Positions 1 to 64,000 of a stretch of 64,000 bases of DNA are shown piece by piece; positions within the stretch are counted from its first letter, which is position 1, and the number at the start of each line of letters is the position of its first letter. The translations under genes and the position numbers were made by a program. The DNA is from a bacterium (GTDB taxonomy: Bacteria > Myxococcota_A > Bradymonadia > UBA7976 > UBA1532): the NCBI GenBank assembly GCA_030426085.1, contig JAUHYW010000016.1:62001-126000 (forward strand). The letters are read 5' to 3'. The notes beneath the pieces are model-generated. The model saw nothing but the letters and a program-made list of their open reading frames with translations. It made no database searches and was not told the DNA's origin.

Positions 1-3000
1 CCACCGCTCGCTTGAACCAGCCCGCCGCCCGCCGCGGATCGTGATAGACCCGGGCGAAGATCTCGCCGATGGCCATCGCCCGATCGGCCCGGGCGTCGGG
101 CGCGGTCTCGAGCGCCATCAGCCGCTGGAAGACCTGCACCACGCCCTTCCACTGGCGGTCGGCGGCGAGCAGCTCGGCCAGCAGCTCGAGCGCCGCCGCG
201 TCCCGGGGTTCGACCCGCAGCACCTTCTCGATCAGCGCCCGGGCCCCCGCCCGATCGCCCCGCTGCTGGCGGGCCGCCGCCTGAGCCCGCATCGCCGGCA
301 GCCGCATGCGCCCGCCCTCGGCCCGGGCGGCGAGCGCGAAGCAGGTGTCGGCGTCCTTGGTGCGGCCCAGCCGCTCGGCGATGCCCGCGGCGAGCAGGGC
401 CGTCTCGGCGTCGGGGCCCTCGGCGACCAGCTCCCGGCGCAGGGCGGTCCACGCCCCGGGCAGATCTTCGAAGCGATCGGCCAGCAGCCGGGCCAGCTCG
501 CGGGCCACCGGGCGCCGCCGCTCGGGCGCGGCGATGGCCGAGAGCCGCCGGCGGTGCAGATCGGCCAGCCGGGACCACTCGCCGGCCGCTTGCAGGCGAT
601 CGGCGAGGGCCCGGGCGGCGGTGTCGTCGGCCGGGTTGAGCTCGATCGCGTGGGTCAGCATCCGCCGGACCCGATCGGGCGCCTCGCCCCGGGCCTCGGC
701 CTCGAGGGCGGCGGCGTGGTGCACCTCGGCCGCCGGGCCGGGCGCCCGCAGCGCGCCGGTGAGCTTGCGCCCCATCTCGGCGCTGGCCGATGGATCGCCG
801 CCCTGCCGCCCCAGCCGACGCAGCGCGAGCAGGGCCGGCAGCGAGCCGGGGTCCATCTCGAGCAGGCTCTCGGCGGCCTCGGTGACCGAGGCGGTGTCGC
901 CGATGCGCAGCCCGTGGCCGATGATCGACGTCAGCAGCGCGGTGCGCCCCGGCTCGTCCTCGTAGTCCAGCCGCAGCCACAGCGCGGCGATGAGGCCCGC
1001 CGTCTCGCCCGCCGCCTCCAGCCGCCGGCGGTAGCGGGCGAAGAGATCGCCCCGCTCGGGGTGGGCCGCGTACAGGGCCGCCGCGGCCTCGGTCGTCGTC
1101 GCCTCGCCCCGGGCCAGCGCCCGCCAGGCGATCGCGGTGCGGGGCTCGTCGGCCCCGGCGGCCACCGCGTCGAGCGCCGCCGCCCGATCGGCCGCGCGCC
1201 CCGGGGTGCCCTCCGGGCGGGCGTCGGCCTCTCTCGCCCGAGCCAGGGCCTCGGCCGCCGGACCCGCCGGGCGCCAGTCGCCCCGCTCGACCGCCGCCAG
1301 CCGAGCCGCCCCCGCCTTCGCCGCGGCGCAGTCGGGGTCGGCCTCCAGCGCCCGGCGATACGCGTCGGCGGCCAGCGCCGGCTCCTCCAGCCGCAGCTCC
1401 CACAGCGCGCCGGCCCGGGCCAGCAGCACCGCCCGCCGCCGATCGCCGGCCAGCGCCGCCTGCTCTTCGAGGGTGTCGGCCAGCATGCGCCAGTGGTCGG
1501 TGCGCTCGCAGGCCAGGGCCAGCAGCGCCAGCGAGCCGGCGTCCGCCGCCCGATCGAGCGTCTGCGCCGCCCGGGCCCGGGCCCGCCAGCGGATCAAAAG
1601 CTCGGCCGCCTCGTCCGGTCGGCCGGCGGCCAGCAGCGCTTCGGCCATCGGCAGGGCCAGCACCGGCGACGGGTGGGCCGCCAGATCGTGGGTCTCGATC
1701 TGGTGCACGATCTCGCCGGTGCGTCCCAGGCGCAGCGCGGTGCGCAGCAGGCCGTCGACCGCGCCCACCGACTCGGGATCGCGGGCCAGCGCCTCGCGGT
1801 ACAGGGGCAGCGCCTCGGCGGCGGCGGCCAGCGGATCACCGTCCAGCTCCTGCAACTGCGCCGCGCGCAGCAGCCGGGCCGGCGCCCGGGGGTCGCCTTC
1901 GAGCCGGCCCCAGCGCAGGTCGACCTCGATGCGGGCGGCGGTGTTGCCCAGCCGGGCGAAGGTCTCGCTGGCCCGGCGGATCGCGTACGGGTGGTCGGGC
2001 GCCAGGGCCAGGGTGCGGGCGGCGATGCGCCCCGCGTTCTCCAGGTCGTCGAGGTGCACCCGCAGGCCGTCGGCGGCGGTCAGCAGCGGCCCCACCGCGT
2101 CCATCGGCGCGCCGTGCTGCCGCTGCACCCAGCCCAGGATCAGCGCCGTGCGCTCCCGCCAGCGGCCGTGGCGCACGTAGAGCCGGTCCATCGCCTCGAA
2201 GGCCGGCAGGAAGCGGGGATCGACCGCCAGGGCCCGCTTGTACACATCCAGGGCCACCGGGGCGTCGCCGGTCTCCTCCAGCAGCCGGGCCAGCCGGTAG
2301 TAGCGGTCGACCGCGGCGGTGATCGTGCGCCGCCGCTCGGCCGCCGACTGGGGCAGCCGCAGCGCCGCCTCCAGCTCGCGGATCTCGTCGGCGTAGCGGT
2401 CCTGGATCGCGTCGAGCCGCCCCCGCCGCAGGTCGAGCCGGCCCAGCGCCGCCAGCGCGGGGGTCATCGTGGGCATCGCCGCCAGCGCCCGGCGGAAGTC
2501 GGCCTCGGCGGCGGCGTCGTCGCCCAGGATCTGCTGGGCGACCAGCCCCATCTGGTACGCCGCGTCGGCCCGCTCCCCGGCGGTGTGGGACAGCTTCGCC
2601 AGCCGATCGAGGTGCCGGCGCAGCGCCTCGTGCTCGCCCAGCCGGCGGGCCAGCTCGACCGCCCGGTGCAGCGCGTAGGGGTCGTCGGGGGTCGAGGTCA
2701 GCGCGTTCTGGTACTCGGCCAGGGCCTCGGTGCGCCGGCCCAGCGCCTCGAGGGCCAGCCCGGCCTTGACGAAGATCCCGGCCAGCGCCTGCTGCACCAG
2801 CCCCTCGCCCAGCGTGCCCCCGTCGTACTCGGCCATCACCCGGTCGAAGCGGGCCCGCAGCGCCGAGAGCCACAGCGACATGCGCCCCCGGGCCAGGGCG
2901 TGGCGCTCGATGGCGGCGAAGACCGCCGGCACCCCGCCCCGTCGGCGCACGGTCTCCTCGAGCAGCGCCTCGGCCCACCGGGGGTCGGGCGCGCGGTGCC

Positions 3001-5980
3001 CGGCGTCCATCATCCGGGCGCCGAGCCGCACCCGCTCCAGGGCCAGCGCGCTCCACCAGATCGGGCCCTCGGCCGCGTCGAGCAGCCCATCCAGCTCGGC
3101 CAGCGCCTCGGCGTCGGCGCCCTGCCGGATCTGCAACAGGTAGCGCGCCAGCCGGCTCGCCGGGTGGACCCGCTCGGTCGACGCCCGCCCCCACTGCCAC
3201 AGCGCCTGCTCGGCGTCGCCCAGGGCGCCCAGCGCGATGTGACCCGCCCGGTGGCGGGCGTGCCCCGCGGCGTCGGGGCGGTCGGCGGGCGTCGGGCCGT
3301 GCACCAGCCGATCGATCAGCTCGTCGTGCAGCCCGACCTCGTCGAGCAGCGCCCGCAGCGACCACCGGCTCAGGGCCAGCCCGGGGTCGTTCTCCACGGC
3401 GGCCCGCAGCGCCTCGAGGGCGGTGCGCTCGTCCTCCAGCGGGCGCCGGGCGATGACCGCCAGCCCGTGCAGCAGCGCCGCCAGCCGGGGCCGCTCGGGC
3501 TCGGTGGCCGCCTCGTCGATGAGGAAGCACGCCAGCCGGTGGGCCCAGGTCTGCTGCGCGGGCAGGGCGATACGCAGCCGGGGCAGCACCGCCGGGCCGT
3601 CGGGTGAGGCCGCCCGGCTGCGGGCCAGCGAGCCGGGGGGGAAGGGGCCCACCGCCGACCGCCCGGCGAAGCGGGGCACGACGCCGATGAACGGGGCCCC
3701 GAGCTGCTCGACCACTTCCGGATCGAAGGCGCTCGCGAGCGCGGCCTCGGATCCGGCCCACGCCGGCCGCAGATCGGCGAGGGGCAGCGGCCCGTCGCTC
3801 TCGGGCGGCGGCAGGGACAGCGCCTCGGGCACCGGATCGACCGGGGCGTCGGCGGTGGCGTCGGCGTCGCCGTCGGGGCCGAAAGCGGCCGGTCGATCGT
3901 ACGCCGGCGAGAGATCCACCGAGTCCCGGGTCGCCGCGTCCAGCGCGCGGGACAGCGCCACGTCGGTCGAGTCCTCCACCCGGGCGGCCTGCGGCTCGAC
4001 CGGCCCCTCGCCCGGGGCCAGCATCCGGGCCAGCTCCACCGGCTCCCGGCTCAGGGCGGCCAGCGTCGAGCGCCGATCGGGGGCCCCCGCCTCGAGGGCG
4101 TCCTCCTCGAAGAAGACGTAGCCCTCGGAGAACGGATCGAAGTCGTCGTCCAGCCCGGGCAGCTCGCCGCCGTCCTCGGGCAGCTCCAGGATCTCCAGCT
4201 CGCCCAGGCGGGGGTACTCCACCCGCACGACCCGCCGCTCGTCGCCGTCCTCGAGCAGCTCCTCGACGACCATGACCTCGGGATCGTCGGCGTCGGCGAT
4301 GTGCTCCTGCCGCCGCTCGGCCGACCGCCGGGCCAGCAGCGCCCAGGCGTCGGCGATCTGCTCGGCCGTCGGCGCCGCCGGGTCCGACGACGGCGCGGAC
4401 GGCGCCTCCTCCGGCGCCCGCCCGGGCTGGGTGTCCCGGGGCAGCGCGCCATCGAGCGTCGCCACCGCCGGCGCGGGGGCGGCCGGGGCCCGGGGCTGCA
4501 CCGCCGGCTGCTCCGCGGTCACCCGGCGCCCCGCGGCGCCCTCGTCGAAGCGGGCGAACGGATCGCCGAGCGCCCCGGTCTCGTCCTCCAGCCCGCCGCG
4601 CACCGGCGCCGCGAAGGGGTCGTCGAACGGCATCTCGGCCGGCGGCGGCGCCCCGGGCTCCTCGCCCCACCGGGCGGCGGCCGCGGCCCACAGATCGCCG
4701 TCCACCGCCCCCGCCGTCGGCCGCTCGTCGGCGATCGGCGCCGGGTCGGGCTCGGCGACCTCGTCGTCGTCGAGCAGCGCGCCCCAGCCCTCGTCGTCGA
4801 CCGACCGGCCCTCGACCTGATCGAGCACCTCGTCGAGCCAGTCCTCCCCCCCGGCGCCGATGGCCAGATCGGGGTCGAGGTCGAAGTCGTCGAGCGACTC
4901 GTCCAACTCCAGGTCGAGATCGGTGTCGAAGCCGATGGCCAGGGCGTCGGCGTCCAGCGCCGGCCGATCATCGGGGGCCTGGGAGCCGATCAGCCCGTCG
5001 CCGTCCAGCTCGCCGTCCAGGGATCCGTCGTCGAACCCGAGCCCTTCCAGCCCCGCCAGGCCGTCGGGATCCGCCAGATCGTCGAGCGGGCCGATGGTGT
5101 CCAGCCCGTCCAGATCGTTCAGCTCGTCGCCGATGACCCCGTCCAGATCGAAGTCGTCGGGCAGCGCCCCATCGGGATCGACGTCGAAGTCGTCGAACGG
5201 CGCCGCCCCCGGATCCACCGGCGGGCCCAGGGTGTCGGCCGGCGGCTCCAGATCGTCGAGGTCGAAGTCGAGATCGTCGGGCAGGGCGCCCCCGTCCACC
5301 TCGGCGCCCAGCAGCGCGTCCTCCAGATCGATGTCGTCGGGCAGCGCGCCGCCGGGGTCGAACGGATCCCCGTCCAGCGGCGCGTCCTCCCGCAAGATGT
5401 CGTCGAGGGGGATGTCGTCGGGCAGCGCGCCCGACAGCGCGCCCGGCGCCGAGCCCGGCTCGGGGGCCAGGGTGCGGCTGTCGTCCACGTCCGACTCGTC
5501 GAACACCGCGTCGAAGTCGTCGGGCAGGGCGCCGCCGAGCGCGACCGTGTCGGGGTCGAAGTCGTCGGGCAGCGCGCCCCCGACCGAGTCGTCGAGGTCG
5601 AAGTCGAAGTCGTCGGGCAGGACCCCCGACGGGCCGCCCCCCGCCGGATCATCGAGGTCGAAGTCGTCGGGCAGGGCCCCCGGCGGGGCGCCCTCCACCG
5701 TGCTGCCGACGGTGCTGCCGACCGTGCTGCCCGCCGGGCCCGGCCGGCCGGCCTCCTGCTCCTTGGCCATGATGTCGAGCAGGCCCGAGTCGACCGTCAG
5801 CAGCCCCTCGACCGGGCGCTCGTCGTCCGCCGCGCGGGGGCGCCCCTGCTCGTCGAGGGCCGCGATCTGGCTCCACGAACGGGTCGCGCGGCCGGGCCCC
5901 AGCTCGCCGAGATCCCCCCACGACTCGAGAGGCGCCTCGTCGGGCGCACCTCGCCGATCCTCGTCGTCACCGTCGGCCAT
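1..5980 (-). CDS. Giant TPR-repeat protein with long acidic N-terminus (3' end outside window)
   Basis: The open frame runs from ATG at 5980 off the left edge, so about 1,993 N-terminal residues are visible and the C-terminus is missing. An upstream GGAGG lies close to the ATG. Residues 1-600 are strikingly acidic and low in complexity, with eight copies of a GALPDD(F/I/L)D-like motif and a VGST triplet. From about residue 790 onward the sequence is an Ala/Leu/Arg-rich helical solenoid with TPR-like spacing (for example LALEALGRRTEALAEYQNAL and AALEADPDCAAAKAGAARLA). No signal peptide or membrane segment is obvious, so it is probably a cytoplasmic scaffold. The function is unknown. TPR solenoids mediate protein-protein contacts, and the acidic tail may bind a basic partner (inference). 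The long open frames on the opposite strand are antisense shadows of this gene. Confidence 0.85.
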   Translation of the reverse strand, partial: MADGDDEDRRGAPDEAPLESWGDLGELGPGRATRSWSQIAALDEQGRPRAADDERPVEGLLTVDSGLLDIMAKEQEAGRPGPAGSTVGSTVGSTVEGAPPGALPDDFDLDDPAGGGPSGVLPDDFDFDLDDSVGGALPDDFDPDTVALGGALPDDFDAVFDESDVDDSRTLAPEPGSAPGALSGALPDDIPLDDILREDAPLDGDPFDPGGALPDDIDLEDALLGAEVDGGALPDDLDFDLDDLEPPADTLGPPVDPGAAPFDDFDVDPDGALPDDFDLDGVIGDELNDLDGLDTIGPLDDLADPDGLAGLEGLGFDDGSLDGELDGDGLIGSQAPDDRPALDADALAIGFDTDLDLELDESLDDFDLDPDLAIGAGGEDWLDEVLDQVEGRSVDDEGWGALLDDDEVAEPDPAPIADERPTAGAVDGDLWAAAAARWGEEPGAPPPAEMPFDDPFAAPVRGGLEDETGALGDPFARFDEGAAGRRVTAEQPAVQPRAPAAPAPAVATLDGALPRDTQPGRAPEEAPSAPSSDPAAPTAEQIADAWALLARRSAERRQEHIADADDPEVMVVEELLEDGDERRVVRVEYPRLGELEILELPEDGGELPGLDDDFDPFSEGYVFFEEDALEAGAPDRRSTLAALSREPVELARMLAPGEGPVEPQAARVEDSTDVALSRALDAATRDSVDLSPAYDRPAAFGPDGDADATADAPVDPVPEALSLPPPESDGPLPLADLRPAWAGSEAALASAFDPEVVEQLGAPFIGVVPRFAGRSAVGPFPPGSLARSRAASPDGPAVLPRLRIALPAQQTWAHRLACFLIDEAATEPERPRLAALLHGLAVIARRPLEDERTALEALRAAVENDPGLALSRWSLRALLDEVGLHDELIDRLVHGPTPADRPDAAGHARHRAGHIALGALGDAEQALWQWGRASTERVHPASRLARYLLQIRQGADAEALAELDGLLDAAEGPIWWSALALERVRLGARMMDAGHRAPDPRWAEALLEETVRRRGGVPAVFAAIERHALARGRMSLWLSALRARFDRVMAEYDGGTLGEGLVQQALAGIFVKAGLALEALGRRTEALAEYQNALTSTPDDPYALHRAVELARRLGEHEALRRHLDRLAKLSHTAGERADAAYQMGLVAQQILGDDAAAEADFRRALAAMPTMTPALAALGRLDLRRGRLDAIQDRYADEIRELEAALRLPQSAAERRRTITAAVDRYYRLARLLEETGDAPVALDVYKRALAVDPRFLPAFEAMDRLYVRHGRWRERTALILGWVQRQHGAPMDAVGPLLTAADGLRVHLDDLENAGRIAARTLALAPDHPYAIRRASETFARLGNTAARIEVDLRWGRLEGDPRAPARLLRAAQLQELDGDPLAAAAEALPLYREALARDPESVGAVDGLLRTALRLGRTGEIVHQIETHDLAAHPSPVLALPMAEALLAAGRPDEAAELLIRWRARARAAQTLDRAADAGSLALLALACERTDHWRMLADTLEEQAALAGDRRRAVLLARAGALWELRLEEPALAADAYRRALEADPDCAAAKAGAARLAAVERGDWRPAGPAAEALARAREADARPEGTPGRAADRAAALDAVAAGADEPRTAIAWRALARGEATTTEAAAALYAAHPERGDLFARYRRRLEAAGETAGLIAALWLRLDYEDEPGRTALLTSIIGHGLRIGDTASVTEAAESLLEMDPGSLPALLALRRLGRQGGDPSASAEMGRKLTGALRAPGPAAEVHHAAALEAEARGEAPDRVRRMLTHAIELNPADDTAARALADRLQAAGEWSRLADLHRRRLSAIAAPERRRPVARELARLLADRFEDLPGAWTALRRELVAEGPDAETALLAAGIAERLGRTKDADTCFALAARAEGGRMRLPAMRAQAAARQQRGDRAGARALIEKVLRVEPRDAAALELLAELLAADRQWKGVVQVFQRLMALETAPDARADRAMAIGEIFARVYHDPRRAAGWFKRAV
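5154..5690 (-). repeat. Eight irregular GALPDD-type acidic repeats inside the TPR gene
   Basis: The sense strand repeats a codon block for G-A/V-L-P-D-D-F/I/L followed by acidic residues. Copies lie near 5680, 5620, 5570, 5520, 5425, 5340, 5280 and 5160. Spacing is irregular (about 48 to 120 bp), so this is motif reiteration in a disordered tail rather than a strict tandem array. Confidence 0.75.
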
Positions 5981-6055
5981 CGGCCTCCGAGTCTCCGAGC
6001 CCGGCGCGCCCACTGTCAAACATTCGCCGACCGCCGCCGGCCCCCGCGTGCGCCA

Positions 6056-7585
6056 TCACCATGCCAGCCGGATGCGGCCGACGGCCTTGGCCACCGGGCC
6101 GTCGTCCAGGGCCTCGTCCAGCGCCGCCCCCGGGAAGAGCGCGCCGCCCTGCACCCCCAGCTCGCCGGTGGCGATGTCGGCCAGCGAGAAGCGCCAGCCG
6201 GCGCCGAAGGCCGCCTCGACCCCGTAGAAGCGGGCCGCCGGCTCGCCCCGGTGGTTGCGGGGCTGGCCCCCGGACTCGAACGTCTCGAACGGATCGACGA
6301 ACGGCTCCGAACCCCAGGCGAGCACCGCCATGCCGGTCAGGGTCCAGGCCCCCGGGCGCCAGGTGACCCCCGGGCTGAGGTAGATCGCGTTGCGCACCGC
6401 CCCATCGGTGGGCAGCCAGTCGGCGCCCGCCGGGGCGATGCCCACCCGGTTGGGATCGGCCGCCCGCTCGGCGCTGCGCAGGCTCACCAGCCGCAGCACG
6501 TCGGGGAAGAGCACCAGCCCCACCCGGAAGTCGGGGTCGAAGGTGAACGCCCGCCACTCGTCGTCATCGGGGTCGGCGTCCCCCGAGGCGTAGCCCACCT
6601 CGACCCCCGCCGCCACCTGGGGGCAGCGCCACGCCATCTCGGCCCGCAGCGCCCAGCCGAGCCCCAGCAGATCGACCCCGGTCGGGCTCGTCGCCGGCCG
6701 CACCGCGTCGGTCTCGCCGAGCACCCCCACGATCTCACCCTCGACCTTGACCTCGGCCCCGATGAGGAACAGCGGCAGGTTCAACCGCAGGTGGGCGTCG
6801 AGCGCCGTGCGGGCCGTCTCGTCCCCGTCCTCGTCGGTCTGGATGCGGTGCACCCCGTACAGCCCGCCCGAGAGCGCGTCCCCCGGCCACGACAGCGCGC
6901 CGACGATGCGCCACGCCGTGTCGCCGTCCAGCGCCGAGGCCAGATCGTCCTGCCAGACGTGATCCCCGCCCAGCGACAGCACCGCGTCGCCCAGGGCCCC
7001 GTGGGTGAACGGCCGCAGGGGGCGCACCGAGAGCAGGACCCGGTCGACCAGATCACCGTTGCGCTTGTCGCCCAGCCGCTGCACCCAGCGATCATCGGGG
7101 TCGTCCTGCCCGTCGTCGTCGAGCAGCCCCATGCCCCAGTCGGCCCCCATCTGGCCGAACTCGACCCCGAACCACGGGAGCTGCAAGTCGATCCACGCCT
7201 GCCGCGGCTCGACCGTCGTCCAGCCGTCGTACCACACCGTCGGATCGCCATGCCGCCGCTCGACGAACGCCGCCCCGATGGGGTTGGTGTCGCCGAAGAT
7301 CTGCCCGGTCAGCACATCGATCTCGAGGTGCACGAACAGCGGGCCGGCTTCGATGGTGGGCTGGATGCGCAGGCGGTGCTCGCCGAGCAGGTGCTGCCCG
7401 GTCTCGGTCTGGTGGGCGTCGAGGGGGAAGGGGGTGAGGCCGGTGACCCGCAGCCGGTACGACCCGGGGGTCGACCAGCGCACCCGGGCGTCGGCGGCGG
7501 CGGCCAGCAGCAGCAGGGCGATGACGATGAGGGCGGCTCGGCGCACGGACCTCTCGGGCGGTCGACGGCGCAGTCTACCGGACAT
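6056..7585 (-). CDS. Outer-membrane beta-barrel protein, TIGR04551-like
   Basis: A 509-residue protein. The ATG at 7585 is preferred over a GTG five codons earlier because it directly precedes an Arg-rich n-region and a hydrophobic stretch (ALIVIALLLLAAAADA), a clear signal peptide. The mature part alternates polar and aromatic residues as in a barrel, with a run near residues 70-160 (LRIQPTIEAGPLFVHLEIDV, then FGQMGADWGMGLLDDDG and GDLVDRVLL) that resembles the TIGR04551 family known mainly from Myxococcota. That family has no assigned function. The protein ends in Trp (IRLAW), consistent with an aromatic C-terminal barrel signal. It lies 75 bp upstream of the giant TPR gene on the same strand and may be cotranscribed with it. 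Family assignment is from memory of the motif pattern, so it is moderate. Confidence 0.7.
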   Translation of the reverse strand: MSGRLRRRPPERSVRRAALIVIALLLLAAAADARVRWSTPGSYRLRVTGLTPFPLDAHQTETGQHLLGEHRLRIQPTIEAGPLFVHLEIDVLTGQIFGDTNPIGAAFVERRHGDPTVWYDGWTTVEPRQAWIDLQLPWFGVEFGQMGADWGMGLLDDDGQDDPDDRWVQRLGDKRNGDLVDRVLLSVRPLRPFTHGALGDAVLSLGGDHVWQDDLASALDGDTAWRIVGALSWPGDALSGGLYGVHRIQTDEDGDETARTALDAHLRLNLPLFLIGAEVKVEGEIVGVLGETDAVRPATSPTGVDLLGLGWALRAEMAWRCPQVAAGVEVGYASGDADPDDDEWRAFTFDPDFRVGLVLFPDVLRLVSLRSAERAADPNRVGIAPAGADWLPTDGAVRNAIYLSPGVTWRPGAWTLTGMAVLAWGSEPFVDPFETFESGGQPRNHRGEPAARFYGVEAAFGAGWRFSLADIATGELGVQGGALFPGAALDEALDDGPVAKAVGRIRLAW

Positions 7586-7642
7586 CACGCCCGATGCCAC
7601 CCCTGCTGCCGCGCTGCGGCCGGCGCGGGGCGTGGCCGCCCG

Positions 7643-8005
7643 CTACTCGACCGGGCAATCGCCCTCGAACCACCGATCGCAGGGGCAGTCGTCGATCAGG
7701 CCCTGAGCGACCAGCGTGCCCGCCCCATCGGGGCACTCGTCGCCGTTCTCGAAGGCGTCGCAGCGGCAGAACAGCAGCGTCTCGTCGGCCTCGCCGCCGC
7801 ACATGAAGTTGCCGCCCTCGGCCGAGAACTCGACCGCGCCGCTCGCCTCGAGGACGACCTCGCAGGGATCCCCCGCGGCGGGGGTCATCTCGGGCTCGGG
7901 CAGGGGTTCGAGGGGCAGCGGGCCATCGCAGCCGACGGCGACGAGGCACAGACCGACGAGGCACAGACCGAAGAGGGCGGACAGCAGAGCGTGAGTGAAG
8001 CGCAT
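7643..8005 (-). CDS. Small Cys-rich lipoprotein
   Basis: A 120-residue protein from the ATG at 8005. An in-frame earlier start at 8062 exists but would put about 19 basic residues before the signal peptide. The N-terminus MRFTHALLSALFGLC continues to a lipobox ending LVAVGC, so it should be exported and lipidated. After a Pro/Glu linker the mature part carries seven or more cysteines in short patterns (NFMCGG, LFCRCD, DDCPCDRW, GDCPVE), suggesting a small disulfide-stabilised domain. No family is recognised. It is divergent from the caspase-like gene, with a gap of about 100 bp. Confidence 0.7.
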   Translation of the reverse strand: MRFTHALLSALFGLCLVGLCLVAVGCDGPLPLEPLPEPEMTPAAGDPCEVVLEASGAVEFSAEGGNFMCGGEADETLLFCRCDAFENGDECPDGAGTLVAQGLIDDCPCDRWFEGDCPVE

Positions 8006-8103
8006 GGGGCATCTCCATCGAGGGGTGGCGCGCTGTACGGGGCGGCCATCGGGACCTGACACATCCGGCTGCGATATCCTCGGCGCGGCCGCGGAGGGGG
8101 GTC

Positions 8104-9879
8104 ATGCAGGACGCGCACGCCGGCGCCGCGCTCGTCGTCGGGATCGACTACCGGGACGGCGCCGCCCCCCCGCTGCGGGGCGCGGTCAACGACGCCCGGG
8201 CCATCGCCCGGCTGCTCGTCGAGCGGTTCGGCTTCCGCCCCGAGCGGATCCACCGCCTGCTCGACGGCGACGCCACCCGGGCCGCGATCGAAGCCGGCCT
8301 GCGCGACCTCGCCCGGCGGGCGACCCCCGGCGCGCCGGCCGTGTTCTACTTCGCCGGCCACGGCACCCGGATGCCGGCCCCCCACCTCGCCGGCGAGCCC
8401 GACCTGTTCGACGAGGCGCTGGTGCCCGCCGACCGTCCGCCGCCCGGCGCGCCCACCCGGGACATCCGCGACGACACTCTGCGCCGCTGGTTGGAGCCCA
8501 TCCGCCGGACCGGCGCCGCGCTGACCGTCATCCTCGACTGCTGCCACTCGGGCAGCGCCACCCGGGGCCCGTCCGCGGTCGCCCGCCGGGCCGCTCCGCC
8601 CCACGACGGCCCGCTGCCGCCGGGCGCCTCGCCCGAGGCCCCGACGCCGGCCGCCGCCCGCGGCCCGCTCGTCGTGCTCGCTGCCGCCGCCGACCACCAG
8701 CCGGCCGCCGAGACCCGCGACGATCCGCCCCACGGCCTCATGACCCGGACCCTGCTCGATCTGCTCGACGGCCCCGACCCGGGCGACGACCCCGGCAGCC
8801 GCCCGACCTGGGCCGAGCTGCACGACCGCCTGCGGGCCGCCATCCGCCGGACCGAGGCCCGCCAGACCCCCCAGCTCGAAGGCGACGGCGTCGATCGGAC
8901 CCTCTTCGGGGCCGCGCGCCGCCCGCTGATCGGCCACCGCCTCGCGACCGACCGCGACGGCTGGCGCCTCGACGCCGGCTTCCTCGTCGGCTTGAAGCCC
9001 GGCGACCGCCTCGACGCCGTACCCCTCGGCCGCGCGACCCCATCCGGCGCGATCCGGGTGATCGAGGCCGGCCCCTGCGTCAGCCGGGTGATCCCGATCC
9101 ACGGCGCGGTGCCCGACCCCTGCCGCGCCCGCCGCCCCGGCGACGCCGCGCCCTTCACCTTGCGGCTGCACCTGCCCGACGGCCCGCCCGCGCTCGCCGG
9201 CCTCGACTGGATCGAGCCCGCCGCCCCCGACGCCGCCGACCTGCGCCTCACCCCGACCGCCACCGGCTGGCAGCTCGCCGGGCCCCACGTCGTGACGACC
9301 GCCGTCGCCGGCGGCCCCGCGGCTCTGATCCACCGCCTGCGCCGGTGGTCGGCGTGGTTCGGCCTGCACCGCCTCGCCGGCGGCCGCTGCCCGGTCGACG
9401 TGCACCTGCGCCGACGCGGCGACGACCGCCCCCGGGACGACGCCACGCCCCTGATCCTGGCCCCGGGTGACATATATATCGTCAAGGCCCGCCACCGCGG
9501 CCCGCGCCCGATGCACCTCGCGCTGCTCGAGCTGATCGATGACGGCGCCATCGCCCACCACCCCTGGGCCGGCAGCAGCGCGCCCGGCTGGCAGTCCGCC
9601 GCCGAGCAGCCCGTCGACCCCGGGCACACGGTGTTCTTCGCCGCCCGGGCCCGCCTGAGCCCCGGCCGCCGCGCCGACCGCTGCACCTTCGTCGCCCTCG
9701 CCACCGACGCGCCGACCCGCTTCGACGCGCTCGTTCAAGGGGCCGTGCGCAGCGGCCCCGCGCCCTGGCCCGCGGTGTTGCTGCGCATGGGCCGCCGCCG
9801 GGGCGACCTGCGCGGGGCGTCCGATCGCGACCGGCCGTGGGGCGTCGGCCGCGCGGTCTGCGAGACCCGCGCCCGGTGA
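8104..9879 (+). CDS. Caspase-family (C14) protease
   Basis: A 591-residue protein starting at the ATG after a strong purine-rich RBS (GGAGGGGGG). Residues 8-150 form a caspase/metacaspase core: ALVVGIDY, the catalytic His86 in FYFAGHGT and the catalytic Cys147 in ILDCCHSGS, followed by a strand in LVVLAAAADHQPA typical of family C14. The His-Cys dyad is intact. Residues 280-590 form a second region of unknown fold, possibly a substrate or ligand sensor. No signal peptide is seen, so it is likely cytoplasmic. Bacterial caspase-like proteases are known as effectors or processors in immune and cell-death pathways. Here it opens a cluster containing two further clan-CD (CHAT) proteases and two nucleases, which argues for a related role, though the substrate is unknown. 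Confidence 0.88.
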   Translation: MQDAHAGAALVVGIDYRDGAAPPLRGAVNDARAIARLLVERFGFRPERIHRLLDGDATRAAIEAGLRDLARRATPGAPAVFYFAGHGTRMPAPHLAGEPDLFDEALVPADRPPPGAPTRDIRDDTLRRWLEPIRRTGAALTVILDCCHSGSATRGPSAVARRAAPPHDGPLPPGASPEAPTPAAARGPLVVLAAAADHQPAAETRDDPPHGLMTRTLLDLLDGPDPGDDPGSRPTWAELHDRLRAAIRRTEARQTPQLEGDGVDRTLFGAARRPLIGHRLATDRDGWRLDAGFLVGLKPGDRLDAVPLGRATPSGAIRVIEAGPCVSRVIPIHGAVPDPCRARRPGDAAPFTLRLHLPDGPPALAGLDWIEPAAPDAADLRLTPTATGWQLAGPHVVTTAVAGGPAALIHRLRRWSAWFGLHRLAGGRCPVDVHLRRRGDDRPRDDATPLILAPGDIYIVKARHRGPRPMHLALLELIDDGAIAHHPWAGSSAPGWQSAAEQPVDPGHTVFFAARARLSPGRRADRCTFVALATDAPTRFDALVQGAVRSGPAPWPAVLLRMGRRRGDLRGASDRDRPWGVGRAVCETRAR

Positions 9880-9937
9880 CGCCGGGTGAAAAACCGGGCA
9901 TTCGGACACTTCGGGTGCTTGGATCCCTATTCCCCAC

Positions 9938-10957
9938 ATGAGCGCACACGCCCACGACACATTCTTCAAGGCCGTCTTCGCCCGCCCCGAGCTGGCCGCC
10001 GACCTCATCCGGCGCAACCTGCCCCCGGCCGCCGTCGCGGCGCTCGACCTCGATCACCTGGAGCACATCGACCGGGAGTTCGTCGACGAGACGCTGCGCA
10101 GCCGCCGGGCCGACCTGATCTTCCGGGCGCCGCTGCGTGAGGCCCGCGGCCGGGAGGCGTGGATCCCGCTCGTGCTGATCGAGCACCGCTCGACGCCGTG
10201 GCGGCTGGCTCCGCTGGACATGCTGGGCTACGGGCGCCCCATGTGGAGGCGATACGTCGAGCGCTATCGGGCCGAGCGCGGGCGCACGCCGAAGCACCTG
10301 CCGCTGCTCCTGCCGATCGTGGTCTACCAGGGCCGCCACCCGTGGAGCGGCCCCCGCGATCTGGTCGAGCTGTTCGACCTGCCGCCGGCCCTGGCGCCCA
10401 TCCTCGGGCCGTATCTGCCGCGCTTCAGGCTGCTCATCGACGACCTCGCGGTGGAGGATCCCGCGCGGGACACGACCCTGGCCCTGTCGGCGATGGCGCT
10501 GGTGACGATGCAGTTCGTGCGCGACGAGTCCGATCCGGCCGGGTTCAAGCTGCGCTGGCGGGCCCTGCTCGACGCGTCGGTGGGCGAGCCGCACATGGTG
10601 CCGGTCATCGAAGCCAGCGCGCAGTACCTGTATGATGTCAGCGACAGGCTGAGCCCGGCGGACATCATCGAGACCGCCGAGGCGGTGACCGACCCGGACA
10701 CGAAGGAGAAGCTCATGACGCTCGGCGAGAAGTTCAAGGCGCTCGGCCGTGCAGAGGGCATTCAACAGGGGCTGGCGCGCGGCGAGCAGGTCGGGCAGGC
10801 CCGGGTGCTGCTGAAGCAGATCCGGCTGAAGTTCGGCGCCCCGGACGACGCGACGCGACGGCGGGTGGAAGAGGCCGACGTCGAGCAGCTCGACCGGTGG
10901 AGCGCGCGCATCCTGACCGCCGGCTCGCTGGCCGAGCTGCTGGCCGAGCCCGACTGA
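9938..10957 (+). CDS. Rpn-family recombination-promoting nuclease (PD-(D/E)XK)
   Basis: A 339-residue protein whose N-terminus (HDTFFKAVFARPELAADLIR) is characteristic of the Rpn/Transposase_31 family. The nuclease motif is visible as Asp59 (RRADLIF) and Glu82 in LVLIEHRSTPW. The middle includes LPLLLPIVVYQGRHPW, another family hallmark. The C-terminus (residues 235-320) is a charged helical stretch with Gly-Arg turns (KALGRAEGIQQGLARGEQVG) as in many Rpn proteins. Family members are DNA endonucleases linked to RecA-independent recombination and, in recent work, phage defence. No terminal inverted repeats surround it, so it is not an insertion sequence. It lies 58 bp after the caspase gene on the same strand and ends just before the 42-bp repeat arrays. 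Confidence 0.88.
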   Translation: MSAHAHDTFFKAVFARPELAADLIRRNLPPAAVAALDLDHLEHIDREFVDETLRSRRADLIFRAPLREARGREAWIPLVLIEHRSTPWRLAPLDMLGYGRPMWRRYVERYRAERGRTPKHLPLLLPIVVYQGRHPWSGPRDLVELFDLPPALAPILGPYLPRFRLLIDDLAVEDPARDTTLALSAMALVTMQFVRDESDPAGFKLRWRALLDASVGEPHMVPVIEASAQYLYDVSDRLSPADIIETAEAVTDPDTKEKLMTLGEKFKALGRAEGIQQGLARGEQVGQARVLLKQIRLKFGAPDDATRRRVEEADVEQLDRWSARILTAGSLAELLAEPD

Positions 10958-10978
10958 GACGCCGCCGGGCCGCCGGGC

Positions 10979-11495
10979 CTGTCCCACAGCCTCCGACCCT
11001 CGCCCCCCGCGCCGCCGACCCTGTGCCACACCCCCCGATCGTCGGCCGCCGAGCGCCGACTGCCCCCCCACACGCGAAAATCCGCGGCCTCGGCGCCCGC
11101 CGCGCGCCTGCACAGCCCCGATCCCGTCGCGCCGACGGCCGCCGACCAGCGGCGCTCCCCGAAGCCGCCGCCGACCACGCCCGGTGAGTATGCCACAGCC
11201 GATTTTCGTCACCGATCGGGCGCGCAGGCTGCGCCGATCGTCCAAAATCCTCGCCGGTCGAGCCCTCGGCGCACGGGCACAGCCCGGAATCCGTCGCCTC
11301 TCGGGCCGGCCGGACAGGGCACACACCCGATCCCGTCTCACCCGGCGAGCGCCGACGGCTGTCCCACAGCCCGTCCACGCGGGCGCCGTGGTCGATCGCA
11401 CAGCGCCCGCGCCTCGACCGGCGGGCGCGCGGGGCAGCGGTACACGCCGGCAGCCTGTCGATCGGTGAGCCCGTGGGGCTGTGCCACATCGATCG
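10979..11495 (+). repeat. Repeat arm A: about 13 degenerate 42-bp units
   Basis: Units share a core close to CTGTCCCACAGCCCGATCC followed by GC-rich filler. The CACAG-like core falls at 10985, 11027, 11069, 11111, (degenerate near 11153), 11194, (degenerate near 11235), 11278, 11320, 11365, 11399, 11441 and 11485. Most steps are exactly 42 bp. A few indels (-1, +3, -8, +2) break any reading frame, so the arm as a whole is not coding. Units differ from one another at many positions, unlike CRISPR repeats. Confidence 0.8.
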
Positions 11496-11514
11496 GGCCG
11501 AAGAGCGGCGAAAT

Positions 11515-11533
11515 CGGCGGCGCCTCTCCGCCG
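11515..11533. repeat. Stem-loop at the junction of the two repeat arms
   Basis: CGGCGG (11515-11520), a 7-nt loop and CCGCCG (11528-11533) form a perfect 6-bp stem roughly midway between arm A and arm B. No T-run follows, so it is not a standard terminator. Confidence 0.4.
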
Positions 11534-11547
11534 CGCGCGCTCGACGG

Positions 11548-11955
11548 CCGAGGGTTCGGGGATGCGGCGACTGTATGAGGGGTCGGCCGGCGGGGGTTCT
11601 GGGTTGTGGCATTCGGCCGCCGGCTCGCGGGGCGGGTATTTCGAGGTGTGTCCTCTGATCGCCGGCGTCGGCGGCGAGGATTCCGGGCTGTGGCATGGGG
11701 AGCCGCGGTGACCCGGCGAGGTGTGCGGGGTGCGGCCGCGCGGCGTTTTGTCGGCGGGCGGGCGATCGCGGTGGAGGCGGGGGGCCGGCGGCTCGGCCTC
11801 CGAGGATTTGCGGCTGTGGGGGCCGCGCTTTTCGGCGGTGGGCGGGGGTTTCGGGCTGTGGGCGGCGGCCGGCGCGTCGATCGCCGACGATCGGGGGCTG
11901 TCGGGCCGCGCCCGGCCGTCGGCCGGTGAGAATTCCCGGCAGCGGCACGGGCCCG
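11548..11955 (-). repeat. Repeat arm B: about 10 degenerate 42-bp units, inverted relative to arm A
   Basis: Read on plus, the units show GGATTCCGGGCTGTGGCAT-like cores, the reverse complement of the arm A core. The TGTGG-equivalent position falls at 11563, 11605, 11647, 11689, 11731, 11772, 11815, 11857, 11899 and 11941, giving a mean of exactly 42 bp with at most 1 bp deviation. Sequence has drifted (TGTGG, TGCGG, TGTGT, TGTCG) while spacing has not. Confidence 0.8.
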
Positions 11956-12024
11956 GCGCGGCTGCGGTGCCCGGCGCCCGCCTTCGCGTTGCTCTGACCT
12001 CACTTTACACTTAACGGTAATCCG

Positions 12025-15000
12025 ATGAGCGACCTCGACCCCGCAGCGCTGCGGGCAGAAGCCGAGCGCCTCCTGGGCGCCCACCAGCCCTCAGCCGCCG
12101 CCGCGCTGCTCGAAGACGCGCTGGCCGCCGCGCCCGACATGCCCCCGGCCGACGCCGCCCGCCTGCGCCTCGACCTCGCCCGCGCCGAGCGCGCCCGGGG
12201 CGACCTCGAGGCCGCCCGGCGCGCGCTCGACGCGGCGGCCGCCGTCGACGGCCCCTGGCGGGCGGCGCTGCTGGGCGACGTCTTCGACCTCGAGGTCCGG
12301 GCCCTCGCCGACTCGGCCGCGCTCGACGGCGAGGCCGCCCGGCGGTGGACCGAGGCGGCCCGCGCCCGCCACCCGGCCGGCTCGCCGCAGGCCGCCTTCC
12401 ACGACACCGCGAGCGCGCTGCTCGACGCCCGGGAGCTGTTGCACGACGGCGCGTTCCCCGCGGCCCGGGCCCGGGCCGAGGCCCTCGAGCGGGCGGCGGC
12501 CGACCTGGGCGACGTGCCGCCCCGCTGGGCGACGTGGCTCCGGGTCGAGGCCGTCGTCTGCCGCGGCCGCTGCCTGCTGGCGCTCGACCGGGTCGACGAG
12601 GCCACCGCCGCCGCCACCGGGGTGCTCGCCGAGATCGACGACGTCGACGACTGGGCGGACGTCGACGCGCTCGCGGTCCGGGCCGGCGCCGCCGCCCTGC
12701 TCGCCGACTGCCTCGCCGGCAAGCCGACCAGCGCCCGCTGGGCCGCCCGGGCCCGCGCCGCCCGGGCCCGGGTGGCCGCCCGGGGGCTCTCGTTCGAGGA
12801 CGACCAGCACTTCGGCGTCCGGGCGTGGCTCGAGGCGGGCACCCGCCCCCCGATCGGCGAGCTGGTCGCCCGGGTCGGAGATCGGCTGCGGCACATCGAG
12901 TGGTCCCACCTCATCGACGTCGAGCGCGCCCTCGCGACCGGCTGGGGCCAGCCGGTGCACGACGCGATCTACGCCGAGGCGCCCATCGGCTTCGGGCTGT
13001 GGCGCGCGATCGGCGAGCGGGTCGAGCCGGTGCGCATCGCGACCGTGCTGATCACCCTCGCCACCGCGCTGTTCGGGGTGCCGCTCGCCGCCTGGCTGGG
13101 CGTCGGCTGGGGCTGGATCGCCGTCGGCCTGCTGCTGACGCTCCTCGGCGCCTGGTTCCTGCCGCGGGTCGTGCTGCGGTATCAGGTGCGCCGCGGCGCG
13201 CCGCCGCCCCCCGAGTCGGAGTGGTGGGAGCACGTCGCCCACCGCGAAGAGCTGCACGCGCTCGAGGCGGCCGCGCGCGAGATTCTGGGCCCGCACCGCA
13301 CCACCGCCACGGCGACCCTCTTCGAGCAGTTCGGCCACGCCTACGGCGCGCTGGGCGACGGCGAGGCGGCCGCCCGCTGCTTCGACGAGGTGCACCGCCA
13401 CGCCGCCCGGATCGGCTGGCCGGAGAAGGCGGCCGAGGTCGCCGAGTGGCTCGCCTGGCTGCACCGGATCGGGGGTCGGACCCACGCCGCGATCTTCCAC
13501 GCCGCGCTGGCCGTCGAGGCTCGCCAGCGCACCGCGGCCCACCTCGACCGGGTCTCGGCTTCCGATCGGGCCGGGTTCCTGCGGCGGCACCGCGCGGCGT
13601 TCACGCTGCTGGCCGATCTGCTGCTCGCCCGGGGCCAGATCATCGAGGCCGAGCGGGTGCTGGCGCTGCTCAAGGCCGACGAGCTGCGCACCTTCACCCG
13701 GGCCTTCATCGGGGCCGCCCCGCTCGCGCTCGACCCGCTCGAGATGGGCTGGCTGGCCCGCTATCGGGCGGCGGTGGAGGCCCTGCGATCCGCCGAGCGG
13801 GCCCACGAGGCCGCCCTGGCCGCCCACCGCGCCGGTGCGGGCGACGCCGAGACGGTGCGGGCCGCCGCCGAGCGGGTCGAGGCCCGCCGGGCCGCCTATC
13901 ACGCCGAGCGGGCGGCGCTCGACGACGAGATGCGGCGGGCCGACGCGGCCGCGCCGGAGCCCGAGCCGCCCCAGCAGGACCGCCCACGCGACCCGGACAC
14001 CGCCGACGCCATCGCCGCCATCGACGACGCGACCGCCATCGCGCCCGACGGGCAGTGGGCGGTGCTGAAGTACATCGTCACCGACCGCCGGCTGCACCTC
14101 ATCGCCCGCATCGGCCTCGGCGCGCCGCAGCACGTCGTCGCGCCGTGTCCCGCCGACGCGCCCGACTGGCACACCGCGCTCGCCCGGCGGGTCGCTGCGG
14201 TCCGCCAGGCCGTGCTCGACCGGCGCCACACCCGCGATCTGCCCGCCGCCCGCGAGTTGGCCGAGGCGCTGCTGCCGGCCGCGGTGCGCCGGGCCATCGA
14301 CGGGTTGACGGCGCCGACGGTGCTCTTCGCGCTCGACAGCCCCCTGCGCTACCTGCCCCTCGCCGCGCTGCCCCACCCCGACGACCCGCCCGAGGCCCCG
14401 GGCTACCTCGTCGAGCGGTGGGCCATCGCGCTCTACACCCCCGCGGCCCGCGCCGCGCTCGACCGGCGCGCGGTCGCCCGCTGGGGGGCCTCGGCCTTCG
14501 GCGTCACCCGGGGTCACGCCGGCTTCGAGCCGCTGCCCGAGGTCGGCGCCGAGCTGAGCGCCATCGCCGAGCGCCTGGGCGACGTCACCCTCGCGCTGGA
14601 CGACGACTTCACCGAGCAGGCGCTCGTCGACGGCCTCACCAGCGGCCGCCCGGTCCTGCACTGCGCGACCCACTTCCGCCTCGATCCCCACCGGGCCACC
14701 GACTCGGGGCTCTTGCTGGGCACCGGCGATCTGCTGACGCTCCAGGCGCTGGCCGAGGATCCCCGGGCCCGCTACCGCTTCGCCGATCTCGATCTGCTGA
14801 CGCTCTCGGCGTGCCAGACCGCGTTCGGCGCCGACGGCGACGGCCGCGAGGTGGAGTCGCTGGGGGTCCTCGCCCAGCGCAAGGGCGCCCGGTCGGTGCT
14901 GGCGAGCTTGTGGAAGGTGAGCGACGAGGGGACCTCGGCGCTTATGGAAGCGTTCTACGGTGAGCTGGCGGCGGGCCACGGCAAGTCCGAGGCGCTGCGC

Positions 15001-15174
15001 CGAGCCCAGCTGCGGCTGCTGGGCGGGGCGGTGGTCGGCGAGGGCGGGCCGGTGCGGGCGGCGGAGGCGTTCGATCTGTTCGGGGGCGGGCAGGCGCCGA
15101 AGGAGGCGCCGCGGCGGGCGTTCGACGTGCCCTGGTTCTGGGCCGCGTTCGTGCTGCTGGGTCGCTGGCGGTAG
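12025..15174 (+). CDS. TPR - membrane segment - CHAT-domain protease
   Basis: A 1,049-residue protein. Residues 1-320 are an Ala-rich helical solenoid (TPR-like). Residues 336-380 are two closely spaced hydrophobic segments (VLITLATALFGVPLAAWLGV and WIAVGLLLTLLGAWFLP), then a second helical solenoid follows to about residue 650. Residues 670-1049 are a CHAT protease domain (clan CD, related to caspases and separases), with His883 in LHCATHF and Cys930 in LTLSACQTAFG and the downstream strand SVLASLWKVSDEGTSALM typical of CHAT. The catalytic dyad is intact. The membrane hairpin in the middle would place both solenoids and the protease on the cytoplasmic side (inference). CHAT proteases with TPR partners occur in CRISPR-linked and gasdermin-linked immunity, but no such partner is seen in this window. 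Its upstream region is the 42-bp repeat array. Confidence 0.9.
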   Translation: MSDLDPAALRAEAERLLGAHQPSAAAALLEDALAAAPDMPPADAARLRLDLARAERARGDLEAARRALDAAAAVDGPWRAALLGDVFDLEVRALADSAALDGEAARRWTEAARARHPAGSPQAAFHDTASALLDARELLHDGAFPAARARAEALERAAADLGDVPPRWATWLRVEAVVCRGRCLLALDRVDEATAAATGVLAEIDDVDDWADVDALAVRAGAAALLADCLAGKPTSARWAARARAARARVAARGLSFEDDQHFGVRAWLEAGTRPPIGELVARVGDRLRHIEWSHLIDVERALATGWGQPVHDAIYAEAPIGFGLWRAIGERVEPVRIATVLITLATALFGVPLAAWLGVGWGWIAVGLLLTLLGAWFLPRVVLRYQVRRGAPPPPESEWWEHVAHREELHALEAAAREILGPHRTTATATLFEQFGHAYGALGDGEAAARCFDEVHRHAARIGWPEKAAEVAEWLAWLHRIGGRTHAAIFHAALAVEARQRTAAHLDRVSASDRAGFLRRHRAAFTLLADLLLARGQIIEAERVLALLKADELRTFTRAFIGAAPLALDPLEMGWLARYRAAVEALRSAERAHEAALAAHRAGAGDAETVRAAAERVEARRAAYHAERAALDDEMRRADAAAPEPEPPQQDRPRDPDTADAIAAIDDATAIAPDGQWAVLKYIVTDRRLHLIARIGLGAPQHVVAPCPADAPDWHTALARRVAAVRQAVLDRRHTRDLPAARELAEALLPAAVRRAIDGLTAPTVLFALDSPLRYLPLAALPHPDDPPEAPGYLVERWAIALYTPAARAALDRRAVARWGASAFGVTRGHAGFEPLPEVGAELSAIAERLGDVTLALDDDFTEQALVDGLTSGRPVLHCATHFRLDPHRATDSGLLLGTGDLLTLQALAEDPRARYRFADLDLLTLSACQTAFGADGDGREVESLGVLAQRKGARSVLASLWKVSDEGTSALMEAFYGELAAGHGKSEALRRAQLRLLGGAVVGEGGPVRAAEAFDLFGGGQAPKEAPRRAFDVPWFWAAFVLLGRWR

Positions 15175-15294
15175 TCAGTCGGCGACGAGCCCCGGCCCGC
15201 GGGGATTACGCGGGTATTACATACGGCCCCGATGCCTTCCGTTCGGCGGGCGGCGTGTCGCATGCTGGCCGCGCAACGAGTCGGGAGACGGACG

Positions 15295-16323
15295 ATGGCG
15301 AAGATGCTGGGAACCCAATGGCCGGTCGGGGTGTGCTTCTACGTGGGCGAGGGCGACGACGTGAAGACACTCGCCGGCCAGATGGACAAGGACATCGACA
15401 AGGCCCTCAGTGAGGCTCACGCCGACTTCGATGTCCGGCTCGGGAGCCCCATCCAACAGAATGCTGAGAAGCTGGCAACCGAGATCCAGACCGACCGGTG
15501 GTCCATCCTGCATATCGTCGCTCATGGCGCGAGCGACGGTGCGATCGCGGGACGGGATCCTTGGGGCGATCTCATGATCGAGAAGGAACGGCTGTCGCGG
15601 GTCGTACACTCCCATCGGGTCCGGCTGGCCGTGATCATGTCGTGTTTCGGGGCGCAGGTCGCCCGTGAACTCGTCGAGACCGGCGCGGTCGATGTCGCGA
15701 TCGGCATGACGACGCCCATGCCCTTCAGCGTGGCTCTGGGCTTCTCGAAAGCCTTCTATCACTCCTTGGCCCAGGGACGGTCGATCCGTCGGGCGTTCTG
15801 TGACGGGCGCGACATGGCCGGGCTCCGGGTCGATCACCTGCCCGAGGAGCTCCATCTCTTCAGCAAGCCCGACTCGGATGCACCCGACCTGAAGATGTGC
15901 GATCCGGCCGACTTCTTCCTCATGGGTCGGCGGGAGAATCGCAAAGCCATCCGGAAGATGATCAAGGCTCTCCGCCCTCACACCGGGTTTCACGTCGATG
16001 CCAGCCTGCTCGACCCGAACGGCCCGGTCTACGTCGGGGTCGCGAAGGAAGAGCTGATGATGAAGCGCTTCAACGCGGCCAAGGTGGTCATGCTGCTCTT
16101 CGAGGGCGACCAGGAAGGGGATGCCACCCTCGCCGAACTCGTGACTCGGGCCGTGCACCGGGCCGCGTCGGGCGACGTTCGCCTCTTCCCGGTCTACCTC
16201 AAGGGTCGAGGGCCCAACCCCAAGCTGCCGTTTGGCCTGATGCGTCTGGTGCCGGCCTGCCTCGACGACTTCGACGGGTCATACAAGAAGCTCGGCAAGT
16301 ACCTCGCCCGCCTCATCCCATAG
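15295..16323 (+). CDS. Small CHAT-like protease fused to a TIR-like domain
   Basis: A 342-residue protein. The start at 15295 has a GGGAGA ribosome binding site 7 nt upstream; earlier in-frame ATGs at 15232 and 15262 lack one. Residues 60-210 look like a minimal CHAT fold: His77 in LHIVAHGASDGAI and Cys117 in AVIMSCFGAQVA, followed by GMTTPMPFSVALGFSKAFY. Residues 225-342 read like a TIR topology: strand DFFLMG, helix NRKAIRKMIKALR, strand HTGFHVDASLLDPN, then AKVVMLLFEGD, an acidic helix ATLAELVTRAV and a final VRLFPVYLKGR...LPFGLM. The TIR call is inferred from pattern only. Codons use more A/T at third positions than neighbours, suggesting recent acquisition. It ends 3 bp from the convergent exonuclease gene. 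Confidence 0.72.
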   Translation: MAKMLGTQWPVGVCFYVGEGDDVKTLAGQMDKDIDKALSEAHADFDVRLGSPIQQNAEKLATEIQTDRWSILHIVAHGASDGAIAGRDPWGDLMIEKERLSRVVHSHRVRLAVIMSCFGAQVARELVETGAVDVAIGMTTPMPFSVALGFSKAFYHSLAQGRSIRRAFCDGRDMAGLRVDHLPEELHLFSKPDSDAPDLKMCDPADFFLMGRRENRKAIRKMIKALRPHTGFHVDASLLDPNGPVYVGVAKEELMMKRFNAAKVVMLLFEGDQEGDATLAELVTRAVHRAASGDVRLFPVYLKGRGPNPKLPFGLMRLVPACLDDFDGSYKKLGKYLARLIP

Positions 16324-16326
16324 CCC

Positions 16327-16926
16327 CTACCGCCGCTTGCGGCGCCACCCCCTCGGCGCCTCGGGGAACGGCACCCGCCCCAAGGCGAAGGGCAGCAGCT
16401 TCGCGATGTTGCGGGCGTCGTCGATGCCCCGGTGGTGGGTGCCTTCGAGCGGGATGTCGACCCGCATCAGCGCCCGGGCCATGCCGAAGCGCCGCTTCGT
16501 GCCCAGCGCGTCGCTGAACGCCTGCTTGATGTTGAGGTGCTCGCCGAGGAACGACGGCTTCACCCCGTGGAGCCGGGCGTCCTGGCGAAACTGCCCCCGG
16601 TCGTAGTTGCCCCACGACCCGAAGATCGGTGGTCGGCTGCCCCGATGGCGCTCGATGAAGCCCTCCAGGTCGCGCAGCGCCATGCGGAAGCCCGGCGCCC
16701 GGTCGACGTCGGCCTGGGTGATCGAGGTCAGCTCGGTGCAGAACGGGGTCAGCCGGCCGTGGCGCACCGGCTTGATGAAGGTCTGGAACTCGGCGGCCGG
16801 CTGCAGCGTAGGGCCGTCGACCCAGACCGCGCCGATCTCGATGATCTCCATCTGATCGCGGGGCACGGCGCCCTGGTCGTCGCAGGTCGCCTCGAGGTCG
16901 ATGACCAGATAATCTCGGTGGCTCAT
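16327..16926 (-). CDS. DEDDh 3'-5' exonuclease, ERI1/KapD-like
   Basis: A 199-residue single-domain exonuclease. Motif I is Asp10 and Glu12 in VIDLEATCDD, motif II is Asp109 in SWGNYDRGQF, and motif III is His165 and Asp170 in HHRGIDDARNIAKLL, giving a complete DEDDh active site. The compact length and the LEATCDD and HRGIDDA signatures match the ERI1-like/KapD group (RNase H fold), which trims RNA or single-stranded nucleic acid ends. A good ribosome binding site (AGGAG, 8 nt before ATG) lies upstream. The gene is convergent with the CHAT-TIR gene and divergent from the next TPR-like gene. Whether it belongs functionally to the protease cluster is unknown. Confidence 0.92.
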   Translation of the reverse strand: MSHRDYLVIDLEATCDDQGAVPRDQMEIIEIGAVWVDGPTLQPAAEFQTFIKPVRHGRLTPFCTELTSITQADVDRAPGFRMALRDLEGFIERHRGSRPPIFGSWGNYDRGQFRQDARLHGVKPSFLGEHLNIKQAFSDALGTKRRFGMARALMRVDIPLEGTHHRGIDDARNIAKLLPFALGRVPFPEAPRGWRRKRR

Positions 16927-16988
16927 GGTGTTCTCCTTCGGTGGGGTGTGCCGTCCGTCGACACGCCCCGGAGACTACTGGAGCCCCG

Positions 16989-17987
16989 ATGCCCGCGCCC
17001 GGACACAAAACCGGACAGCCCGCCGGCCTGAGCTGGCGCGACCTGATCGACGGCCTCGTCGAGCGCCGGGGCACGCTGGCGGCGGTGGCGCTGCACCTCG
17101 CCGAGCAGCGGGCCTTCGCCGAGGACGTCGAGAGCGTCGAGCGGGGCCTGCGCCGGCTGCGGCGGCGGGTGAACGCCGACGGCGGCGTCTGGGGCGCGCG
17201 GGTGCTGCGCTGCTTCGGGTTGCCGGCGGGGGTGGCGGCCCGCGTCCGCTGGATGGGGCAGTATCACACCCGCTTCACCGATCTGCCGGCGAGCGTCGCC
17301 GAGGAGCTGATCCACCCCTGGGATCGCCCGCCGGTCAGCGCCACGCCGGCCCGTATCTGGCTCGTGCTGGCCCGGATCAACATCGCGCTGCGCCGGCGGG
17401 CCGACGTGGGGCGCCTGCTCGAGCAGGCGGCGTTGATCGCGCCCCGCGCCGAGCCGGCCGCCCGCTGCGAGCTGGCGCTGGTGCAGGCCTACGCGCTGTC
17501 CCGGGTCGACGACGACGGCAGCCGGGCCGCGCTCGAGGCCGCAGGGGCCATCCTGGCCGACGAGGCGCAGGCCGAGGCCATCGATCCCCACGACCGGGCG
17601 TGCCTCTTCGCCCGCTTGATCGACCACCGGGCATACCGCCTCAACAAGCCCCGGCTCGGGCCGCCCGATCACCGATCAGCGCTGGCGCTGTACGAAGAGA
17701 TCCCGCCCGGCGGCCCGCACTTCGCCCGCTGCCGCCGGGAGAACGGCCTCGGCTGGACGCTGCTCAAGCTGGGGGATCGGGCGGCGGCGGAGGCCCACGC
17801 CCGGGCGAGCGTTCAGGCCGCGGGCGACGCCGGTTCGCTGCGCATGCGGGCGATGGCGCTCAACCTGCTGGCCGAGGCGACGTGGGGGGCGGTGTCGGAC
17901 GGCGCCCGGCAGCGGGCCCGGTCCATCGCCGCCCGGCTGGAGGACGAGGCGCTGGCGCTGCGCTTCGATGGCGCGCGCCGACGCTGA
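16989..17987 (+). CDS. TPR-like helical protein of unknown function
   Basis: A 332-residue protein. The ATG at 16989 follows CTGGAGCCCCG, a plausible ribosome binding site; an earlier ATG at 16941 lacks one. Residues 10-90 include a short helical region (WRDLIDGLVERRGTLAAVAL and VESVERGLRRLRRR) that could be a small DNA-binding or regulator-type helix bundle. Residues 120-325 are paired helices with TPR-like spacing (ENGLGWTLLKLGDRAAAEAH). There is no signal peptide or transmembrane segment. It may be an adaptor for the neighbouring protease cluster, but only proximity supports that. Confidence 0.7.
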   Translation: MPAPGHKTGQPAGLSWRDLIDGLVERRGTLAAVALHLAEQRAFAEDVESVERGLRRLRRRVNADGGVWGARVLRCFGLPAGVAARVRWMGQYHTRFTDLPASVAEELIHPWDRPPVSATPARIWLVLARINIALRRRADVGRLLEQAALIAPRAEPAARCELALVQAYALSRVDDDGSRAALEAAGAILADEAQAEAIDPHDRACLFARLIDHRAYRLNKPRLGPPDHRSALALYEEIPPGGPHFARCRRENGLGWTLLKLGDRAAAEAHARASVQAAGDAGSLRMRAMALNLLAEATWGAVSDGARQRARSIAARLEDEALALRFDGARRR

Positions 17988-17990
17988 GGG

Positions 17991-19253
17991 TCACATCCCG
18001 TCGCCGCCGTCGCCGCCGCCGTCCATGCCGCCGCCGGGGGGCACCGCCTGGAACTCGATGGCGATCTCGGGCTGCTCGGGGTCGTTGCTGAAGATCTGGA
18101 GCGCCCCGCGGAAGACCCGGGCTTCGGTGGGCGTGACGAGGATGGTCACCACCAGCGGGTCGCTGCCCGGGTCGAGGGTGGTCGGGAACTCGGGCAGGCT
18201 GCCGTCGGCGAACGCGAAGACCTCCGGCGGGGTGCCGGCCCGGAAGCGGATGTTGTCCACCGTCAGCGGCTGCCCGCCGCAGTTCTCGACGGTGACCTCG
18301 GCGGTGATGTCCATGTCGCCGGGCATGTAGTCGATGGTGAACATCTCGCCGGGGTCGACCAGGATGCAGCCGGTGGTGTCGTTGCCGCTCAGCGGGATCC
18401 GCACGTCGGGCGTCTGCGGGTCGTCGCTCACGATCGAGAGCTGCGCCTCGTCGAGCCCCTCGGCCGCCGGGGCGTAGCTCACCGTCAGGGTGAAGTCGCC
18501 GCCCGGTGCGAGCCCGGGGGCCCCGTCGCCGTCGGGGTCGGCGAGGATGTCCTGGGGGTCGGCCCCGTCGGCGGTCACCGAGAAGTCCATGTCGCCCTGG
18601 AGCTGGATCGCCTGGATGGTCAGCGGGGCCTGCCCGGCGTTGCTCACCTCGATGGTCTGCTCGTCCGTCTCGCCCGGCGGCACCCGCCCGAACACCACCT
18701 CGGGGGGGTCGACGGCGATCTGACCGATGGCCTCGGCGGCTTCGATCGGGATCGAGATGTCGCCTTCGGGCAGATCGGTCATCACCACCACCGCGCCCGA
18801 CGGCATCACCCCGGCCTCGACCGGGCGGTGCTCGAGGATGACGTCCAGCGTGCCCCCCGGCTCGACGAGCAGCGGGTACGAGCCGACGTCCTGGCCGGCG
18901 AACGAGATCGCGATGATCGGGCGCCGCTCGCCCAGCCGGTAGAGGAGCTGGAAGCCCTCCGGCTCTTCGAGCGCGAGCCCGGTGATCTGCACGGTGACGT
19001 TGCCGGTGTTGGTCAGCCGCACCGAGCGCTCGACCGTCTGGTCGGGGCCGATGGCCGGCACCCGGAAGAGGTCCGGCGCGAGCATGACGCCCGGCATGGG
19101 CGCCGCGTCGGGCTCGGGCTCGGGCTCGGGCGCCATGTCGGGCATGGCGTCGACCATCATGTCGGGGGTGGGCTCGGGGTCGTCGTCGCCGCCGCCCGGG
19201 TCACAGGCGGCGAGCAGCGCAGCGCAGGCGAAGAGCGCGGGCCAGCGGGTCAT
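17991..19253 (-). CDS. Lipoprotein with tandem choice-of-anchor-D/ASH-like beta domains
   Basis: A 420-residue protein. The ATG at 19253 starts MTRWPALFACAALLAAC, a signal peptide with lipobox; the frame is open further upstream but that part is Arg/Pro-rich junk. A linker rich in Pro, Asp and Met (for example EPTPDMMVDAMPDMAPEPEP) precedes three to four beta domains with the recurring pattern VxLTNTGNVTVQITGLALE, IEVSNAGQAPLTIQAIQLQ and VTVENCGGQPLTVDNIRFR. This pattern is typical of choice-of-anchor-D / ASH-type Ig-like repeats. The C-terminus is Gly/Asp-rich. Likely an outer-membrane-anchored surface protein of unknown ligand. Confidence 0.85.
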   Translation of the reverse strand: MTRWPALFACAALLAACDPGGGDDDPEPTPDMMVDAMPDMAPEPEPEPDAAPMPGVMLAPDLFRVPAIGPDQTVERSVRLTNTGNVTVQITGLALEEPEGFQLLYRLGERRPIIAISFAGQDVGSYPLLVEPGGTLDVILEHRPVEAGVMPSGAVVVMTDLPEGDISIPIEAAEAIGQIAVDPPEVVFGRVPPGETDEQTIEVSNAGQAPLTIQAIQLQGDMDFSVTADGADPQDILADPDGDGAPGLAPGGDFTLTVSYAPAAEGLDEAQLSIVSDDPQTPDVRIPLSGNDTTGCILVDPGEMFTIDYMPGDMDITAEVTVENCGGQPLTVDNIRFRAGTPPEVFAFADGSLPEFPTTLDPGSDPLVVTILVTPTEARVFRGALQIFSNDPEQPEIAIEFQAVPPGGGMDGGGDGGDGM

Positions 19254-19312
19254 GGGCGGTCCTCCGTTCGTGGAGGCCCTTCGATACCCGACATGTGGGG
19301 GTCTTTGCCATA

Positions 19313-20137
19313 TCAGTGAGGGGGGGGTTCGTCCCGGGCGGCGAGGCTGCCGTCCCGGGGGGTAGGGAGCGGGAAGCGGCGCCACACCTTCTCGATGGCC
19401 CGGCCGTCGGGCCCGGCGTCCTCGAGCAGCGCCCGCAGCGTCGGCCGGCGGATGGCCTCGGGCATGCCCGGGTGCCACTCGAAGTGGAAGACCTCGGCCC
19501 GCTTCCATTGCAGGCCCCAGGTGAGGCCGAGGCGCTCGGCGATGGCGCCGACCCGGGCCCACTGCTCGACCTCGGCGTCGTAGCGCTTCAGGGCGTCGCG
19601 CATGGTGCGGTGGTGGGCCAGGTTGACGTCGAAGGCCATCCCGAACGCGTGCCAGCTCGCTCGACCGGCCTTGGCCTTGCGGCTGTGGCGGTCGAAGGGG
19701 CGGTGCCCGCTGATGAACTTCAGCGCGATGCCCGCGGCGGCGGCCTCGGCGTGCAGCGCGCGGGCCATGCGGCGGACCTCGGGGTGCAGGCGGGCGAGGT
19801 GGCGGCTGCCGGGGATGGCGGGCGGCTCGGCGGCGGGCAGCTCGGCGGCGGGCAGTTCGGCGGCGGGCAGTTCGGCAGCGGGCGGCTCGGCAGCGGGCGG
19901 CTCGGCGGGCGGGGCAGCCGGATGCGCCGGGCGCTGCGTGGCGCGCCGGGTGGCCCGCTTCGCCGCGCGCTTCGCCGTCCGCTTCGCGGGCGCCGCGGTG
20001 GGCGGATCAGGGGGCGCCGGCTCGGCGGCGGATGTATCGAGGGCGGCGGCGGGCTCGGCCCGGGGAGCGGCGCCGCAGGCGGTCAGGGCGGTCGAGACGA
20101 GGGCGGCGAGCAGGGCCGGGCGGGTGATGGGGGTCAT
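19313..20137 (-). CDS. M15-family peptidoglycan peptidase lipoprotein
   Basis: A 274-residue protein with a lipoprotein signal (LLAALVSTALTAC, Cys21). A basic Ala/Lys/Arg stretch (residues 50-70) and then a run of AAE(P/L)P pentapeptides (residues 77-106) form a long linker. Residues 112-255 are an M15_4-type domain (D,D-carboxypeptidase or L-Ala-D-Glu endopeptidase). The zinc ligands are visible as His163 and Asp170 in SWHAFGMAFDVN and His222 in HFEWHPGMP, with the helper motif FISGHRPFDRHSRKA. It probably cleaves cross-links or stem peptides of the cell wall from a lipid anchor, the linker allowing reach through the periplasm. Confidence 0.9.
   Translation of the reverse strand: MTPITRPALLAALVSTALTACGAAPRAEPAAALDTSAAEPAPPDPPTAAPAKRTAKRAAKRATRRATQRPAHPAAPPAEPPAAEPPAAELPAAELPAAELPAAEPPAIPGSRHLARLHPEVRRMARALHAEAAAAGIALKFISGHRPFDRHSRKAKAGRASWHAFGMAFDVNLAHHRTMRDALKRYDAEVEQWARVGAIAERLGLTWGLQWKRAEVFHFEWHPGMPEAIRRPTLRALLEDAGPDGRAIEKVWRRFPLPTPRDGSLAARDEPPPH
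19811..19920 (-). repeat. 15-bp tandem repeat encoding the AAE(P/L)P linker
   Basis: About six copies of a 15-bp unit (plus strand reads GGCGGGCAGCTCGGC-like) lie in tandem, coding for A-A-E-P-P or A-A-E-L-P. Copies differ by one or two bases. The in-frame period makes length change by slippage harmless to the reading frame. Confidence 0.8.
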
Positions 20138-20361
20138 GACGGGCTCCTCCGATTCGGGTCGCGGCGCGCGACGGGCCGGCGGAGAGCGTCTTCACCCACC
20201 CCGCGCGCGTCGGGGTTCACGTCATTCAACCACATGTATTCAGATGTCGCATAAAACCGCCGCCGCCCACCCCGAGCGGCGGGCCCGCGCGCAGCCTCTC
20301 GGATCCGTCACTCGACAGTGGTATACGCCTCCCAGCCCCGCCCCGGCCCCGGAGGTCGCCC
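20138..20361. promoter_or_regulatory. Divergent intergenic region with an AT-rich patch
   Basis: Between the M15 gene (minus) and the GH13 gene (plus). Bases 20222-20256 are AT-richer than their surroundings. TTCAAC (20225-20230) and CATAAA (20250-20255), 19 bp apart, could be a weak sigma-70-type promoter for the GH13 gene. A strong GGAGGT lies 6 nt before the GH13 GTG start. Confidence 0.3.
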
Positions 20362-23300
20362 GTGCTCGACGCCATCTTCGACCAGACGCCCGCCGCCTTG
20401 CGCGGCTGGTTCCCCCTCGGCCTGCCCCTCTGCGCCGACGCCGCCCAGGCGGTCGAGCCCGATGGCCCCGCCATCGACCGCCTGCGGCGCCTCGCCGAGC
20501 AGGGTCAGGCCCGGGGCCTCGCCGCCCGCCCGACCGATCTGATCGCCGGCGCGGTGCTGCACTCGGTCCTGCGCTGCCTCGTGGGCCGGGCGCTGGCCGG
20601 CGACGTCGACCGCCTCGCCGCCGAGGCCCGGGCCGATGACGCCGTCGCCCGCTCGATGGACGCCTTCGCCCGGGTCTACCCTCCGGCCGACGGCGCCGTC
20701 GACGACCGGCGGGCGCTGGTCGAGCTGCTGCTGCTCGACATGGCCGAGGCCAACCCCGCCATGGGCCCGCTGCGCTGGGTCTTCCACGCGCCCGAGCTGC
20801 GCCCGGCGGCCACCGGCCCCGCGGTGCGGGCGTTCGAGGGGGCCATCGACGCCCTCGACGCCCGGCTGGACGGCGAGCCGCTGCTGGCGCTGCTGCGTCA
20901 GCCGATGAAGGCCAGCCCCGGTGATCTGGCGGGGCAGCTCGACTTCGTCATCGGGCGGTGGCCGGCGATGCTGCCCCCGGCGCTCGTCGAGCGGCTGCTG
21001 CGGGCCCGGGACATCATCGAGGAGGCCGTGCGGCCGCGCTTCGCCGGGCCGGGCCCGATGGCGCCGGTGACCTTCGCCGGGGCCGAGGACGAGGTCGAGG
21101 CGTTCACCCCCGATCGGGACTGGATGACCACCGTCGTCCTGATGGCCAAGCTGACCCACGTCTGGCTGGACCAGCTCTCGACGCGATACGGCAAGCCCAT
21201 CACCCGCATCGATCAGATCCCCGACGTCGAGCTCGACCGCCTCGCCGAGTGGGGCGTCACCGGGCTGTGGCTCATCGGCCTCTGGGAACGCTCGGCCGCC
21301 TCGGCCACCATCAAGCGCCGCATGGGCAACCCCGAAGCCATCGCGTCGGCCTACTCGCTGTATGACTATGCCATCGCCGACGACCTCGGGGGGCAGGCGG
21401 CCTACGAAGACCTGCGCGCCCGCTGCCGGGCCCGGGGCATCCGGCTGGCGGCGGACATGGTGCCCAACCACGTCGGCGTCGATGGGCGGTGGGTGATCGA
21501 GCACCCCGATCGCTTCTTGCAGCTCGATCGGCCGCCGTACCCCAACTATCGCTTCACCGGCCCCGACCTGAGCACCCACCCCGACGTGGGCATCCACCTC
21601 GAGGACGGCTACTGGACCCGCAGCGACGCGGCGGTCGTCTTCGAGCGCAGGGATCACCGCACCGGCGAGCGGCGCTACATCTACCATGGCAACGACGGCA
21701 CCCAGATGCCATGGAACGACACCGCCCAGATCGATTACCTGAACCCCGAGGCCCGGGAGGCGGTCATCCAGATGATCCTCGAGGTGGCCCGGCGCTTCGA
21801 TGTCATCCGCTTCGACGCGGCGATGACCCTCGCCCGGCGTCACATCCGCCGCCTGTGGCACCCGGCCCCGGGCGACGGGGGGGCCATCCCCAGCCGGGCC
21901 GAGCACGGGGTCCCGCCGGGTGCCTTCGAGAAGGCGATGCCCGCCGAGTTCTGGCGCGAGGTGGTCGACCGGGTGCAGGCCGAGGCCCCCGATACGCTGC
22001 TGCTCGCCGAGGCCTTCTGGCTGATGGAGGGCTACTTCGTGCGGACCCTGGGCATGCACCGGGTCTACAACAGCGCCTTCATGCACATGCTCAAGGACGA
22101 GGACAACGCCGGCTACCGGCGCACGATCGCCAATACGCTGGCGTTCAGCCCGGCCGTGCTCCAGCGCTTCGTCAACTTCATGAACAACCCCGACGAAGAG
22201 ACCGCCGTCGCTCAGTTCGGCAAGGGCGACAAGTACTTCGGGGTCGCGACGCTGCTGGTGACGCTGCCCGGGCTGCCGATGATCGGGCACGGTCAGGTGC
22301 AGGGCTTCGCCGAGAAGTATGGCATGGAGTATCGCCGGGCCTACCACGACGAGGCGGTCGACGCCGCGCTGGTCGAGCGCCACGCCCGGCAGATCTTCCC
22401 CCTGATGCGGCGGCGGCACCTGTTCAGCGAGGCCGATCACTTCGCGCTGTACGACTTCGTGGCCGACGACGGCTCGGTCGATGAGAGCGTCTTCGCCTAC
22501 AGCAACCGGGCGGGGGACGAGCGGGCGGTGGTGATCTACAACAACGCCTACCCCCGGACGGTCGGGCGCTTCAGCCGCTCGGTGCCGATCAACGTCGCGA
22601 CGGGCGGCGAGACCGAGTTGGTGACCCGCACGGTGGGCGAGGCGCTGGGGCTGGCCGACGATGACACGCTGTATGCCTTCCGGGATCACGTCGGCGGGCT
22701 GAGCTACCTGCGCACCGGGGGGGCCATCCACGCCGACGGGCTGTATGCCGCGCTGGATGGCTATCAGACGCAGGTCTTCGTCGACTGGCGGGCGCTCACC
22801 GACGACCCGGCGTGGCGCCGGCTGGCCGACGAGCTGGGCGGGGCCGGGGTGCCCGATCTGGACGACGCCCGGCGGGCGTGGGTCCTGCGGCCGGCGCTGG
22901 ATGCTTTCGATGCGTGGCTCGCCGAAGCGCTGGATGGCGCCCCCGATGGCCCCGCGTGGCGGGTGTTCCGGGACGCGGCCGCGCCCCACGGGGTGCTGGT
23001 CGACGGAGCAGCGGGTGACGATCCGAGGGCGCCCGCAGAGGGCGAGGCCCCCAGCAGCCGCAGCCCGGCGGCGGTGACGGCGGTCCGAGTGGCCGACGTG
23101 CTGGCCCGCCTCACCGCTCAGGGGCGGGTCGACGTGCGGGCGCGGGCCATCGCCGCGGTGGGCGCCGAGGCCGTCGGGCTCGCCGAGGCGCTGGTCGAAG
23201 GGGGCGGGCTGTCGGGGGATCCCGACGCGGTCGTCGCCGAGTGGGCCGAGCAGGCGGCCGGCCCCGCCGCCCGGGCGTGGCTCGGGGTGCACGCCCACGA

Positions 23301-23499
23301 GGGCACCCGCTGGTACCGCGACGAGCGCATGAACGCGCTGGTCGAGGCCCACGCCGCGCTGGCCGAGGCCCGGGGGGTCGATCCGGCGGCGGTGGTGCTG
23401 GCCGAGAAGACGCTGCGCACCCACCTCGAAGCGGCGGGCTGGCGCTACGACGCGGTGATCGCGCCGGTGCCGGCGCCGACCGGGCCCGAGCCCGGTTGA
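20362..23499 (+). CDS. GH13 alpha-amylase family protein with long extra N- and C-terminal regions
   Basis: A 1,045-residue protein from a GTG start with GGAGGT 6 nt upstream. The (beta/alpha)8 barrel begins near residue 285 (IDQIPDVELDRLAEWGVTGL). GH13 conserved regions are complete: region I DMVPNHVG (365-372), nucleophile Asp485 in VIRFDAAMTLA, acid/base Glu550 in LLLAEAFWLMEG, and Asp611 in VNFMNNPDEET. About 250 residues precede the barrel and about 300 follow it; both are Ala-rich and unassigned. No signal peptide is seen, so it is probably cytoplasmic, acting on glycogen or maltodextrin. MalQ lies about 6 kb downstream, which fits alpha-glucan metabolism, though they are not in one operon. 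Confidence 0.9.
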   Translation: MLDAIFDQTPAALRGWFPLGLPLCADAAQAVEPDGPAIDRLRRLAEQGQARGLAARPTDLIAGAVLHSVLRCLVGRALAGDVDRLAAEARADDAVARSMDAFARVYPPADGAVDDRRALVELLLLDMAEANPAMGPLRWVFHAPELRPAATGPAVRAFEGAIDALDARLDGEPLLALLRQPMKASPGDLAGQLDFVIGRWPAMLPPALVERLLRARDIIEEAVRPRFAGPGPMAPVTFAGAEDEVEAFTPDRDWMTTVVLMAKLTHVWLDQLSTRYGKPITRIDQIPDVELDRLAEWGVTGLWLIGLWERSAASATIKRRMGNPEAIASAYSLYDYAIADDLGGQAAYEDLRARCRARGIRLAADMVPNHVGVDGRWVIEHPDRFLQLDRPPYPNYRFTGPDLSTHPDVGIHLEDGYWTRSDAAVVFERRDHRTGERRYIYHGNDGTQMPWNDTAQIDYLNPEAREAVIQMILEVARRFDVIRFDAAMTLARRHIRRLWHPAPGDGGAIPSRAEHGVPPGAFEKAMPAEFWREVVDRVQAEAPDTLLLAEAFWLMEGYFVRTLGMHRVYNSAFMHMLKDEDNAGYRRTIANTLAFSPAVLQRFVNFMNNPDEETAVAQFGKGDKYFGVATLLVTLPGLPMIGHGQVQGFAEKYGMEYRRAYHDEAVDAALVERHARQIFPLMRRRHLFSEADHFALYDFVADDGSVDESVFAYSNRAGDERAVVIYNNAYPRTVGRFSRSVPINVATGGETELVTRTVGEALGLADDDTLYAFRDHVGGLSYLRTGGAIHADGLYAALDGYQTQVFVDWRALTDDPAWRRLADELGGAGVPDLDDARRAWVLRPALDAFDAWLAEALDGAPDGPAWRVFRDAAAPHGVLVDGAAGDDPRAPAEGEAPSSRSPAAVTAVRVADVLARLTAQGRVDVRARAIAAVGAEAVGLAEALVEGGGLSGDPDAVVAEWAEQAAGPAARAWLGVHAHEGTRWYRDERMNALVEAHAALAEARGVDPAAVVLAEKTLRTHLEAAGWRYDAVIAPVPAPTGPEPG

Positions 23500-23532
23500 A
23501 GGCGCGGCTGGATCGGCTCCGGCGGGGGCGGG

Positions 23533-23991
23533 CTACTCGTAGATCGCGCCCTTCAGGGGCAGATCCCAGTCGTTGAGCTCGCTCTTGTCGAACCACAGGG
23601 CGATCTCGCGCTCGGCCGTCTCGAGCGAGTCGCTGCCGTGCACCACGTTGCGCCCGATGTCGACGCCGAAGTCGCCGCGGATGGTGCCCGGGGCCGACTG
23701 GAGGGGGTTGGTCTGGCCCAGCATCGCCCGGCCCTGCTTGACGACGTCCTTGCCCTCCCAGACCATCGGCACCACCGGGCCCGAGCCGATGAACTTCACC
23801 AGCTTGGGGAAGAACGGCTTGTCCGCCAACTCGCCATAATGCGACTGCAAGAGGTCTTCGCCGGCCCGCATGAGCTTCATGGCGACGAGCTTGAAGCCCC
23901 GCTGCTCGAAGCGGCGGATGATCTCGGCGATCAGGCCCCGGGCCACGCCGTCGGGCTTGATCATGATGAAGGTGCGCTCGGTGTTGCTCAC
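23533..23991 (-). CDS. ndk: Nucleoside diphosphate kinase
   Basis: A 152-residue protein, normal family length. It transfers the gamma phosphate from ATP to nucleoside diphosphates through a phosphohistidine. The N-terminus [14 protein letters not shown] is the family signature and the active-site histidine is His118 in [18 protein letters not shown]. Lys12 of IKPDGV and the C-terminal Glu are also standard. It is convergent with the GH13 gene, 33 bp apart, and appears to be a stand-alone unit. A ribosome binding site (GAGGAG) precedes the ATG. Confidence 0.98.
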
Positions 23992-24212
23992 GTCGTTCTC
24001 CTCGGGATGCGCCCTCGGGCGTCGAATCGTCGGGTGCGGGCGCCGGGCGGCCGCTCATCGGCGCCGACGCGGCGGACTGTATATCGGGGGGCGTCGGAGG
24101 CCGCAAGGGCGGCGGTCGAACGGATGAACGGTTCAACCGGGCCCGCTGAACCATGGGCCCGCCCGATGGCCCGCAGCCCGCATTCGCTGGTCGGGCAGAC
24201 CCTCGGCGAATG

Positions 24213-24228
24213 TGGCACGGCGGCTGCA
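24213..24228 (+). promoter_or_regulatory. Possible sigma-54-type promoter
   Basis: TGGCAC, five bases, then CTGCA reproduces the -24/-12 spacing. There is no downstream plus-strand gene; a short RNA ending at the UUCG hairpin (24294-24305) is conceivable. It may instead be a chance match within a stray repeat copy. Confidence 0.25.
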
Positions 24229-24293
24229 AAAAGCCGGGGCGCAGACGCGCTGTTGCTTCCCCTATAGCGCGTCGCTCCCCGCGTCTCACGGCC

Positions 24294-24305
24294 GGGCTTC
24301 GGCCC
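24294..24305. terminator. UUCG-capped hairpin, possible terminator
   Basis: GGGC TTCG GCCC forms a 4-bp stem with a UUCG tetraloop, extendable by flanking G/C pairs. It is just downstream of the minus-strand stop at 24333. No U-run follows in either direction, so an intrinsic-terminator role is uncertain. Confidence 0.35.
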
Positions 24306-24332
24306 ACTTCCCCTTGTCGTGGGGCGCGGGGT

Positions 24333-25571
24333 TCACTTCTCCGGCGCCGTCGCGCCCCGCACCCAGCCTTCGATGTGGATCTCGTAGCGGACCGGCCCCA
24401 GCGCCCGGGCCTCGTCCACCGACCGACCCGGCGGGCTCCGATCGACGTGATGCCCCGAGGCCTCGACGCGATCGGGCGCCAGCCCATGGTCCCGCAGATA
24501 GTCCGCGAGCGTGGCCGCCCGGGCGCAGGGCCGACACATGCCGTAGTCGCCCGCGTTGGGGTCGCGATAGTCGTGCATCTCGATCCGGATACGGGCGATC
24601 GCCGGGGCGCTCTTGAGCAGCCCGAGCAGGTCGTCGGCCACCGGGCGGGCCTTCGGCGGGAAGGCGTTGTACTTCGGGTGGCGGGGCACCGGCGGCAGCC
24701 AGATGCGGGTGCCGTCGGCCGAGACACAGGCCCGGGGCGGGCGGCTGCGCTCTCCGGTGTCCGGCGGGCAGGCCCGACCCGCGACGGTGGGCGGGGGCCG
24801 GGGCGCGGGCGGGTACGGCGACGGGCGATCGGCCGCCGGCCAGCGCACCCGCAGCGGGCCGTCGGCGAGGCGCCGGCCGATGGCGGCGCGGGTCAGGCAG
24901 GAGAGGGGGCCGGGGCCATCGAGCACCACGGTCGCCAGCCGCCCCCCGGCGTCGAGGAGCAGCTCGATACCCGGCGCCGTCAACTGGCCGATGAAGCACC
25001 GCCGCCAGCTCTCGGCGAGGGCCCGCACCGCGTCGCGATCGAGCGTCGGGCGGCCGCCCGGATCGGGGCCCACGGCGCGCGGTGTCCACCGGGTCACATG
25101 CCACTCGAAGCGGTGATTGAGCCGGTTGCGCGCCGGGTCGCGATAGTCGAAGACCGGCCGCGTCTCGCCGTAGCCCACCGCCTCGATCCGGGACGGGTGC
25201 ACCCCGGCCTCCACCAGCGCCCGGCGCAGCGCCTTGGCCCGGTCGCACGACAGGCAGCGGCCGAAGGCCTGATAGGCGGGGTCGTAGGCCCGGTGGCTCT
25301 CGAGGCGCAGCAGCTCGATCTCGGGGTGGGCGTGCAGCACCGCGGTCAGCGCGGCGATGGGCGCGGCCAGCGCTTCCGGCGGCTCGCGGGTCTTCAGGGG
25401 CCAGTCGAGGCGCGGGGTCCAGATCCGGCCCGCGGCGCGATCGAGGCAGGGCGTCGCCGGGCGCTCGGCCTCGTTTGCGCCTGGGGGGCAGGCGTGATCG
25501 TCGGCGAGCGCGGGCGCCGCGAAGAGCAGCGCGAGCAGGAGCGGGCACAGCAGGGGCGGGGCGCGGCGCAC
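24333..25571 (-). CDS. Secreted protein with two OmpA-like domains carrying CxxC motifs
   Basis: A 412-residue protein. The start is taken as GTG at 25571, which begins a clean signal peptide (RRAPPLLCPLLLALLFAAPALA); upstream codons overlap the divergent lipoprotein gene. Two OmpA-like peptidoglycan-binding domains are visible. The first is near residues 80-160 (LLRLESHRAYDP ... AVGYGETRPVFDYRDPARNR), the second near 310-400 (IRIEMHDYRDPN ... DRVEASGHH ... YEIHIEGW). In both, the usual N-x-x-L-S-x-x-R-A segment carries CxxC instead (CLSCDRAKALRRAL and CRPCARAATLADYL). The C-terminal repeat lacks the canonical D-x-x-x-x-x-x-x-R-R motif, so peptidoglycan binding is uncertain. It is divergent from the FG-GAP lipoprotein. 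Confidence 0.8.
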   Translation of the reverse strand: MRRAPPLLCPLLLALLFAAPALADDHACPPGANEAERPATPCLDRAAGRIWTPRLDWPLKTREPPEALAAPIAALTAVLHAHPEIELLRLESHRAYDPAYQAFGRCLSCDRAKALRRALVEAGVHPSRIEAVGYGETRPVFDYRDPARNRLNHRFEWHVTRWTPRAVGPDPGGRPTLDRDAVRALAESWRRCFIGQLTAPGIELLLDAGGRLATVVLDGPGPLSCLTRAAIGRRLADGPLRVRWPAADRPSPYPPAPRPPPTVAGRACPPDTGERSRPPRACVSADGTRIWLPPVPRHPKYNAFPPKARPVADDLLGLLKSAPAIARIRIEMHDYRDPNAGDYGMCRPCARAATLADYLRDHGLAPDRVEASGHHVDRSPPGRSVDEARALGPVRYEIHIEGWVRGATAPEK

Positions 25572-25662
25572 GACCCATGATGGCCGCCCGACGCCGTCCG
25601 ATGCCAGCGCTTGCCCGGCCCCGGTCCGTCGGGGTAGACCGGGGGCCCCATCGGAGGAGCCC

Positions 25663-27756
25663 ATGCGAACCGCGCCCCGCCTCATCGCCCTCGCCGCCCT
25701 CGCGCTCGCCGCCTGCACCCCCACGGGCGGCGCGGAGGACGACGAGCCGCCGATCCTCATCGGCGGCGACGCCGGGTCCGACACGGATCTCGACATGACC
25801 CTCGATCCCGAGCCCGACAGCGGGCCGGCACCCGACCTGGGCCCGGCGGCGGACATGGCCCTGCCCGATCCGCCCGTCGAGCCGGTGTGCACCGCCGGCA
25901 CGGCCTACACCCCGGGCGCGGCGTTGTTCGTCGAGCGGACCGCCGAGTGGCAGCTCGAGGCCATCGGGGTGCACGCCACCCGGCTGTCGGTGGGCGACGT
26001 CGACGGCGACGGCTGGGCCGATGTCATGGCCCGGCGGGGCGGGCGGCGGTCGGACATCATGGTCGACGACCCCGAGGCGCGGCGGGCCCATCACTGGCTG
26101 CTGCGCAACACCGGCGAAGGCTTCGAAGACATGACCGCCGCCTCGGGCGTGCTCGCGGTGCGCGGCGACTACCCGCTGCCCCTCGGCCGCCCGATCGAGG
26201 TGGCGACCTTCGCCGACGTGGACGGCGACGGCGACCTCGACCTGTACAGCGGCCTCGACACCCGCGAGCCGGTGGTCATCGAGCGCGAGGGCGAGGATCC
26301 CATCCGGGTCTTCGAGCGCTCGGAGCTGCTGCTCAACGACGGCGCGGGCGTCTTCACCCTCGCCCCGAGCGCGCACCCGCTGCGCCGGGTCGGGGCCAAC
26401 GACGTGCCCTCGGGCGCGGCCTTCGTGGACTTCGACCGCGACGGCCACGTCGATCTGTGGATGAGCCAGGGCGGCCTCGGCGCCCCGCTGCAAGACATCC
26501 TCTGGCGGGGCGACGGCGACGGCGGCTTCGACGACGTCACCCGGCTCGCCGGCCTGAGCACCGCCGAGTGGGTCGATCTCGAAGACATCAACCAGGGCCG
26601 GGGTCACACCACCGCGTGGTCGGCGGCGGCCTGTGATCTCAACAACGACGGGGTGCCCGAGCTGCTCGCCGCCTCGTACGGGCGGGCGCCGAATCACTTG
26701 TGGCAGGGCGCCGAAGACCGGGGGCAGATCACCTTCGTCAACCGCAGCGTCGACTCGGGCTACGCCTATGACGACGACATGACCTGGCAGGACGACCAGT
26801 TCGCCCGCTGCTTCTGCGCGTCGAACCGGGGCGCCGAGGGGTGCAGCGACGCGCCGGCGCCGAACGTCGGCTGCGGGCAGCAGAACTGGAACCACGACAT
26901 CGGCCGGGAGCCCTTCCGCCTCGGCGGCAACAGCGGGGCGACGGTCTGCGCCGACCTCAACAACGACGGCTGGATGGATCTCTACACCACCGAGATCAAG
27001 CACTGGTGGGCCGGCCGGGGCGCCGACGGGGGCGAGCCGCTCGTCAACGCCGGCGAGGGCGACGTGCGGTTCGAGCGGCCGGGCAACGCGACCACCGGCA
27101 CCGAGATCGAGCACCCGCCGTTCAACTGGGACGAGGGGCACATCACCGCCGGCTACCTCGACGTCGACAACGACGGCCGCCAGGACATCTACGTCGGCGC
27201 GACGGACTACGCCGGCAACCGGGGCCGGCTGTACCGCAATACGTCCGAGTGGGGCGGGGCGGTGCGCTTCGAAGAGGTGCCCACCGATGACTTCTTCGAA
27301 CACAACCGCAGCCATGGCATGGCGGTGGCCGACTTCGACCGCGACGGCGACCTCGACCTCATCGTGGGTCACTCCCGGGCCCGGTGCGACGCCGACGCGC
27401 CCAACAACTGCTACCCCACGATGCAGGCCCGCTTCTTCGAGAATACGCTGGGCCAGGACGGCAACTGGCTCCAGCTCGACCTGCGGGGCGGCGAGGGCAG
27501 CAATACGCTGGCGGTCGGGGCCCGGGTCGAGGTGCGCACCGACGACGGGGTGCAGGTGCAGGAGGTCGGCGGGGGCTACGGCCACTTCGGCGCCCAGCGC
27601 GATCGCGTCCTGCACTTCGGCCTCGGCGCGGCGTGCGAGGCGGTCGTCACCATCCGCTGGCCGAACGCCGATCTGACCACCGAGCGCCTGCGCCTCGGCA
27701 GCGGGCACCGCTACCTCGTCCGCCAGGGCGCGCCGGCCGAGGTCGCGCCCCGCTGA
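25663..27756 (+). CDS. FG-GAP/VCBS-repeat lipoprotein with C-terminal ASPIC/UnbV domain
   Basis: A 697-residue protein. MRTAPRLIALAALALAACTP is a lipoprotein signal, followed by an Asp/Pro linker. Seven calcium-binding-type repeats are seen, including DVDGDGWADV, DVDGDGDLDLY, DFDRDGHVDLW, DLNNDGVPEL, DLNNDGWMDLY, DVDNDGRQDIY and DFDRDGDLDLI, giving an integrin-like beta-propeller. Residues 580-690 (NWLQLDLRGGEGSNTLAVGA and VGGGYGHFGAQRDRVLHFGL) are a typical ASPIC/UnbV domain. Such proteins are surface-exposed in many Myxococcota and Planctomycetes; their ligands are mostly unknown. A Cys-rich insert (FCASNRGAEGCSDAPAPNVG) is present mid-protein. Confidence 0.92.
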   Translation: MRTAPRLIALAALALAACTPTGGAEDDEPPILIGGDAGSDTDLDMTLDPEPDSGPAPDLGPAADMALPDPPVEPVCTAGTAYTPGAALFVERTAEWQLEAIGVHATRLSVGDVDGDGWADVMARRGGRRSDIMVDDPEARRAHHWLLRNTGEGFEDMTAASGVLAVRGDYPLPLGRPIEVATFADVDGDGDLDLYSGLDTREPVVIEREGEDPIRVFERSELLLNDGAGVFTLAPSAHPLRRVGANDVPSGAAFVDFDRDGHVDLWMSQGGLGAPLQDILWRGDGDGGFDDVTRLAGLSTAEWVDLEDINQGRGHTTAWSAAACDLNNDGVPELLAASYGRAPNHLWQGAEDRGQITFVNRSVDSGYAYDDDMTWQDDQFARCFCASNRGAEGCSDAPAPNVGCGQQNWNHDIGREPFRLGGNSGATVCADLNNDGWMDLYTTEIKHWWAGRGADGGEPLVNAGEGDVRFERPGNATTGTEIEHPPFNWDEGHITAGYLDVDNDGRQDIYVGATDYAGNRGRLYRNTSEWGGAVRFEEVPTDDFFEHNRSHGMAVADFDRDGDLDLIVGHSRARCDADAPNNCYPTMQARFFENTLGQDGNWLQLDLRGGEGSNTLAVGARVEVRTDDGVQVQEVGGGYGHFGAQRDRVLHFGLGAACEAVVTIRWPNADLTTERLRLGSGHRYLVRQGAPAEVAPR

Positions 27757-27818
27757 GCCCCCCCCCGAAGCCGGCCGCGGGTCTTCCGTCGGGCGGCGCT
27801 CTCTGGCATGGTGACCCC

Positions 27819-29411
27819 GTGTCGATACACCCCCCCGAGATCCCGGCGCTGGTGCGGCTGACGGCCGGCGAGATGCTCGACCGGCTCGCCGCCGGCGAGG
27901 TCACCAGCCGGGCGCTGGTCGAGGCCCACATCGCGCGCATCGAGGCGATCGACGGGCGGGTGGGGGCCATCGTGCACCGCCGCTTCGACGCCGCCCGGCG
28001 CGAGGCCGACGCGGTCGACGCCGCCCGGGCCGAGGGCCCCGATCCCCGGCCGCTGGCGGGGCTGCCCATCACGGTCAAGGACAACTTCCACCTCGAAGGC
28101 ACCGCCAGCACCATCGGCATCCGGGCCCGGCTCGATCATCGGGCGTCCACCGACGCGGTGCTCGTTGGTCGCCTGCGGGCGGCGGGCGCGGTCATCCTGG
28201 CCAAGACCAACGTGCCCCAGCTCCTGCTGGCGCAGGAGACCGAGAACCGCATCTTCGGGCGCACCGGCAACCCGTGGCACCTCGAGCGCAGCCCCGGCGG
28301 GTCGAGCGGCGGCGAGTCGGCGGCCGTCGCCAGCGGCATGAGCCCGCTCGGCTTCGGCAGCGACATCGGCGGGTCCATCCGCATCCCGTGCCACTTCACC
28401 GGGATCGCCGGGCTCAAGCCCACCCTCGATCGCTGGTCCAACCGGGGCATGGTCGGCGCGGTGCCGGGGCAGGAGCTCGTCCGGGCGCAGTGCGGCCCGA
28501 TGGCCCGCTCGGTGGCCGATCTGGTGCGGGTGTGGCGGGCGCTCGATCCGGCCGAGATGGCCGCCCGCGACCCCTACGTGCCGCCGATGCCCGCCGGCGA
28601 TCCGGCCGCGGTCGACCTGAGCGGGCTGCGCGTCGGCTGGTACATCGACGACGGCTTCCTGGCGCCGACGCCGGCCATCGCCCGGGCGGTCGAGCGGGCC
28701 CGCGACGCGCTGATCGACGCCGGGGCGACCCTGGTGCCGTTCCGCGAGCCGGACGAGGGCGAGGTGCTCTACCTGTGGCTCTCGGCCATCACCAGCGACG
28801 GCGGGGCGACCTATCAGCGGGTGCTGGACGGCGAGCCGTTCCCCGACGTGCTCAAGCAGAGCGCGAACGTGCTGCGGCTGCCCGAGGCCGCCCGCCGGGG
28901 GCTGGCCGCGGTGCTCGAGCGGCTCGGCGAGAAGCGGGTCGCCCGGCTGCTGCGGGTGCTGGGGCGCAAGCCGGTCGAGGCGTATTGGGATCGGGTCGCC
29001 GCCCGCACCGCGATGCGCCGGGCGGCGCTCGACGCGTGGAACGACGCCCGGGTCGACGCCGTGCTCGGCCCCCCGCACACGACCCCGGCGATGGCGCATG
29101 GCCAGTCATCGGATTACACCCTGGGGCTGGCCAACATGTTCCGCTACGCCCTGTGCAACCTGCCGGCGGGCATCGTGCCGGCGGCCCGGGTGGGCGAGGG
29201 CGACCGCATGCCATCCCCCGGGCGCGGCGCCGATCGCGTCGACAAGCTCCAGGAGGCCATCGACGCCGGATCGCTCGGCCTGCCGGTCGGGGTCCAGATC
29301 GCCGCCCGCCCCTATCGGGAGGACGTCGCCCTGGCGGTGATGGCGGCCATCGAGCAGCGGCTGCTGGTCCACGAGGATTTTCCCCACACACCCATCGATC
29401 CCATGCCCTGA
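27819..29411 (+). CDS. Amidase-signature-family hydrolase
   Basis: A 530-residue protein from GTG at 27819 (no in-frame ATG fits the conserved N-terminus). The Ser-cisSer-Lys triad is complete: Lys87 in PITVKDNFHLEG, cis-Ser163 in PGGSSGGESAAVASG, and the nucleophile Ser186 in GSDIGGSIRIPC. C-terminal LGLPVGVQIAARPYRED matches the family. It hydrolyses an amide bond of an unknown small substrate; the overall layout resembles fatty-acid-amide-hydrolase-like and general amidases rather than GatA, since no gatB/gatC is nearby. No signal peptide. malQ starts 25 bp downstream, so the two are probably cotranscribed. Confidence 0.92.
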   Translation: MSIHPPEIPALVRLTAGEMLDRLAAGEVTSRALVEAHIARIEAIDGRVGAIVHRRFDAARREADAVDAARAEGPDPRPLAGLPITVKDNFHLEGTASTIGIRARLDHRASTDAVLVGRLRAAGAVILAKTNVPQLLLAQETENRIFGRTGNPWHLERSPGGSSGGESAAVASGMSPLGFGSDIGGSIRIPCHFTGIAGLKPTLDRWSNRGMVGAVPGQELVRAQCGPMARSVADLVRVWRALDPAEMAARDPYVPPMPAGDPAAVDLSGLRVGWYIDDGFLAPTPAIARAVERARDALIDAGATLVPFREPDEGEVLYLWLSAITSDGGATYQRVLDGEPFPDVLKQSANVLRLPEAARRGLAAVLERLGEKRVARLLRVLGRKPVEAYWDRVAARTAMRRAALDAWNDARVDAVLGPPHTTPAMAHGQSSDYTLGLANMFRYALCNLPAGIVPAARVGEGDRMPSPGRGADRVDKLQEAIDAGSLGLPVGVQIAARPYREDVALAVMAAIEQRLLVHEDFPHTPIDPMP

Positions 29412-29436
29412 GTCACGGGCGCATCAGCGAGGCACC

Positions 29437-30945
29437 ATGTCATCCATCGATCTCTCGGCCCGCCGGGCGGGCATCCTCCTGCACCCGACCTCGTTGCCCG
29501 GACCCCACGGCATCGGCGACCTGGGGGCGGCGGCCCACCGGTTCCTCGACTGGCTGCGCTCGGCGGGTATCGGCTGCTGGCAGGTGCTGCCCATCGTGCC
29601 CCCCGGCGCGGGCAACTCACCCTACTCGAGCTGGTCGGCTTTCGCCGGCAACCCGTGGCTGGTCAGCCTGCCCGACCTCGCGGCCCACGGCCTGCTCGAC
29701 CGGGCCGACCTGGAGCCGCCGGCGGCGCTGGCCGGCGCGAGCGAGCGGGCCGACTTCGGCGCGATGATGCGGTTCAAGGGCCCCCGGCTGGTCGCGGCCG
29801 CCGACCGGCTGCGCAGCGACGCGTCGCACCCGTGGCACGGGAAGCTGAAGGCGTTCGAGGCCGAGAGCGACTGGCTGCACGGCACCGCCGTCTTCGCCGC
29901 GATCAAGAACCGCCACGGCGACACCGCGTGGTGGGACTGGCCGGCCGCGCTGCGCGACCGCGAGGCCGGCGCGCTGGCCGCCGCCGAGGCCGAGCTGGCC
30001 GACGACATCGCCCGGGTCAAGGCGATCCAGTTCTTCTTCGACCGGCAGTGGCGCGCGCTGCAACAGGCGGCGGGCGAGCGGGGCATCGAGCTGATCGGCG
30101 ACCTGCCGATCTACGTCGACGCCGACAGCGCCGACGTGTGGCTGAACCGGGGGCTGTTCGACCTGACCCCCGACGGCCGGCGCAAGGCGGTCAGCGGGGT
30201 GCCGCCGGACGCGTTCAGCGACGTCGGCCAGCTCTGGGGCAACCCGCTGTACCGGTGGGACGTGCTGGCCGAGACCGGCTACGGGTGGTGGATCGCCCGG
30301 CTGAAGCGGGCCCTCGAGCTGCACGATCGGGTGCGCATCGATCACTTCCGGGCGTTCAGCGCCTACTGGTCGGTGCCCGGCGGGGCGAGCGACGCCCGCT
30401 CGGGGCATTGGGTGAAGGGCCCCGGGCAGGCGATCTTCGACGCCTTCGAAGCCGCGCTGGGCGCGCCGCTGCCGATCATCGCCGAGGATCTGGGCGACAT
30501 CGACCAGCCGGTGCGCGATCTGCTCGAGGCCTGCCGGCTGCCGGGCATGAAGATCCTCCAATTCGCGTTCGGCGGCGAGAGCGACAACCTCTACCTGCCC
30601 CACAACCACCGGCCCGACGCGGTGGTCTACACCGGCACCCATGACAACGACACGACCCTCGGCTGGTGGCTCGCGGCGGGGGACAAAACGAAGCACCACG
30701 TCCGGATCTACTACCGCATCGATGGGAACGACCTGGTGTGGGACCTCATCCGCGGCGCCTACGCCAGCCCCTGTCGGTTGGCGATCATCCCGATGCAGGA
30801 CGTGCTGGCGCTCGACAGCCGGGGGCGCATGAACACCCCCGCGGTGGCCGAGGGCAACTGGGGTTGGCGCATGCGCGCCGAGCAGCTCCGGCCGGCGCAC
30901 GCCGAGCGGCTGCGGGGGCTGGCCGCGCTCTACCAACGAGGTTGA
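29437..30945 (+). CDS. malQ: 4-alpha-glucanotransferase (GH77)
   Basis: A 502-residue protein of typical bacterial MalQ length. It moves alpha-1,4-glucan segments between maltodextrins. The N-terminus RRAGILLHPTSLPGPHGIGD and GCWQVLPIVPPGAGNSPYSS are hallmark sequences. Catalytic residues are Asp302 in VRIDHFRAF, Glu350 in IIAEDLGDI and Asp403 in YTGTHDNDTT. It is likely cotranscribed with the upstream amidase gene. A stem-loop begins at the base after its stop codon. Confidence 0.97.
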   Translation: MSSIDLSARRAGILLHPTSLPGPHGIGDLGAAAHRFLDWLRSAGIGCWQVLPIVPPGAGNSPYSSWSAFAGNPWLVSLPDLAAHGLLDRADLEPPAALAGASERADFGAMMRFKGPRLVAAADRLRSDASHPWHGKLKAFEAESDWLHGTAVFAAIKNRHGDTAWWDWPAALRDREAGALAAAEAELADDIARVKAIQFFFDRQWRALQQAAGERGIELIGDLPIYVDADSADVWLNRGLFDLTPDGRRKAVSGVPPDAFSDVGQLWGNPLYRWDVLAETGYGWWIARLKRALELHDRVRIDHFRAFSAYWSVPGGASDARSGHWVKGPGQAIFDAFEAALGAPLPIIAEDLGDIDQPVRDLLEACRLPGMKILQFAFGGESDNLYLPHNHRPDAVVYTGTHDNDTTLGWWLAAGDKTKHHVRIYYRIDGNDLVWDLIRGAYASPCRLAIIPMQDVLALDSRGRMNTPAVAEGNWGWRMRAEQLRPAHAERLRGLAALYQRG

Positions 30946-30963
30946 TTCGGCTGTTCGGCCGAA
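30946..30963 (+). terminator. Stem-loop just after malQ
   Basis: TTCGGC, a 6-nt loop and GCCGAA form a perfect 6-bp stem starting immediately after the stop codon. No T-run follows, so it may slow or end transcription only with help. Confidence 0.4.
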
Positions 30964-31139
30964 CTACGAAGCCCGCCGCCCCGCTCAAACCCATCTCTCT
31001 GCCATAGTATGAGGCGGATACGGGGCTGGTGCGTCCACTCGCCCCCTGCTGATTTCCGACTTTGGCTTGACGATCGAACAGTCGATATGGATCCTCCAAC
31101 TCGGGGCCGGCCGCAGTGGTCGCCCGTTCGGAGGTCAAG

Positions 31140-32867
31140 ATGGCACCTGCAACTCGACTCGTCGCCGGCATCACCCTGTCGCTCTGCGCCGCGCTCGGCG
31201 CCGGATGCGACGACGATCCGCCGGCCGAGAGCACCGACATGGGGGGCGACATGGCCCCGACCGGCGCGGTCACCTGGCATCAGGACGTCGCGCCCATCGT
31301 CATGCGCCGCTGCGCCACCTGCCACGTCGTCGGCGGGGTCGCCCCGTTCCCGCTCGACAGCTACGAGACGGTCAGCCGGATGGGTGCGGTGGCGCTCAAC
31401 GCCATCGAGGCCGGGCGCATGCCGCCCTGGATGCCCGATCCCGACTGTCGGGAGTACGAGGATCAGCGGCTGCTGACCGCCGACGAGAAGGCGCTCTTCC
31501 GGGCGTGGGTCGACGGGGGCACGCCCGAGGGCGACGCGGCGCGCGCCGCGCCGATCGAGATCCCCGAGGCGGAGACCTTCGAGGCGACCGACGTCGCCCG
31601 CCCGATGCAGAGCTTCGTGCCCGACGACGGCGTCGCCGACGACTACCGCTGCTTCATCCTCGACACCGAGTTCGACGCGCCGACCTTCCTCACCGCCAGC
31701 CGGGCGGTGCCCGACGCCGAGGCCATCGTGCACCACGTCCTGGTCTACGCCCTCGCGCCGGACCAGGTGCCCGGCGCGCTCGCAGCCGACGCCGAGAGCG
31801 AGGCCGAGGGCTACCCCTGCTTCGGCAGCCCCATGCCCGAGCGCACCGGCGACGTGGTCGGCTTCGGCGGCGGGGGGCTGCCCAGCCAGGTCGGCTCGTG
31901 GGTGCCGGGGGCCAACGACAACATCCTGCCGCCGGATCACGCCATCCCGATCATGCCCGGCAGCCGGCTGGTGATGCAGGTGCACTACAACTTCGGCGCC
32001 TCGGGGGCCGAGCCCGACGCCACGACCTTCGAGATGCGGCTGACCGACGAGCCGCCGCTGTTCGAGGCCCTTCAGCGGCCGGTGCTCGTGCGCCACCTCG
32101 AGATCCCGGCCGGCGAGCCGGAGGCGGTCAACCGCGCCCGCTTCGTGCACTACGGCGACGCGCCGCTGACCATCACCTCGGCCGGCCCCCACATGCACAC
32201 CCTCGGGGTGCGGCTCAAGAGCACCGTCGAGCGGGCCGATGGCTCCGAAGAGTGCCTGCTGGATGTGAAGCGGTGGCTCTACGAGTGGCAGCAGGGGTTC
32301 GAGTTCCTGCCCGACGAGTGGGTGACCCTCAACCCCGGGGATGCCATCACCCTGGAGTGTGTCTTCGACAACTCGGCGGCCAACCAGCCCTTCGTCGACG
32401 GGGCGCAGATCGAGCCGCGGGACGTCGCGTGGGGCGAGGGCACCCTCGACGAGATGTGCATGAACTACATCACCTTCAGCCGGCCCTACACGCCGCCGGC
32501 CCCGCCCGCCGAGGGGTGCACCGAAGACGTCGCCGGCTGCATCGCCGACTGCGCCGACGACCGCTCCACCGCCGACTGCCTCATGGCCTGCGGCGGCGGC
32601 CCGCAGTGCACGTTCTGCGCGTTCCAGCAGACCCCCGACTGCGGCGGCGTGCGCTGCGCGGCCGATCTGCTCGCGCTGCGCGACGATCCGTGCCTCCAGC
32701 ACTGCTACATCACCGTCACCATGCTCGGCGGCGAGCCCACCGCCTGCCTGAAGGACGCCTGCCCCGAGGCCTACGCCGCGGCGATGGGTTGCCTCGGCGA
32801 GGTGCTCGACGAGGGCACCTGCGATCAGCCCATCGTCGACGCCTGCGGGCTGCGGCTCCCGCGGTGA
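31140..32867 (+). CDS. Lipoprotein with heme-c motif and copper type II monooxygenase (PHM-like) domains
   Basis: A 575-residue protein. The ATG at 31140 has GGAGGT 4 nt upstream. MAPATRLVAGITLSLCAALGAGC is a lipoprotein signal (Cys23). Residues 45-130 hold a single CxxCH heme motif (Cys58-Cys61-His62, CATCHVVGG), as in small cytochrome c-like caps. Residues 160-470 match the ascorbate-dependent copper monooxygenase fold of peptidylglycine hydroxylase/dopamine hydroxylase: CuA-type His198-His199 (VHHVLVY), a further His282 (MQVHYN) and CuB-type His351-x-His353 (GPHMHTLG). All expected His ligands are present. The C-terminal 100 residues are Cys-rich (EGCTEDVAGCIADCADD). It may hydroxylate a small molecule or peptide outside the cell. 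A diverged, ligand-less paralogue lies at 45110-46792. Confidence 0.88.
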   Translation: MAPATRLVAGITLSLCAALGAGCDDDPPAESTDMGGDMAPTGAVTWHQDVAPIVMRRCATCHVVGGVAPFPLDSYETVSRMGAVALNAIEAGRMPPWMPDPDCREYEDQRLLTADEKALFRAWVDGGTPEGDAARAAPIEIPEAETFEATDVARPMQSFVPDDGVADDYRCFILDTEFDAPTFLTASRAVPDAEAIVHHVLVYALAPDQVPGALAADAESEAEGYPCFGSPMPERTGDVVGFGGGGLPSQVGSWVPGANDNILPPDHAIPIMPGSRLVMQVHYNFGASGAEPDATTFEMRLTDEPPLFEALQRPVLVRHLEIPAGEPEAVNRARFVHYGDAPLTITSAGPHMHTLGVRLKSTVERADGSEECLLDVKRWLYEWQQGFEFLPDEWVTLNPGDAITLECVFDNSAANQPFVDGAQIEPRDVAWGEGTLDEMCMNYITFSRPYTPPAPPAEGCTEDVAGCIADCADDRSTADCLMACGGGPQCTFCAFQQTPDCGGVRCAADLLALRDDPCLQHCYITVTMLGGEPTACLKDACPEAYAAAMGCLGEVLDEGTCDQPIVDACGLRLPR

Positions 32868-32919
32868 CGGTCGGATCTGGTAGCCTGCGCGCCGACCTGT
32901 GAGGAGGCGACGCCCGCCC

Positions 32920-32940
32920 GTGAAAGACGCAAGCCGATGA
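32920..32940 (+). promoter_or_regulatory. Possible 6-codon leader ORF overlapping the TetR start
   Basis: GAGGAGG (32901-32907) is followed 12 nt later by GTG AAA GAC GCA AGC CGA TGA. The stop overlaps the TetR ATG at 32937 (ATGA). The TetR gene has no good ribosome binding site of its own, so its translation may be coupled to this leader. Confidence 0.35.
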
Positions 32941-33554
32941 CCACCCGTGAGCAGCAGCGGATCGAGACGCGGGGCCGCATCATCGCCGCGGCGGTCGAGA
33001 CCTTCGCCGAGCGGGGTTTTCACGGGGCGTCCACCCGGGAGATCGCCGGGCGCTCCGGCGTGACCCAGGGCCTGGTGACCTACCACTTCCAGAACAAGGA
33101 CACCCTGTGGCGCGAGGCGGCGGATCACGTCTTCTCGGGGCTGTTCACCGACATCCGGGGTCGGGTGGCGGCCGAGGCCCCCGAGACGACCCGCGAGCTG
33201 GCCCGGGCGATGGTCCGGGCCTACGTGCGGCACGTCGCCGAGCGGCCGGCCATCATGCGGTTCCTGGTGCAGGAGGGGCACACCGACGACCCCCGCATCG
33301 AGTGGCTGGTCGACACCCACGTGGGCCAGATGCACCAGCACTTCGTCGGCTTCATGACGATGGCCGGGGTCGCCGCCGACGCCGACGAGGCGGTGCACCT
33401 GTATTACGCGATGGCCGGCGCGGGCAGCCTCATGTTCTCGGTGCCGGCGCTGTGTCGCCGGGTGACCGGGGTCGACCCCGGCGCGCCCGAGGTGATCGAG
33501 CGCCACGCCGACTTCGTCGCCCGCCTGCTGGTGCCCGACCCGCCCGGTGGGTGA
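32937..33554 (+). CDS. TetR/AcrR-family transcriptional regulator
   Basis: A 205-residue protein of normal TetR size. Residues 10-58 form the DNA-binding helix-turn-helix: [20 protein letters not shown], then [22 protein letters not shown]. Residues 70-200 are the helical ligand-binding and dimerisation region, diverged as usual. It follows the copper monooxygenase gene by 70 bp on the same strand, so that gene may be a target (inference). Translation may start through the short leader ORF. Its stop codon lies in the first copy of a 21-bp direct repeat. Confidence 0.95.
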
Positions 33555-33590
33555 TCACGGGCCGCGCCTGGGTGATCACGGGCCGCGCCA
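33549..33590. repeat. 21-bp tandem duplication covering two convergent stop codons
   Basis: GGGTGATCACGGGCCGCGCC plus one base is repeated twice back to back (33549-33569 and 33570-33590), with one mismatch at the last base. The palindrome TGATCA supplies the TetR stop (plus, first copy) and the lipoprotein stop (minus, second copy). Confidence 0.9.
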
Positions 33591-34577
33591 GACATGCCCC
33601 GCGGTGCCCTCGTCGAGGTAGCCCAGGTTGCCGACGGCGTTGTCCCGCTCGGCGGCGCTGATCGTGTAGAAGTGATTGCCGCCCTCGGGGCTGTACATGC
33701 GATACAGCGGCACCGATCCGCACAGCGGGCGGGGCGACCAGTAGCCGATGGTGCGCTCGGGCGCCACCTGGATCTCGCAGGCGGTGTCGTTGGTCAGGAA
33801 GTACTTGCCGTTCGGCTTGCGGCACAGGAAGACCGCCCGCATGCCTCGCAGATCGTCGGTGTAGAGGTGGAAGAACGCCTCCGCTTCGAGCCGATACGGC
33901 GCCTGCCGGGCCCGGGCGAGGTCGTCGGTGAAGAGGTGCCCGTTGCCGCTCGACCGGTGGATGGGGCGTCGGCAGCCGGCCAGCCCTTCGTCGCAGCGGC
34001 CCTCGCAGTTGTCGTCGATCGCGTTGCACTGCTCGGCCGGCGGGCGGCACTCGGCGAAGCCGTCGACGCAGGCGGTGGTGCCCTCGGTGTCGCACATCGT
34101 CGCGCACGGGGTGTCCGGCGCGCAGTCGCTCTCCAGCTCGCAGCCGGTGTCCGGGTCGCCGTCGACGTCGACGAAGCCCGGATCACAGGCTCCGATCGCG
34201 CACGCGCCGTCGACGCAGGCCGCCATGCCGTTGCGCACCGCGCAGGCCCGCCCGCAGTCGCCGCAGTTGAGCGGGTCGCGGCTCAGATCGGCGCAGGTGA
34301 CCCCGCACACGTCCAGCGGCGCGCAGGCCTCTGGGGTGGGGCCCGGCCGGGCGTCGGGGGTCGCCTCGGGCGCGGCGTCGGGGTCGGCCGGCATGCCATC
34401 GGGCGTTGGATCCCCGCCGTCGGGGGATGGGCCGGGATCGGGGTCGGGCGCGCGCTGATCCCAGACGTCCAGCGGCGGCAGGGTGTCCGGCCGGGCGCCG
34501 GCGTCGACGGTGAACTCGGCGTCGGCGCAGGCGACGAGCAGCGCCGCGAGGCTCGGGGCGAGCGCCCACCGGATCAC
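33576..34577 (-). CDS. Lipoprotein with MopE-like Cys motifs and a DUF5648-like C-terminal domain
   Basis: A 333-residue protein starting with GTG at 34577, overlapping the upstream DUF1552 stop by 4 nt (GTGA), so translation is coupled. The signal IRWALAPSLAALLVAC is a lipoprotein type. A long Asp/Pro/Gly linker follows (residues 20-85). Residues 85-190 are Cys-rich, with RDPLNCGDCGRAC and CNAIDDNCEGRCDEG, the latter like the MopE-type metal-binding motif common in Myxococcota. Residues 195-333 (GHLFTDDLARARQ, FFHLYTDD, PLYRMYSPEGGNHFYTISAA, ERDNAVGNLGY) resemble DUF5648. It is the third gene of the DUF1592-DUF1552 operon, so it may be an outer-membrane partner of those proteins. Function unknown. 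Confidence 0.85.
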   Translation of the reverse strand: MIRWALAPSLAALLVACADAEFTVDAGARPDTLPPLDVWDQRAPDPDPGPSPDGGDPTPDGMPADPDAAPEATPDARPGPTPEACAPLDVCGVTCADLSRDPLNCGDCGRACAVRNGMAACVDGACAIGACDPGFVDVDGDPDTGCELESDCAPDTPCATMCDTEGTTACVDGFAECRPPAEQCNAIDDNCEGRCDEGLAGCRRPIHRSSGNGHLFTDDLARARQAPYRLEAEAFFHLYTDDLRGMRAVFLCRKPNGKYFLTNDTACEIQVAPERTIGYWSPRPLCGSVPLYRMYSPEGGNHFYTISAAERDNAVGNLGYLDEGTAGHVWRGP

Positions 34578-35956
34578 GTCAGCAACCCCGGCAGGACCTC
34601 GGCCGTCTGGCCGCCGCTCCACCCGAAGCTCGGCAGGTCGAGCCCCAGCGCCCGCAGCGCGGTGAGCTGGGCCCGGCTCAGGTTGCCCCCCGGCTGCCGG
34701 ACGTGCACCCCGTCGTTCAAGGCGCCGCCGCAGCGGCCGGCGAGCAGCACCGGCAGCTCCTTGACGCTGTGATGCCAGCCTTCGCCGTACTCGGTGGTGG
34801 CATAGATCAGGCCCCGGTCGAGCAGCGTCGATCCGTCGACCCGGGCCCGGTCGAAGCCATCGAGGAAGGCGGCGAACGCTTGCATCTGGTGGGCCGTGAT
34901 GGCCCGCACCCGCTGCCAGTGGCCGTCGTGACAGGTCTTGTGCATGCCATCGGGTACGCCCAGGTCGCCGAAGACATGGGTCGTCGCCGGGGCGGTCAGC
35001 ATCAGCGAGAACACCCGGGTCAGCCCGCAGTCGACGGCGACCCCCAGCAGCGATCCCATCGCCCGGCTGCGGGCGACGAGGTCGCCCCCGTCGCCCGGCG
35101 CCGGCGGCACGGCGCACACCGGATCGGCCGCCTCGACCCGCCGCTGCAGCTCGCGCACGTGGGTCAGGTGGGCGTCGAGCCGCTGCCGGTCGCGGGCCCC
35201 GAGCTTCGCCCGGATGGCGGCGGCGTCCTCCATCACCGCGTCGAGCACGACCAGCCGGCGATCGCTCTCGCTGCGGTCGGCGTCGCGCACGAATAGGCGG
35301 TCGAACAGCGCCCGGGGGCTCATCTCGGGCAGGTTGGTCGAGTAGGTGCCGTTGTACGAGATCGCGTTCCAGTGACCGTAGTCGTGGAACCGGGCCCGGC
35401 TGACGCCCACCTCGAGCGAGCGGAAGAGCGGGGGGTTCGTGTACCACTGCGGGTGGCGGGCGACGTACTGGTCGAGCGTCGGGCGCAGCGCGGTGAGCGA
35501 GTGCGATCCGTGATCGAAGCCCTCGGGGCGGATGCGGTCGCCGGTCATCGCCACCATGAAGCCCCGCATGTGCCCGTCGCCCTGGCCCGGCGGCATCGGG
35601 GGGACGGCGGTGTGCGGCTCGAGGCCGGTGATGGCGGTGATCCGGTGGGCGGCGAGCGGGGTCAGCAGCTCCGACGGGCGGTAGCCGGGGCCCACCTCGG
35701 CCGGGGTCCACAGATCGGGGTGGCCCGCCTGCCCCTGCTCGGCGCCATGCCCCGCGTGCCACGGGGTGCCGTTGGCCCAGTAGAACAGGCCGAAGAAGCC
35801 ATCATCGATGCCATCGGCCCGGGCGTCGCCCAGGCCGTACATCGCTTCGAGCGGGGGCAGGGCGACCGAGACGGCGAGCCCGGCGAGGCCGCCCCGCAGC
35901 ACGGCTCGGCGGGACAGCGGCGTGCGCGCGATCCACGGCGCGCGGCGGTCGCTCAC
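34574..35956 (-). CDS. DUF1552 protein with Tat-like signal
   Basis: A 460-residue protein from GTG at 35956; the GTGA overlaps the upstream DUF1592 stop by 4 nt. The N-terminus TPLSRRAVLRGGLAGLAVSV contains the twin-arginine motif SRRAVLRG, so export folded via Tat is likely. The body matches DUF1552: FYWANGTPWH, LTPLAAHRITAITGLEPH, DGHMRGFMVAMTG, TYSTNLPEMSPRALFDRLF and IYATTEYGEGWHHSVKELPV. This family almost always pairs with DUF1592-type cytochrome-like proteins in Planctomycetes and Myxococcota; the biochemical role is not established. Confidence 0.95.
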   Translation of the reverse strand: MSDRRAPWIARTPLSRRAVLRGGLAGLAVSVALPPLEAMYGLGDARADGIDDGFFGLFYWANGTPWHAGHGAEQGQAGHPDLWTPAEVGPGYRPSELLTPLAAHRITAITGLEPHTAVPPMPPGQGDGHMRGFMVAMTGDRIRPEGFDHGSHSLTALRPTLDQYVARHPQWYTNPPLFRSLEVGVSRARFHDYGHWNAISYNGTYSTNLPEMSPRALFDRLFVRDADRSESDRRLVVLDAVMEDAAAIRAKLGARDRQRLDAHLTHVRELQRRVEAADPVCAVPPAPGDGGDLVARSRAMGSLLGVAVDCGLTRVFSLMLTAPATTHVFGDLGVPDGMHKTCHDGHWQRVRAITAHQMQAFAAFLDGFDRARVDGSTLLDRGLIYATTEYGEGWHHSVKELPVLLAGRCGGALNDGVHVRQPGGNLSRAQLTALRALGLDLPSFGWSGGQTAEVLPGLLT

Positions 35957-37749
35957 GGGGCACCTCCCGGGGCGGGTTCGTCGGCGGTCTCGTCCGGCGG
36001 GGCGAGGGTGCGGAAGCCCCGGCTGAGCACCAGCGCCCGCACCAGCCGGTCGAAGGCATAGCGCCCGTCGGCCATCTCGGCTTCGAGCGTGTCGATCACC
36101 GATCGCTCGTCGATGGTGTCGAGCCGGTTGTTGGCATAGCGATAGAGCTGCCTGGCGATGCACCGGCCCACCCGGGGGTCGTCCCGCAGCAGCGCGGCGA
36201 GGTCGGTGCCGTCTGCCAGCGGCGTGCCGTCCAGCTCGCCCGAGGCGTCGACCTCGATGCCATCGACCGCCCACCGGTGGCGGCCGATCGAGTCGAAGTG
36301 CTCGAAGAGGAAGCCGGGCGGGTCGATGAAGCGATGACACCCGGCGCAGGCCGGATCGTCGCGGTGGCGTTCGAGGCGCTCGCGCAGCGTCGGCGGGTCG
36401 TCCTCGCCCGGCTCGAGGTCGAGGTCGATGTCGCCCGGCGGCGGGGGCACGCTCTGACAGAGCACCCGCTCGCGCACGTACTTGCCCCGCAGCGTGGGCG
36501 AGGTCTCGGTGGGGTGGGCGTTCATCGTCAGGAAGGCCGCCAGCCCCAGCACACCGGCCCGGGGGGTCTCGGGGCCGAAGTCGACCGGCACGAAGGTCGA
36601 GCCGGTGGCGCCGGGGGCCTCGACCCCGTACAGCGCGGCCAGCTCGCGGTTGACGTAGCCCCGGGGCGCGCCGAACAGCTCGCGGATGTCGGCCCGGCGG
36701 CGGAAGACGAGGTCGTCGACGAGCAGCCGGACCTCGGTCTCCATCGCCCACAGCAGCGCCTCGTCGAAGCCGGGATACAGCGCCGGGTCGCGCTGCACCC
36801 GCGAGAGCCGGGGCAGGTCGAGGTACTGCGCGAAGAAGTCCTGCACCGCGTCCCGGGCCCGGGGCTGCGTCAGCAGGCGCTCGGTCTGGGCGATGAGCGA
36901 GGGCCCGTCGAGCAGCTCGCCCCGCTCGGCGGCGTCGAGCAGCGCGTCGTCGGGGGCGCTGTTGGTCAGCAGGAAGGCCAGCCGGCCGGCCATCTCGTAG
37001 GCGGTGTAGCGCAGGCGGTCCGGCGCGTCGGCGGTGGGGTCGGGCTCGCCCCGCTCGACCCGGTAGAGGAAGCTCGGCGACTGCAGCAGCCCGGCGAGCA
37101 CCGTCTCGAGGCCCCGCAGCGGCTCGCCCCCGGCGGTGGCGGCGGCGACGGTCAGCCAGCGATCCTGCTCGGCGGCGTCCAGGGGCCGGCGCAGGATCCG
37201 GCGGCCGGTCTCCCGGATGAAGCCGCGTACGCAGTCGTCATCGGCGGCGGCCGGGGCGCAGTCGAGCACCCGGGCCCGGCGCTCGGGCGCGGCGAAGACG
37301 GCGGCGGCCACGGTGAAGGCGGCGTCGGCGTATCTCTCGATCCCGCCGGCCGAGACCTCGGTCGTGGCGGCGCCGATGCCATCGAAGAGATAGGGGTTGG
37401 TGTCGGCCTCGACCGGGGTGGCCGGCAGCCCGGGCCCGAAGAGATCGGCGAGGGTGTTGCGATACTGCCGGGCCGTCAGCCGGGCCATCACCGGCGGAGC
37501 GGGCACGAAGGCCGGGGTGTCCGCCGGGGATGGATCCTCGGGATCGGGCGCCGGATCGGTGGCGGGGGTCATCGGCTCGGGAGCCATGGGATCGGGGGCC
37601 ATGGGATCGGGCGCTCGCGGCTCGCCGGGGGCCTGCGCCTCGGCCGACGCGGCGGGCCCTCGCGGCGCCTCGGGGGGCGGGCCCTCTTCGCAGGCGCTCA
37701 GGAGGCTCAGGGCGAGGGCCGTGGCGCAGAAGAGACGCCGGGTCGGCAT
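35953..37749 (-). CDS. DUF1587/DUF1592/DUF1588/DUF1585 lipoprotein
   Basis: A 598-residue protein. MPTRRLFCATALALSLLSAC is a lipoprotein signal (start chosen at 37749, 12 codons after an upstream in-frame ATG). A Pro/Asp/Met linker with DPMAP repeats follows. Domains in order: DUF1587 near residue 90 (ARLTARQYRNTLADLFG), DUF1595/DUF1592 (SPSFLYRVERGE, RLAFLLTNSAPDDALL, ALLWAMETEVRLLVDDLV), DUF1588 near 445-510 (AAFLTMNAHPTETSPTLRGK and CAGCHRFIDPPGFLFEHFD) and DUF1585 near the C-terminus (CIARQLYRYANNRLD). The single CxxCH may bind heme, but in this family that is unproven. It is the first gene of the three-gene coupled operon. Confidence 0.95.
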   Translation of the reverse strand: MPTRRLFCATALALSLLSACEEGPPPEAPRGPAASAEAQAPGEPRAPDPMAPDPMAPEPMTPATDPAPDPEDPSPADTPAFVPAPPVMARLTARQYRNTLADLFGPGLPATPVEADTNPYLFDGIGAATTEVSAGGIERYADAAFTVAAAVFAAPERRARVLDCAPAAADDDCVRGFIRETGRRILRRPLDAAEQDRWLTVAAATAGGEPLRGLETVLAGLLQSPSFLYRVERGEPDPTADAPDRLRYTAYEMAGRLAFLLTNSAPDDALLDAAERGELLDGPSLIAQTERLLTQPRARDAVQDFFAQYLDLPRLSRVQRDPALYPGFDEALLWAMETEVRLLVDDLVFRRRADIRELFGAPRGYVNRELAALYGVEAPGATGSTFVPVDFGPETPRAGVLGLAAFLTMNAHPTETSPTLRGKYVRERVLCQSVPPPPGDIDLDLEPGEDDPPTLRERLERHRDDPACAGCHRFIDPPGFLFEHFDSIGRHRWAVDGIEVDASGELDGTPLADGTDLAALLRDDPRVGRCIARQLYRYANNRLDTIDERSVIDTLEAEMADGRYAFDRLVRALVLSRGFRTLAPPDETADEPAPGGAP

Positions 37750-37839
37750 GCGGGCTCCCGGGGTGCGCGGGCGCGCGCCGTGCACGCCTCGTCCCAGCTT
37801 GCCCCATCGGCGCCGCGCGATCCAGCGTCCGGGGGTCGC

Positions 37840-38274
37840 TCAACGCATCCGGTCGGCGGCCGTCACCTCGTCGAGCGTCGGCTGATCGTCATGCGCGATC
37901 AGCTCGGCGTAGTACTGGTCGATGCGGGCCTTGAGTCGACCGTAGGGGGTGCGGTCGTACATCCAGCAGATCCACTTCTTCTCGTCCGTCGGGTGGGTCT
38001 GCACGATCGCCTCGAAGTAGCGCAGCCGCCCGTGCCCCGGTCGGGCGAGCCAGCGCAGCACGAACGGTCGGCCGGCCTCGAGGTGCTCGCGCAGCTCGGC
38101 CTCGCGCCCGCGCAGCTCGGGGAGCGCGGTCACCAGTCGATCGCCGGGGTACAGCTCGGGCCAGGGGTCCGATACGCCGCCGAGTAAAGCGATCCGCAGA
38201 TCCCGGGTGAGCACGGCGAACGCGATCCGACGGATCGCGCAGAGCGCGTTCAGAAGGTCTTCGGGCGGCCCCAT
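37840..38274 (-). CDS. Stand-alone PAS-like sensor protein
   Basis: A 144-residue protein. The ATG at 38274 follows GGGGAGG 6 nt upstream. The sequence (AFAVLTRDLRIALLGG, YPGDRLVTALPELRGREAEL, HLEAGRPFVLRWLARP, ICWMYDRTPYGRLKARIDQY) has the order and spacing of a PAS domain followed by the start of a linker helix. No output domain is attached, so it may act on a partner in trans. The call rests on pattern only. It is divergent from a GNAT gene across an AT-richer 175-bp region. Confidence 0.6.
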   Translation of the reverse strand: MGPPEDLLNALCAIRRIAFAVLTRDLRIALLGGVSDPWPELYPGDRLVTALPELRGREAELREHLEAGRPFVLRWLARPGHGRLRYFEAIVQTHPTDEKKWICWMYDRTPYGRLKARIDQYYAELIAHDDQPTLDEVTAADRMR

Positions 38275-38449
38275 CGAGTACCTCCCCTTCGCGCGTCGCG
38301 CCGAGTCGATGATGGATCGATCCCTATGTACCGTAAAGTATCTCGATTTGCCTACACAGTACGGATATCGACGCATTGCGCTCGGGCCCGGGCTGCGGCG
38401 TATGGCTGGTCGGTCACTGCGCGTCGCCGCTGGCGTCCGGGAGGAAGAC
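38275..38449. promoter_or_regulatory. AT-rich divergent promoter region
   Basis: Bases 38320-38375 (for example ATGTACCGTAAAGTATCTCG) are clearly AT-richer than the surroundings. CCGTA (38331-38335) and TACGG near 38362 form an inverted repeat that could be an operator. Exact -35/-10 boxes are not certain. Confidence 0.35.
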
Positions 38450-39355
38450 ATGCGGTCGCCCATTCGATGGCTGGGGTCGCACGAGGTCGGGGCGCTGCGC
38501 GATTTCGTCGCCGCCCGCAACATCCCCGGCGGGCAGCTCTGCCTGCACATCTCGGAGCGCCCGGAGGAGGTCGCCGCCGATCTGGAGGTGCCCGGCGCGC
38601 CGTTTCCCACCCGGTGCGTGGTGCTCGACGGCCCGGATGGCTGGCGGGGTGCCATCGCCTGGGAGGTCGGCGGACCCGCGGGGGATCGGGCGTGGCTCTT
38701 CGGGCCGTGGACCGCGCCGGCCGACGAGGCCCTCGCCCGGCGGCTGCTGCAGGCGGCGCTCGATCGCCTGCCGGCCGGCGTCCGCCGGATCAGCAACTTC
38801 GTCGACGCCGCGTTCGAGGTGGGGGTCGCCGCCCACCGCGCTCTCGGCTTCACCACGGCCCGCTCGGTGCACATCATGCGCGCCGAGCGGGCGCTCGCGG
38901 TGCCCCCGCCGGCCGGGGTCTCGATCGTCCGCCATCGGCCGGCGAAGGGGCTCGACGGCGACACTGTGGCTCGGCTGACGGCCCTGCACGACGCGGCCTT
39001 CCCCGACACCCACACCGCGATGGCCGAGATGTGCGCCCGCGATCCGGCGCGCGACGGGCTGTGGGTCGCCCACGACGAGGGGCGCGCGGTGGGCTACGTC
39101 TTCGCCCATCGGCCACCGGCGCTGCTCCAGGGCGCCGTCGAGTACGTGGCCGTCGCGCCCGCCGCCCGGGGCCGCGGTGTCGGCCGCGCGCTGCTGTCGA
39201 GCGCCGTCGCCTGGCTCTTCGCGATCGGCGCGCCGGAGGTCTTCCTCACCGTCGACGCCGACAACGCGCGGGCCCTCGGCGTCTATCGCGCCGCGGGCTT
39301 CGAGCGCCTCCGCACGGGCCTCGCCCTCGACCTGCGCCCCGCAGCCACCGCCTGA
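38450..39355 (+). CDS. Tandem GNAT-family N-acetyltransferase
   Basis: A 301-residue protein. The ATG at 38450 follows GGGAGGAAGAC; the frame is open upstream but lacks a ribosome binding site. It has two GNAT-like halves. The first (residues 1-145) is diverged. The second (160-300) has the acetyl-CoA loop ARGRGVGRALLSSAV and the typical ending NARALGVYRAAGFERLRTG. It acetylates an unknown small amine or protein. Position next to the PAS gene suggests only shared regulation. Confidence 0.88.
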   Translation: MRSPIRWLGSHEVGALRDFVAARNIPGGQLCLHISERPEEVAADLEVPGAPFPTRCVVLDGPDGWRGAIAWEVGGPAGDRAWLFGPWTAPADEALARRLLQAALDRLPAGVRRISNFVDAAFEVGVAAHRALGFTTARSVHIMRAERALAVPPPAGVSIVRHRPAKGLDGDTVARLTALHDAAFPDTHTAMAEMCARDPARDGLWVAHDEGRAVGYVFAHRPPALLQGAVEYVAVAPAARGRGVGRALLSSAVAWLFAIGAPEVFLTVDADNARALGVYRAAGFERLRTGLALDLRPAATA

Positions 39356-39420
39356 GCCGCCGATTGCCCCCGCCGGGGGTCGGGCCCATACTCACCGCTC
39401 GACGAGCTCCGGAGGTGCCC

Positions 39421-40854
39421 GTGCGCACGCGTCTCTTCGCCTGGGTCGGCCTCGCCGGCCTCTTGTGGTCCCTGCCCGCGGCGGGGCATGGCATCAACGG
39501 CCACGTACACGTCACCGGCTGGGCCATCGAGCGGCTGCCGCCGGGCGAGGTGGCCGACTTCTTCGCCGATCCCGAGCTGTTCGACGTGGCCTTGTTCGCC
39601 GCCTCGTTCCCCGACTCGGGCTATGCCATCGACGATCCCTATGGTGAGATGGCCCACTGGCCGCCCTTCCTCGAGGCCTACATCCGGCATGTGCTGGCCG
39701 AGGCCGGCCCGCCGTTCGATACGCCCGAGAAGCGGCGGCAGGCGGCCTTCGTGATCGGGCTGGCCTGCCATGGCTTGCAGGACGAGATCTTCGACTCGAT
39801 CTTCCTGCATCACATCCGGGAGCACGATGGGGAGGGGCAGGACTCGGCCGACTCGGGCACCGACGCCATGCTCTCCACCGATGGCTACCTGCGTTTCAAG
39901 CCCCCGCAGTGGGCGCCGATCGACGATCTGATCGAGGTGTTCGCCGCCGAAGGGCACGCGGTCGAGGCCGGCACGATCGAGGCGGGCATGGCCCGGGTCA
40001 AGGTCTTCGTCATCGACGCCTTCCCGAACCTGGCGCCCATCCTCGACGAGCGACTCCGCCCGCTGCTGCCGTGGACCGCCGAGCACTACATCGATCCGGC
40101 GGTGCCCGGCAGCCTCGCGGCCGAGATCCCGGCGACCGGGGCCTTCATCGAGGCGCTGTGGGCCCGGCTGCACGGGCGGATGCCGGTCGCCGCGATGGTG
40201 GGGCACGCCTACCCCGACGGCCGGCGGCGGCTGATGAGCCTCGACGCTGACAGCGCGGGGAGCTGGATCACCCTGGTGCTGGGCATCGGGGCCCGGGTGG
40301 GATCGGTCACCGCCGAGCGGGTGGCCCTCGAAGGGCCCGCGGGGCCGGTGCCGTTCGATCTGCATCACACCCGCTGGGGCGGCTCGCCCGATGACTGGAC
40401 CCGCATCGTGCAACTCCGGCCCCGGGCCCCGCTGGAAGCGGACGCGGCCTACGTCGTGCGGCTCGAGCCGGGCATGGAGCTGATCGACGGGCGGGTGTTC
40501 GATGCGGCGTGGTCCCATGCCTTCCGCACGCCGTGCGCGCCGGGCGACGGGTGCCCGCCGGAGCCGATGGACGGGGGCGTCTTGCCGGTGGACGCGGCGC
40601 TGCCGGACATGGCGCCGCCGGACGCGACGCCGCCCGACCGGGGGCTGCCCGATGTCACACCGGATGCCATGCGAGGGTCGAGCGTGGATGCCATGCCCGA
40701 TGGCTCCGTCGGCGCCGACGCGGCGCCCGTCGCGTCCACCGATCCCGGAGGCTGCGCCGTCGGTCGCTTCGGGCGGGCGCCGATCGGGTGGCTGATCGGG
40801 CTGTGGCTCGCCCTCGGGCTCGGCCGCTCAGCGCGTCGCCGTATCGGCGGGTGA
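39421..40854 (+). CDS. Zinc-dependent phospholipase C with MYXO-CTERM-like tail
   Basis: A 477-residue protein from GTG at 39421 with GGAGGT just upstream. TRLFAWVGLAGLLWSLPAAG is a signal peptide; processing at about residue 22 leaves HGINGHVHVTGW, typical of zinc phospholipases that begin with a metal-binding residue. His-rich segments AHWPPFLEAYIRHV, FVIGLACHGLQDEIFDSIF and LHHIREHD provide candidate zinc ligands (Zn_dep_PLPC family). Residues 380-440 are an Asp/Pro/Met linker. The C-terminus GGCAVGRFGRAP, a hydrophobic stretch (IGWLIGLWLALGLG) and RSARRR match the MYXO-CTERM sorting signal layout. It overlaps the convergent next gene by 27 bp. Confidence 0.8.
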   Translation: MRTRLFAWVGLAGLLWSLPAAGHGINGHVHVTGWAIERLPPGEVADFFADPELFDVALFAASFPDSGYAIDDPYGEMAHWPPFLEAYIRHVLAEAGPPFDTPEKRRQAAFVIGLACHGLQDEIFDSIFLHHIREHDGEGQDSADSGTDAMLSTDGYLRFKPPQWAPIDDLIEVFAAEGHAVEAGTIEAGMARVKVFVIDAFPNLAPILDERLRPLLPWTAEHYIDPAVPGSLAAEIPATGAFIEALWARLHGRMPVAAMVGHAYPDGRRRLMSLDADSAGSWITLVLGIGARVGSVTAERVALEGPAGPVPFDLHHTRWGGSPDDWTRIVQLRPRAPLEADAAYVVRLEPGMELIDGRVFDAAWSHAFRTPCAPGDGCPPEPMDGGVLPVDAALPDMAPPDATPPDRGLPDVTPDAMRGSSVDAMPDGSVGADAAPVASTDPGGCAVGRFGRAPIGWLIGLWLALGLGRSARRRIGG

Positions 40855-42825
40855 GGGCGGGGGGCCGCGCTCGTCGAGCGGCGGCACGAAGAAGCGCCAT
40901 GGGCGGCGCACGAAGCGGCGCATCACCGCGGCCGCCAGGGCCCACCGCTCGCCGAAGGTGAACCGACGGGCGGACAGCGCGAGGGTCAGGGTCAGGCCGA
41001 AGCTGACGAGGAAGTTGACCAGCCCGATGAGCGCGACCCCCAGCGCGGTGACGCCGATCACCCCGGGCGCGACCCCCTCGCCGAGCCGGGTGAGCGCCAT
41101 GCCGAAGTGGGCCGAGGCGAAGGCGATGTGGCGGATGTCGAACGGCACCCCGGCGAACAGGCCGATGCTGCCCGCGGCCCCGAGACAGAAGCCGAGGTAG
41201 ATGTTGCCCCCGAGCTTGCCCAGCTTGTCCCCGACCGCCCGCCCGAGCCGGGCCGCCCGCGCCGGGCCCAGCAGGCGCCGGGTCCGGGCCTCGACCCGCT
41301 CGGGCAGCCGCCGATACAGGTTGCGGTTGTCGAGCCAGCCCGAGACCAGGCCCGCGGTCGCCAGGAAGACCCCGGCGATCGCCGCATAGAACAGCGACCC
41401 GCTCTCCCACGGGTGCAGCTCGGCGAGCAGGCGCTCGGCCTTCGCCGGATCGAGCGGCGGGGCGCCGAAGGCCAGCCCGTACAGCGCCACCAGCGCGACC
41501 CCCATCGGCAGCGCCGCGGCGAGGTTGCCCACGAACGAGATGAACTGGCTGCGCGAGACCCGCTCGACGAGGGCGGCGAGGCCCTCGATGTCGTGGGTGC
41601 CGTCTTCGGGGGCCATCGTCCGAGCGAGGGTGTTGGCGGTCATCGCCGGCTGCTTGGTGGCCAGGGTGCCCCCGGTCAGCGCGATGAGCACGAAGCACAG
41701 CGCGTAGTTGGCGCCGAACATCAGCGCTTCGGCCAGCGGGGCGGCGTCGCCGTCGAGCAGGACCTTGAACAGCGCGAAGAGCCCGACGATGGCCCCGCCG
41801 AGCAGGCTCGACAGCAGGAAGCGTCCGTATTGGCGGGCGTTGGACGCGATGTATTTGCTGCCGGCCCGGGCGGCGTGCTCGACCACCTGATACGCGAGCA
41901 GATCGGCGTGGGCCCGCAGGTGCGGCCGGATGTGGCTCGCGCTGTGCTCGGCGCGCACCAGGGTGACCGTCAGCCGCCACGCGCAGCGGGTGAAGTCGCG
42001 CTCGACCGGCTCGGTGAGGTGCAGCAGCCGGTCGAGGCGGTCGATCTGGGCCACGAGGCGCCGGGTCAGCCCGGTGAGGTGCAGGCTGGTGCCGAAGCGG
42101 TGCTTCTCGGCCCGCAGGCGGTGCACCCGGGCCCGGCAGTCGTCGAGGATGGCCAGGGTCGCGTCGAGCAGCGGCTCCTCGTCGCCCTCGACGTCGTTCT
42201 CGTAGCTCTCGACGTAGCGCAGCGTGGCCTGGCTCAGCGCCAGGAACGGGGAGTCGGGGTCGTCGACCTCGGGCATCAGGCGGGTGATGTCGGGGTTGAG
42301 GCCGAGGCTGGCGATGTGGTGGCTCAGGGCCCGGATCGCGGCAGCCAGCTCCTGGGAGACGCCGGGCACCGACTCGGCCGAGATGCCGAGCTGCCCCAGC
42401 AGCCGGCGAGCGGTCGCGGGCTCGATGCGCGCCAGCCAGCGGTGATCGTCGGGGCGGTCGAACAGCCGCCGGATCAAGCCCCGCAGGCTGTTCGCCGGGT
42501 GGACCTCGGGCAGCAGCCGCCGGCCGATACGCAGGCCCAGGCCGCCGAAGAAGCCCCGCTCGCCGGGGATGCCCGACTCGACCAGGGCCTCGGTGCAGCG
42601 CACGCCGGCCAGCGCCCGGCGGATGGCCGCGCCGAGGCGGGGCCCGACGCCGTCCGGCTCGCGGTCGAGGTGGGCGCACAGGCTCGCCGCCCGGGCCTCG
42701 GCGTGGTCGGCGTCTCCGGGCGGGCGCAAGGTCGCGACGAGGGCTGCCAGCGCGCCGACCGGATCGGCGTCGTCGAGGCGGCCCCGCATCGCCGCGAGGG
42801 CGGGGGTCCAATCGGGGGTCTGCAT
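40828..42825 (-). CDS. PF10136-type 'site-specific recombinase' (Gcr-like) membrane protein
   Basis: A 665-residue protein. The first 320 residues are soluble and helical. Four or more hydrophobic segments follow (LLSSLLGGAIVGLFALFKVL, ALCFVLIALTGGTLATKQPA, NLAAALPMGVALVALYGLAF, YAAIAGVFLATAGLVSGWLD, VTALGVALIGLVNFLVSFGL). GGTLATKQPAMTANTLA and SGWLDNRNLYRRLP are signatures of the PF10136 family, named for Neisseria Gcr. Despite the family name it is a membrane protein without a tyrosine or serine recombinase active site, and its molecular function is uncertain. It is 8 bp downstream of the APC transporter gene and probably cotranscribed. Confidence 0.88.
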   Translation of the reverse strand: MQTPDWTPALAAMRGRLDDADPVGALAALVATLRPPGDADHAEARAASLCAHLDREPDGVGPRLGAAIRRALAGVRCTEALVESGIPGERGFFGGLGLRIGRRLLPEVHPANSLRGLIRRLFDRPDDHRWLARIEPATARRLLGQLGISAESVPGVSQELAAAIRALSHHIASLGLNPDITRLMPEVDDPDSPFLALSQATLRYVESYENDVEGDEEPLLDATLAILDDCRARVHRLRAEKHRFGTSLHLTGLTRRLVAQIDRLDRLLHLTEPVERDFTRCAWRLTVTLVRAEHSASHIRPHLRAHADLLAYQVVEHAARAGSKYIASNARQYGRFLLSSLLGGAIVGLFALFKVLLDGDAAPLAEALMFGANYALCFVLIALTGGTLATKQPAMTANTLARTMAPEDGTHDIEGLAALVERVSRSQFISFVGNLAAALPMGVALVALYGLAFGAPPLDPAKAERLLAELHPWESGSLFYAAIAGVFLATAGLVSGWLDNRNLYRRLPERVEARTRRLLGPARAARLGRAVGDKLGKLGGNIYLGFCLGAAGSIGLFAGVPFDIRHIAFASAHFGMALTRLGEGVAPGVIGVTALGVALIGLVNFLVSFGLTLTLALSARRFTFGERWALAAAVMRRFVRRPWRFFVPPLDERGPPPSPADTATR

Positions 42826-42833
42826 CGGCCGGA

Positions 42834-44996
42834 TCAGCTCGACTCGGCGGCGTCGTCCGGCGCCTCGCCCAGCATCTCGGCCCGGACCGCGCCCAGCGCC
42901 TCGGGCTCGCCGATCAAGGTGATGCGATCACCGGCCAGCAGCGGATGCGCCGGGCGGGGCACGAAGCTGCGATTGTCCCGCCGCACGAGGGAGACGAACA
43001 CCCCGGCCGGCAGCGGGGCGTCGATGACCCGGCGCCCGACCAGCGCGGCCGTCGGCCCCTCCTCGTCGAGGTCGAGCACCAGGAAGCGGTCGTCCCGCAG
43101 CAAGAGCTCCTTGAGGGCCGCCGCGTCGGGGGCCTCGCGCCACGCGGGCAGGAAGTCGTCCCGGTCGATGCGCTCGGCGAGCCGGGCCAGGATGCGCAGG
43201 TGGCGCCCGGGGTGGGCGTCGGGGCTGATCAGCATCACCAGGGCGAAGACCTTCGTCGGCTCGGGGACCGGCGACCCCTCGAAGTCGAGGCCCTGCTTCA
43301 GCCGCACCAGCGCCATGCGCGGGCTGTCGACCCGGTCGGTCCGCAGGTGGGGCAGGGCGACCCCGCCGGCCACCGGCATCAGGCCCAGGCGGCTCTCGGC
43401 GGCGAAGGTGCGGGCCAGCACCACCCGATCGAGCCCCAGCGAGTCGGCCAGGGCCCCGGCGCCGGCGGCGAGCGCGGCGTCGATGTCGACCACGCTGTCC
43501 AGCTCGACGACCCGGGCCCGGCTGACGACCGCCTCGAAGCGGTCGCTGGTGTGCAGGCCCCGCTCGGCGAGGATCAGCCGCAGCTCGGCGTCGAGCCCGA
43601 GGTGGCTGCGCTCGCCGAGGCGGGCGAAGACGTGGAAGATCGCGCCCTCCCGGGCGACCCGCCGCCGGGCGTAGAGCAGGTACCACGCGATGCAGGCGAC
43701 CACGACGCCGCCGGTGAAGAGCACCGCCAGCCAGCCCATCTCGACGATGAGCCAGATCGGGATGAGGATGCCGGCGATCTGGACCCAGGGGTACAGCGGG
43801 GAGCGGAAGCCGGGGCGGTAGTAGTCGATGCGGCTCTCGCGCATCACGATGACCGCGGCGCACAGGGCGCCGAACAGGGCGAGCTGGAACGCGCTGGCCA
43901 GCTTGGCGACGGCGGCGATGTCGAGGGTGACGATGCACACGATCATCGCGACGGCGGTGACCACGATGCCCGCGGTGGGTGTGCCGAAGCGGCTCAGCCG
44001 GGCGAAGCGGGCCGGCACGAGCTGATCCCGGGCCATGGCCAGCGGATAGCGGGCGGCGCTCATCACCCCGGCGTTGCCGGTGCTGGCGAAGGCGGCGATG
44101 GCCGCGGCCACGATGAACCAGGCCCCCATCTCGACGCCGATCCCGTCGAAGAAGACCGCGCCGGCGGTCGAGACCGGGGTCAGATCGCGCATGAGGTCGG
44201 CCCGGGGCAGGGCCAGCTCCATGAGCATGACCCCCAAGGCGTAGATCGAGGTGGCGGTGACCAGGGCCAGGATCATGCCCCGGGGGATGTTGCGGTCCGG
44301 CTCGCGGATCTCTTCGGCGACGCTGGCGACCTTGGTCAGCCCGGCGTACGAGACGAAGACCAGCCCGATGGTGGCGAAGAAGCCGTCGATGCCCTTGGTG
44401 ACGAAGGGCTGCATCCGGGAATAGGTGAGCCGGGCGTGGGGATCCTCGAGCATCCACAGCAGGCCCTCGGCCATGTACCAGCCGAGGATGCCGACCAGCG
44501 CCCCGACCAGGATCCGCTGCAAGCCGGCGGTCTCCTTGGCCCCGAGCACGTTGACGACGGCGAAGACCAGCGTCAGCGAGACGGCCAGCGGCTTGATCGG
44601 CACGTCGACGTAGACCGCGAGGTAGGCCCCGAGGCCGATGAGGGCGAAGGCGCTCTTGAGCACCAGCGCGACCCACGAGCCGAGGCCGCCGATGGTGCCC
44701 ATGAGCGGGCCCATGGCGCGGTCGAGGAAGTAGTAGGCCCCGCCGGCCCGGGGCATCGCGGTCGACAGCTCGGCCACCGAGAGCATCGCCGGCAATATGA
44801 GGACCCCGGCGGCGAGGTAGGCCAGGAACGCCGAGCCGCCGGTCTGGGCCACCGCGAGCCCCGGCAGCAGGAAGAAGCCCGACGAGAACATGGCCCCGGT
44901 GGCGATGGCGTAGACGTCGAAGAGGCCCAGCTTCTTGGAGAGGCGCTGCGGTGACTGAGTGGTCGACAAGACGGATCCCCGGAGTGGTGCCCCCAT
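42834..44996 (-). CDS. APC-family amino acid transporter fused to EIIA and RCK_C-like domains
   Basis: A 720-residue protein. Residues 20-450 hold about 12 transmembrane segments of the APC superfamily (LGLFDVYAIATGAMFSSGFF, AELSTAMPRAGGAYYFLDRA, KVASVAEEIREPDRNIPRGM). Residues 490-640 form a PTS EIIA type-2-like domain with the phosphorylatable-type His550 in GGVALPHLRTDRV. Residues 645-715 (VFVSLVRRDNRSFVPRPAHP, LLAGDRITLIGEPEALGAVR) resemble a TrkA-C/RCK_C regulatory domain. The tail probably senses the phosphotransferase state or a nucleotide and gates transport (inference). The exact substrate is unknown. Confidence 0.92.
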   Translation of the reverse strand: MGAPLRGSVLSTTQSPQRLSKKLGLFDVYAIATGAMFSSGFFLLPGLAVAQTGGSAFLAYLAAGVLILPAMLSVAELSTAMPRAGGAYYFLDRAMGPLMGTIGGLGSWVALVLKSAFALIGLGAYLAVYVDVPIKPLAVSLTLVFAVVNVLGAKETAGLQRILVGALVGILGWYMAEGLLWMLEDPHARLTYSRMQPFVTKGIDGFFATIGLVFVSYAGLTKVASVAEEIREPDRNIPRGMILALVTATSIYALGVMLMELALPRADLMRDLTPVSTAGAVFFDGIGVEMGAWFIVAAAIAAFASTGNAGVMSAARYPLAMARDQLVPARFARLSRFGTPTAGIVVTAVAMIVCIVTLDIAAVAKLASAFQLALFGALCAAVIVMRESRIDYYRPGFRSPLYPWVQIAGILIPIWLIVEMGWLAVLFTGGVVVACIAWYLLYARRRVAREGAIFHVFARLGERSHLGLDAELRLILAERGLHTSDRFEAVVSRARVVELDSVVDIDAALAAGAGALADSLGLDRVVLARTFAAESRLGLMPVAGGVALPHLRTDRVDSPRMALVRLKQGLDFEGSPVPEPTKVFALVMLISPDAHPGRHLRILARLAERIDRDDFLPAWREAPDAAALKELLLRDDRFLVLDLDEEGPTAALVGRRVIDAPLPAGVFVSLVRRDNRSFVPRPAHPLLAGDRITLIGEPEALGAVRAEMLGEAPDDAAESS

Positions 44997-45109
44997 CTGA
45001 TGCGCGACGCCCGCTCGATCGTGTCACCCGGGCTCGCTGGCGGGCGCTCATTCGGTCTCGGCGAATCAGATGTGCGCGACCATCGAAATCATCGAAAGGT
45101 CGACCGGGC

Positions 45110-46792
45110 TCACTCGGTGAAGCGCACCCCGCAGGCGCCGTAGGGGCCGGCGCAGTCCCCGGCCCCGAGCGCGCTGTGCACGCATCGGGAGAGCCCGCCG
45201 AACGGGTCCAGGCAGCGGTCGATGATGCAGGCCAGATCGGCCCCATCGCAGGCCTCGGTGCAGCCGGCCAGCGCCCGCAGGTCGTCCTCGCAGCTCTCCC
45301 GGGCGCAGACCCCCGTCGCTTGCAGCAGGCACGTCGGGCAGACCTGCTCGCCGGCGGCGTGGCACCGGGCGAAGCAGGCCGGATCGGGCCCTCCGGCGGG
45401 GTCGGTCGGGCAGCCCGCGGCGCACGGGGCGAACGGGGCGCACTGCGGGCGGCCGCCGAGCGCGTCGGCCGGCCGGGCGATCAGCAGGATCGCGTCGCAC
45501 CGCTCGTCGTCGAGCCCGTCGCCCCAGGACAGCGGCTCGGTGGGCACCCCGCCGACGGCGATGTTGTCGTGGGTGCAGCGCAGCGCGAGCACGTCGCCCG
45601 AGGTCACCGGCACCCACGCCTGAGGGGCGAAGAGCCAGGTGCCGAGCCAGCCGGGGTCGAACCGGGGCAGGTCGAGGACGCAGCGATCCGCGTCCGCCCG
45701 CTCCAGCGTCGCCTCGAGCTGCACGCCCCGCGCGCCCATCCGGGCCGCGGCGCCGATGATCGTGCCGTCGACGCCGAGCGTGAAGTCCCGCCCCTGCCGG
45801 ACCCGGCGGTCGGCGGGGATGCTCAGCCCGGTGTGCGCGAACTGCACCGCCTCGACCCGGTTGCCGGGGGCCGCGTCGGGCATCCACAGGTCGACCGCCG
45901 TGCGCTCCACCGGCACCGCCTCGTCCAGCGCGCGGGCGCTGTAGTGCACCATGAGCACCAGCCGGCTGCCCGCGGGCACCACGAAGCCGTGATCGGCCGG
46001 CAGGATCAGGGGCGGATCTTCGGGCAGGCGGGCGCCGAGCGAGCGCCAGGCGGGCACCCCGGGGCCGGCGTCGCAGGGGTAGCCCACCGCGTCGGCGGCG
46101 GCGTCGAGCGCGTCGAGCTGCGCGCTGTAGATCGGGTCGACCGCGAACAGCTCGGCCCGGCGCAGCATGCGCCGGTCGCCGGCCGGCGCCCAGCCGTCGA
46201 GCCAGGTGTCGGCCTCGACGGCGTGATCCAGCGGCAGGCAGCGGCGGTCGTCGCCGCCCTCGAAGGCCGGGATGTAGCCCGCCCCGGCGTCGATGCGCAG
46301 CGTGGCCGGGCCCGGATCGGGCGTCGAGCGCGGCGCCGGCGGGATGTAGTCCAGCGGGGTGCCCTCGCGGTAGCCGCCCGCCTGCCACGCGGCGAACCGC
46401 AGCACCTGCTCGTCGGTCAGCGGCTCGACGCCCTCCACCGGCCGGCACTCGGGGTCGGGCAGCGCCGGCGGCATGCTGCGGGCGAAGACCGTCGAGACCA
46501 CCGCCCCGGCCCACCAGGGCGGCGTATCGTCGTCCCACTCGGCCGTGGTCAGATCGAGGTCGCTGACGGCCCCCGGCCCGTGGCAGCGCAGGCAGTGGCC
46601 CTCGACGAGCGCCCGGATGTCGGCGTGCCAGGTCGGGGGTTCGTCGACGAGTGTGCCGTCCACCCGGGCGTCGGTGGGGGCCGCGTCGGGCAAGGGCGGA
46701 TCGCCGGTGGAGGACTCGTCCGGCGCGGCGTCGCAGCCGGCGGTGAGGGCGAGGGCGAGGGCGGCGAGGGGCAGGCGGGCGAGGTGCTGCAT
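45110..46792 (-). CDS. Monooxygenase-like lipoprotein with lost copper ligands (paralogue of 31140-32867)
   Basis: A 560-residue protein. The start at 46792 gives MQHLARLPLAALALALTAGC, a lipoprotein signal. The heme motif Cys67-x-x-Cys70-His71 (CLRCHGPG) is kept. Alignment by eye to the intact paralogue shows the CuA pair His-His replaced by Arg207-Arg208 (GDRRMLRRAELF) and the CuB HxH replaced by Ala350-Arg351-Met352 (GAAARMGARG); only one His, His283 in LMVHYS, remains. The C-terminal Cys-rich region is similar (CAAGCPTDPAGG, CFARCHAAGEQVC). It should not catalyse copper hydroxylation. It may be a structural or binding partner of the active paralogue or have a different role. Confidence 0.85.
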   Translation of the reverse strand: MQHLARLPLAALALALTAGCDAAPDESSTGDPPLPDAAPTDARVDGTLVDEPPTWHADIRALVEGHCLRCHGPGAVSDLDLTTAEWDDDTPPWWAGAVVSTVFARSMPPALPDPECRPVEGVEPLTDEQVLRFAAWQAGGYREGTPLDYIPPAPRSTPDPGPATLRIDAGAGYIPAFEGGDDRRCLPLDHAVEADTWLDGWAPAGDRRMLRRAELFAVDPIYSAQLDALDAAADAVGYPCDAGPGVPAWRSLGARLPEDPPLILPADHGFVVPAGSRLVLMVHYSARALDEAVPVERTAVDLWMPDAAPGNRVEAVQFAHTGLSIPADRRVRQGRDFTLGVDGTIIGAAARMGARGVQLEATLERADADRCVLDLPRFDPGWLGTWLFAPQAWVPVTSGDVLALRCTHDNIAVGGVPTEPLSWGDGLDDERCDAILLIARPADALGGRPQCAPFAPCAAGCPTDPAGGPDPACFARCHAAGEQVCPTCLLQATGVCARESCEDDLRALAGCTEACDGADLACIIDRCLDPFGGLSRCVHSALGAGDCAGPYGACGVRFTE

Positions 46793-46825
46793 CGGTTCGC
46801 TCCGGGCACGAGGCGGTCGGGTTCG

Positions 46826-46831
46826 ATCATA
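46826..46831 (-). promoter_or_regulatory. Possible -10 box for the monooxygenase-like lipoprotein
   Basis: On the minus strand TATGAT lies 34 nt upstream of the ATG at 46792, in a locally AT-rich spot; the -35 region (AGGAAC) is poor. A GGAG motif precedes the start codon. Confidence 0.3.
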
Positions 46832-46997
46832 ACGAGCGCGCGGGGTCGGTTCCTGCCCGCGCACCCGTGATGATCACACACCGGGCCGACAGCGTGGTGT
46901 CAGCACAGTTGCATCCCCCGCGCTGCACCACCCGTGCCCGAGGTGATCGGGCGCCCTGATCGGGGCGCCACCGATGCCATCGAAGCCAGGCCGGGCG

Positions 46998-48383
46998 TCA
47001 CCCGAGCCAGTCGCCGTCCGGCGGCAGCCGGCGGACCTCGGGGCAGGTGCCATCCAGCTCCATCTCGACGAACCAGCCCCCGTTGCGATAGGTGTCGTAT
47101 TCACAGCAATATGGGCTGCTGACACCCAGCGCGAAGATGCGCCCGTCGACGATCTGCAGGTCGACCACCGTGCTCGCCCGCTCGCGCACGACGAAGCCGG
47201 TCCAGGTGACCGCGCCGGCGGCGTCGACCCGGGAGACGAAGCCCTTGCACGCCGAGCGCGCCGGCAGGCAGGCGCTGCCGCCGAGCAGCCAGCCGCCGTC
47301 GTCGAGCGGCAGCGCCGCCTGGATGCCCCCGTGGGTCGCGAACCCGGGCAGCGGCAGCGGGGTGGCATCGACGAGCTCGCCGGCGGGTGACAGCCGGGCC
47401 ATGTGGGGCCAGCCCTGCTCGATGCGCTTGCCGTCGTGGCCGGTGATGTAGAGCACCGTCGGCCGCCCGGTGTGATCGCGCACCACCCGCATCGGCCAGA
47501 AGTCCGGCTGATGCCACGCCCGCACGATGTGATCCTCGGCCCGAAGAGACATCCTGCCATCGACCCCAGCGCTCACCGGCGGCAGCGTCTCCCGGGCGAT
47601 CGAGACGAAGCCCACGTACGCCCGGGGCCGCTCGCTCGGCGGCAGATCGGCGTAGACCGCCGAGGCGGCCCGGGCCCGGCCGACGGCATACACCCGGTCG
47701 TCGGGTCCGGGCACGAACGAGCGCACGGTCGGGGTCGCGTCGAGCCAGTCGCCGCCGAGCCGGGCGCCGAGCTGCCCGAAGTGGCCTTCGAGCATCACCC
47801 CCGGGGGCTCGGCGGGGGTTCGCGCCAGCCGCAGGACGGCCTTGGGGCGCAGCGCGTCGTGAGCGTTGGCCGCGACCAGGGCCGACTCGCCCTGCACGTA
47901 CACGTCGTGGGCCTCACCCAGCCGGTCGGTGGGCAGCCCGCTCGGCAGGGCGAAGCGCGTCGACGGCCAGGGGACGTCGGGATCGGCCGGCACCAGCGCC
48001 GTCGGGCCGTTGGTGTGCAGCACGCCGTCGATCCAGACGGCGAGCTGCAGCGGCTGGTCGTCGTCGAAGACCCGCACCGCGCCCGAGCGGGTGTCGAGTT
48101 CGAACACCCGGCCGGCCTCGTAGCCTTCGTCGTCGACCCGGGTGCCGGCGAGGCCGATGCGGCCTTCGGGGCCGATGGCGAGCCGATCGGCCCGCCGCAG
48201 ACCGACCAGATCCACGGTGCCGCAGCGGCTCTCGGCGACCGGGATCGACGGGCGGTGCGCCTCCATTTCGAGCGGCTCGCCGCAGCCGACGAGCGGGTTG
48301 ATGCAGCCCAGGGCGAGGGCCGCGCACAGGGGGCGGACGCGCGCGCGAGGCGCGCGGATGACATCGCGCAGGTGTGTGTTCAT
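46998..48383 (-). CDS. Lipoprotein of unknown function, paralogue A
   Basis: A 461-residue protein. The N-terminus (RPLCAALALGCINPLVGC) is a lipoprotein-type signal with two candidate lipobox cysteines. The opening of the mature part, HRPSIPVAESRCGTVDLVGL, is clearly related to the protein at 50027-51430 (RPSIEVAEQAVCSG). The rest alternates beta-rich segments (IGPEGRIGLAGTRVDDEGYE, RVDAAGAVTWTGFVVRERAS) suggesting a beta-propeller. No family is recognised. It is divergent from the OmpA gene. Confidence 0.7.
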   Translation of the reverse strand: MNTHLRDVIRAPRARVRPLCAALALGCINPLVGCGEPLEMEAHRPSIPVAESRCGTVDLVGLRRADRLAIGPEGRIGLAGTRVDDEGYEAGRVFELDTRSGAVRVFDDDQPLQLAVWIDGVLHTNGPTALVPADPDVPWPSTRFALPSGLPTDRLGEAHDVYVQGESALVAANAHDALRPKAVLRLARTPAEPPGVMLEGHFGQLGARLGGDWLDATPTVRSFVPGPDDRVYAVGRARAASAVYADLPPSERPRAYVGFVSIARETLPPVSAGVDGRMSLRAEDHIVRAWHQPDFWPMRVVRDHTGRPTVLYITGHDGKRIEQGWPHMARLSPAGELVDATPLPLPGFATHGGIQAALPLDDGGWLLGGSACLPARSACKGFVSRVDAAGAVTWTGFVVRERASTVVDLQIVDGRIFALGVSSPYCCEYDTYRNGGWFVEMELDGTCPEVRRLPPDGDWLG

Positions 48384-48769
48384 GGGGGGACACTACCAAC
48401 CCCCACGGCGGCCGTCTGCTGAAGACACCCTGTCAACTGACGGGGGTTGTCATGGGCCCGAAACCCAACCCTGGAGCGGGCTTCAGCCGGTCACCCCGCC
48501 CGCCGCCGGGCGATGCGGACACTCCCCGCAATCCTCCGGTCATGCCATCCGGGCGGGCCGGGGCGAGGGTGGGGCAGTGTGGGACGACGCCGCCCGGCGC
48601 CGGGGCAGATCCGGAACGGGGCACCCGAGCGAGCGCCCGCGGGCGCGCGACGGGCCTTCGAATCGCGCCGATCGGGGCCGTGGCACGAAACCTGTAAACC
48701 GCGAATGAGCGCCGGGCGGATGACCGCCGGCACGAACAACCACCCGAACTGTTTCTTCAGGAGGACTTC
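48384..48769. other. 386-bp divergent intergenic region upstream of the OmpA gene
   Basis: No gene is supported. TTGACA (minus strand, about 48435-48440) sits upstream of the lipoprotein gene without a clear -10. TGGCACGAAACCTGTA (48681-48696) is a weak sigma-54-like match 74 bp before the OmpA ATG, and overlaps what looks like one degenerate copy of the 42-bp repeat core (CGATCGGGGCCGTGGCACG, 48669-48687). A strong AGGAGG lies 6 nt before the OmpA start. Confidence 0.35.
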
Positions 48770-49942
48770 ATGAAGCGCCACACCACGGGCCTCGCCCCTC
48801 TCGCCGCCGGCCTCGCCCTGCTCGCCTCGGGCCCGGCCATCGCTCAGGGCGTCCCGATACCCGAGCGGGACGAAGCGTGGCTGATCAGCGCCCAGGGGAC
48901 GGCGACCCGCTCGGCGCACGAGCCCTCGACCGAGTACTTCATGCCCGGCGGCAGCGCCGGCCTGGGCGTGTATCACTCGCTGAGCCCCTACATTCAGCTC
49001 GGCGGGCGGCTGAGCGGTATCGTGGTGCCCGCCGACGAGGCCCCGCCCCAGGGCATCGAGAGCAGCGGTGACCTCGCGCTGGGCGCGTTCAGCGGCATGA
49101 TGCGGGTCCGCCCGCTGGCCGATCCGTGGGAGCAGAGCCGCGCCGGCGGGCTGTACATCGAGGCCGGCGGCGGCCCGGCGCTGGTCGGTGACGAGCTGTC
49201 GGGCGCGGTGGATGTGGGCCTCGGCTGGAACTTCTCGGTGAGCGACGTCGTCGCCCTCGGCCCCAACCTGCGCTACATGCAGGCGTTCGAGTCCGACGAC
49301 CGCTTCGTCGGCGACGACCCCCGCATCTGGATGGCCGGCCTCGAGATCGCGCTGCTCGGTGAGGTCGACCCGCCGGTGCAGCCGCCCGCCGACGACGAAC
49401 GGATCGACGTCCATGTGACCGTCAACATGCCCGAGACCGAGCGCTCGACGGCGATGGCCTACGTGGACCGGGACGCTGATCGGGTCGACGACCGCTTCGA
49501 CCACTGCCCCGAAGACAAGGAGACCTTCAACCGGGTCGATGACCACGACGGCTGCCCCGACACGGGCGCCATCACGCTCGGTGACACCGACTCGGACACC
49601 GTCGTGATCGACGAGGCCGTCTTCTTCCCGTTCGACGAGGCCACACTGACCGAGGAGGGCCGCGCGGCGCTGCTCGACGTGGCGGCGGCCTACCATCAGG
49701 CCGAGGAGCCGTGGGATGCGCTGATCCTGCGGGGGCACACCGACACCCGGGGGGACGCGGCCTACAACGCCGAGCTGAGCCAGGCGCGGGTCGACGCCGT
49801 GCGGACCGCCCTCGTGAAGATGGGCCTGCCCGAGCGGTCGATCTTCACCGAGGCCTACGGCGAGAACGCGCCGCTGTCCGATGGCGAGACCGCCATGGCG
49901 CACCACCTCAACCGCCGGGTCGAGTTCGTCATCGACCGGTGA
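48770..49942 (+). CDS. OmpA-family outer-membrane protein
   Basis: A 390-residue protein. LAPLAAGLALLASGPAIAQG is a signal peptide. Residues 30-205 form a beta-barrel-type region (EAWLISAQGTATRS, YIQLGGRLSGIVV, GGLYIEAGGGPALV). Residues 225-275 contain a thrombospondin type-3-like calcium motif (DRDADRVDDRFDHCPEDKET). Residues 290-390 are an OmpA C-terminal peptidoglycan-binding domain (FFPFDEATLTEEGRAALLDV, LRGHTDTRGDAAYNAELSQA, NRRVEFVI), with the conserved NAELSQARVDAVRTAL and the terminal Asn-Arg-Arg. It tethers the outer membrane to the cell wall. A strong ribosome binding site and a downstream palindromic terminator bracket it. Confidence 0.95.
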   Translation: MKRHTTGLAPLAAGLALLASGPAIAQGVPIPERDEAWLISAQGTATRSAHEPSTEYFMPGGSAGLGVYHSLSPYIQLGGRLSGIVVPADEAPPQGIESSGDLALGAFSGMMRVRPLADPWEQSRAGGLYIEAGGGPALVGDELSGAVDVGLGWNFSVSDVVALGPNLRYMQAFESDDRFVGDDPRIWMAGLEIALLGEVDPPVQPPADDERIDVHVTVNMPETERSTAMAYVDRDADRVDDRFDHCPEDKETFNRVDDHDGCPDTGAITLGDTDSDTVVIDEAVFFPFDEATLTEEGRAALLDVAAAYHQAEEPWDALILRGHTDTRGDAAYNAELSQARVDAVRTALVKMGLPERSIFTEAYGENAPLSDGETAMAHHLNRRVEFVIDR

Positions 49943-49972
49943 GCCGACCGACATGCCTTCGACGCCCGCGCC

Positions 49973-49990
49973 GACGCCCGCGCGGGCGTC
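49973..49990. terminator. Bidirectional terminator between convergent genes
   Basis: GACGCCCGCGCGGGCGTC is a perfect 18-bp palindrome (7-bp stem, GCGC loop), followed on plus by TCGCTCTT. It lies between the stops of the OmpA gene (49942) and the convergent lipoprotein gene (50027). Confidence 0.6.
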
Positions 49991-50026
49991 TCGCTCTTCG
50001 AAGCCAGAGGGCGGACGACGCCCGGC

Positions 50027-51430
50027 TCACGGCCCCAGGCAGCGCCCGTCGAGCCCGAGCCGGACCACCTCGGCCGGGGGGCTGAGATACGCAGCCGGCC
50101 CCACGAAGCTGTCTCGGTGCCGGTCGATGAAGACGACGAACGCATCCCCCACACGCCGGATGGCCTGGGCATGCTCGAACGCTTCGTCGCCGTCGGTCTT
50201 GGTCATCCACTGGATGCGGGGGGGGCCCGAGGTGGTGTAGCGGGCCACGACCGGCCGGCACTTGCGCGCGAAGGGGTCGTATTCGACCTCGACGTCGAAC
50301 GGCCGCACCAGACAGACCGAGCCGGCCGCGACCAGATCACCATCCACCTGCACGAAGTCCCATATCCGCACGTGGTCGGCCGTGACGGGCCGGGGCTCGA
50401 GCGTGTGCTCGATCACCGGCTCGGCCTGATCGGTGAAGGCGAAGACGTGCGACGAGTTCGTCCTCTGGTCGAACAGAGTGGTCCGGGCCCGGCCGTCCTC
50501 CCCCTGCCTCAGTCCGTAGAACCCCCTAGGGTACCATGGATCGTCGGGGTCGTAGTCGAGCCACGTCCGGGTGGCGTCGGAGTCGAGGGATCCGGGCGGG
50601 AACCACCCGGCTTCGGGATCGGAGTCCACCGGGGTCGGGTACCCGATGTGGAAGACGTTCCGCAGAAGATCGCGGGTCTGCACCAGGGCCTTCACGATCA
50701 ACCGGCCGTCGGGCTCGATGTGCCAGCCGTACACGCTCGCGTCCTCGACCCCGCCTTCGAAGATCCCGATCGCCTCGGCGCGCAGGCTGCCATAGCTCGT
50801 GACGACCCGGCTCGGGGCCTCGCCCTCGCCGCCCCGTTCGGCCACGACGAACTGCCGCAGCACCGAGCCGGTGGGGATCCGCTCGCCGAGCACCATGAAC
50901 GCCCGGTCGCCGTCGATGTGTGCGCTCGGCGCATAGGGGTCGAGCCGGCCGAGGGTGCCGTAGGGCACGTCGAACCCCGGGCCGTCGGGGTCGTCCGGCG
51001 GGGCGAGCCGCCGCCCGTCGTGGTTGATGAGCAGGCGATCGCCGTCCCAGGCGATGGGGGTGGGGGGGTAGGCGTCGCCCGGGAACTCGATGAGCCGGGT
51101 CACTTCGAGGCCGGCCTTCGGGTCGAGCACGGCGATGATGAACGCGCTCGGGATGAAGGACAAGTCGCCCGGCTGCAACGGATCGAAGCGCGCCCCGACC
51201 ACCGCCAGCCGCCCATCGGGCGCGGCGACGACCGCGTCGATGCGTTGCAGCGGAAGCGGCTGGCCGGAGCAGACCGCCTGCTCGGCCACCTCGATAGAGG
51301 GCCGCGGCGGGGCCGGTGAGATCGTGGTCTCCAGATCGCAGGCGAGCCCGCCGAGCAGGGTTGCGGCGACGGTGAAGAGATGGAGGGCGCCGCGCGCCCT
51401 GGAGCATCGGCGGGGATCGGGAGACACCAT
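50027..51430 (-). CDS. Lipoprotein of unknown function, paralogue B
   Basis: A 467-residue protein. The start at 51430 gives HLFTVAATLLGGLAC as a lipoprotein signal. The mature start SPAPPRPSIEVAEQAVCSGQ and the following QRIDAVVAAPDGRLAVVGAR align with paralogue A. Later segments (YGWHIEPDGRLIVKAL, IRIWDFVQVDGDLVAAG-like, VVRLGLDGRCLGP) also suggest a beta-propeller. A TATAGT box lies only 6 nt upstream of the ATG, with no ribosome binding site, so the mRNA may be leaderless. No family is recognised. Confidence 0.7.
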   Translation of the reverse strand: MVSPDPRRCSRARGALHLFTVAATLLGGLACDLETTISPAPPRPSIEVAEQAVCSGQPLPLQRIDAVVAAPDGRLAVVGARFDPLQPGDLSFIPSAFIIAVLDPKAGLEVTRLIEFPGDAYPPTPIAWDGDRLLINHDGRRLAPPDDPDGPGFDVPYGTLGRLDPYAPSAHIDGDRAFMVLGERIPTGSVLRQFVVAERGGEGEAPSRVVTSYGSLRAEAIGIFEGGVEDASVYGWHIEPDGRLIVKALVQTRDLLRNVFHIGYPTPVDSDPEAGWFPPGSLDSDATRTWLDYDPDDPWYPRGFYGLRQGEDGRARTTLFDQRTNSSHVFAFTDQAEPVIEHTLEPRPVTADHVRIWDFVQVDGDLVAAGSVCLVRPFDVEVEYDPFARKCRPVVARYTTSGPPRIQWMTKTDGDEAFEHAQAIRRVGDAFVVFIDRHRDSFVGPAAYLSPPAEVVRLGLDGRCLGP

Positions 51431-51497
51431 GGCCGCACTATACTGCCCCGGGCCGGCGCGATCACGCGTCGCCGCAACCCGGCGCGCCCCGGGCGGG

Positions 51498-51525
51498 TTG
51501 TCATCGCCTGTTGGTGCGGTATCCT
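51498..51525 (+). promoter_or_regulatory. Sigma-70-type promoter for the 51551-52959 operon
   Basis: TTGTCA (51498-51503) and TATCCT (51520-51525) are separated by 16 bp. The ribosome binding site GGAGG follows just before the ATG at 51551. Confidence 0.5.
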
Positions 51526-51550
51526 CCCGGGGCACACACCCGGAGGCAGT

Positions 51551-52066
51551 ATGGCCGACCGACCGAGCTGGCGAGACCTGGACCGCAACCGCGACAAGAG
51601 CGCCCACCGCCGTGAGGAGCGCCCCGCCCGGGGGCGCAAGCCGCGGGTCGACAGCGCCACCGCCGCCTACAAGCGCAAGCTCGACGCGTTCTTCGATCAG
51701 GGGGTCGTGCCCGAGCACCTCAAGGACAAGCTGCCCGCCGGCGCGTCGGACGGCCCCGGACCGCGGCAGAAGCTCCTGCGCGATGTGCGCGACGCCAAGA
51801 ACAACCGGGCGCTCGAGAAGGCCGTCGACACGCTGCGGGCCGACTTCGGCCTGCCCGACGACATGGAGATCCTGCTGCGGGTGCTCGAGCACAGCAAGGA
51901 TCCGGTGCTGCTCGAGGCGCTCGGGCTCATCGAGCAGTACGTCGAGTCGGGCCAGCAGGTGCCCCGCAAGCAGCGCTTCGTGCAGCGGCTCAAGGGCCTG
52001 GAGTTCAGCTCGTTCGACCCCCGGGTCCAGCGCAAGGCCGTCGCGCTCGCCAACCGCCTGCGGTGA
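51551..52066 (+). CDS. Small charged helical protein of unknown function
   Basis: A 171-residue protein with GGAGGCAGT before the ATG. The first 40 residues are very basic (DRNRDKSAHRREERPARGRK). Residues 45-170 are helical (AAYKRKLDAFFDQGVVPEHL, LEKAVDTLRADFGLPDDMEI, VLEHSKDPVLLEALGLIEQY). No signal peptide. The LysR gene overlaps its end by 4 nt (GTGA), so they form a coupled operon. The basic start may bind nucleic acid (inference). Confidence 0.75.
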   Translation: MADRPSWRDLDRNRDKSAHRREERPARGRKPRVDSATAAYKRKLDAFFDQGVVPEHLKDKLPAGASDGPGPRQKLLRDVRDAKNNRALEKAVDTLRADFGLPDDMEILLRVLEHSKDPVLLEALGLIEQYVESGQQVPRKQRFVQRLKGLEFSSFDPRVQRKAVALANRLR

Positions 52067-52959
52067 GCCTGCCCGACCTCGACTCGCTGCGCTGCGTGCT
52101 CGCCGCCGCCGAGTCGCCCAGCTTCCGCGCCGCCGCCGCCCGGGTCGCCCTCTCGCCGGCCGCGTTCAGCGAGCGCATCAAGCGCCTCGAAGAGCAGCTC
52201 GAGACCCCGCTGTTCGTGCGCCGCCCCCGCCGCATAGAGCTGACCGCGGCCGGCCGCCGCTTCCTCGGGCCCGCCCGGGAGGCGGTCGAGGCCGCCGGGC
52301 GCTGCGTCACCCGGGCCCGGGGCGAGGGCCGGCTGCCGCCGTTCCGCCTGCGCCTGGGCACCCGCTTCGAACTGGGGCTGTCGTGGCTGGTGCCGGCGCT
52401 CGACGAGCTGCGCGCCGCCCGTCCCGAGCGCACCATCGACCTCTACTTCGGCGAGAGCGACGCGCTGCTCGAGCGGCTGGCCGCCGGCCGCCTCGACGGG
52501 GTCGTCAGCAGCGTGCGCATCGACCGGGCCGGGCTGGCCTATGTGCCGCTGCACGAAGAAGACTACGTATTCTGCGCCGCCCCGGCGCTGCTCGCCCGCC
52601 GCCCGCTCGACGGCCCGGCGCAGGCCGGTGAGCACCGGCTCATCGACACCCAGCCCGACCTGCCGCTCTTCCGCTACCTGCGCGACGCCCGCTCGGCGGA
52701 CGAGGTGTGGGCCTTCGGCGACGTCGAGCACATGGGCACCATCGCCGCGGTGCGGGCCCGGGTGCGGGCCGAGGCCGGGGTGGCGGTGCTGCCCCGCTAC
52801 TTCGTGGCCGACGACCTCGCGTCGGGTCGGCTGGTGCCGCTGTTCACCGACGTCGCCCTGCCCACCGATCGCTTCCGGCTGCTGTGGACCGACGGGGTGC
52901 CGCTCGCCGACGAGCTGCGCGCGCTCGGCGAGGTGTTGCAGGGGCGCCCGCTCACCTGA
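52063..52959 (+). CDS. LysR-family transcriptional regulator
   Basis: A 298-residue protein from GTG at 52063, overlapping the upstream stop. Residues 5-62 are the winged helix-turn-helix (LRCVLAAAESPSFRAAAARV, SPAAFSERIKRLEEQLETPL, FVRRPRRIELTAAGRRFL). Residues 90-290 are the periplasmic-binding-fold effector domain (LRLGTRFELGLSWLVPALDE, VAVLPRYFVADDLASGRLVP). The operon partner is the small helical protein, an unusual arrangement since LysR genes are often divergent from their targets. Confidence 0.95.
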   Translation: MSLPDLDSLRCVLAAAESPSFRAAAARVALSPAAFSERIKRLEEQLETPLFVRRPRRIELTAAGRRFLGPAREAVEAAGRCVTRARGEGRLPPFRLRLGTRFELGLSWLVPALDELRAARPERTIDLYFGESDALLERLAAGRLDGVVSSVRIDRAGLAYVPLHEEDYVFCAAPALLARRPLDGPAQAGEHRLIDTQPDLPLFRYLRDARSADEVWAFGDVEHMGTIAAVRARVRAEAGVAVLPRYFVADDLASGRLVPLFTDVALPTDRFRLLWTDGVPLADELRALGEVLQGRPLT

Positions 52960-53087
52960 GCCGAGGGGTGGCGTTCGGCATCAGCGAACATGGGCCTTCG
53001 TGCATTCGTGATTCCCATACACGGCCCGCCGCGGCATGCTGTCCATGTCGGACGTGTCTGTCCGATCGCACGACTCAGGAGGCACCC

Positions 53088-53585
53088 ATGGGACGTCCCA
53101 TCGACCGCAGCGCAGCGCACGCCCGCGCCCTGACCACCGCCCGCCGCATCAGCTTCACCCTGGCCGGCGCTGGCGCGCTCGGCGCCCTCGGGGGGTGCAT
53201 CGAGCCGGCGCCGCCGCCCGGCGAACTCGCCGATCCGGGGCTCGACGACCCCCACCCGGATGGGGGCCTCGTCGCCGACATGGCCTGGGACGCCGCCTGG
53301 GAGGCGGACCCGGACGCCGCCTGGGACGACGACATGAGGGGCGCCGACGCCGTGGCCGACGCGGTGGGGGATGCCCTCGTCGAGGATCCCGAGCCCGACG
53401 CCGAGCCGATGGCCGACGACGCGCTCGTCGACGCCGAGGTGTGGAGCGAGACCGAGCCCTGCCCGAGCCCGGCCGACGACCCCGAGGCGTGGTCCGCCTG
53501 CTGCGAGGCCAAGGGCTGGGACTGGGACCTCGACCCCAACTGCGCGGCGTGGGGCCCGCCGATGCCGCCCCGCATGGTCGCGTGA
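53088..53585 (+). CDS. Small lipoprotein with C-terminal Cys/Trp motif, partner of a ferritin-like protein
   Basis: A 165-residue protein with AGGAGG before the ATG. RRISFTLAGAGALGALGGC is a lipoprotein-type signal. A long Asp/Ala/Pro linker (residues 37-120) precedes a compact ending: EPCPSPADDPEAWSACCEAK, then WDWDLDPNCAAWGPP and MPPRM. The C-terminal 40 residues with four Cys and four Trp look like the functional part. The ferritin-like gene follows 46 bp downstream on the same strand. No family is recognised. Confidence 0.7.
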   Translation: MGRPIDRSAAHARALTTARRISFTLAGAGALGALGGCIEPAPPPGELADPGLDDPHPDGGLVADMAWDAAWEADPDAAWDDDMRGADAVADAVGDALVEDPEPDAEPMADDALVDAEVWSETEPCPSPADDPEAWSACCEAKGWDWDLDPNCAAWGPPMPPRMVA

Positions 53586-53630
53586 TCCAACGCCAATCAC
53601 TGAATGCCACCTCGCCCTCGGAGTGATCCC

Positions 53631-54413
53631 ATGCATGCCATCGGCCAGACCCCTCGCCCCCTCGACCTGCGCGCCGCCGCCCGCGCGCTGCGCCCGACCC
53701 TCGACGCCGATCCCGCGCTGCGGGGGGCGGCCATCGCCACCTGGCGCCAGCGCATGATCAACGAGTACGGCTCGGCGGCGGTGTTCGCCGGCCTCGCCGG
53801 GCAGTTCGCCGACGTCGGCGCCTCGGCCGAAGAGGTCGACGCGGTCGCCGCGATGGCCGACGAAGAGCAGCGCCACGGGGTCTTGTGCGGCGCGGTCGTC
53901 GAGGCCCTCGGCGGCCGGGCCGTCGGTGGCCTGCCCCCGGCCGAAGCGCTGCCCCGCCACCCCGAGGCCGACCCGCTCGAGGCCCTCGCCCGCAACCTGC
54001 TCAGCGTCGGTTGCTTGTCCGAGACGGTCGCGGTGGCCCTCATCTCGGCCGAGCGTGAGCAGATGGGGCCCGGCCCGCTGCGGGACATCCTCACCGAGAT
54101 CCTGGCCGACGAGGTGGGGCACGCCCGCCTCGGCTGGCGGTGGATCGCCCGCCACGCGCCGGTCTTCGACGCTGCGGCTCGCAGCCGGCTGGGGGACTAC
54201 CTGACGGTGGCCTTCGCCCACCTCGAGGCGCACGAGCTGCGCTTCCTGCCGGTCGGCCCGGCGCTGCCCGACGGCGCGGCGCAGCTCGGCCTGTGCCACG
54301 GGTCCGAGGCGCGGGCGCTGTTCCGGGCGACGGTGGAGTCGGTGATCGTGCCCCGGCTGGAGAGCCACGGGCTGCCCGCGCGGCGGGCGTGGCGGGGGCG
54401 GGCGGCGGCCTGA
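53631..54413 (+). CDS. Ferritin-like diiron-domain protein
   Basis: A 260-residue helical protein. Candidate diiron ligands are Glu in MINEYGSAAVF, the ExxH of ADEEQRHGVLCG, Glu in CLSETVAVALISAEREQ and the DExxH of EILADEVGHARLGWRW, the two-fold E...ExxH pattern of ferritin-like domains. There is no signal peptide, so it is probably cytoplasmic. It could be an oxidase or oxygenase rather than an iron store, because it is not of ferritin or bacterioferritin type. The upstream lipoprotein is its likely partner or substrate. Confidence 0.82.
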   Translation: MHAIGQTPRPLDLRAAARALRPTLDADPALRGAAIATWRQRMINEYGSAAVFAGLAGQFADVGASAEEVDAVAAMADEEQRHGVLCGAVVEALGGRAVGGLPPAEALPRHPEADPLEALARNLLSVGCLSETVAVALISAEREQMGPGPLRDILTEILADEVGHARLGWRWIARHAPVFDAAARSRLGDYLTVAFAHLEAHELRFLPVGPALPDGAAQLGLCHGSEARALFRATVESVIVPRLESHGLPARRAWRGRAAA

Positions 54414-54420
54414 GCCGGCT

Positions 54421-55374
54421 TCAGCGCCCGGCGGTGACGAACCGCACCTCGACCCGATCGGCGGGCAGGTCGCCGTTGCGGTCGCCGGCACCCCGGCCGA
54501 TGCCCTTGACCCGGCTCCGGGCCACCCCGCGCTCGACCAGCGCGGTGCGCAGCGCGAGGGCCACGGCCTGACTGCGCATCAGCGCGACCGATGGATCGCG
54601 GCCGGCGTCGACATAGGCCTCCACCGACAGGTCGTACTCCGGGTACTGATCGACGAGCAGGCCCAGCAGATCGGCGACGACCGGCTCGGCCGCCGGGGCC
54701 TGACCGGCGCCCTGCTCGACGACCGCGCCCACCAGCGTCACCCACACCCCGTCGGCGCTCTCGGCGACCGGGCCCAGCCCGGCGAGCAGGCGGGCGAGCT
54801 CGGCCCGGCGGGCGCTGGCCTCTGCCGGCGCGATCGCCGGGGCGGCGGGCACCTCCGGCGCGGCGGCGGTGGTGCCCCCGAGCTGGCCCGAGATGACGCC
54901 GGTGCTCGACGAGACCGCCGGCCCCTGCGCGGCTCGGGCCGCCTCGCGCACCTCGGACTCTTCGAGCGCGGCGATGTCGACCCGCAGCGCCTCGAGCTCG
55001 GCCCGGGCGTCGCGCAGCGTCTGGTCGGCGATGACCTGCTCGTTGCTCAGCCGCAGCCGCTCGTGGCGGGCCACGGCGGTGCGCCAGTAGATGTCGGCCA
55101 TGTGGATCTCGTGGATGCGCAGCCGGGCGTCGCCGTCGGCGTGCGCGTCCAGCGCCCGGGCGTAGGCCGCGTCGGCCTGCCGGGCCAGGGCCGGCTCGTC
55201 GCCGACCACCGCGTCGGCGTCGTCGGCGCCGCGCTGGATCTCGAAGGCCCGGATGTCGGGCGAGGGCGGCGGGGCCGAGGCGCAGCCGGCGAGCAGGGCC
55301 AGCCCGGCGAGCAGGCCGGGCACGCCGGGCAGCCGGGCCGCGCGGGCGGGGCGGGTGTGCGATCGGGTCGCCAT
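54421..55374 (-). CDS. Lipoprotein with helical coil and OmpA-like C-terminal domain
   Basis: A 317-residue protein. LLAGLALLAGCASAP is a lipoprotein signal. Residues 55-140 are a helical, DUF4398-like segment (ALARQADAAYARALDAHADG, AVARHERLRLSNEQVIADQT, LEALRVDIAALEESEVREAA). Residues 190-315 are OmpA-like (GVWVTLVGAVVEQG, YPEYDLSVEAYVDAGRDPS, RSQAVALALRTALVERGVAR, ADRVEVRFV). It starts 1 bp after the stop of the upstream coiled-coil gene, so the two are cotranscribed. Confidence 0.85.
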   Translation of the reverse strand: MATRSHTRPARAARLPGVPGLLAGLALLAGCASAPPPSPDIRAFEIQRGADDADAVVGDEPALARQADAAYARALDAHADGDARLRIHEIHMADIYWRTAVARHERLRLSNEQVIADQTLRDARAELEALRVDIAALEESEVREAARAAQGPAVSSSTGVISGQLGGTTAAAPEVPAAPAIAPAEASARRAELARLLAGLGPVAESADGVWVTLVGAVVEQGAGQAPAAEPVVADLLGLLVDQYPEYDLSVEAYVDAGRDPSVALMRSQAVALALRTALVERGVARSRVKGIGRGAGDRNGDLPADRVEVRFVTAGR

Positions 55375-55375
55375 G

Positions 55376-55789
55376 TCACTCCCCCCCTTCGAGGAAGCTG
55401 CGCATCGCCTCGTAGCGCTGCCGCTCGGCCTCGATCTGGTGCCGCACGTTGGCCAGGGACTCCTGGCTGCGGTTCAGGGCGTCGCGGGCCTTGGCCGCTT
55501 GCAGCCGGGCCCGGACCAGCTCTGCCTGGGCGTCGAGGCGGGCCAGCGTCTGCTCGAGACCCTCCCCGTCGCCCCGGCGCCACTGGCGGCCGGCCGCGTC
55601 GATCCAACTGCGGAGCTGGCCGAGCTCACGGGAGACCGCCCGGGAGTGCTCGTGCCCGGCGAGGGCCTCCACCGTGGCCCGGTGGCGGGCGATGTCATCC
55701 GGTGGTCGGGCGAGGCCGGCGGCGGGCAGCGCCAGCAGGAGGGCGAGCAGGGCGAGGGGCAGGAGGCGGGCCCGAGATGTGGGGGACAT
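55376..55789 (-). CDS. Small exported coiled-coil protein
   Basis: A 137-residue protein. LLPLALLALLLALPAAGLA is a signal peptide. The remainder is heptad-like and charged (EQTLARLDAQAELVRARLQA, KARDALNRSQESLANVRHQI, EAERQRYEAMRSFLEGG). It precedes the OmpA lipoprotein by 1 bp; the pair probably forms one envelope complex. Family unknown. Confidence 0.75.
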   Translation of the reverse strand: MSPTSRARLLPLALLALLLALPAAGLARPPDDIARHRATVEALAGHEHSRAVSRELGQLRSWIDAAGRQWRRGDGEGLEQTLARLDAQAELVRARLQAAKARDALNRSQESLANVRHQIEAERQRYEAMRSFLEGGE

Positions 55790-55905
55790 GGCGATGAACT
55801 CCGATATGGGGGGCGATGTGGGCGAGCATACCCGGGTCACCCGTCGGAGCAACTTTCTGCCGATGCCGACGGGCGCCCGAGTGCGGAGCGCGAGACCGAT
55901 TGGCC

Positions 55906-55911
55906 AGTATA
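55906..55911 (-). promoter_or_regulatory. Possible -10 box for the coiled-coil/OmpA operon
   Basis: On minus TATACT lies about 115 nt upstream of the ATG at 55789, just past an imperfect hairpin (55915-55950, GTGGGTGTC and GACACCCCCAC). The -35 box is weak. Confidence 0.35.
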
Positions 55912-55985
55912 GGGGTGGGTGTCGGGCGGGCCTAGCCGGACACCCCCACAGGGTGGACTCCGGGGTCCAAGCAGGCTCTCGCCGG

Positions 55986-56531
55986 TCAGCCCGGCGGCGT
56001 CGCCTCTTCGGGCTCGATGGGCAGCGCGGCGGCCAGGAAGCCATCGAGCACGTCCATCTGGTCAGCCCCCAGCCGCTGGCCGATCTGGCTGCCGGCGTAC
56101 AGCGCCACCGCCAGCCCGAGCGAGATCGGCAGGGCCCACAGCCCCGAGGCGGAGTGCCCGATGAGCGCCTGGGTGCCTCCGAAGACCGCGCCGGCCAGCG
56201 CGGCGAACGCCAGGACGGCGTAGAGGCTGGCGATGGCGGTCCACAGGCTGGGGTGGGGCCCGTAGCGGCACTTGACGCGGGTGCCGCGGGGGTCGGGCAG
56301 CAGGTCGACGCTGAGCCAGGGCGACCAGAAGTGTCGCTCGGCGGGGTCGACGAGCAGCTCGAGGTGGTTGCCCGACATCACGCCATGGCATGGCCCGCCG
56401 GCCCGCCCGACCGCCGCCCGGACCGCCGCGAGCACCTCGCCGTGGGGCGCGGGGACCACGAAGACCCGCCGGGGGCGCATGGGGCCGAGGTGCAGCATGC
56501 CGAGATGAAACATGACGATACGATAACCCAT
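55986..56531 (-). CDS. Small membrane protein of unknown function
   Basis: A 181-residue protein, start taken as the ATG at 56531 (alternative ATGs at 56513 and 56567). Residues 20-95 are a soluble beta-rich region (RRVFVVPAPHGEVLAAVRAA, GNHLELLVDPAERHFWSPWL, GTRVKCRYGPHPSLWTAI). Two transmembrane segments follow (LYAVLAFAALAGAVFGG and LWALPISLGLAVALYAGS), then GADQMDVLDGFLAAALP. No family is assigned. Confidence 0.65.
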   Translation of the reverse strand: MGYRIVMFHLGMLHLGPMRPRRVFVVPAPHGEVLAAVRAAVGRAGGPCHGVMSGNHLELLVDPAERHFWSPWLSVDLLPDPRGTRVKCRYGPHPSLWTAIASLYAVLAFAALAGAVFGGTQALIGHSASGLWALPISLGLAVALYAGSQIGQRLGADQMDVLDGFLAAALPIEPEEATPPG

Positions 56532-56625
56532 CCGCCTGCCGGCGCCGCCCACAACTTGAACCGACATCGGCAGTGGGGCAGTCTCAAGGGGGTCCGCGGT
56601 TCGCGCGTGGACGGAGGCGGACGAG

Positions 56626-57396
56626 ATGCGGCGCCGGGATCCCCACATCTTCGATGAGCAGTACGACGGGGTCCTGTCGGCGATGGCGCTCTCGGGCGGG
56701 GTCGCCACCGTCGAACAGCTCGGGGCGTGGCTCGGCGGCGCGACCCCGGCCCGCGCGCTCCTGCAGACCGCCACCGAGCGCCGCCTCGGATCGCGCATCG
56801 CGCTGCCCGGCGCCCGGGCCCTCGCCCTGCGCCGGACCACCATGCGCCTGCTCGCCGGCCGGGAGAGCCCGCGCCCGGTGCTCGCCCGCACCCGCTTCAC
56901 CGCCATCCACCGCTTCGAGTACTACCTGCGCGAAGGCCGCCCGCTGCACCCCACCGGCTGGGTCGAGCCGGCGCTCTTCGCCCGGGGCGCGCTGCGGCAC
57001 CCCGAGGTGGCCGACGCGATGTGGGCCTCGATCGAGCGCGTCGACAGCGTCTTCGTCGACTTGGCGCCCGACGGCTCGCGCATGGCCCTGGTCGACCGGT
57101 CGTTCGCCGCGCGCCACTTCCGCCGCCTCTTCGACGCGCTGGGCATCGTCAGCGGCCTCGTCGGCCGGGGCATCGATCTGCGCATCATCTGCGGGTCGCC
57201 GATCCACGCCGCCCGGGTCGAGGCCACCCTGCACGAGATGACCGGCCCCACGCCGGGGGTCGCCTGGACGCTGCTCGAGTACGACATCGCCCGGGCCTTC
57301 GCCCAGCCCAAGGCGGCCGACGACGACAGCCCCACCGCGCCCATCGCCCCCCTGATGCCCGAGCCGGCCGACGCCGCCGAGACCCTGCCCGGATGA
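56626..57396 (+). CDS. Unknown soluble protein with possible winged-helix start
   Basis: A 256-residue protein with GGAGG 7 nt before the ATG. Residues 10-75 could be a winged helix (MALSGGVATVEQLGAWLGGA, LLQTATERRLGSRIALPG). Residues 90-230 are mixed alpha/beta (VFVDLAPDGSRMALVDRS, RGIDLRIICGSPIHAARVEA). It overlaps the start of the decayed GNAT gene by 4 nt (ATGA). Function unknown. Confidence 0.65.
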   Translation: MRRRDPHIFDEQYDGVLSAMALSGGVATVEQLGAWLGGATPARALLQTATERRLGSRIALPGARALALRRTTMRLLAGRESPRPVLARTRFTAIHRFEYYLREGRPLHPTGWVEPALFARGALRHPEVADAMWASIERVDSVFVDLAPDGSRMALVDRSFAARHFRRLFDALGIVSGLVGRGIDLRIICGSPIHAARVEATLHEMTGPTPGVAWTLLEYDIARAFAQPKAADDDSPTAPIAPLMPEPADAAETLPG

Positions 57397-57675
57397 CACC
57401 CCACAGCCCGCGCCTCGAGTGGCGCCGCCTCGCGCCGGAGTACGTCGACGTCTTCTACCGGCTCGTGCGCGACGCCCACGTCAAGCGCGACCTGCTCGAC
57501 GGCCTCGACATGCCCCGGGCGTGGTGCGCCGACGAGGTCGACGCCAGTGATCGCCTCTTCGAGCAACGCGGCGTGGGGCTGTGGGGTGCGGTCGACCGAC
57601 GAGGGCGCGTTCGGCGAGACAGTCTATTTCGAGCGCCCGGTGGTCGAGCGCGCCCCGGGGCCCGCTACCGGGTGA
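57393..57675 (+). pseudogene. Truncated, frameshifted GNAT acetyltransferase remnant
   Basis: The ATG overlaps the previous stop (ATGA). The frame reads like the first half of a GNAT (LAPEYVDVFYRLVRDAHVKR, DLLDGLDMPRAWCADEVDAS, LFEQRGVGLWG). Near 57585-57590 (a run of four G) it shifts: skipping one base restores VRSTDEGAFGETVYFERP and ends at TGA 57673-57675. The acetyl-CoA-binding half is missing, and the convergent pbpC stop overlaps the end. A sequencing error could explain the shift but not the truncation. Confidence 0.55.
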
Positions 57676-60082
57676 GCACCCGCACCGGCGGGGAGCGCAC
57701 GTCGCTGAAGGGCAGGCGGGCCTCGATCCAGTGGGCGCCGGGCTCCAGCGGCCAGCGGCTCACGTACGGCGGATCGGCCACCGCCACCGGGCGGCCGTCG
57801 ACGAACCACACCACCTGCTCCACCGGCGGATCGACGGCCGCCTGCAAGCGCACCGTGCTCGCCTCGGGCGGGGCGTCGGGGTCGATGATGAGCTGGCTGC
57901 CCGGCTTGGGCGAGAGCACCCGGATGCGGGGCGTGCGCCGCTCGAGCAGCCCCGGATCCGACCCGGCGTCGCCCGGGGGCGGCTCGAGGCCGACCCGGCG
58001 CATCCACTCGGCGTAGCGGGCGGGCAGGGTGACGAAGGTGCGCAGCCGCGCCCCGGGCGTATCGGGCCCGGTGAGGGTGCCATCCGTCGCCGACGGGAGC
58101 TGCACATGGGATTCGCAATGGGTATCGGGCATGGCATCGGCGGTGAAGTGCTCGTCGAACGCGCCCTCGCACGCCGGCCCGGCCAGCCGGCCGGTGAGGG
58201 GGCACACCCGGGCCGCCTGCCAGTCGCCCGGCGGGGCGAAGCCGACGTCCGAGAGGCGGTCGCCCCGGTGCAGATCGCGCAGGATGTCCCGGGCCAGCGC
58301 GGCGGCCTTGTAGCCCGAAAGCCCGCGCATCGGGCGCCACGCGGGGTGGCCGACCCACAGCCCGACCAGGTAGCGATCGGAGAACATCACCGCCCACGCG
58401 TCGCGGTAGTCGCCGGTGGTCCCGGTCTTGGCCGCGACCGCGAACGGCAGCTCGAGGTGCCCGCCCCGGGGGAAGGTCGGCAGCCGGGCCATGGGATCGG
58501 ACAGCCACAGCCGCAGCGCGGCGGCGGTCTGCGCGGTGAAGATCCGCCGGGGGCCGGCCACAGGCTGGCGGGCGTGCCACCGCAGGTCGCGCAGCGCGCC
58601 GTCGGTCGCCAGCGGCCCGTAGGCCCGGACGAGGTCGACCAGCCGCACCGGCAGGCCGCCGATGGCCAGCGCCGCGCCCATGCGGCCGACGAAGCGCTCC
58701 CGGTGCAGGCCCAGGTCGCCGAGCACTGCGTGGAACGCGCCCAGGCCCACCCGCTCGGCCAGCTCGACGGCCGGCACGTTGCGGCTGTTGGCCAGCGCCG
58801 TCCGGGGCAGCATCGGCCCCAGGAAGCGCCCGTCGCTGTTGCCGATGCCATCCCCGGCCCGCAGCAGATCGTCGAGCACGGTGTCGGGCGCGATGTGACC
58901 CCGCTCCAGCGCCATGGCGTACAAGAACGGCTTGAGCGTGCTGCCCGGCGCCCGGCGGACCCGGGTGAAGTCCAGCGCGCCGGCCCGCTCGGTGTCGTGC
59001 CAGTCGGCCGATCCCACCGCCGCCCGCACCGCGAGGCCGTCCTGCACGTCGACCACCACCGCGGCGACGTTGCCCGCGCCGTCCTCGCTCCACTCTTCGA
59101 GCGCCGCAGCCATCCGGGCCTGCACCGCCGCCTGCAAAGGCAGATCGAGCGTCGTACGCACCCGCAGATCGGTGCCCAGCGTGGGGCGCAGCGCCTCCAG
59201 CCGCTGCTCGAAGGCGAACAGCGGGTGCAGCGTGGCGTCGGGCCGCGTCGGCCGGGGCAGGACCGTCAGCGCCGTCAGCTCGCGCGCCGCCTGCCCGTGG
59301 TTGAGGCGGTCGAGCCGGCCCCGGTCGAGCAGCAGGTCGAGGATGCGTCGGGCCCGCGCCTTCGCCCGATCGCGGCCCTTCTCGCTGTAGGGGTTCATCA
59401 GCCCCGGCGCCTGGGGCAGCCCGCTCAGAAACGCGGTCTCGGCCCAGCTCAGATCGGCCACCGGCTTGTCGAAGTAGCGCCGGGCCGCGTAGCCGATGCC
59501 GTGCACGTTGTTGCCGTAGGGCGCCAGCCGCAGGTACTGCGCCAGCACCCGGGCCCGGCCGTAGCGCCGCACGAGCCGCAGGGCGGTGGCCGCCTCGAGC
59601 AGCTTGTTGGACCACGTCCGGGCCGCCGGATCCTGGAGCCGGGCGACCTGCATCGCGATGGTCGACGCCCCGCTGATGCGGCGCCCGGCGCTGACGTTCT
59701 GAGCCACCGCCCGGGCGATGGCCTTGGCGTCGACGCCGGGGTGATCCCAGAAGCGGCGGTCTTCGATGGCCAGGGTCGCCGCCACGACCCGGTGGGGCAG
59801 CGCGGCGGGGTCGACCGGCCAGAAGCCGAGGCGGGCGGTGGTGCCCGGCTCGCCGAGGAAGCGCCCGTCCCGATCGTGCAGCACCACCGTCGCCGCCGGC
59901 TCGATCAGGCGCACCCGGTGACCCACGGCGACCAGCAGCGTGGCGAAGGCCAGCAAGCCCCCGGCGATGGCATATGTCAGCCATCGCTGCCAGCGCGGCC
60001 GGCGGGCCCACGCGCGCCGGATGCGACCCGGTCCGGGGTCGCCCGGGGGGCCATCACTCGCAGTCATCGCCGGGGCGCTCAT
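57665..60082 (-). CDS. pbpC: Penicillin-binding protein 1C
   Basis: An 805-residue bifunctional peptidoglycan synthase. A membrane anchor lies at residues 33-53. The GT51 glycosyltransferase domain has the catalytic Glu107 in AIEDRRFWDHPGVD and SGASTIAMQVARLQ. The transpeptidase motifs are Ser381-x-x-Lys384 (APGSTLKPFLYA), Ser433-x-Asn435 (ANSRNVPA) and Lys552-Thr-Gly (AAKTGTTGDYRDAW). Residues 715-800 are the BiPBP C-terminal domain (IRVLSPKPGSQLIIDPDAPP and VVWFVDGRPVAVADP). Its start overlaps the upstream alpha-2-macroglobulin stop by 4 nt (ATGA), the same order as in E. coli yfhM-pbpC. Confidence 0.97.
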   Translation of the reverse strand: MSAPAMTASDGPPGDPGPGRIRRAWARRPRWQRWLTYAIAGGLLAFATLLVAVGHRVRLIEPAATVVLHDRDGRFLGEPGTTARLGFWPVDPAALPHRVVAATLAIEDRRFWDHPGVDAKAIARAVAQNVSAGRRISGASTIAMQVARLQDPAARTWSNKLLEAATALRLVRRYGRARVLAQYLRLAPYGNNVHGIGYAARRYFDKPVADLSWAETAFLSGLPQAPGLMNPYSEKGRDRAKARARRILDLLLDRGRLDRLNHGQAARELTALTVLPRPTRPDATLHPLFAFEQRLEALRPTLGTDLRVRTTLDLPLQAAVQARMAAALEEWSEDGAGNVAAVVVDVQDGLAVRAAVGSADWHDTERAGALDFTRVRRAPGSTLKPFLYAMALERGHIAPDTVLDDLLRAGDGIGNSDGRFLGPMLPRTALANSRNVPAVELAERVGLGAFHAVLGDLGLHRERFVGRMGAALAIGGLPVRLVDLVRAYGPLATDGALRDLRWHARQPVAGPRRIFTAQTAAALRLWLSDPMARLPTFPRGGHLELPFAVAAKTGTTGDYRDAWAVMFSDRYLVGLWVGHPAWRPMRGLSGYKAAALARDILRDLHRGDRLSDVGFAPPGDWQAARVCPLTGRLAGPACEGAFDEHFTADAMPDTHCESHVQLPSATDGTLTGPDTPGARLRTFVTLPARYAEWMRRVGLEPPPGDAGSDPGLLERRTPRIRVLSPKPGSQLIIDPDAPPEASTVRLQAAVDPPVEQVVWFVDGRPVAVADPPYVSRWPLEPGAHWIEARLPFSDVRSPPVRVLTR

Positions 60083-63000
60083 CGGCCGGGCTCGACCTTC
60101 ACCCCGGCGCCCGGCGAGCGGCCGCGCACCGTGCGATCGTACGCCTGCTCGGCCCGGGCCGGGGGCTGGCCGAAGCCGCCGTCCACGGTGGCCCGTACCC
60201 GGTAGTAGAAGTCATAGGTGCCTTTGGGCAGGCTCTCGTAGTGCCACACCACCCGATCGTCCAGGTACTGCACGTAGTCTGGCGTCGCGCTGAGCTGCCC
60301 GGTCGGCGCCGCCTCGGGCGGGGCGGTGGCCAGGCGGGGGTTGAGCGGCTCGAGCCCGGCGGCGAGCGGCGCCGTGACGGCGACGTAGTAGCGGTCCTCG
60401 GGGTTGACCACCTGGATGTGCTCCTCGATGACCGCGCCCACCGCCACCGTCAGCGTCTGCCCCGGCCCCTCGATCGGCGTCCGCACCGGCGGCGCGTCGG
60501 CCTGGATCTGCTGCCACTCGCGGGTGACGACGAAGCCATCGCTCTGAGCGGGGGCGTCCCGGGGCGGGGCGGCGGGCACGTAGCGCACCATCTCCAGCGC
60601 CACCGCCGTCTTCGGGCCGTCGGGCGCCAGCGTGAGCGTGCCCGACCCGACCGCCTCGGTGATGTGGGACGCGACCGGGGTGCCATCGCCGGCCTTCAGC
60701 GTGATGGGATCGCCGCCGTCGACCGCCAGCGCCGCGCGCGCCGTCTGCCCCCCCGCCTTGCCCAGCCAGTCGGCCAGCGCCAGCAGCGCGGCGGCGTCGG
60801 TGCTCGGGCTGCCCCAGCCGTCGCCCCGGCCGAGCTGCACCAGCGCGTCGGCCACCAGATCGAGCCGCTCGCCGGTGTGGCCCGCGGCGACCAGCGCCCG
60901 GGTCATCTCGGCCAGCGAGCGGGCCTCGGACGCCAGGATGAGCGGGTGGCGGGTGTCGAGCCGGCGGCGCAGGCCGCTGTAGATCTCGCGGCCCTGGTAC
61001 AGCCGCACGGTGATGCCCCCGGCGATGGCCTCGACCAGCCGGGTGTACAGCGCGTCGTCGACCACGTCGGGGGCCCGGCTGCCGGCCAGCACCGCGCTCG
61101 ACAGGCCGTCGTAACCCAAGAACTGCGCGTTGCGGGCCATCTCGGCGAAGTACGGCGGATCCAACGCCTCGAGGTGGGCCAGCCCGTCCAGGGCCCGGGA
61201 CCGCTCGTACCACCGCTCGCCGCTGACGAACCAGCCGGCGTCCGAGCGCAGGGCCCGGCGCAGCGCGTCGGTCAGCCGGGTCTGGAGCCCGCGATCGACG
61301 GTGTAGCCCGCCTCGATCGCGTCGGCCAGGAAGTGCGCCGCGTCGGCCGTGAGATCGACCCGCCCCCGGGTCCCCGGCCACCAGCCGACCAGCCCCCGGT
61401 CGTCGATGACCAGCGGCAGCCAGGCCAGGGTCTCGGCCACCAGCCGATCGAGCATCGCCCCCGGGTCGCCGATCAGCAGCGCGTCGCGCAGGGCCTCGAC
61501 CCCCAGCACCGCCCGGGCCCGCGCCAGCCGCTGGCGGGTGTCGCCGGTGGTCGGCCGGCGCACGGCGTCGAGCGCGGCCGCCATCCGGGCCAGCGCCGGG
61601 CGGCTCGCCAGCATCACGGTGCGCCGCACGGTGCCCGGGCGGGCCGGCTCGTCGAGGGCCTCGAGCGCCGTCGGCTGGCCCGCCTTCAGCTCGAGGATGC
61701 GCCGGCGCAGCACCGGCCGGCGGTCGGGCTGCACCGGCAGCTCGACCTGGAAGGCGTCCCCCGCGCCGTCGGCCTGCCGGTTGGCGGCGACCTTCACCGT
61801 CGCCCGGTCGGTCTCGGGCTCGCCGTCCGCGCCCAGCGGCGGCATGTCGACGGTCACCGGCCACCCGAGCCGGCGGGCCCGAAGCGGATCCCACGCCACG
61901 ACCTGGCGCGCATCGCCGCCCACGGTCAGCCCGGTGGCCTCCAGCCTGGCCTCGCCCGGGCCGCCGGCCCCCTCGACGATGCGCCCCACCGCGGCTGCGG
62001 TGAAGGCGTCGCCCGGCCGCACGAAGCGGGGCAGGGCCGGCTGCACCAGCAGCGGCAGCCGGACCTCGATGGCGCTCTTGGCGAACCCGAACCGGCGGGG
62101 CCCGGCGGCGGCCTTGGCCCGGATGGCGAACACGGTCAGGTTGTCGGGCAGCGTCACCTGCACCGTGCGCTCGCCGCTGTCGTCCACCGCCAGCGCCGCC
62201 TCGTAGTAGGGCACCGGCTGGAAGTTCTTGCGCACCGTGATGCGGTCGAGCGCGTCCTCCTCGTCGTCCCCGTCGCCGCCGCCGGGCATCTCGGCGAACG
62301 GGATGCGGCCGAAGCCCAGGTTGCGGGTGTCGCGCACCTCGACCCGGCTGCGGGGGTCGGTGATGAAGTCGGGCAGCGGATCGAGGCGGGCCTCTTCGGC
62401 CAGAGCCAGCACCGCCTTGTCGACCAGCCACAGCGTGACCTCGCCGCTCTGGGGCTTGCCGTCGGGATCCTTCAGCTCGACGGTCAGCGGGAAGGTCTGC
62501 CCCGGCATCGCGTTGTCGGGGTGGCTCAGCTTCACGTCGACCCGGTTGCCCCGGGGCTCGACCTCGAGCCACAGCGTCGAGGCCACCGTCGTCGGCTTGC
62601 CCAGATCGCGGGCGGTGGCCTTGCCCGGGGTGCCCTCGCCGACCCGGCCCCGCATCAGCACGACGTGCACCGGCAGCCGGGGCGCGAAGCGATCCTCCAG
62701 CTCGATGCCCAGCGACGCCTTGCCCTCGCGCACCGGCAGCCAGCGGTAGCGGTTGCCGGTGGGGGTCTCGATGATCACCAGCGCCTCGGCCCGCTGGAAC
62801 GGGCTCTGGAGCACGACCCGCGCGGTCTGCCCCGGGCGGTGCTTCTCCCGATCGCTCGACAGTTCGAAGACGCCCGCCTCGGGCTTGTCCCAGGCCACCG
62901 CGCCGGTGCCGCCGGCGTACAGATCGAGGGTCACCACCTGGGCTCGCCCCAGCCGATCGCGGGCCTCGAGCTCGACGAGGTAGACCCCCGCCTTCTCGAT

Positions 63001-64000
63001 GGCCAGATCGGTCGTGATGGGCTGCCCGGCGCTGGTCACCTTCGTCGTCAGCACCGGCTCGTCGACGATGTCGGTCACATAGCGCGCCTCGCCGTGGGCG
63101 AAGTCACTCGCTTGCAGGTGCGCGTGCCACGCCCGCCGCTTGAGGGTCACCTGCACCTCGACCCCGGCCTTCAAGCCGCCGTCGGGGCCGGCGACGATGA
63201 TCTCGGGGCGGATGACCTCGGCCGTCGGCAGGTAGCGGGGCAGCTTGAGCCCCAGCGCGAAGGCGGGCACCGCGTTGACCCGCTTGACCGAGGTCACGGT
63301 CTGATCGTCGTCTCCGGTGACGGTGGCTTCGATGACATAGGTCCGCGGCTGGGCGGTGGGTTCGACGCTGGGATCCAGCTCGATGGTGGCCGCGCCCTGG
63401 GCGTCGGTGATGCCATCCTGGGTCACGGCGGGGCGGGTCGTGAAGCGGCGGGTGCGGGTGTAGCGCCCGTCCGAGCTGTAGACGAAGCCCTCCCGCGGCT
63501 CGGGGGTCCAGGCGTAGGGGAACTGGGTCACCCGCCAGCTCACCGGCCGCTCGACGACCTGCCCGCCCGCGTACCACGAGGCGACGAGCCGGGTGGCGAA
63601 CGGCGCGTCGAGCGGCACGGTGCGATCGCCGATGAGATCGACCTCGAAGCGAGGCAGGCGGTACGCCTCGACCTCGAAGGCCGCCCGGCAGCGGGTCTCG
63701 TTGTCTTTGTCGGCGTACACCGCCTCGTAGGTCCCGGTCGGCGGGTCGTCCTCCTCCCACCTGGCGTAGAACCCGCCGGTCGCGGTCGTCGTGACGGGCA
63801 GCAGGCGGGCGTCGCCGTCGGGGCCCTCGATGCGGATGGTGCCCTCGATGCCGGCGTTCACCGTCAGATCGCCCTGAAACCGGGTGCGGACCCAGCCCTT
63901 GATGTGCACCGGGTGCTCGGGGCGGTACATCGGGCGCTCGGTGAAGACATGGCACAGCCGGTCGGGCTTCTCCTTGCGGCTGTCGAGCTGGCCCGAGGTC
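60079..64000 (-). CDS. Bacterial alpha-2-macroglobulin (N-terminus outside window)
   Basis: About 1,306 residues are visible and the open frame continues off the right edge. TERPMYRPEHPVHIKGW is the YRPG-type MG-domain motif. The bait and MG domains (TVPLDAPFATRLVASWYAGG, VYLVELEARDRLGRAQVVTL) are followed by the A2M core (NFQPVPYYEAALAVDDSGER, VQVTLPDNLTVFAIRA, PLLVQPALPRFVRPGDAFTA). The helical TED-like region (residues for WWPGTRGRVDLTADAAHFLA and AGYTVDRGLQTRLTDALRRA) is present, but no Cys-x-Glu-Gln thioester motif precedes it; the expected site reads LARMAAALDAVRRPTTGDTR. It probably guards the periplasm against proteases together with the coupled pbpC. Confidence 0.93.
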   Translation of the reverse strand, partial: TSGQLDSRKEKPDRLCHVFTERPMYRPEHPVHIKGWVRTRFQGDLTVNAGIEGTIRIEGPDGDARLLPVTTTATGGFYARWEEDDPPTGTYEAVYADKDNETRCRAAFEVEAYRLPRFEVDLIGDRTVPLDAPFATRLVASWYAGGQVVERPVSWRVTQFPYAWTPEPREGFVYSSDGRYTRTRRFTTRPAVTQDGITDAQGAATIELDPSVEPTAQPRTYVIEATVTGDDDQTVTSVKRVNAVPAFALGLKLPRYLPTAEVIRPEIIVAGPDGGLKAGVEVQVTLKRRAWHAHLQASDFAHGEARYVTDIVDEPVLTTKVTSAGQPITTDLAIEKAGVYLVELEARDRLGRAQVVTLDLYAGGTGAVAWDKPEAGVFELSSDREKHRPGQTARVVLQSPFQRAEALVIIETPTGNRYRWLPVREGKASLGIELEDRFAPRLPVHVVLMRGRVGEGTPGKATARDLGKPTTVASTLWLEVEPRGNRVDVKLSHPDNAMPGQTFPLTVELKDPDGKPQSGEVTLWLVDKAVLALAEEARLDPLPDFITDPRSRVEVRDTRNLGFGRIPFAEMPGGGDGDDEEDALDRITVRKNFQPVPYYEAALAVDDSGERTVQVTLPDNLTVFAIRAKAAAGPRRFGFAKSAIEVRLPLLVQPALPRFVRPGDAFTAAAVGRIVEGAGGPGEARLEATGLTVGGDARQVVAWDPLRARRLGWPVTVDMPPLGADGEPETDRATVKVAANRQADGAGDAFQVELPVQPDRRPVLRRRILELKAGQPTALEALDEPARPGTVRRTVMLASRPALARMAAALDAVRRPTTGDTRQRLARARAVLGVEALRDALLIGDPGAMLDRLVAETLAWLPLVIDDRGLVGWWPGTRGRVDLTADAAHFLADAIEAGYTVDRGLQTRLTDALRRALRSDAGWFVSGERWYERSRALDGLAHLEALDPPYFAEMARNAQFLGYDGLSSAVLAGSRAPDVVDDALYTRLVEAIAGGITVRLYQGREIYSGLRRRLDTRHPLILASEARSLAEMTRALVAAGHTGERLDLVADALVQLGRGDGWGSPSTDAAALLALADWLGKAGGQTARAALAVDGGDPITLKAGDGTPVASHITEAVGSGTLTLAPDGPKTAVALEMVRYVPAAPPRDAPAQSDGFVVTREWQQIQADAPPVRTPIEGPGQTLTVAVGAVIEEHIQVVNPEDRYYVAVTAPLAAGLEPLNPRLATAPPEAAPTGQLSATPDYVQYLDDRVVWHYESLPKGTYDFYYRVRATVDGGFGQPPARAEQAYDRTVRGRSPGAGVKVEPGR

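Follow-up and report, generated by a model that had tools for sequence, protein, structure and literature searches.

Cell-death signalling in animals and plants has two signature domains, the caspase-like protease and the TIR domain. In the window, i.e., the 64,000-nucleotide stretch of a bacterial contig (JAUHYW010000016.1) analysed here, a sequence-only reading had noticed a single gene in which the two appeared to meet: a minimal CHAT protease followed by a TIR-like region, such that one protein would join a caspase-like protease with an NAD-cleaving or signalling domain. The locus raises the questions of whether both domains are indeed there, whether each carries its active site, and what such a protein might do.

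A CHAT domain and a TIR fold on one chain

The open reading frame at 15295..16323 (+ strand) was confirmed, its 342 codons encoding a 342-aa protein with the CHAT domain first and the TIR fold second. A GGAG Shine-Dalgarno-like site lies 7 bases 5' of the ATG at 15295, and since an alternative in-frame ATG upstream, at 15232, is without a ribosome site, the start was kept at 15295.

The minimal CHAT domain (caspase-like, clan CD) takes up residues ~12-187 (15330..15855, +). Pfam CHAT (PF12770) matches the protein weakly, at 19.2 bits, under the 24-bit cut-off. The best fold match of the AlphaFold2 model is SAVED-CHAT 8tl0 (E 6e-9), which the family sequence profile also finds (E 2e-8). When aligned with 16 other CHAT domains of the same phylum, His77 (in LHIVAHG; 15523..15525, +) and Cys117 (in IMSCFGA; 15643..15645, +) sit on conserved columns, and their segments align with LHFIGHG and NACC of 8tl0. 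The His column is kept in 17/17 aligned CHATs and the Cys column in 15/17, being deleted in one homologue discussed below (L068) and replaced by Pro in another CHAT protein (L004). The CHAT dyad of the window protein is intact, as the sequence-only reading had proposed, making the CHAT half a predicted Cys/His protease.

The second half, residues ~205-342 (15907..16320, +), was identified by its homologues, by profiles and by fold search. The query itself gave no Pfam TIR match at E<=1; its two full-length homologues, both encoded in a sister genome, reached E 6.6e-6 and 5.2e-6 with Pfam TIR_2, narrowly missing the curated cut-off. Against a profile of eight TIRs of the phylum, the C-terminus of the query scored 33.3 bits (best of 5,000 shuffles, 8.5), a score that is not fully independent because the family profile had itself picked out most of these TIRs; a profile of two TIRs obtained in other ways gave it only 10.5 bits vs 8.0 for the best shuffle. 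Profile-profile comparison by HHalign put the TIR probability at 95% with the query by itself and at 99% with its family of three, and a profile in which the family was combined with three TIRs of the phylum detects AbTIR, TcpB and SARM1. Moreover, the family profile (A1), run over 379 phylum genomes, also pulls out separate TIR domains, and those that were checked are clear TIR_2 members by Pfam (43 to 89 bits).

When residues 196-342 were modelled alone (pLDDT 64, pTM 0.62), a fold search against the PDB returned mainly TIRs (RPS4, MAL, MyD88, AbTir, SPARTA and Cat1) and the TIR-like fold of DNPH1, with a target TM-score of 0.71 for AbTir. The models were built from shallow, 3-row alignments and have a mean pLDDT of 60-64 (60 for the full-length model); the query has a lengthened BB-loop region, where residues 236-250 fall below pLDDT 50. 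Even with models of modest confidence, the TIR assignment of the C-terminal half is secure, and profiles, homologues and fold matches together confirm the fusion of CHAT and TIR fold on one chain. The elements that had first suggested a TIR find their places in it: FFLMG (207-211) is the first TIR strand, followed by its helix, KVVMLLF (264-269) is another TIR strand, and the alpha-C helix is 277-291. A likeness of residues 217-283 to cytidine deaminases (E 0.07-0.5 in the PDB, 0.09 in NCBIfam) was rejected as chance, the TIR evidence over the same stretch being far stronger.

Active sites in the window protein and its relatives

In every alignment tried (profile mapping to AbTIR/TcpB, MAFFT and HHalign), the catalytic-Glu column of the TIR is occupied by Leu282; this column corresponds to the catalytic Glu of WTNYE in AbTIR. 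The Glu of ATLAELV, to which the sequence-only reading had pointed, is Glu281, one residue before the column (Glu281-Leu282, 16135..16140, +), and when the helix was compared with eight reference TIRs under BLOSUM62, the Leu282 register came out ahead for six of them. Thr278 (16126..16128, +) holds the aromatic position of the [WY]xxxE motif in the mapping to AbTIR/TcpB. The window protein is therefore without the catalytic Glu at the start of alpha-C and without the Trp/Tyr four residues earlier, i.e., the TIR features of NADases. Thus, of the proposed protease joined to an NAD-cleaving or signalling domain, the fusion itself stood, and NAD cleavage by this protein is unsupported. The aromatic residue is absent in all three family members; the catalytic column, however, is Glu in both full-length homologues, L067 (LLEEV) and L068 (DFEL), so other members of the CHAT-TIR family may still be NADases. 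Conservation of the column hence bore out the expectation of a conserved Glu for the homologues, but not for the window protein, whose TIR half probably serves the protease as a switch or scaffold rather than acting as another enzyme.

A dual enzyme would read otherwise: with Glu281 or some other acidic residue, the TIR would cleave NAD or produce a cyclic ADP-ribose signal, and proteins would be cut by CHAT, placing both steps of type IV Thoeris on one polypeptide. The Glu kept in both homologues, the retention of both sites in the CHAT-TIR fusions of cyanobacteria and the direct adjacency of Glu281 to the catalytic column are consistent with such a protein, as is type IV Thoeris itself, in which N7-cADPR made by a TIR switches on a caspase-like protease (PMC12847820). 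A TIR-Ser/Thr kinase-FHA fusion of the sister genome (L070:5104-7095, G209:C52) has a TIR with the same one-residue Glu offset, and given this shared offset and the position of Glu281, the site in the window protein could conceivably be locally shifted but active. Leu282 in the catalytic column, Thr278 at the [WY] position and the family-wide loss of the aromatic residue nonetheless make a dual enzyme improbable.

Both full-length homologues (35% and 30% identity) come from one MAG of a sister species in the same genus (JAUHXC01, G209). Pattern scans of contigs, of limited reach, found no match with the query alone and only the two sister-genome genes with the alignment. No relatives of the CHAT-TIR family were found on plasmids (searched with the query), in phages (with L067) or on viral contigs (with the A2 alignment). 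The closest homologue, L067, keeps both active sites and stands by itself, flanked by genes for a ChaN-like lipoprotein and a glycine-betaine binding protein; no partner gene is common to it and the window gene.

The other homologue, L068, is the C-terminal part of a 1131-aa protein from a Septu operon of the sister genome (L068:1467-6972, JAUHXC010000034.1), where its gene comes directly after those of PtuA (329 bits) and PtuB (210 bits) and overlaps by 1 bp. This protein comprises a weak type I methylase-like segment, a TIR-like segment, a CHAT without its Cys and a TIR with its Glu; the TIR-like segment is more degenerate than the Glu-bearing TIR. It is possibly the product of an undescribed third Septu gene. 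Although the Septu link comes from one paralogue in one genome, and PtuA and PtuB stand beside the family's gene at L068 only and not in the window, it indicates that the CHAT-TIR family can travel with anti-phage genes, and it is the best functional clue at hand.

With its CHAT Cys deleted and its TIR Glu kept, the L068 protein is the converse of the window protein. One may speculate that the CHAT-TIR module was split by function through reciprocal decay within the genus, leaving a protease with a dead TIR for assembly or sensing in the window and a TIR Glu with a dead CHAT in the Septu operon; we consider this doubtful, yet if true, it would add to Septu a third gene, for a TIR/CHAT effector not described before. 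A broader rule, by which TIR/CHAT fusions keep one active site only, had been suggested by the window protein, L068, L004 and L009 but was ruled out by the cyanobacterial CHAT-TIR proteins and L067, which keep both. L009 (G352:C187) is a fusion in the reverse order, TIR-CHAT, with an intact CHAT dyad and a TIR that seems to be without the catalytic Glu.

The losses in these proteins could also be those of a decaying gene, with the TIR half of the window protein already degenerate and no selected role left for the whole: its catalytic Glu and aromatic residue are gone, and the CHAT of the Septu-linked paralogue is broken. Against this stand a frame that stays open over 342 codons from a good start site, a codon-position bias of the coding type (GC3 0.83-0.84 vs GC2 0.43), a preserved fold core and the intact CHAT dyad, and we regard decay as very unlikely.

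Gene setting, origin and genome repertoire

The window gene begins 120 bp after a TPR-CHAT gene on the same strand (12025..15174, +; 1049 aa, Pfam CHAT 187 bits) and faces an exonuclease gene. Further upstream, also on this strand, lie a Peptidase_C14 caspase gene (8104-9879) and an Rpn/YhgA-like gene (PF04754; 9938-10957), such that three caspase-like proteases, the CHAT-TIR gene counted, are encoded within ~8 kb. No TIR gene adjoins the window gene, and neither CRISPR nor cyclase genes were observed in its vicinity.

The gene's composition sets it apart from its surroundings: its GC3 of 0.84 is the lowest among 22 genes measured in the window (0.926-0.974 for the other 21), and its GC is 0.643 vs 0.745 for the window. 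These values point to recent acquisition, and the gene was probably acquired horizontally. In the sister genome, the exonuclease gene and the adjoining TPR gene, which flank the window gene on the right, keep their order at 82% DNA identity, and the region to the left is entirely different. There, the TPR-CHAT gene has only a match at the level of the CHAT domain (about 42%), and the CHAT-TIR homologue sits elsewhere, i.e., its position varies between sister genomes. A functional pairing of the window gene with the upstream TPR-CHAT gene was considered and is unsupported, neither gene being present at the corresponding place of the sister genome.

In the 10.1-Mb genome to which the window belongs (G000), 32 matches to TIR_2 (E<=1e-5) and 23 to CHAT (E<=1e-3) make up a large repertoire of conflict-system domains. 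Related architectures were also noted. TIR-EAD5 proteins are encoded in both genomes of the genus (L033, G209:C97, and L069, G000:C103), the TIR of L033 having Ser/Gln at the expected Glu. A frame of another genome (L071:825-3113 (-), G128:C921) joins a RAMP-superfamily (Cmr1-like) domain to SAVED and TIR, apparently a fusion between a SAVED-TIR effector and a subunit of the type III CRISPR kind.

In another reading, the TIR fold would be a receptor: other TIR proteins or cyclases of the genome would make a nucleotide signal, derived from NAD or not, and its binding to the TIR fold would switch on the CHAT protease. The 32 TIR_2 matches could supply such a signal, a TIR fold without its Glu could conceivably keep a nucleotide pocket, and in a protein of the same genome (L002) the partner of CHAT is SAVED, a nucleotide sensor. 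Ligand binding is putative, however, and the lengthened BB-loop region is a low-confidence part of the model; we consider this reading unlikely.

Proposed function and known systems

The best explanation, to which we give about an even chance of being right, is that the window gene encodes a compact immune-type effector, probably anti-phage or programmed-death, with CHAT as the working protease and the TIR fold as its switch or assembly module. TIR-TIR contacts, with itself or with another TIR protein, would assemble the protein and bring its N-terminal CHAT domains, the working Cys/His enzymes, together, and these would thereby be activated, as SAVED does it in SAVED-CHAT filaments. The switch view draws support from the intact CHAT dyad, from Leu282 and Thr278 in the TIR motif and from the fold matches, which include MAL and MyD88, whose TIRs form assemblies, for the TIR half and an activated SAVED-CHAT filament for the CHAT half. 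An immune-type role is favoured by the foreign composition, the variable position, the Septu paralogue, the NB-ARC neighbours of the Acaryochloris fusions (below) and the genome's numerous TIR_2 and CHAT matches; the shallow models, Glu281 beside the catalytic column, the offset in L070, the lack of a shared partner gene and a Septu link from one paralogue weigh against the explanation as a whole. Computation shows the two folds, the CHAT dyad and the loss of the TIR Glu and its aromatic neighbour; protease activity, activation by assembly and an anti-phage role are what we infer from these comparisons.

The architecture is not new, since proteins with the same order and both sites intact exist on cyanobacterial plasmids. 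Like the window protein, cyanobacterial CHAT-TIR proteins (WP_235112854.1 and WP_235112365.1 from Acaryochloris plasmids, WP_035159890.1 from Calothrix sp. 336/3 and BBD62848.1 from Nostoc sp. HK-01) place CHAT before TIR and have the CHAT His and Cys; three of the four are of about the same size (365-368 aa vs 342 aa), whereas BBD62848.1 has an extra, AAA/STAND-like C-terminal part. Unlike the window protein, with Leu282 and FFLMG, they retain the catalytic Glu of the TIR, the first TIR strand being canonical (FISY/FFSY) in three of them; moreover, the Acaryochloris genes adjoin NB-ARC (STAND) genes, which the window gene does not. These proteins are annotated simply as TIR domain-containing proteins, and no paper naming a CHAT-TIR protein was found in a literature search of partial coverage. 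A profile of their TIRs gives the query 13.7 bits vs 33.3 with the phylum TIRs, and a small TIR tree with long branches sets the window family apart from them, suggesting that the fusion probably arose more than once.

Within the window's own genome, a SAVED-TIR-CHAT triple fusion (L074, G000:C109:60000-75000, ORF ~4569-6983) likewise has TIR and CHAT on one chain, but with TIR before CHAT, the TIR Glu kept, Pro at the CHAT Cys, and a SAVED sensor. EAD conflict systems use TIR and caspase effectors (PMC7159879, PMC8195603); the effector repertoire, typical of multicellular-type bacteria, is shared, whereas the effector of the window has no EAD match. SAVED-CHAT (8tl0), a type III CRISPR/CBASS protease controlled by its nucleotide-sensing domain (PMC11229360), shares with the window protein the CHAT fold, the dyad and a Rossmann-like partner, but that partner is SAVED, of which the query has no match, and here it is a TIR fold.

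The coupling of a TIR to a caspase-like protease is likewise common to the window protein and type IV Thoeris (Rousset 2025), a recent discovery of such coupling in trans in bacteria. Type IV Thoeris comprises two proteins, with a separate, adjacent TIR gene of the ThsB type, whereas the window protein is one chain whose TIR is without the catalytic Glu. If its TIR is indeed non-catalytic, a CHAT-TIR on one chain would be a minimal bacterial example of a TIR that acts as assembly adaptor for a caspase-like protease, in the manner of the adaptor TIRs of animals.
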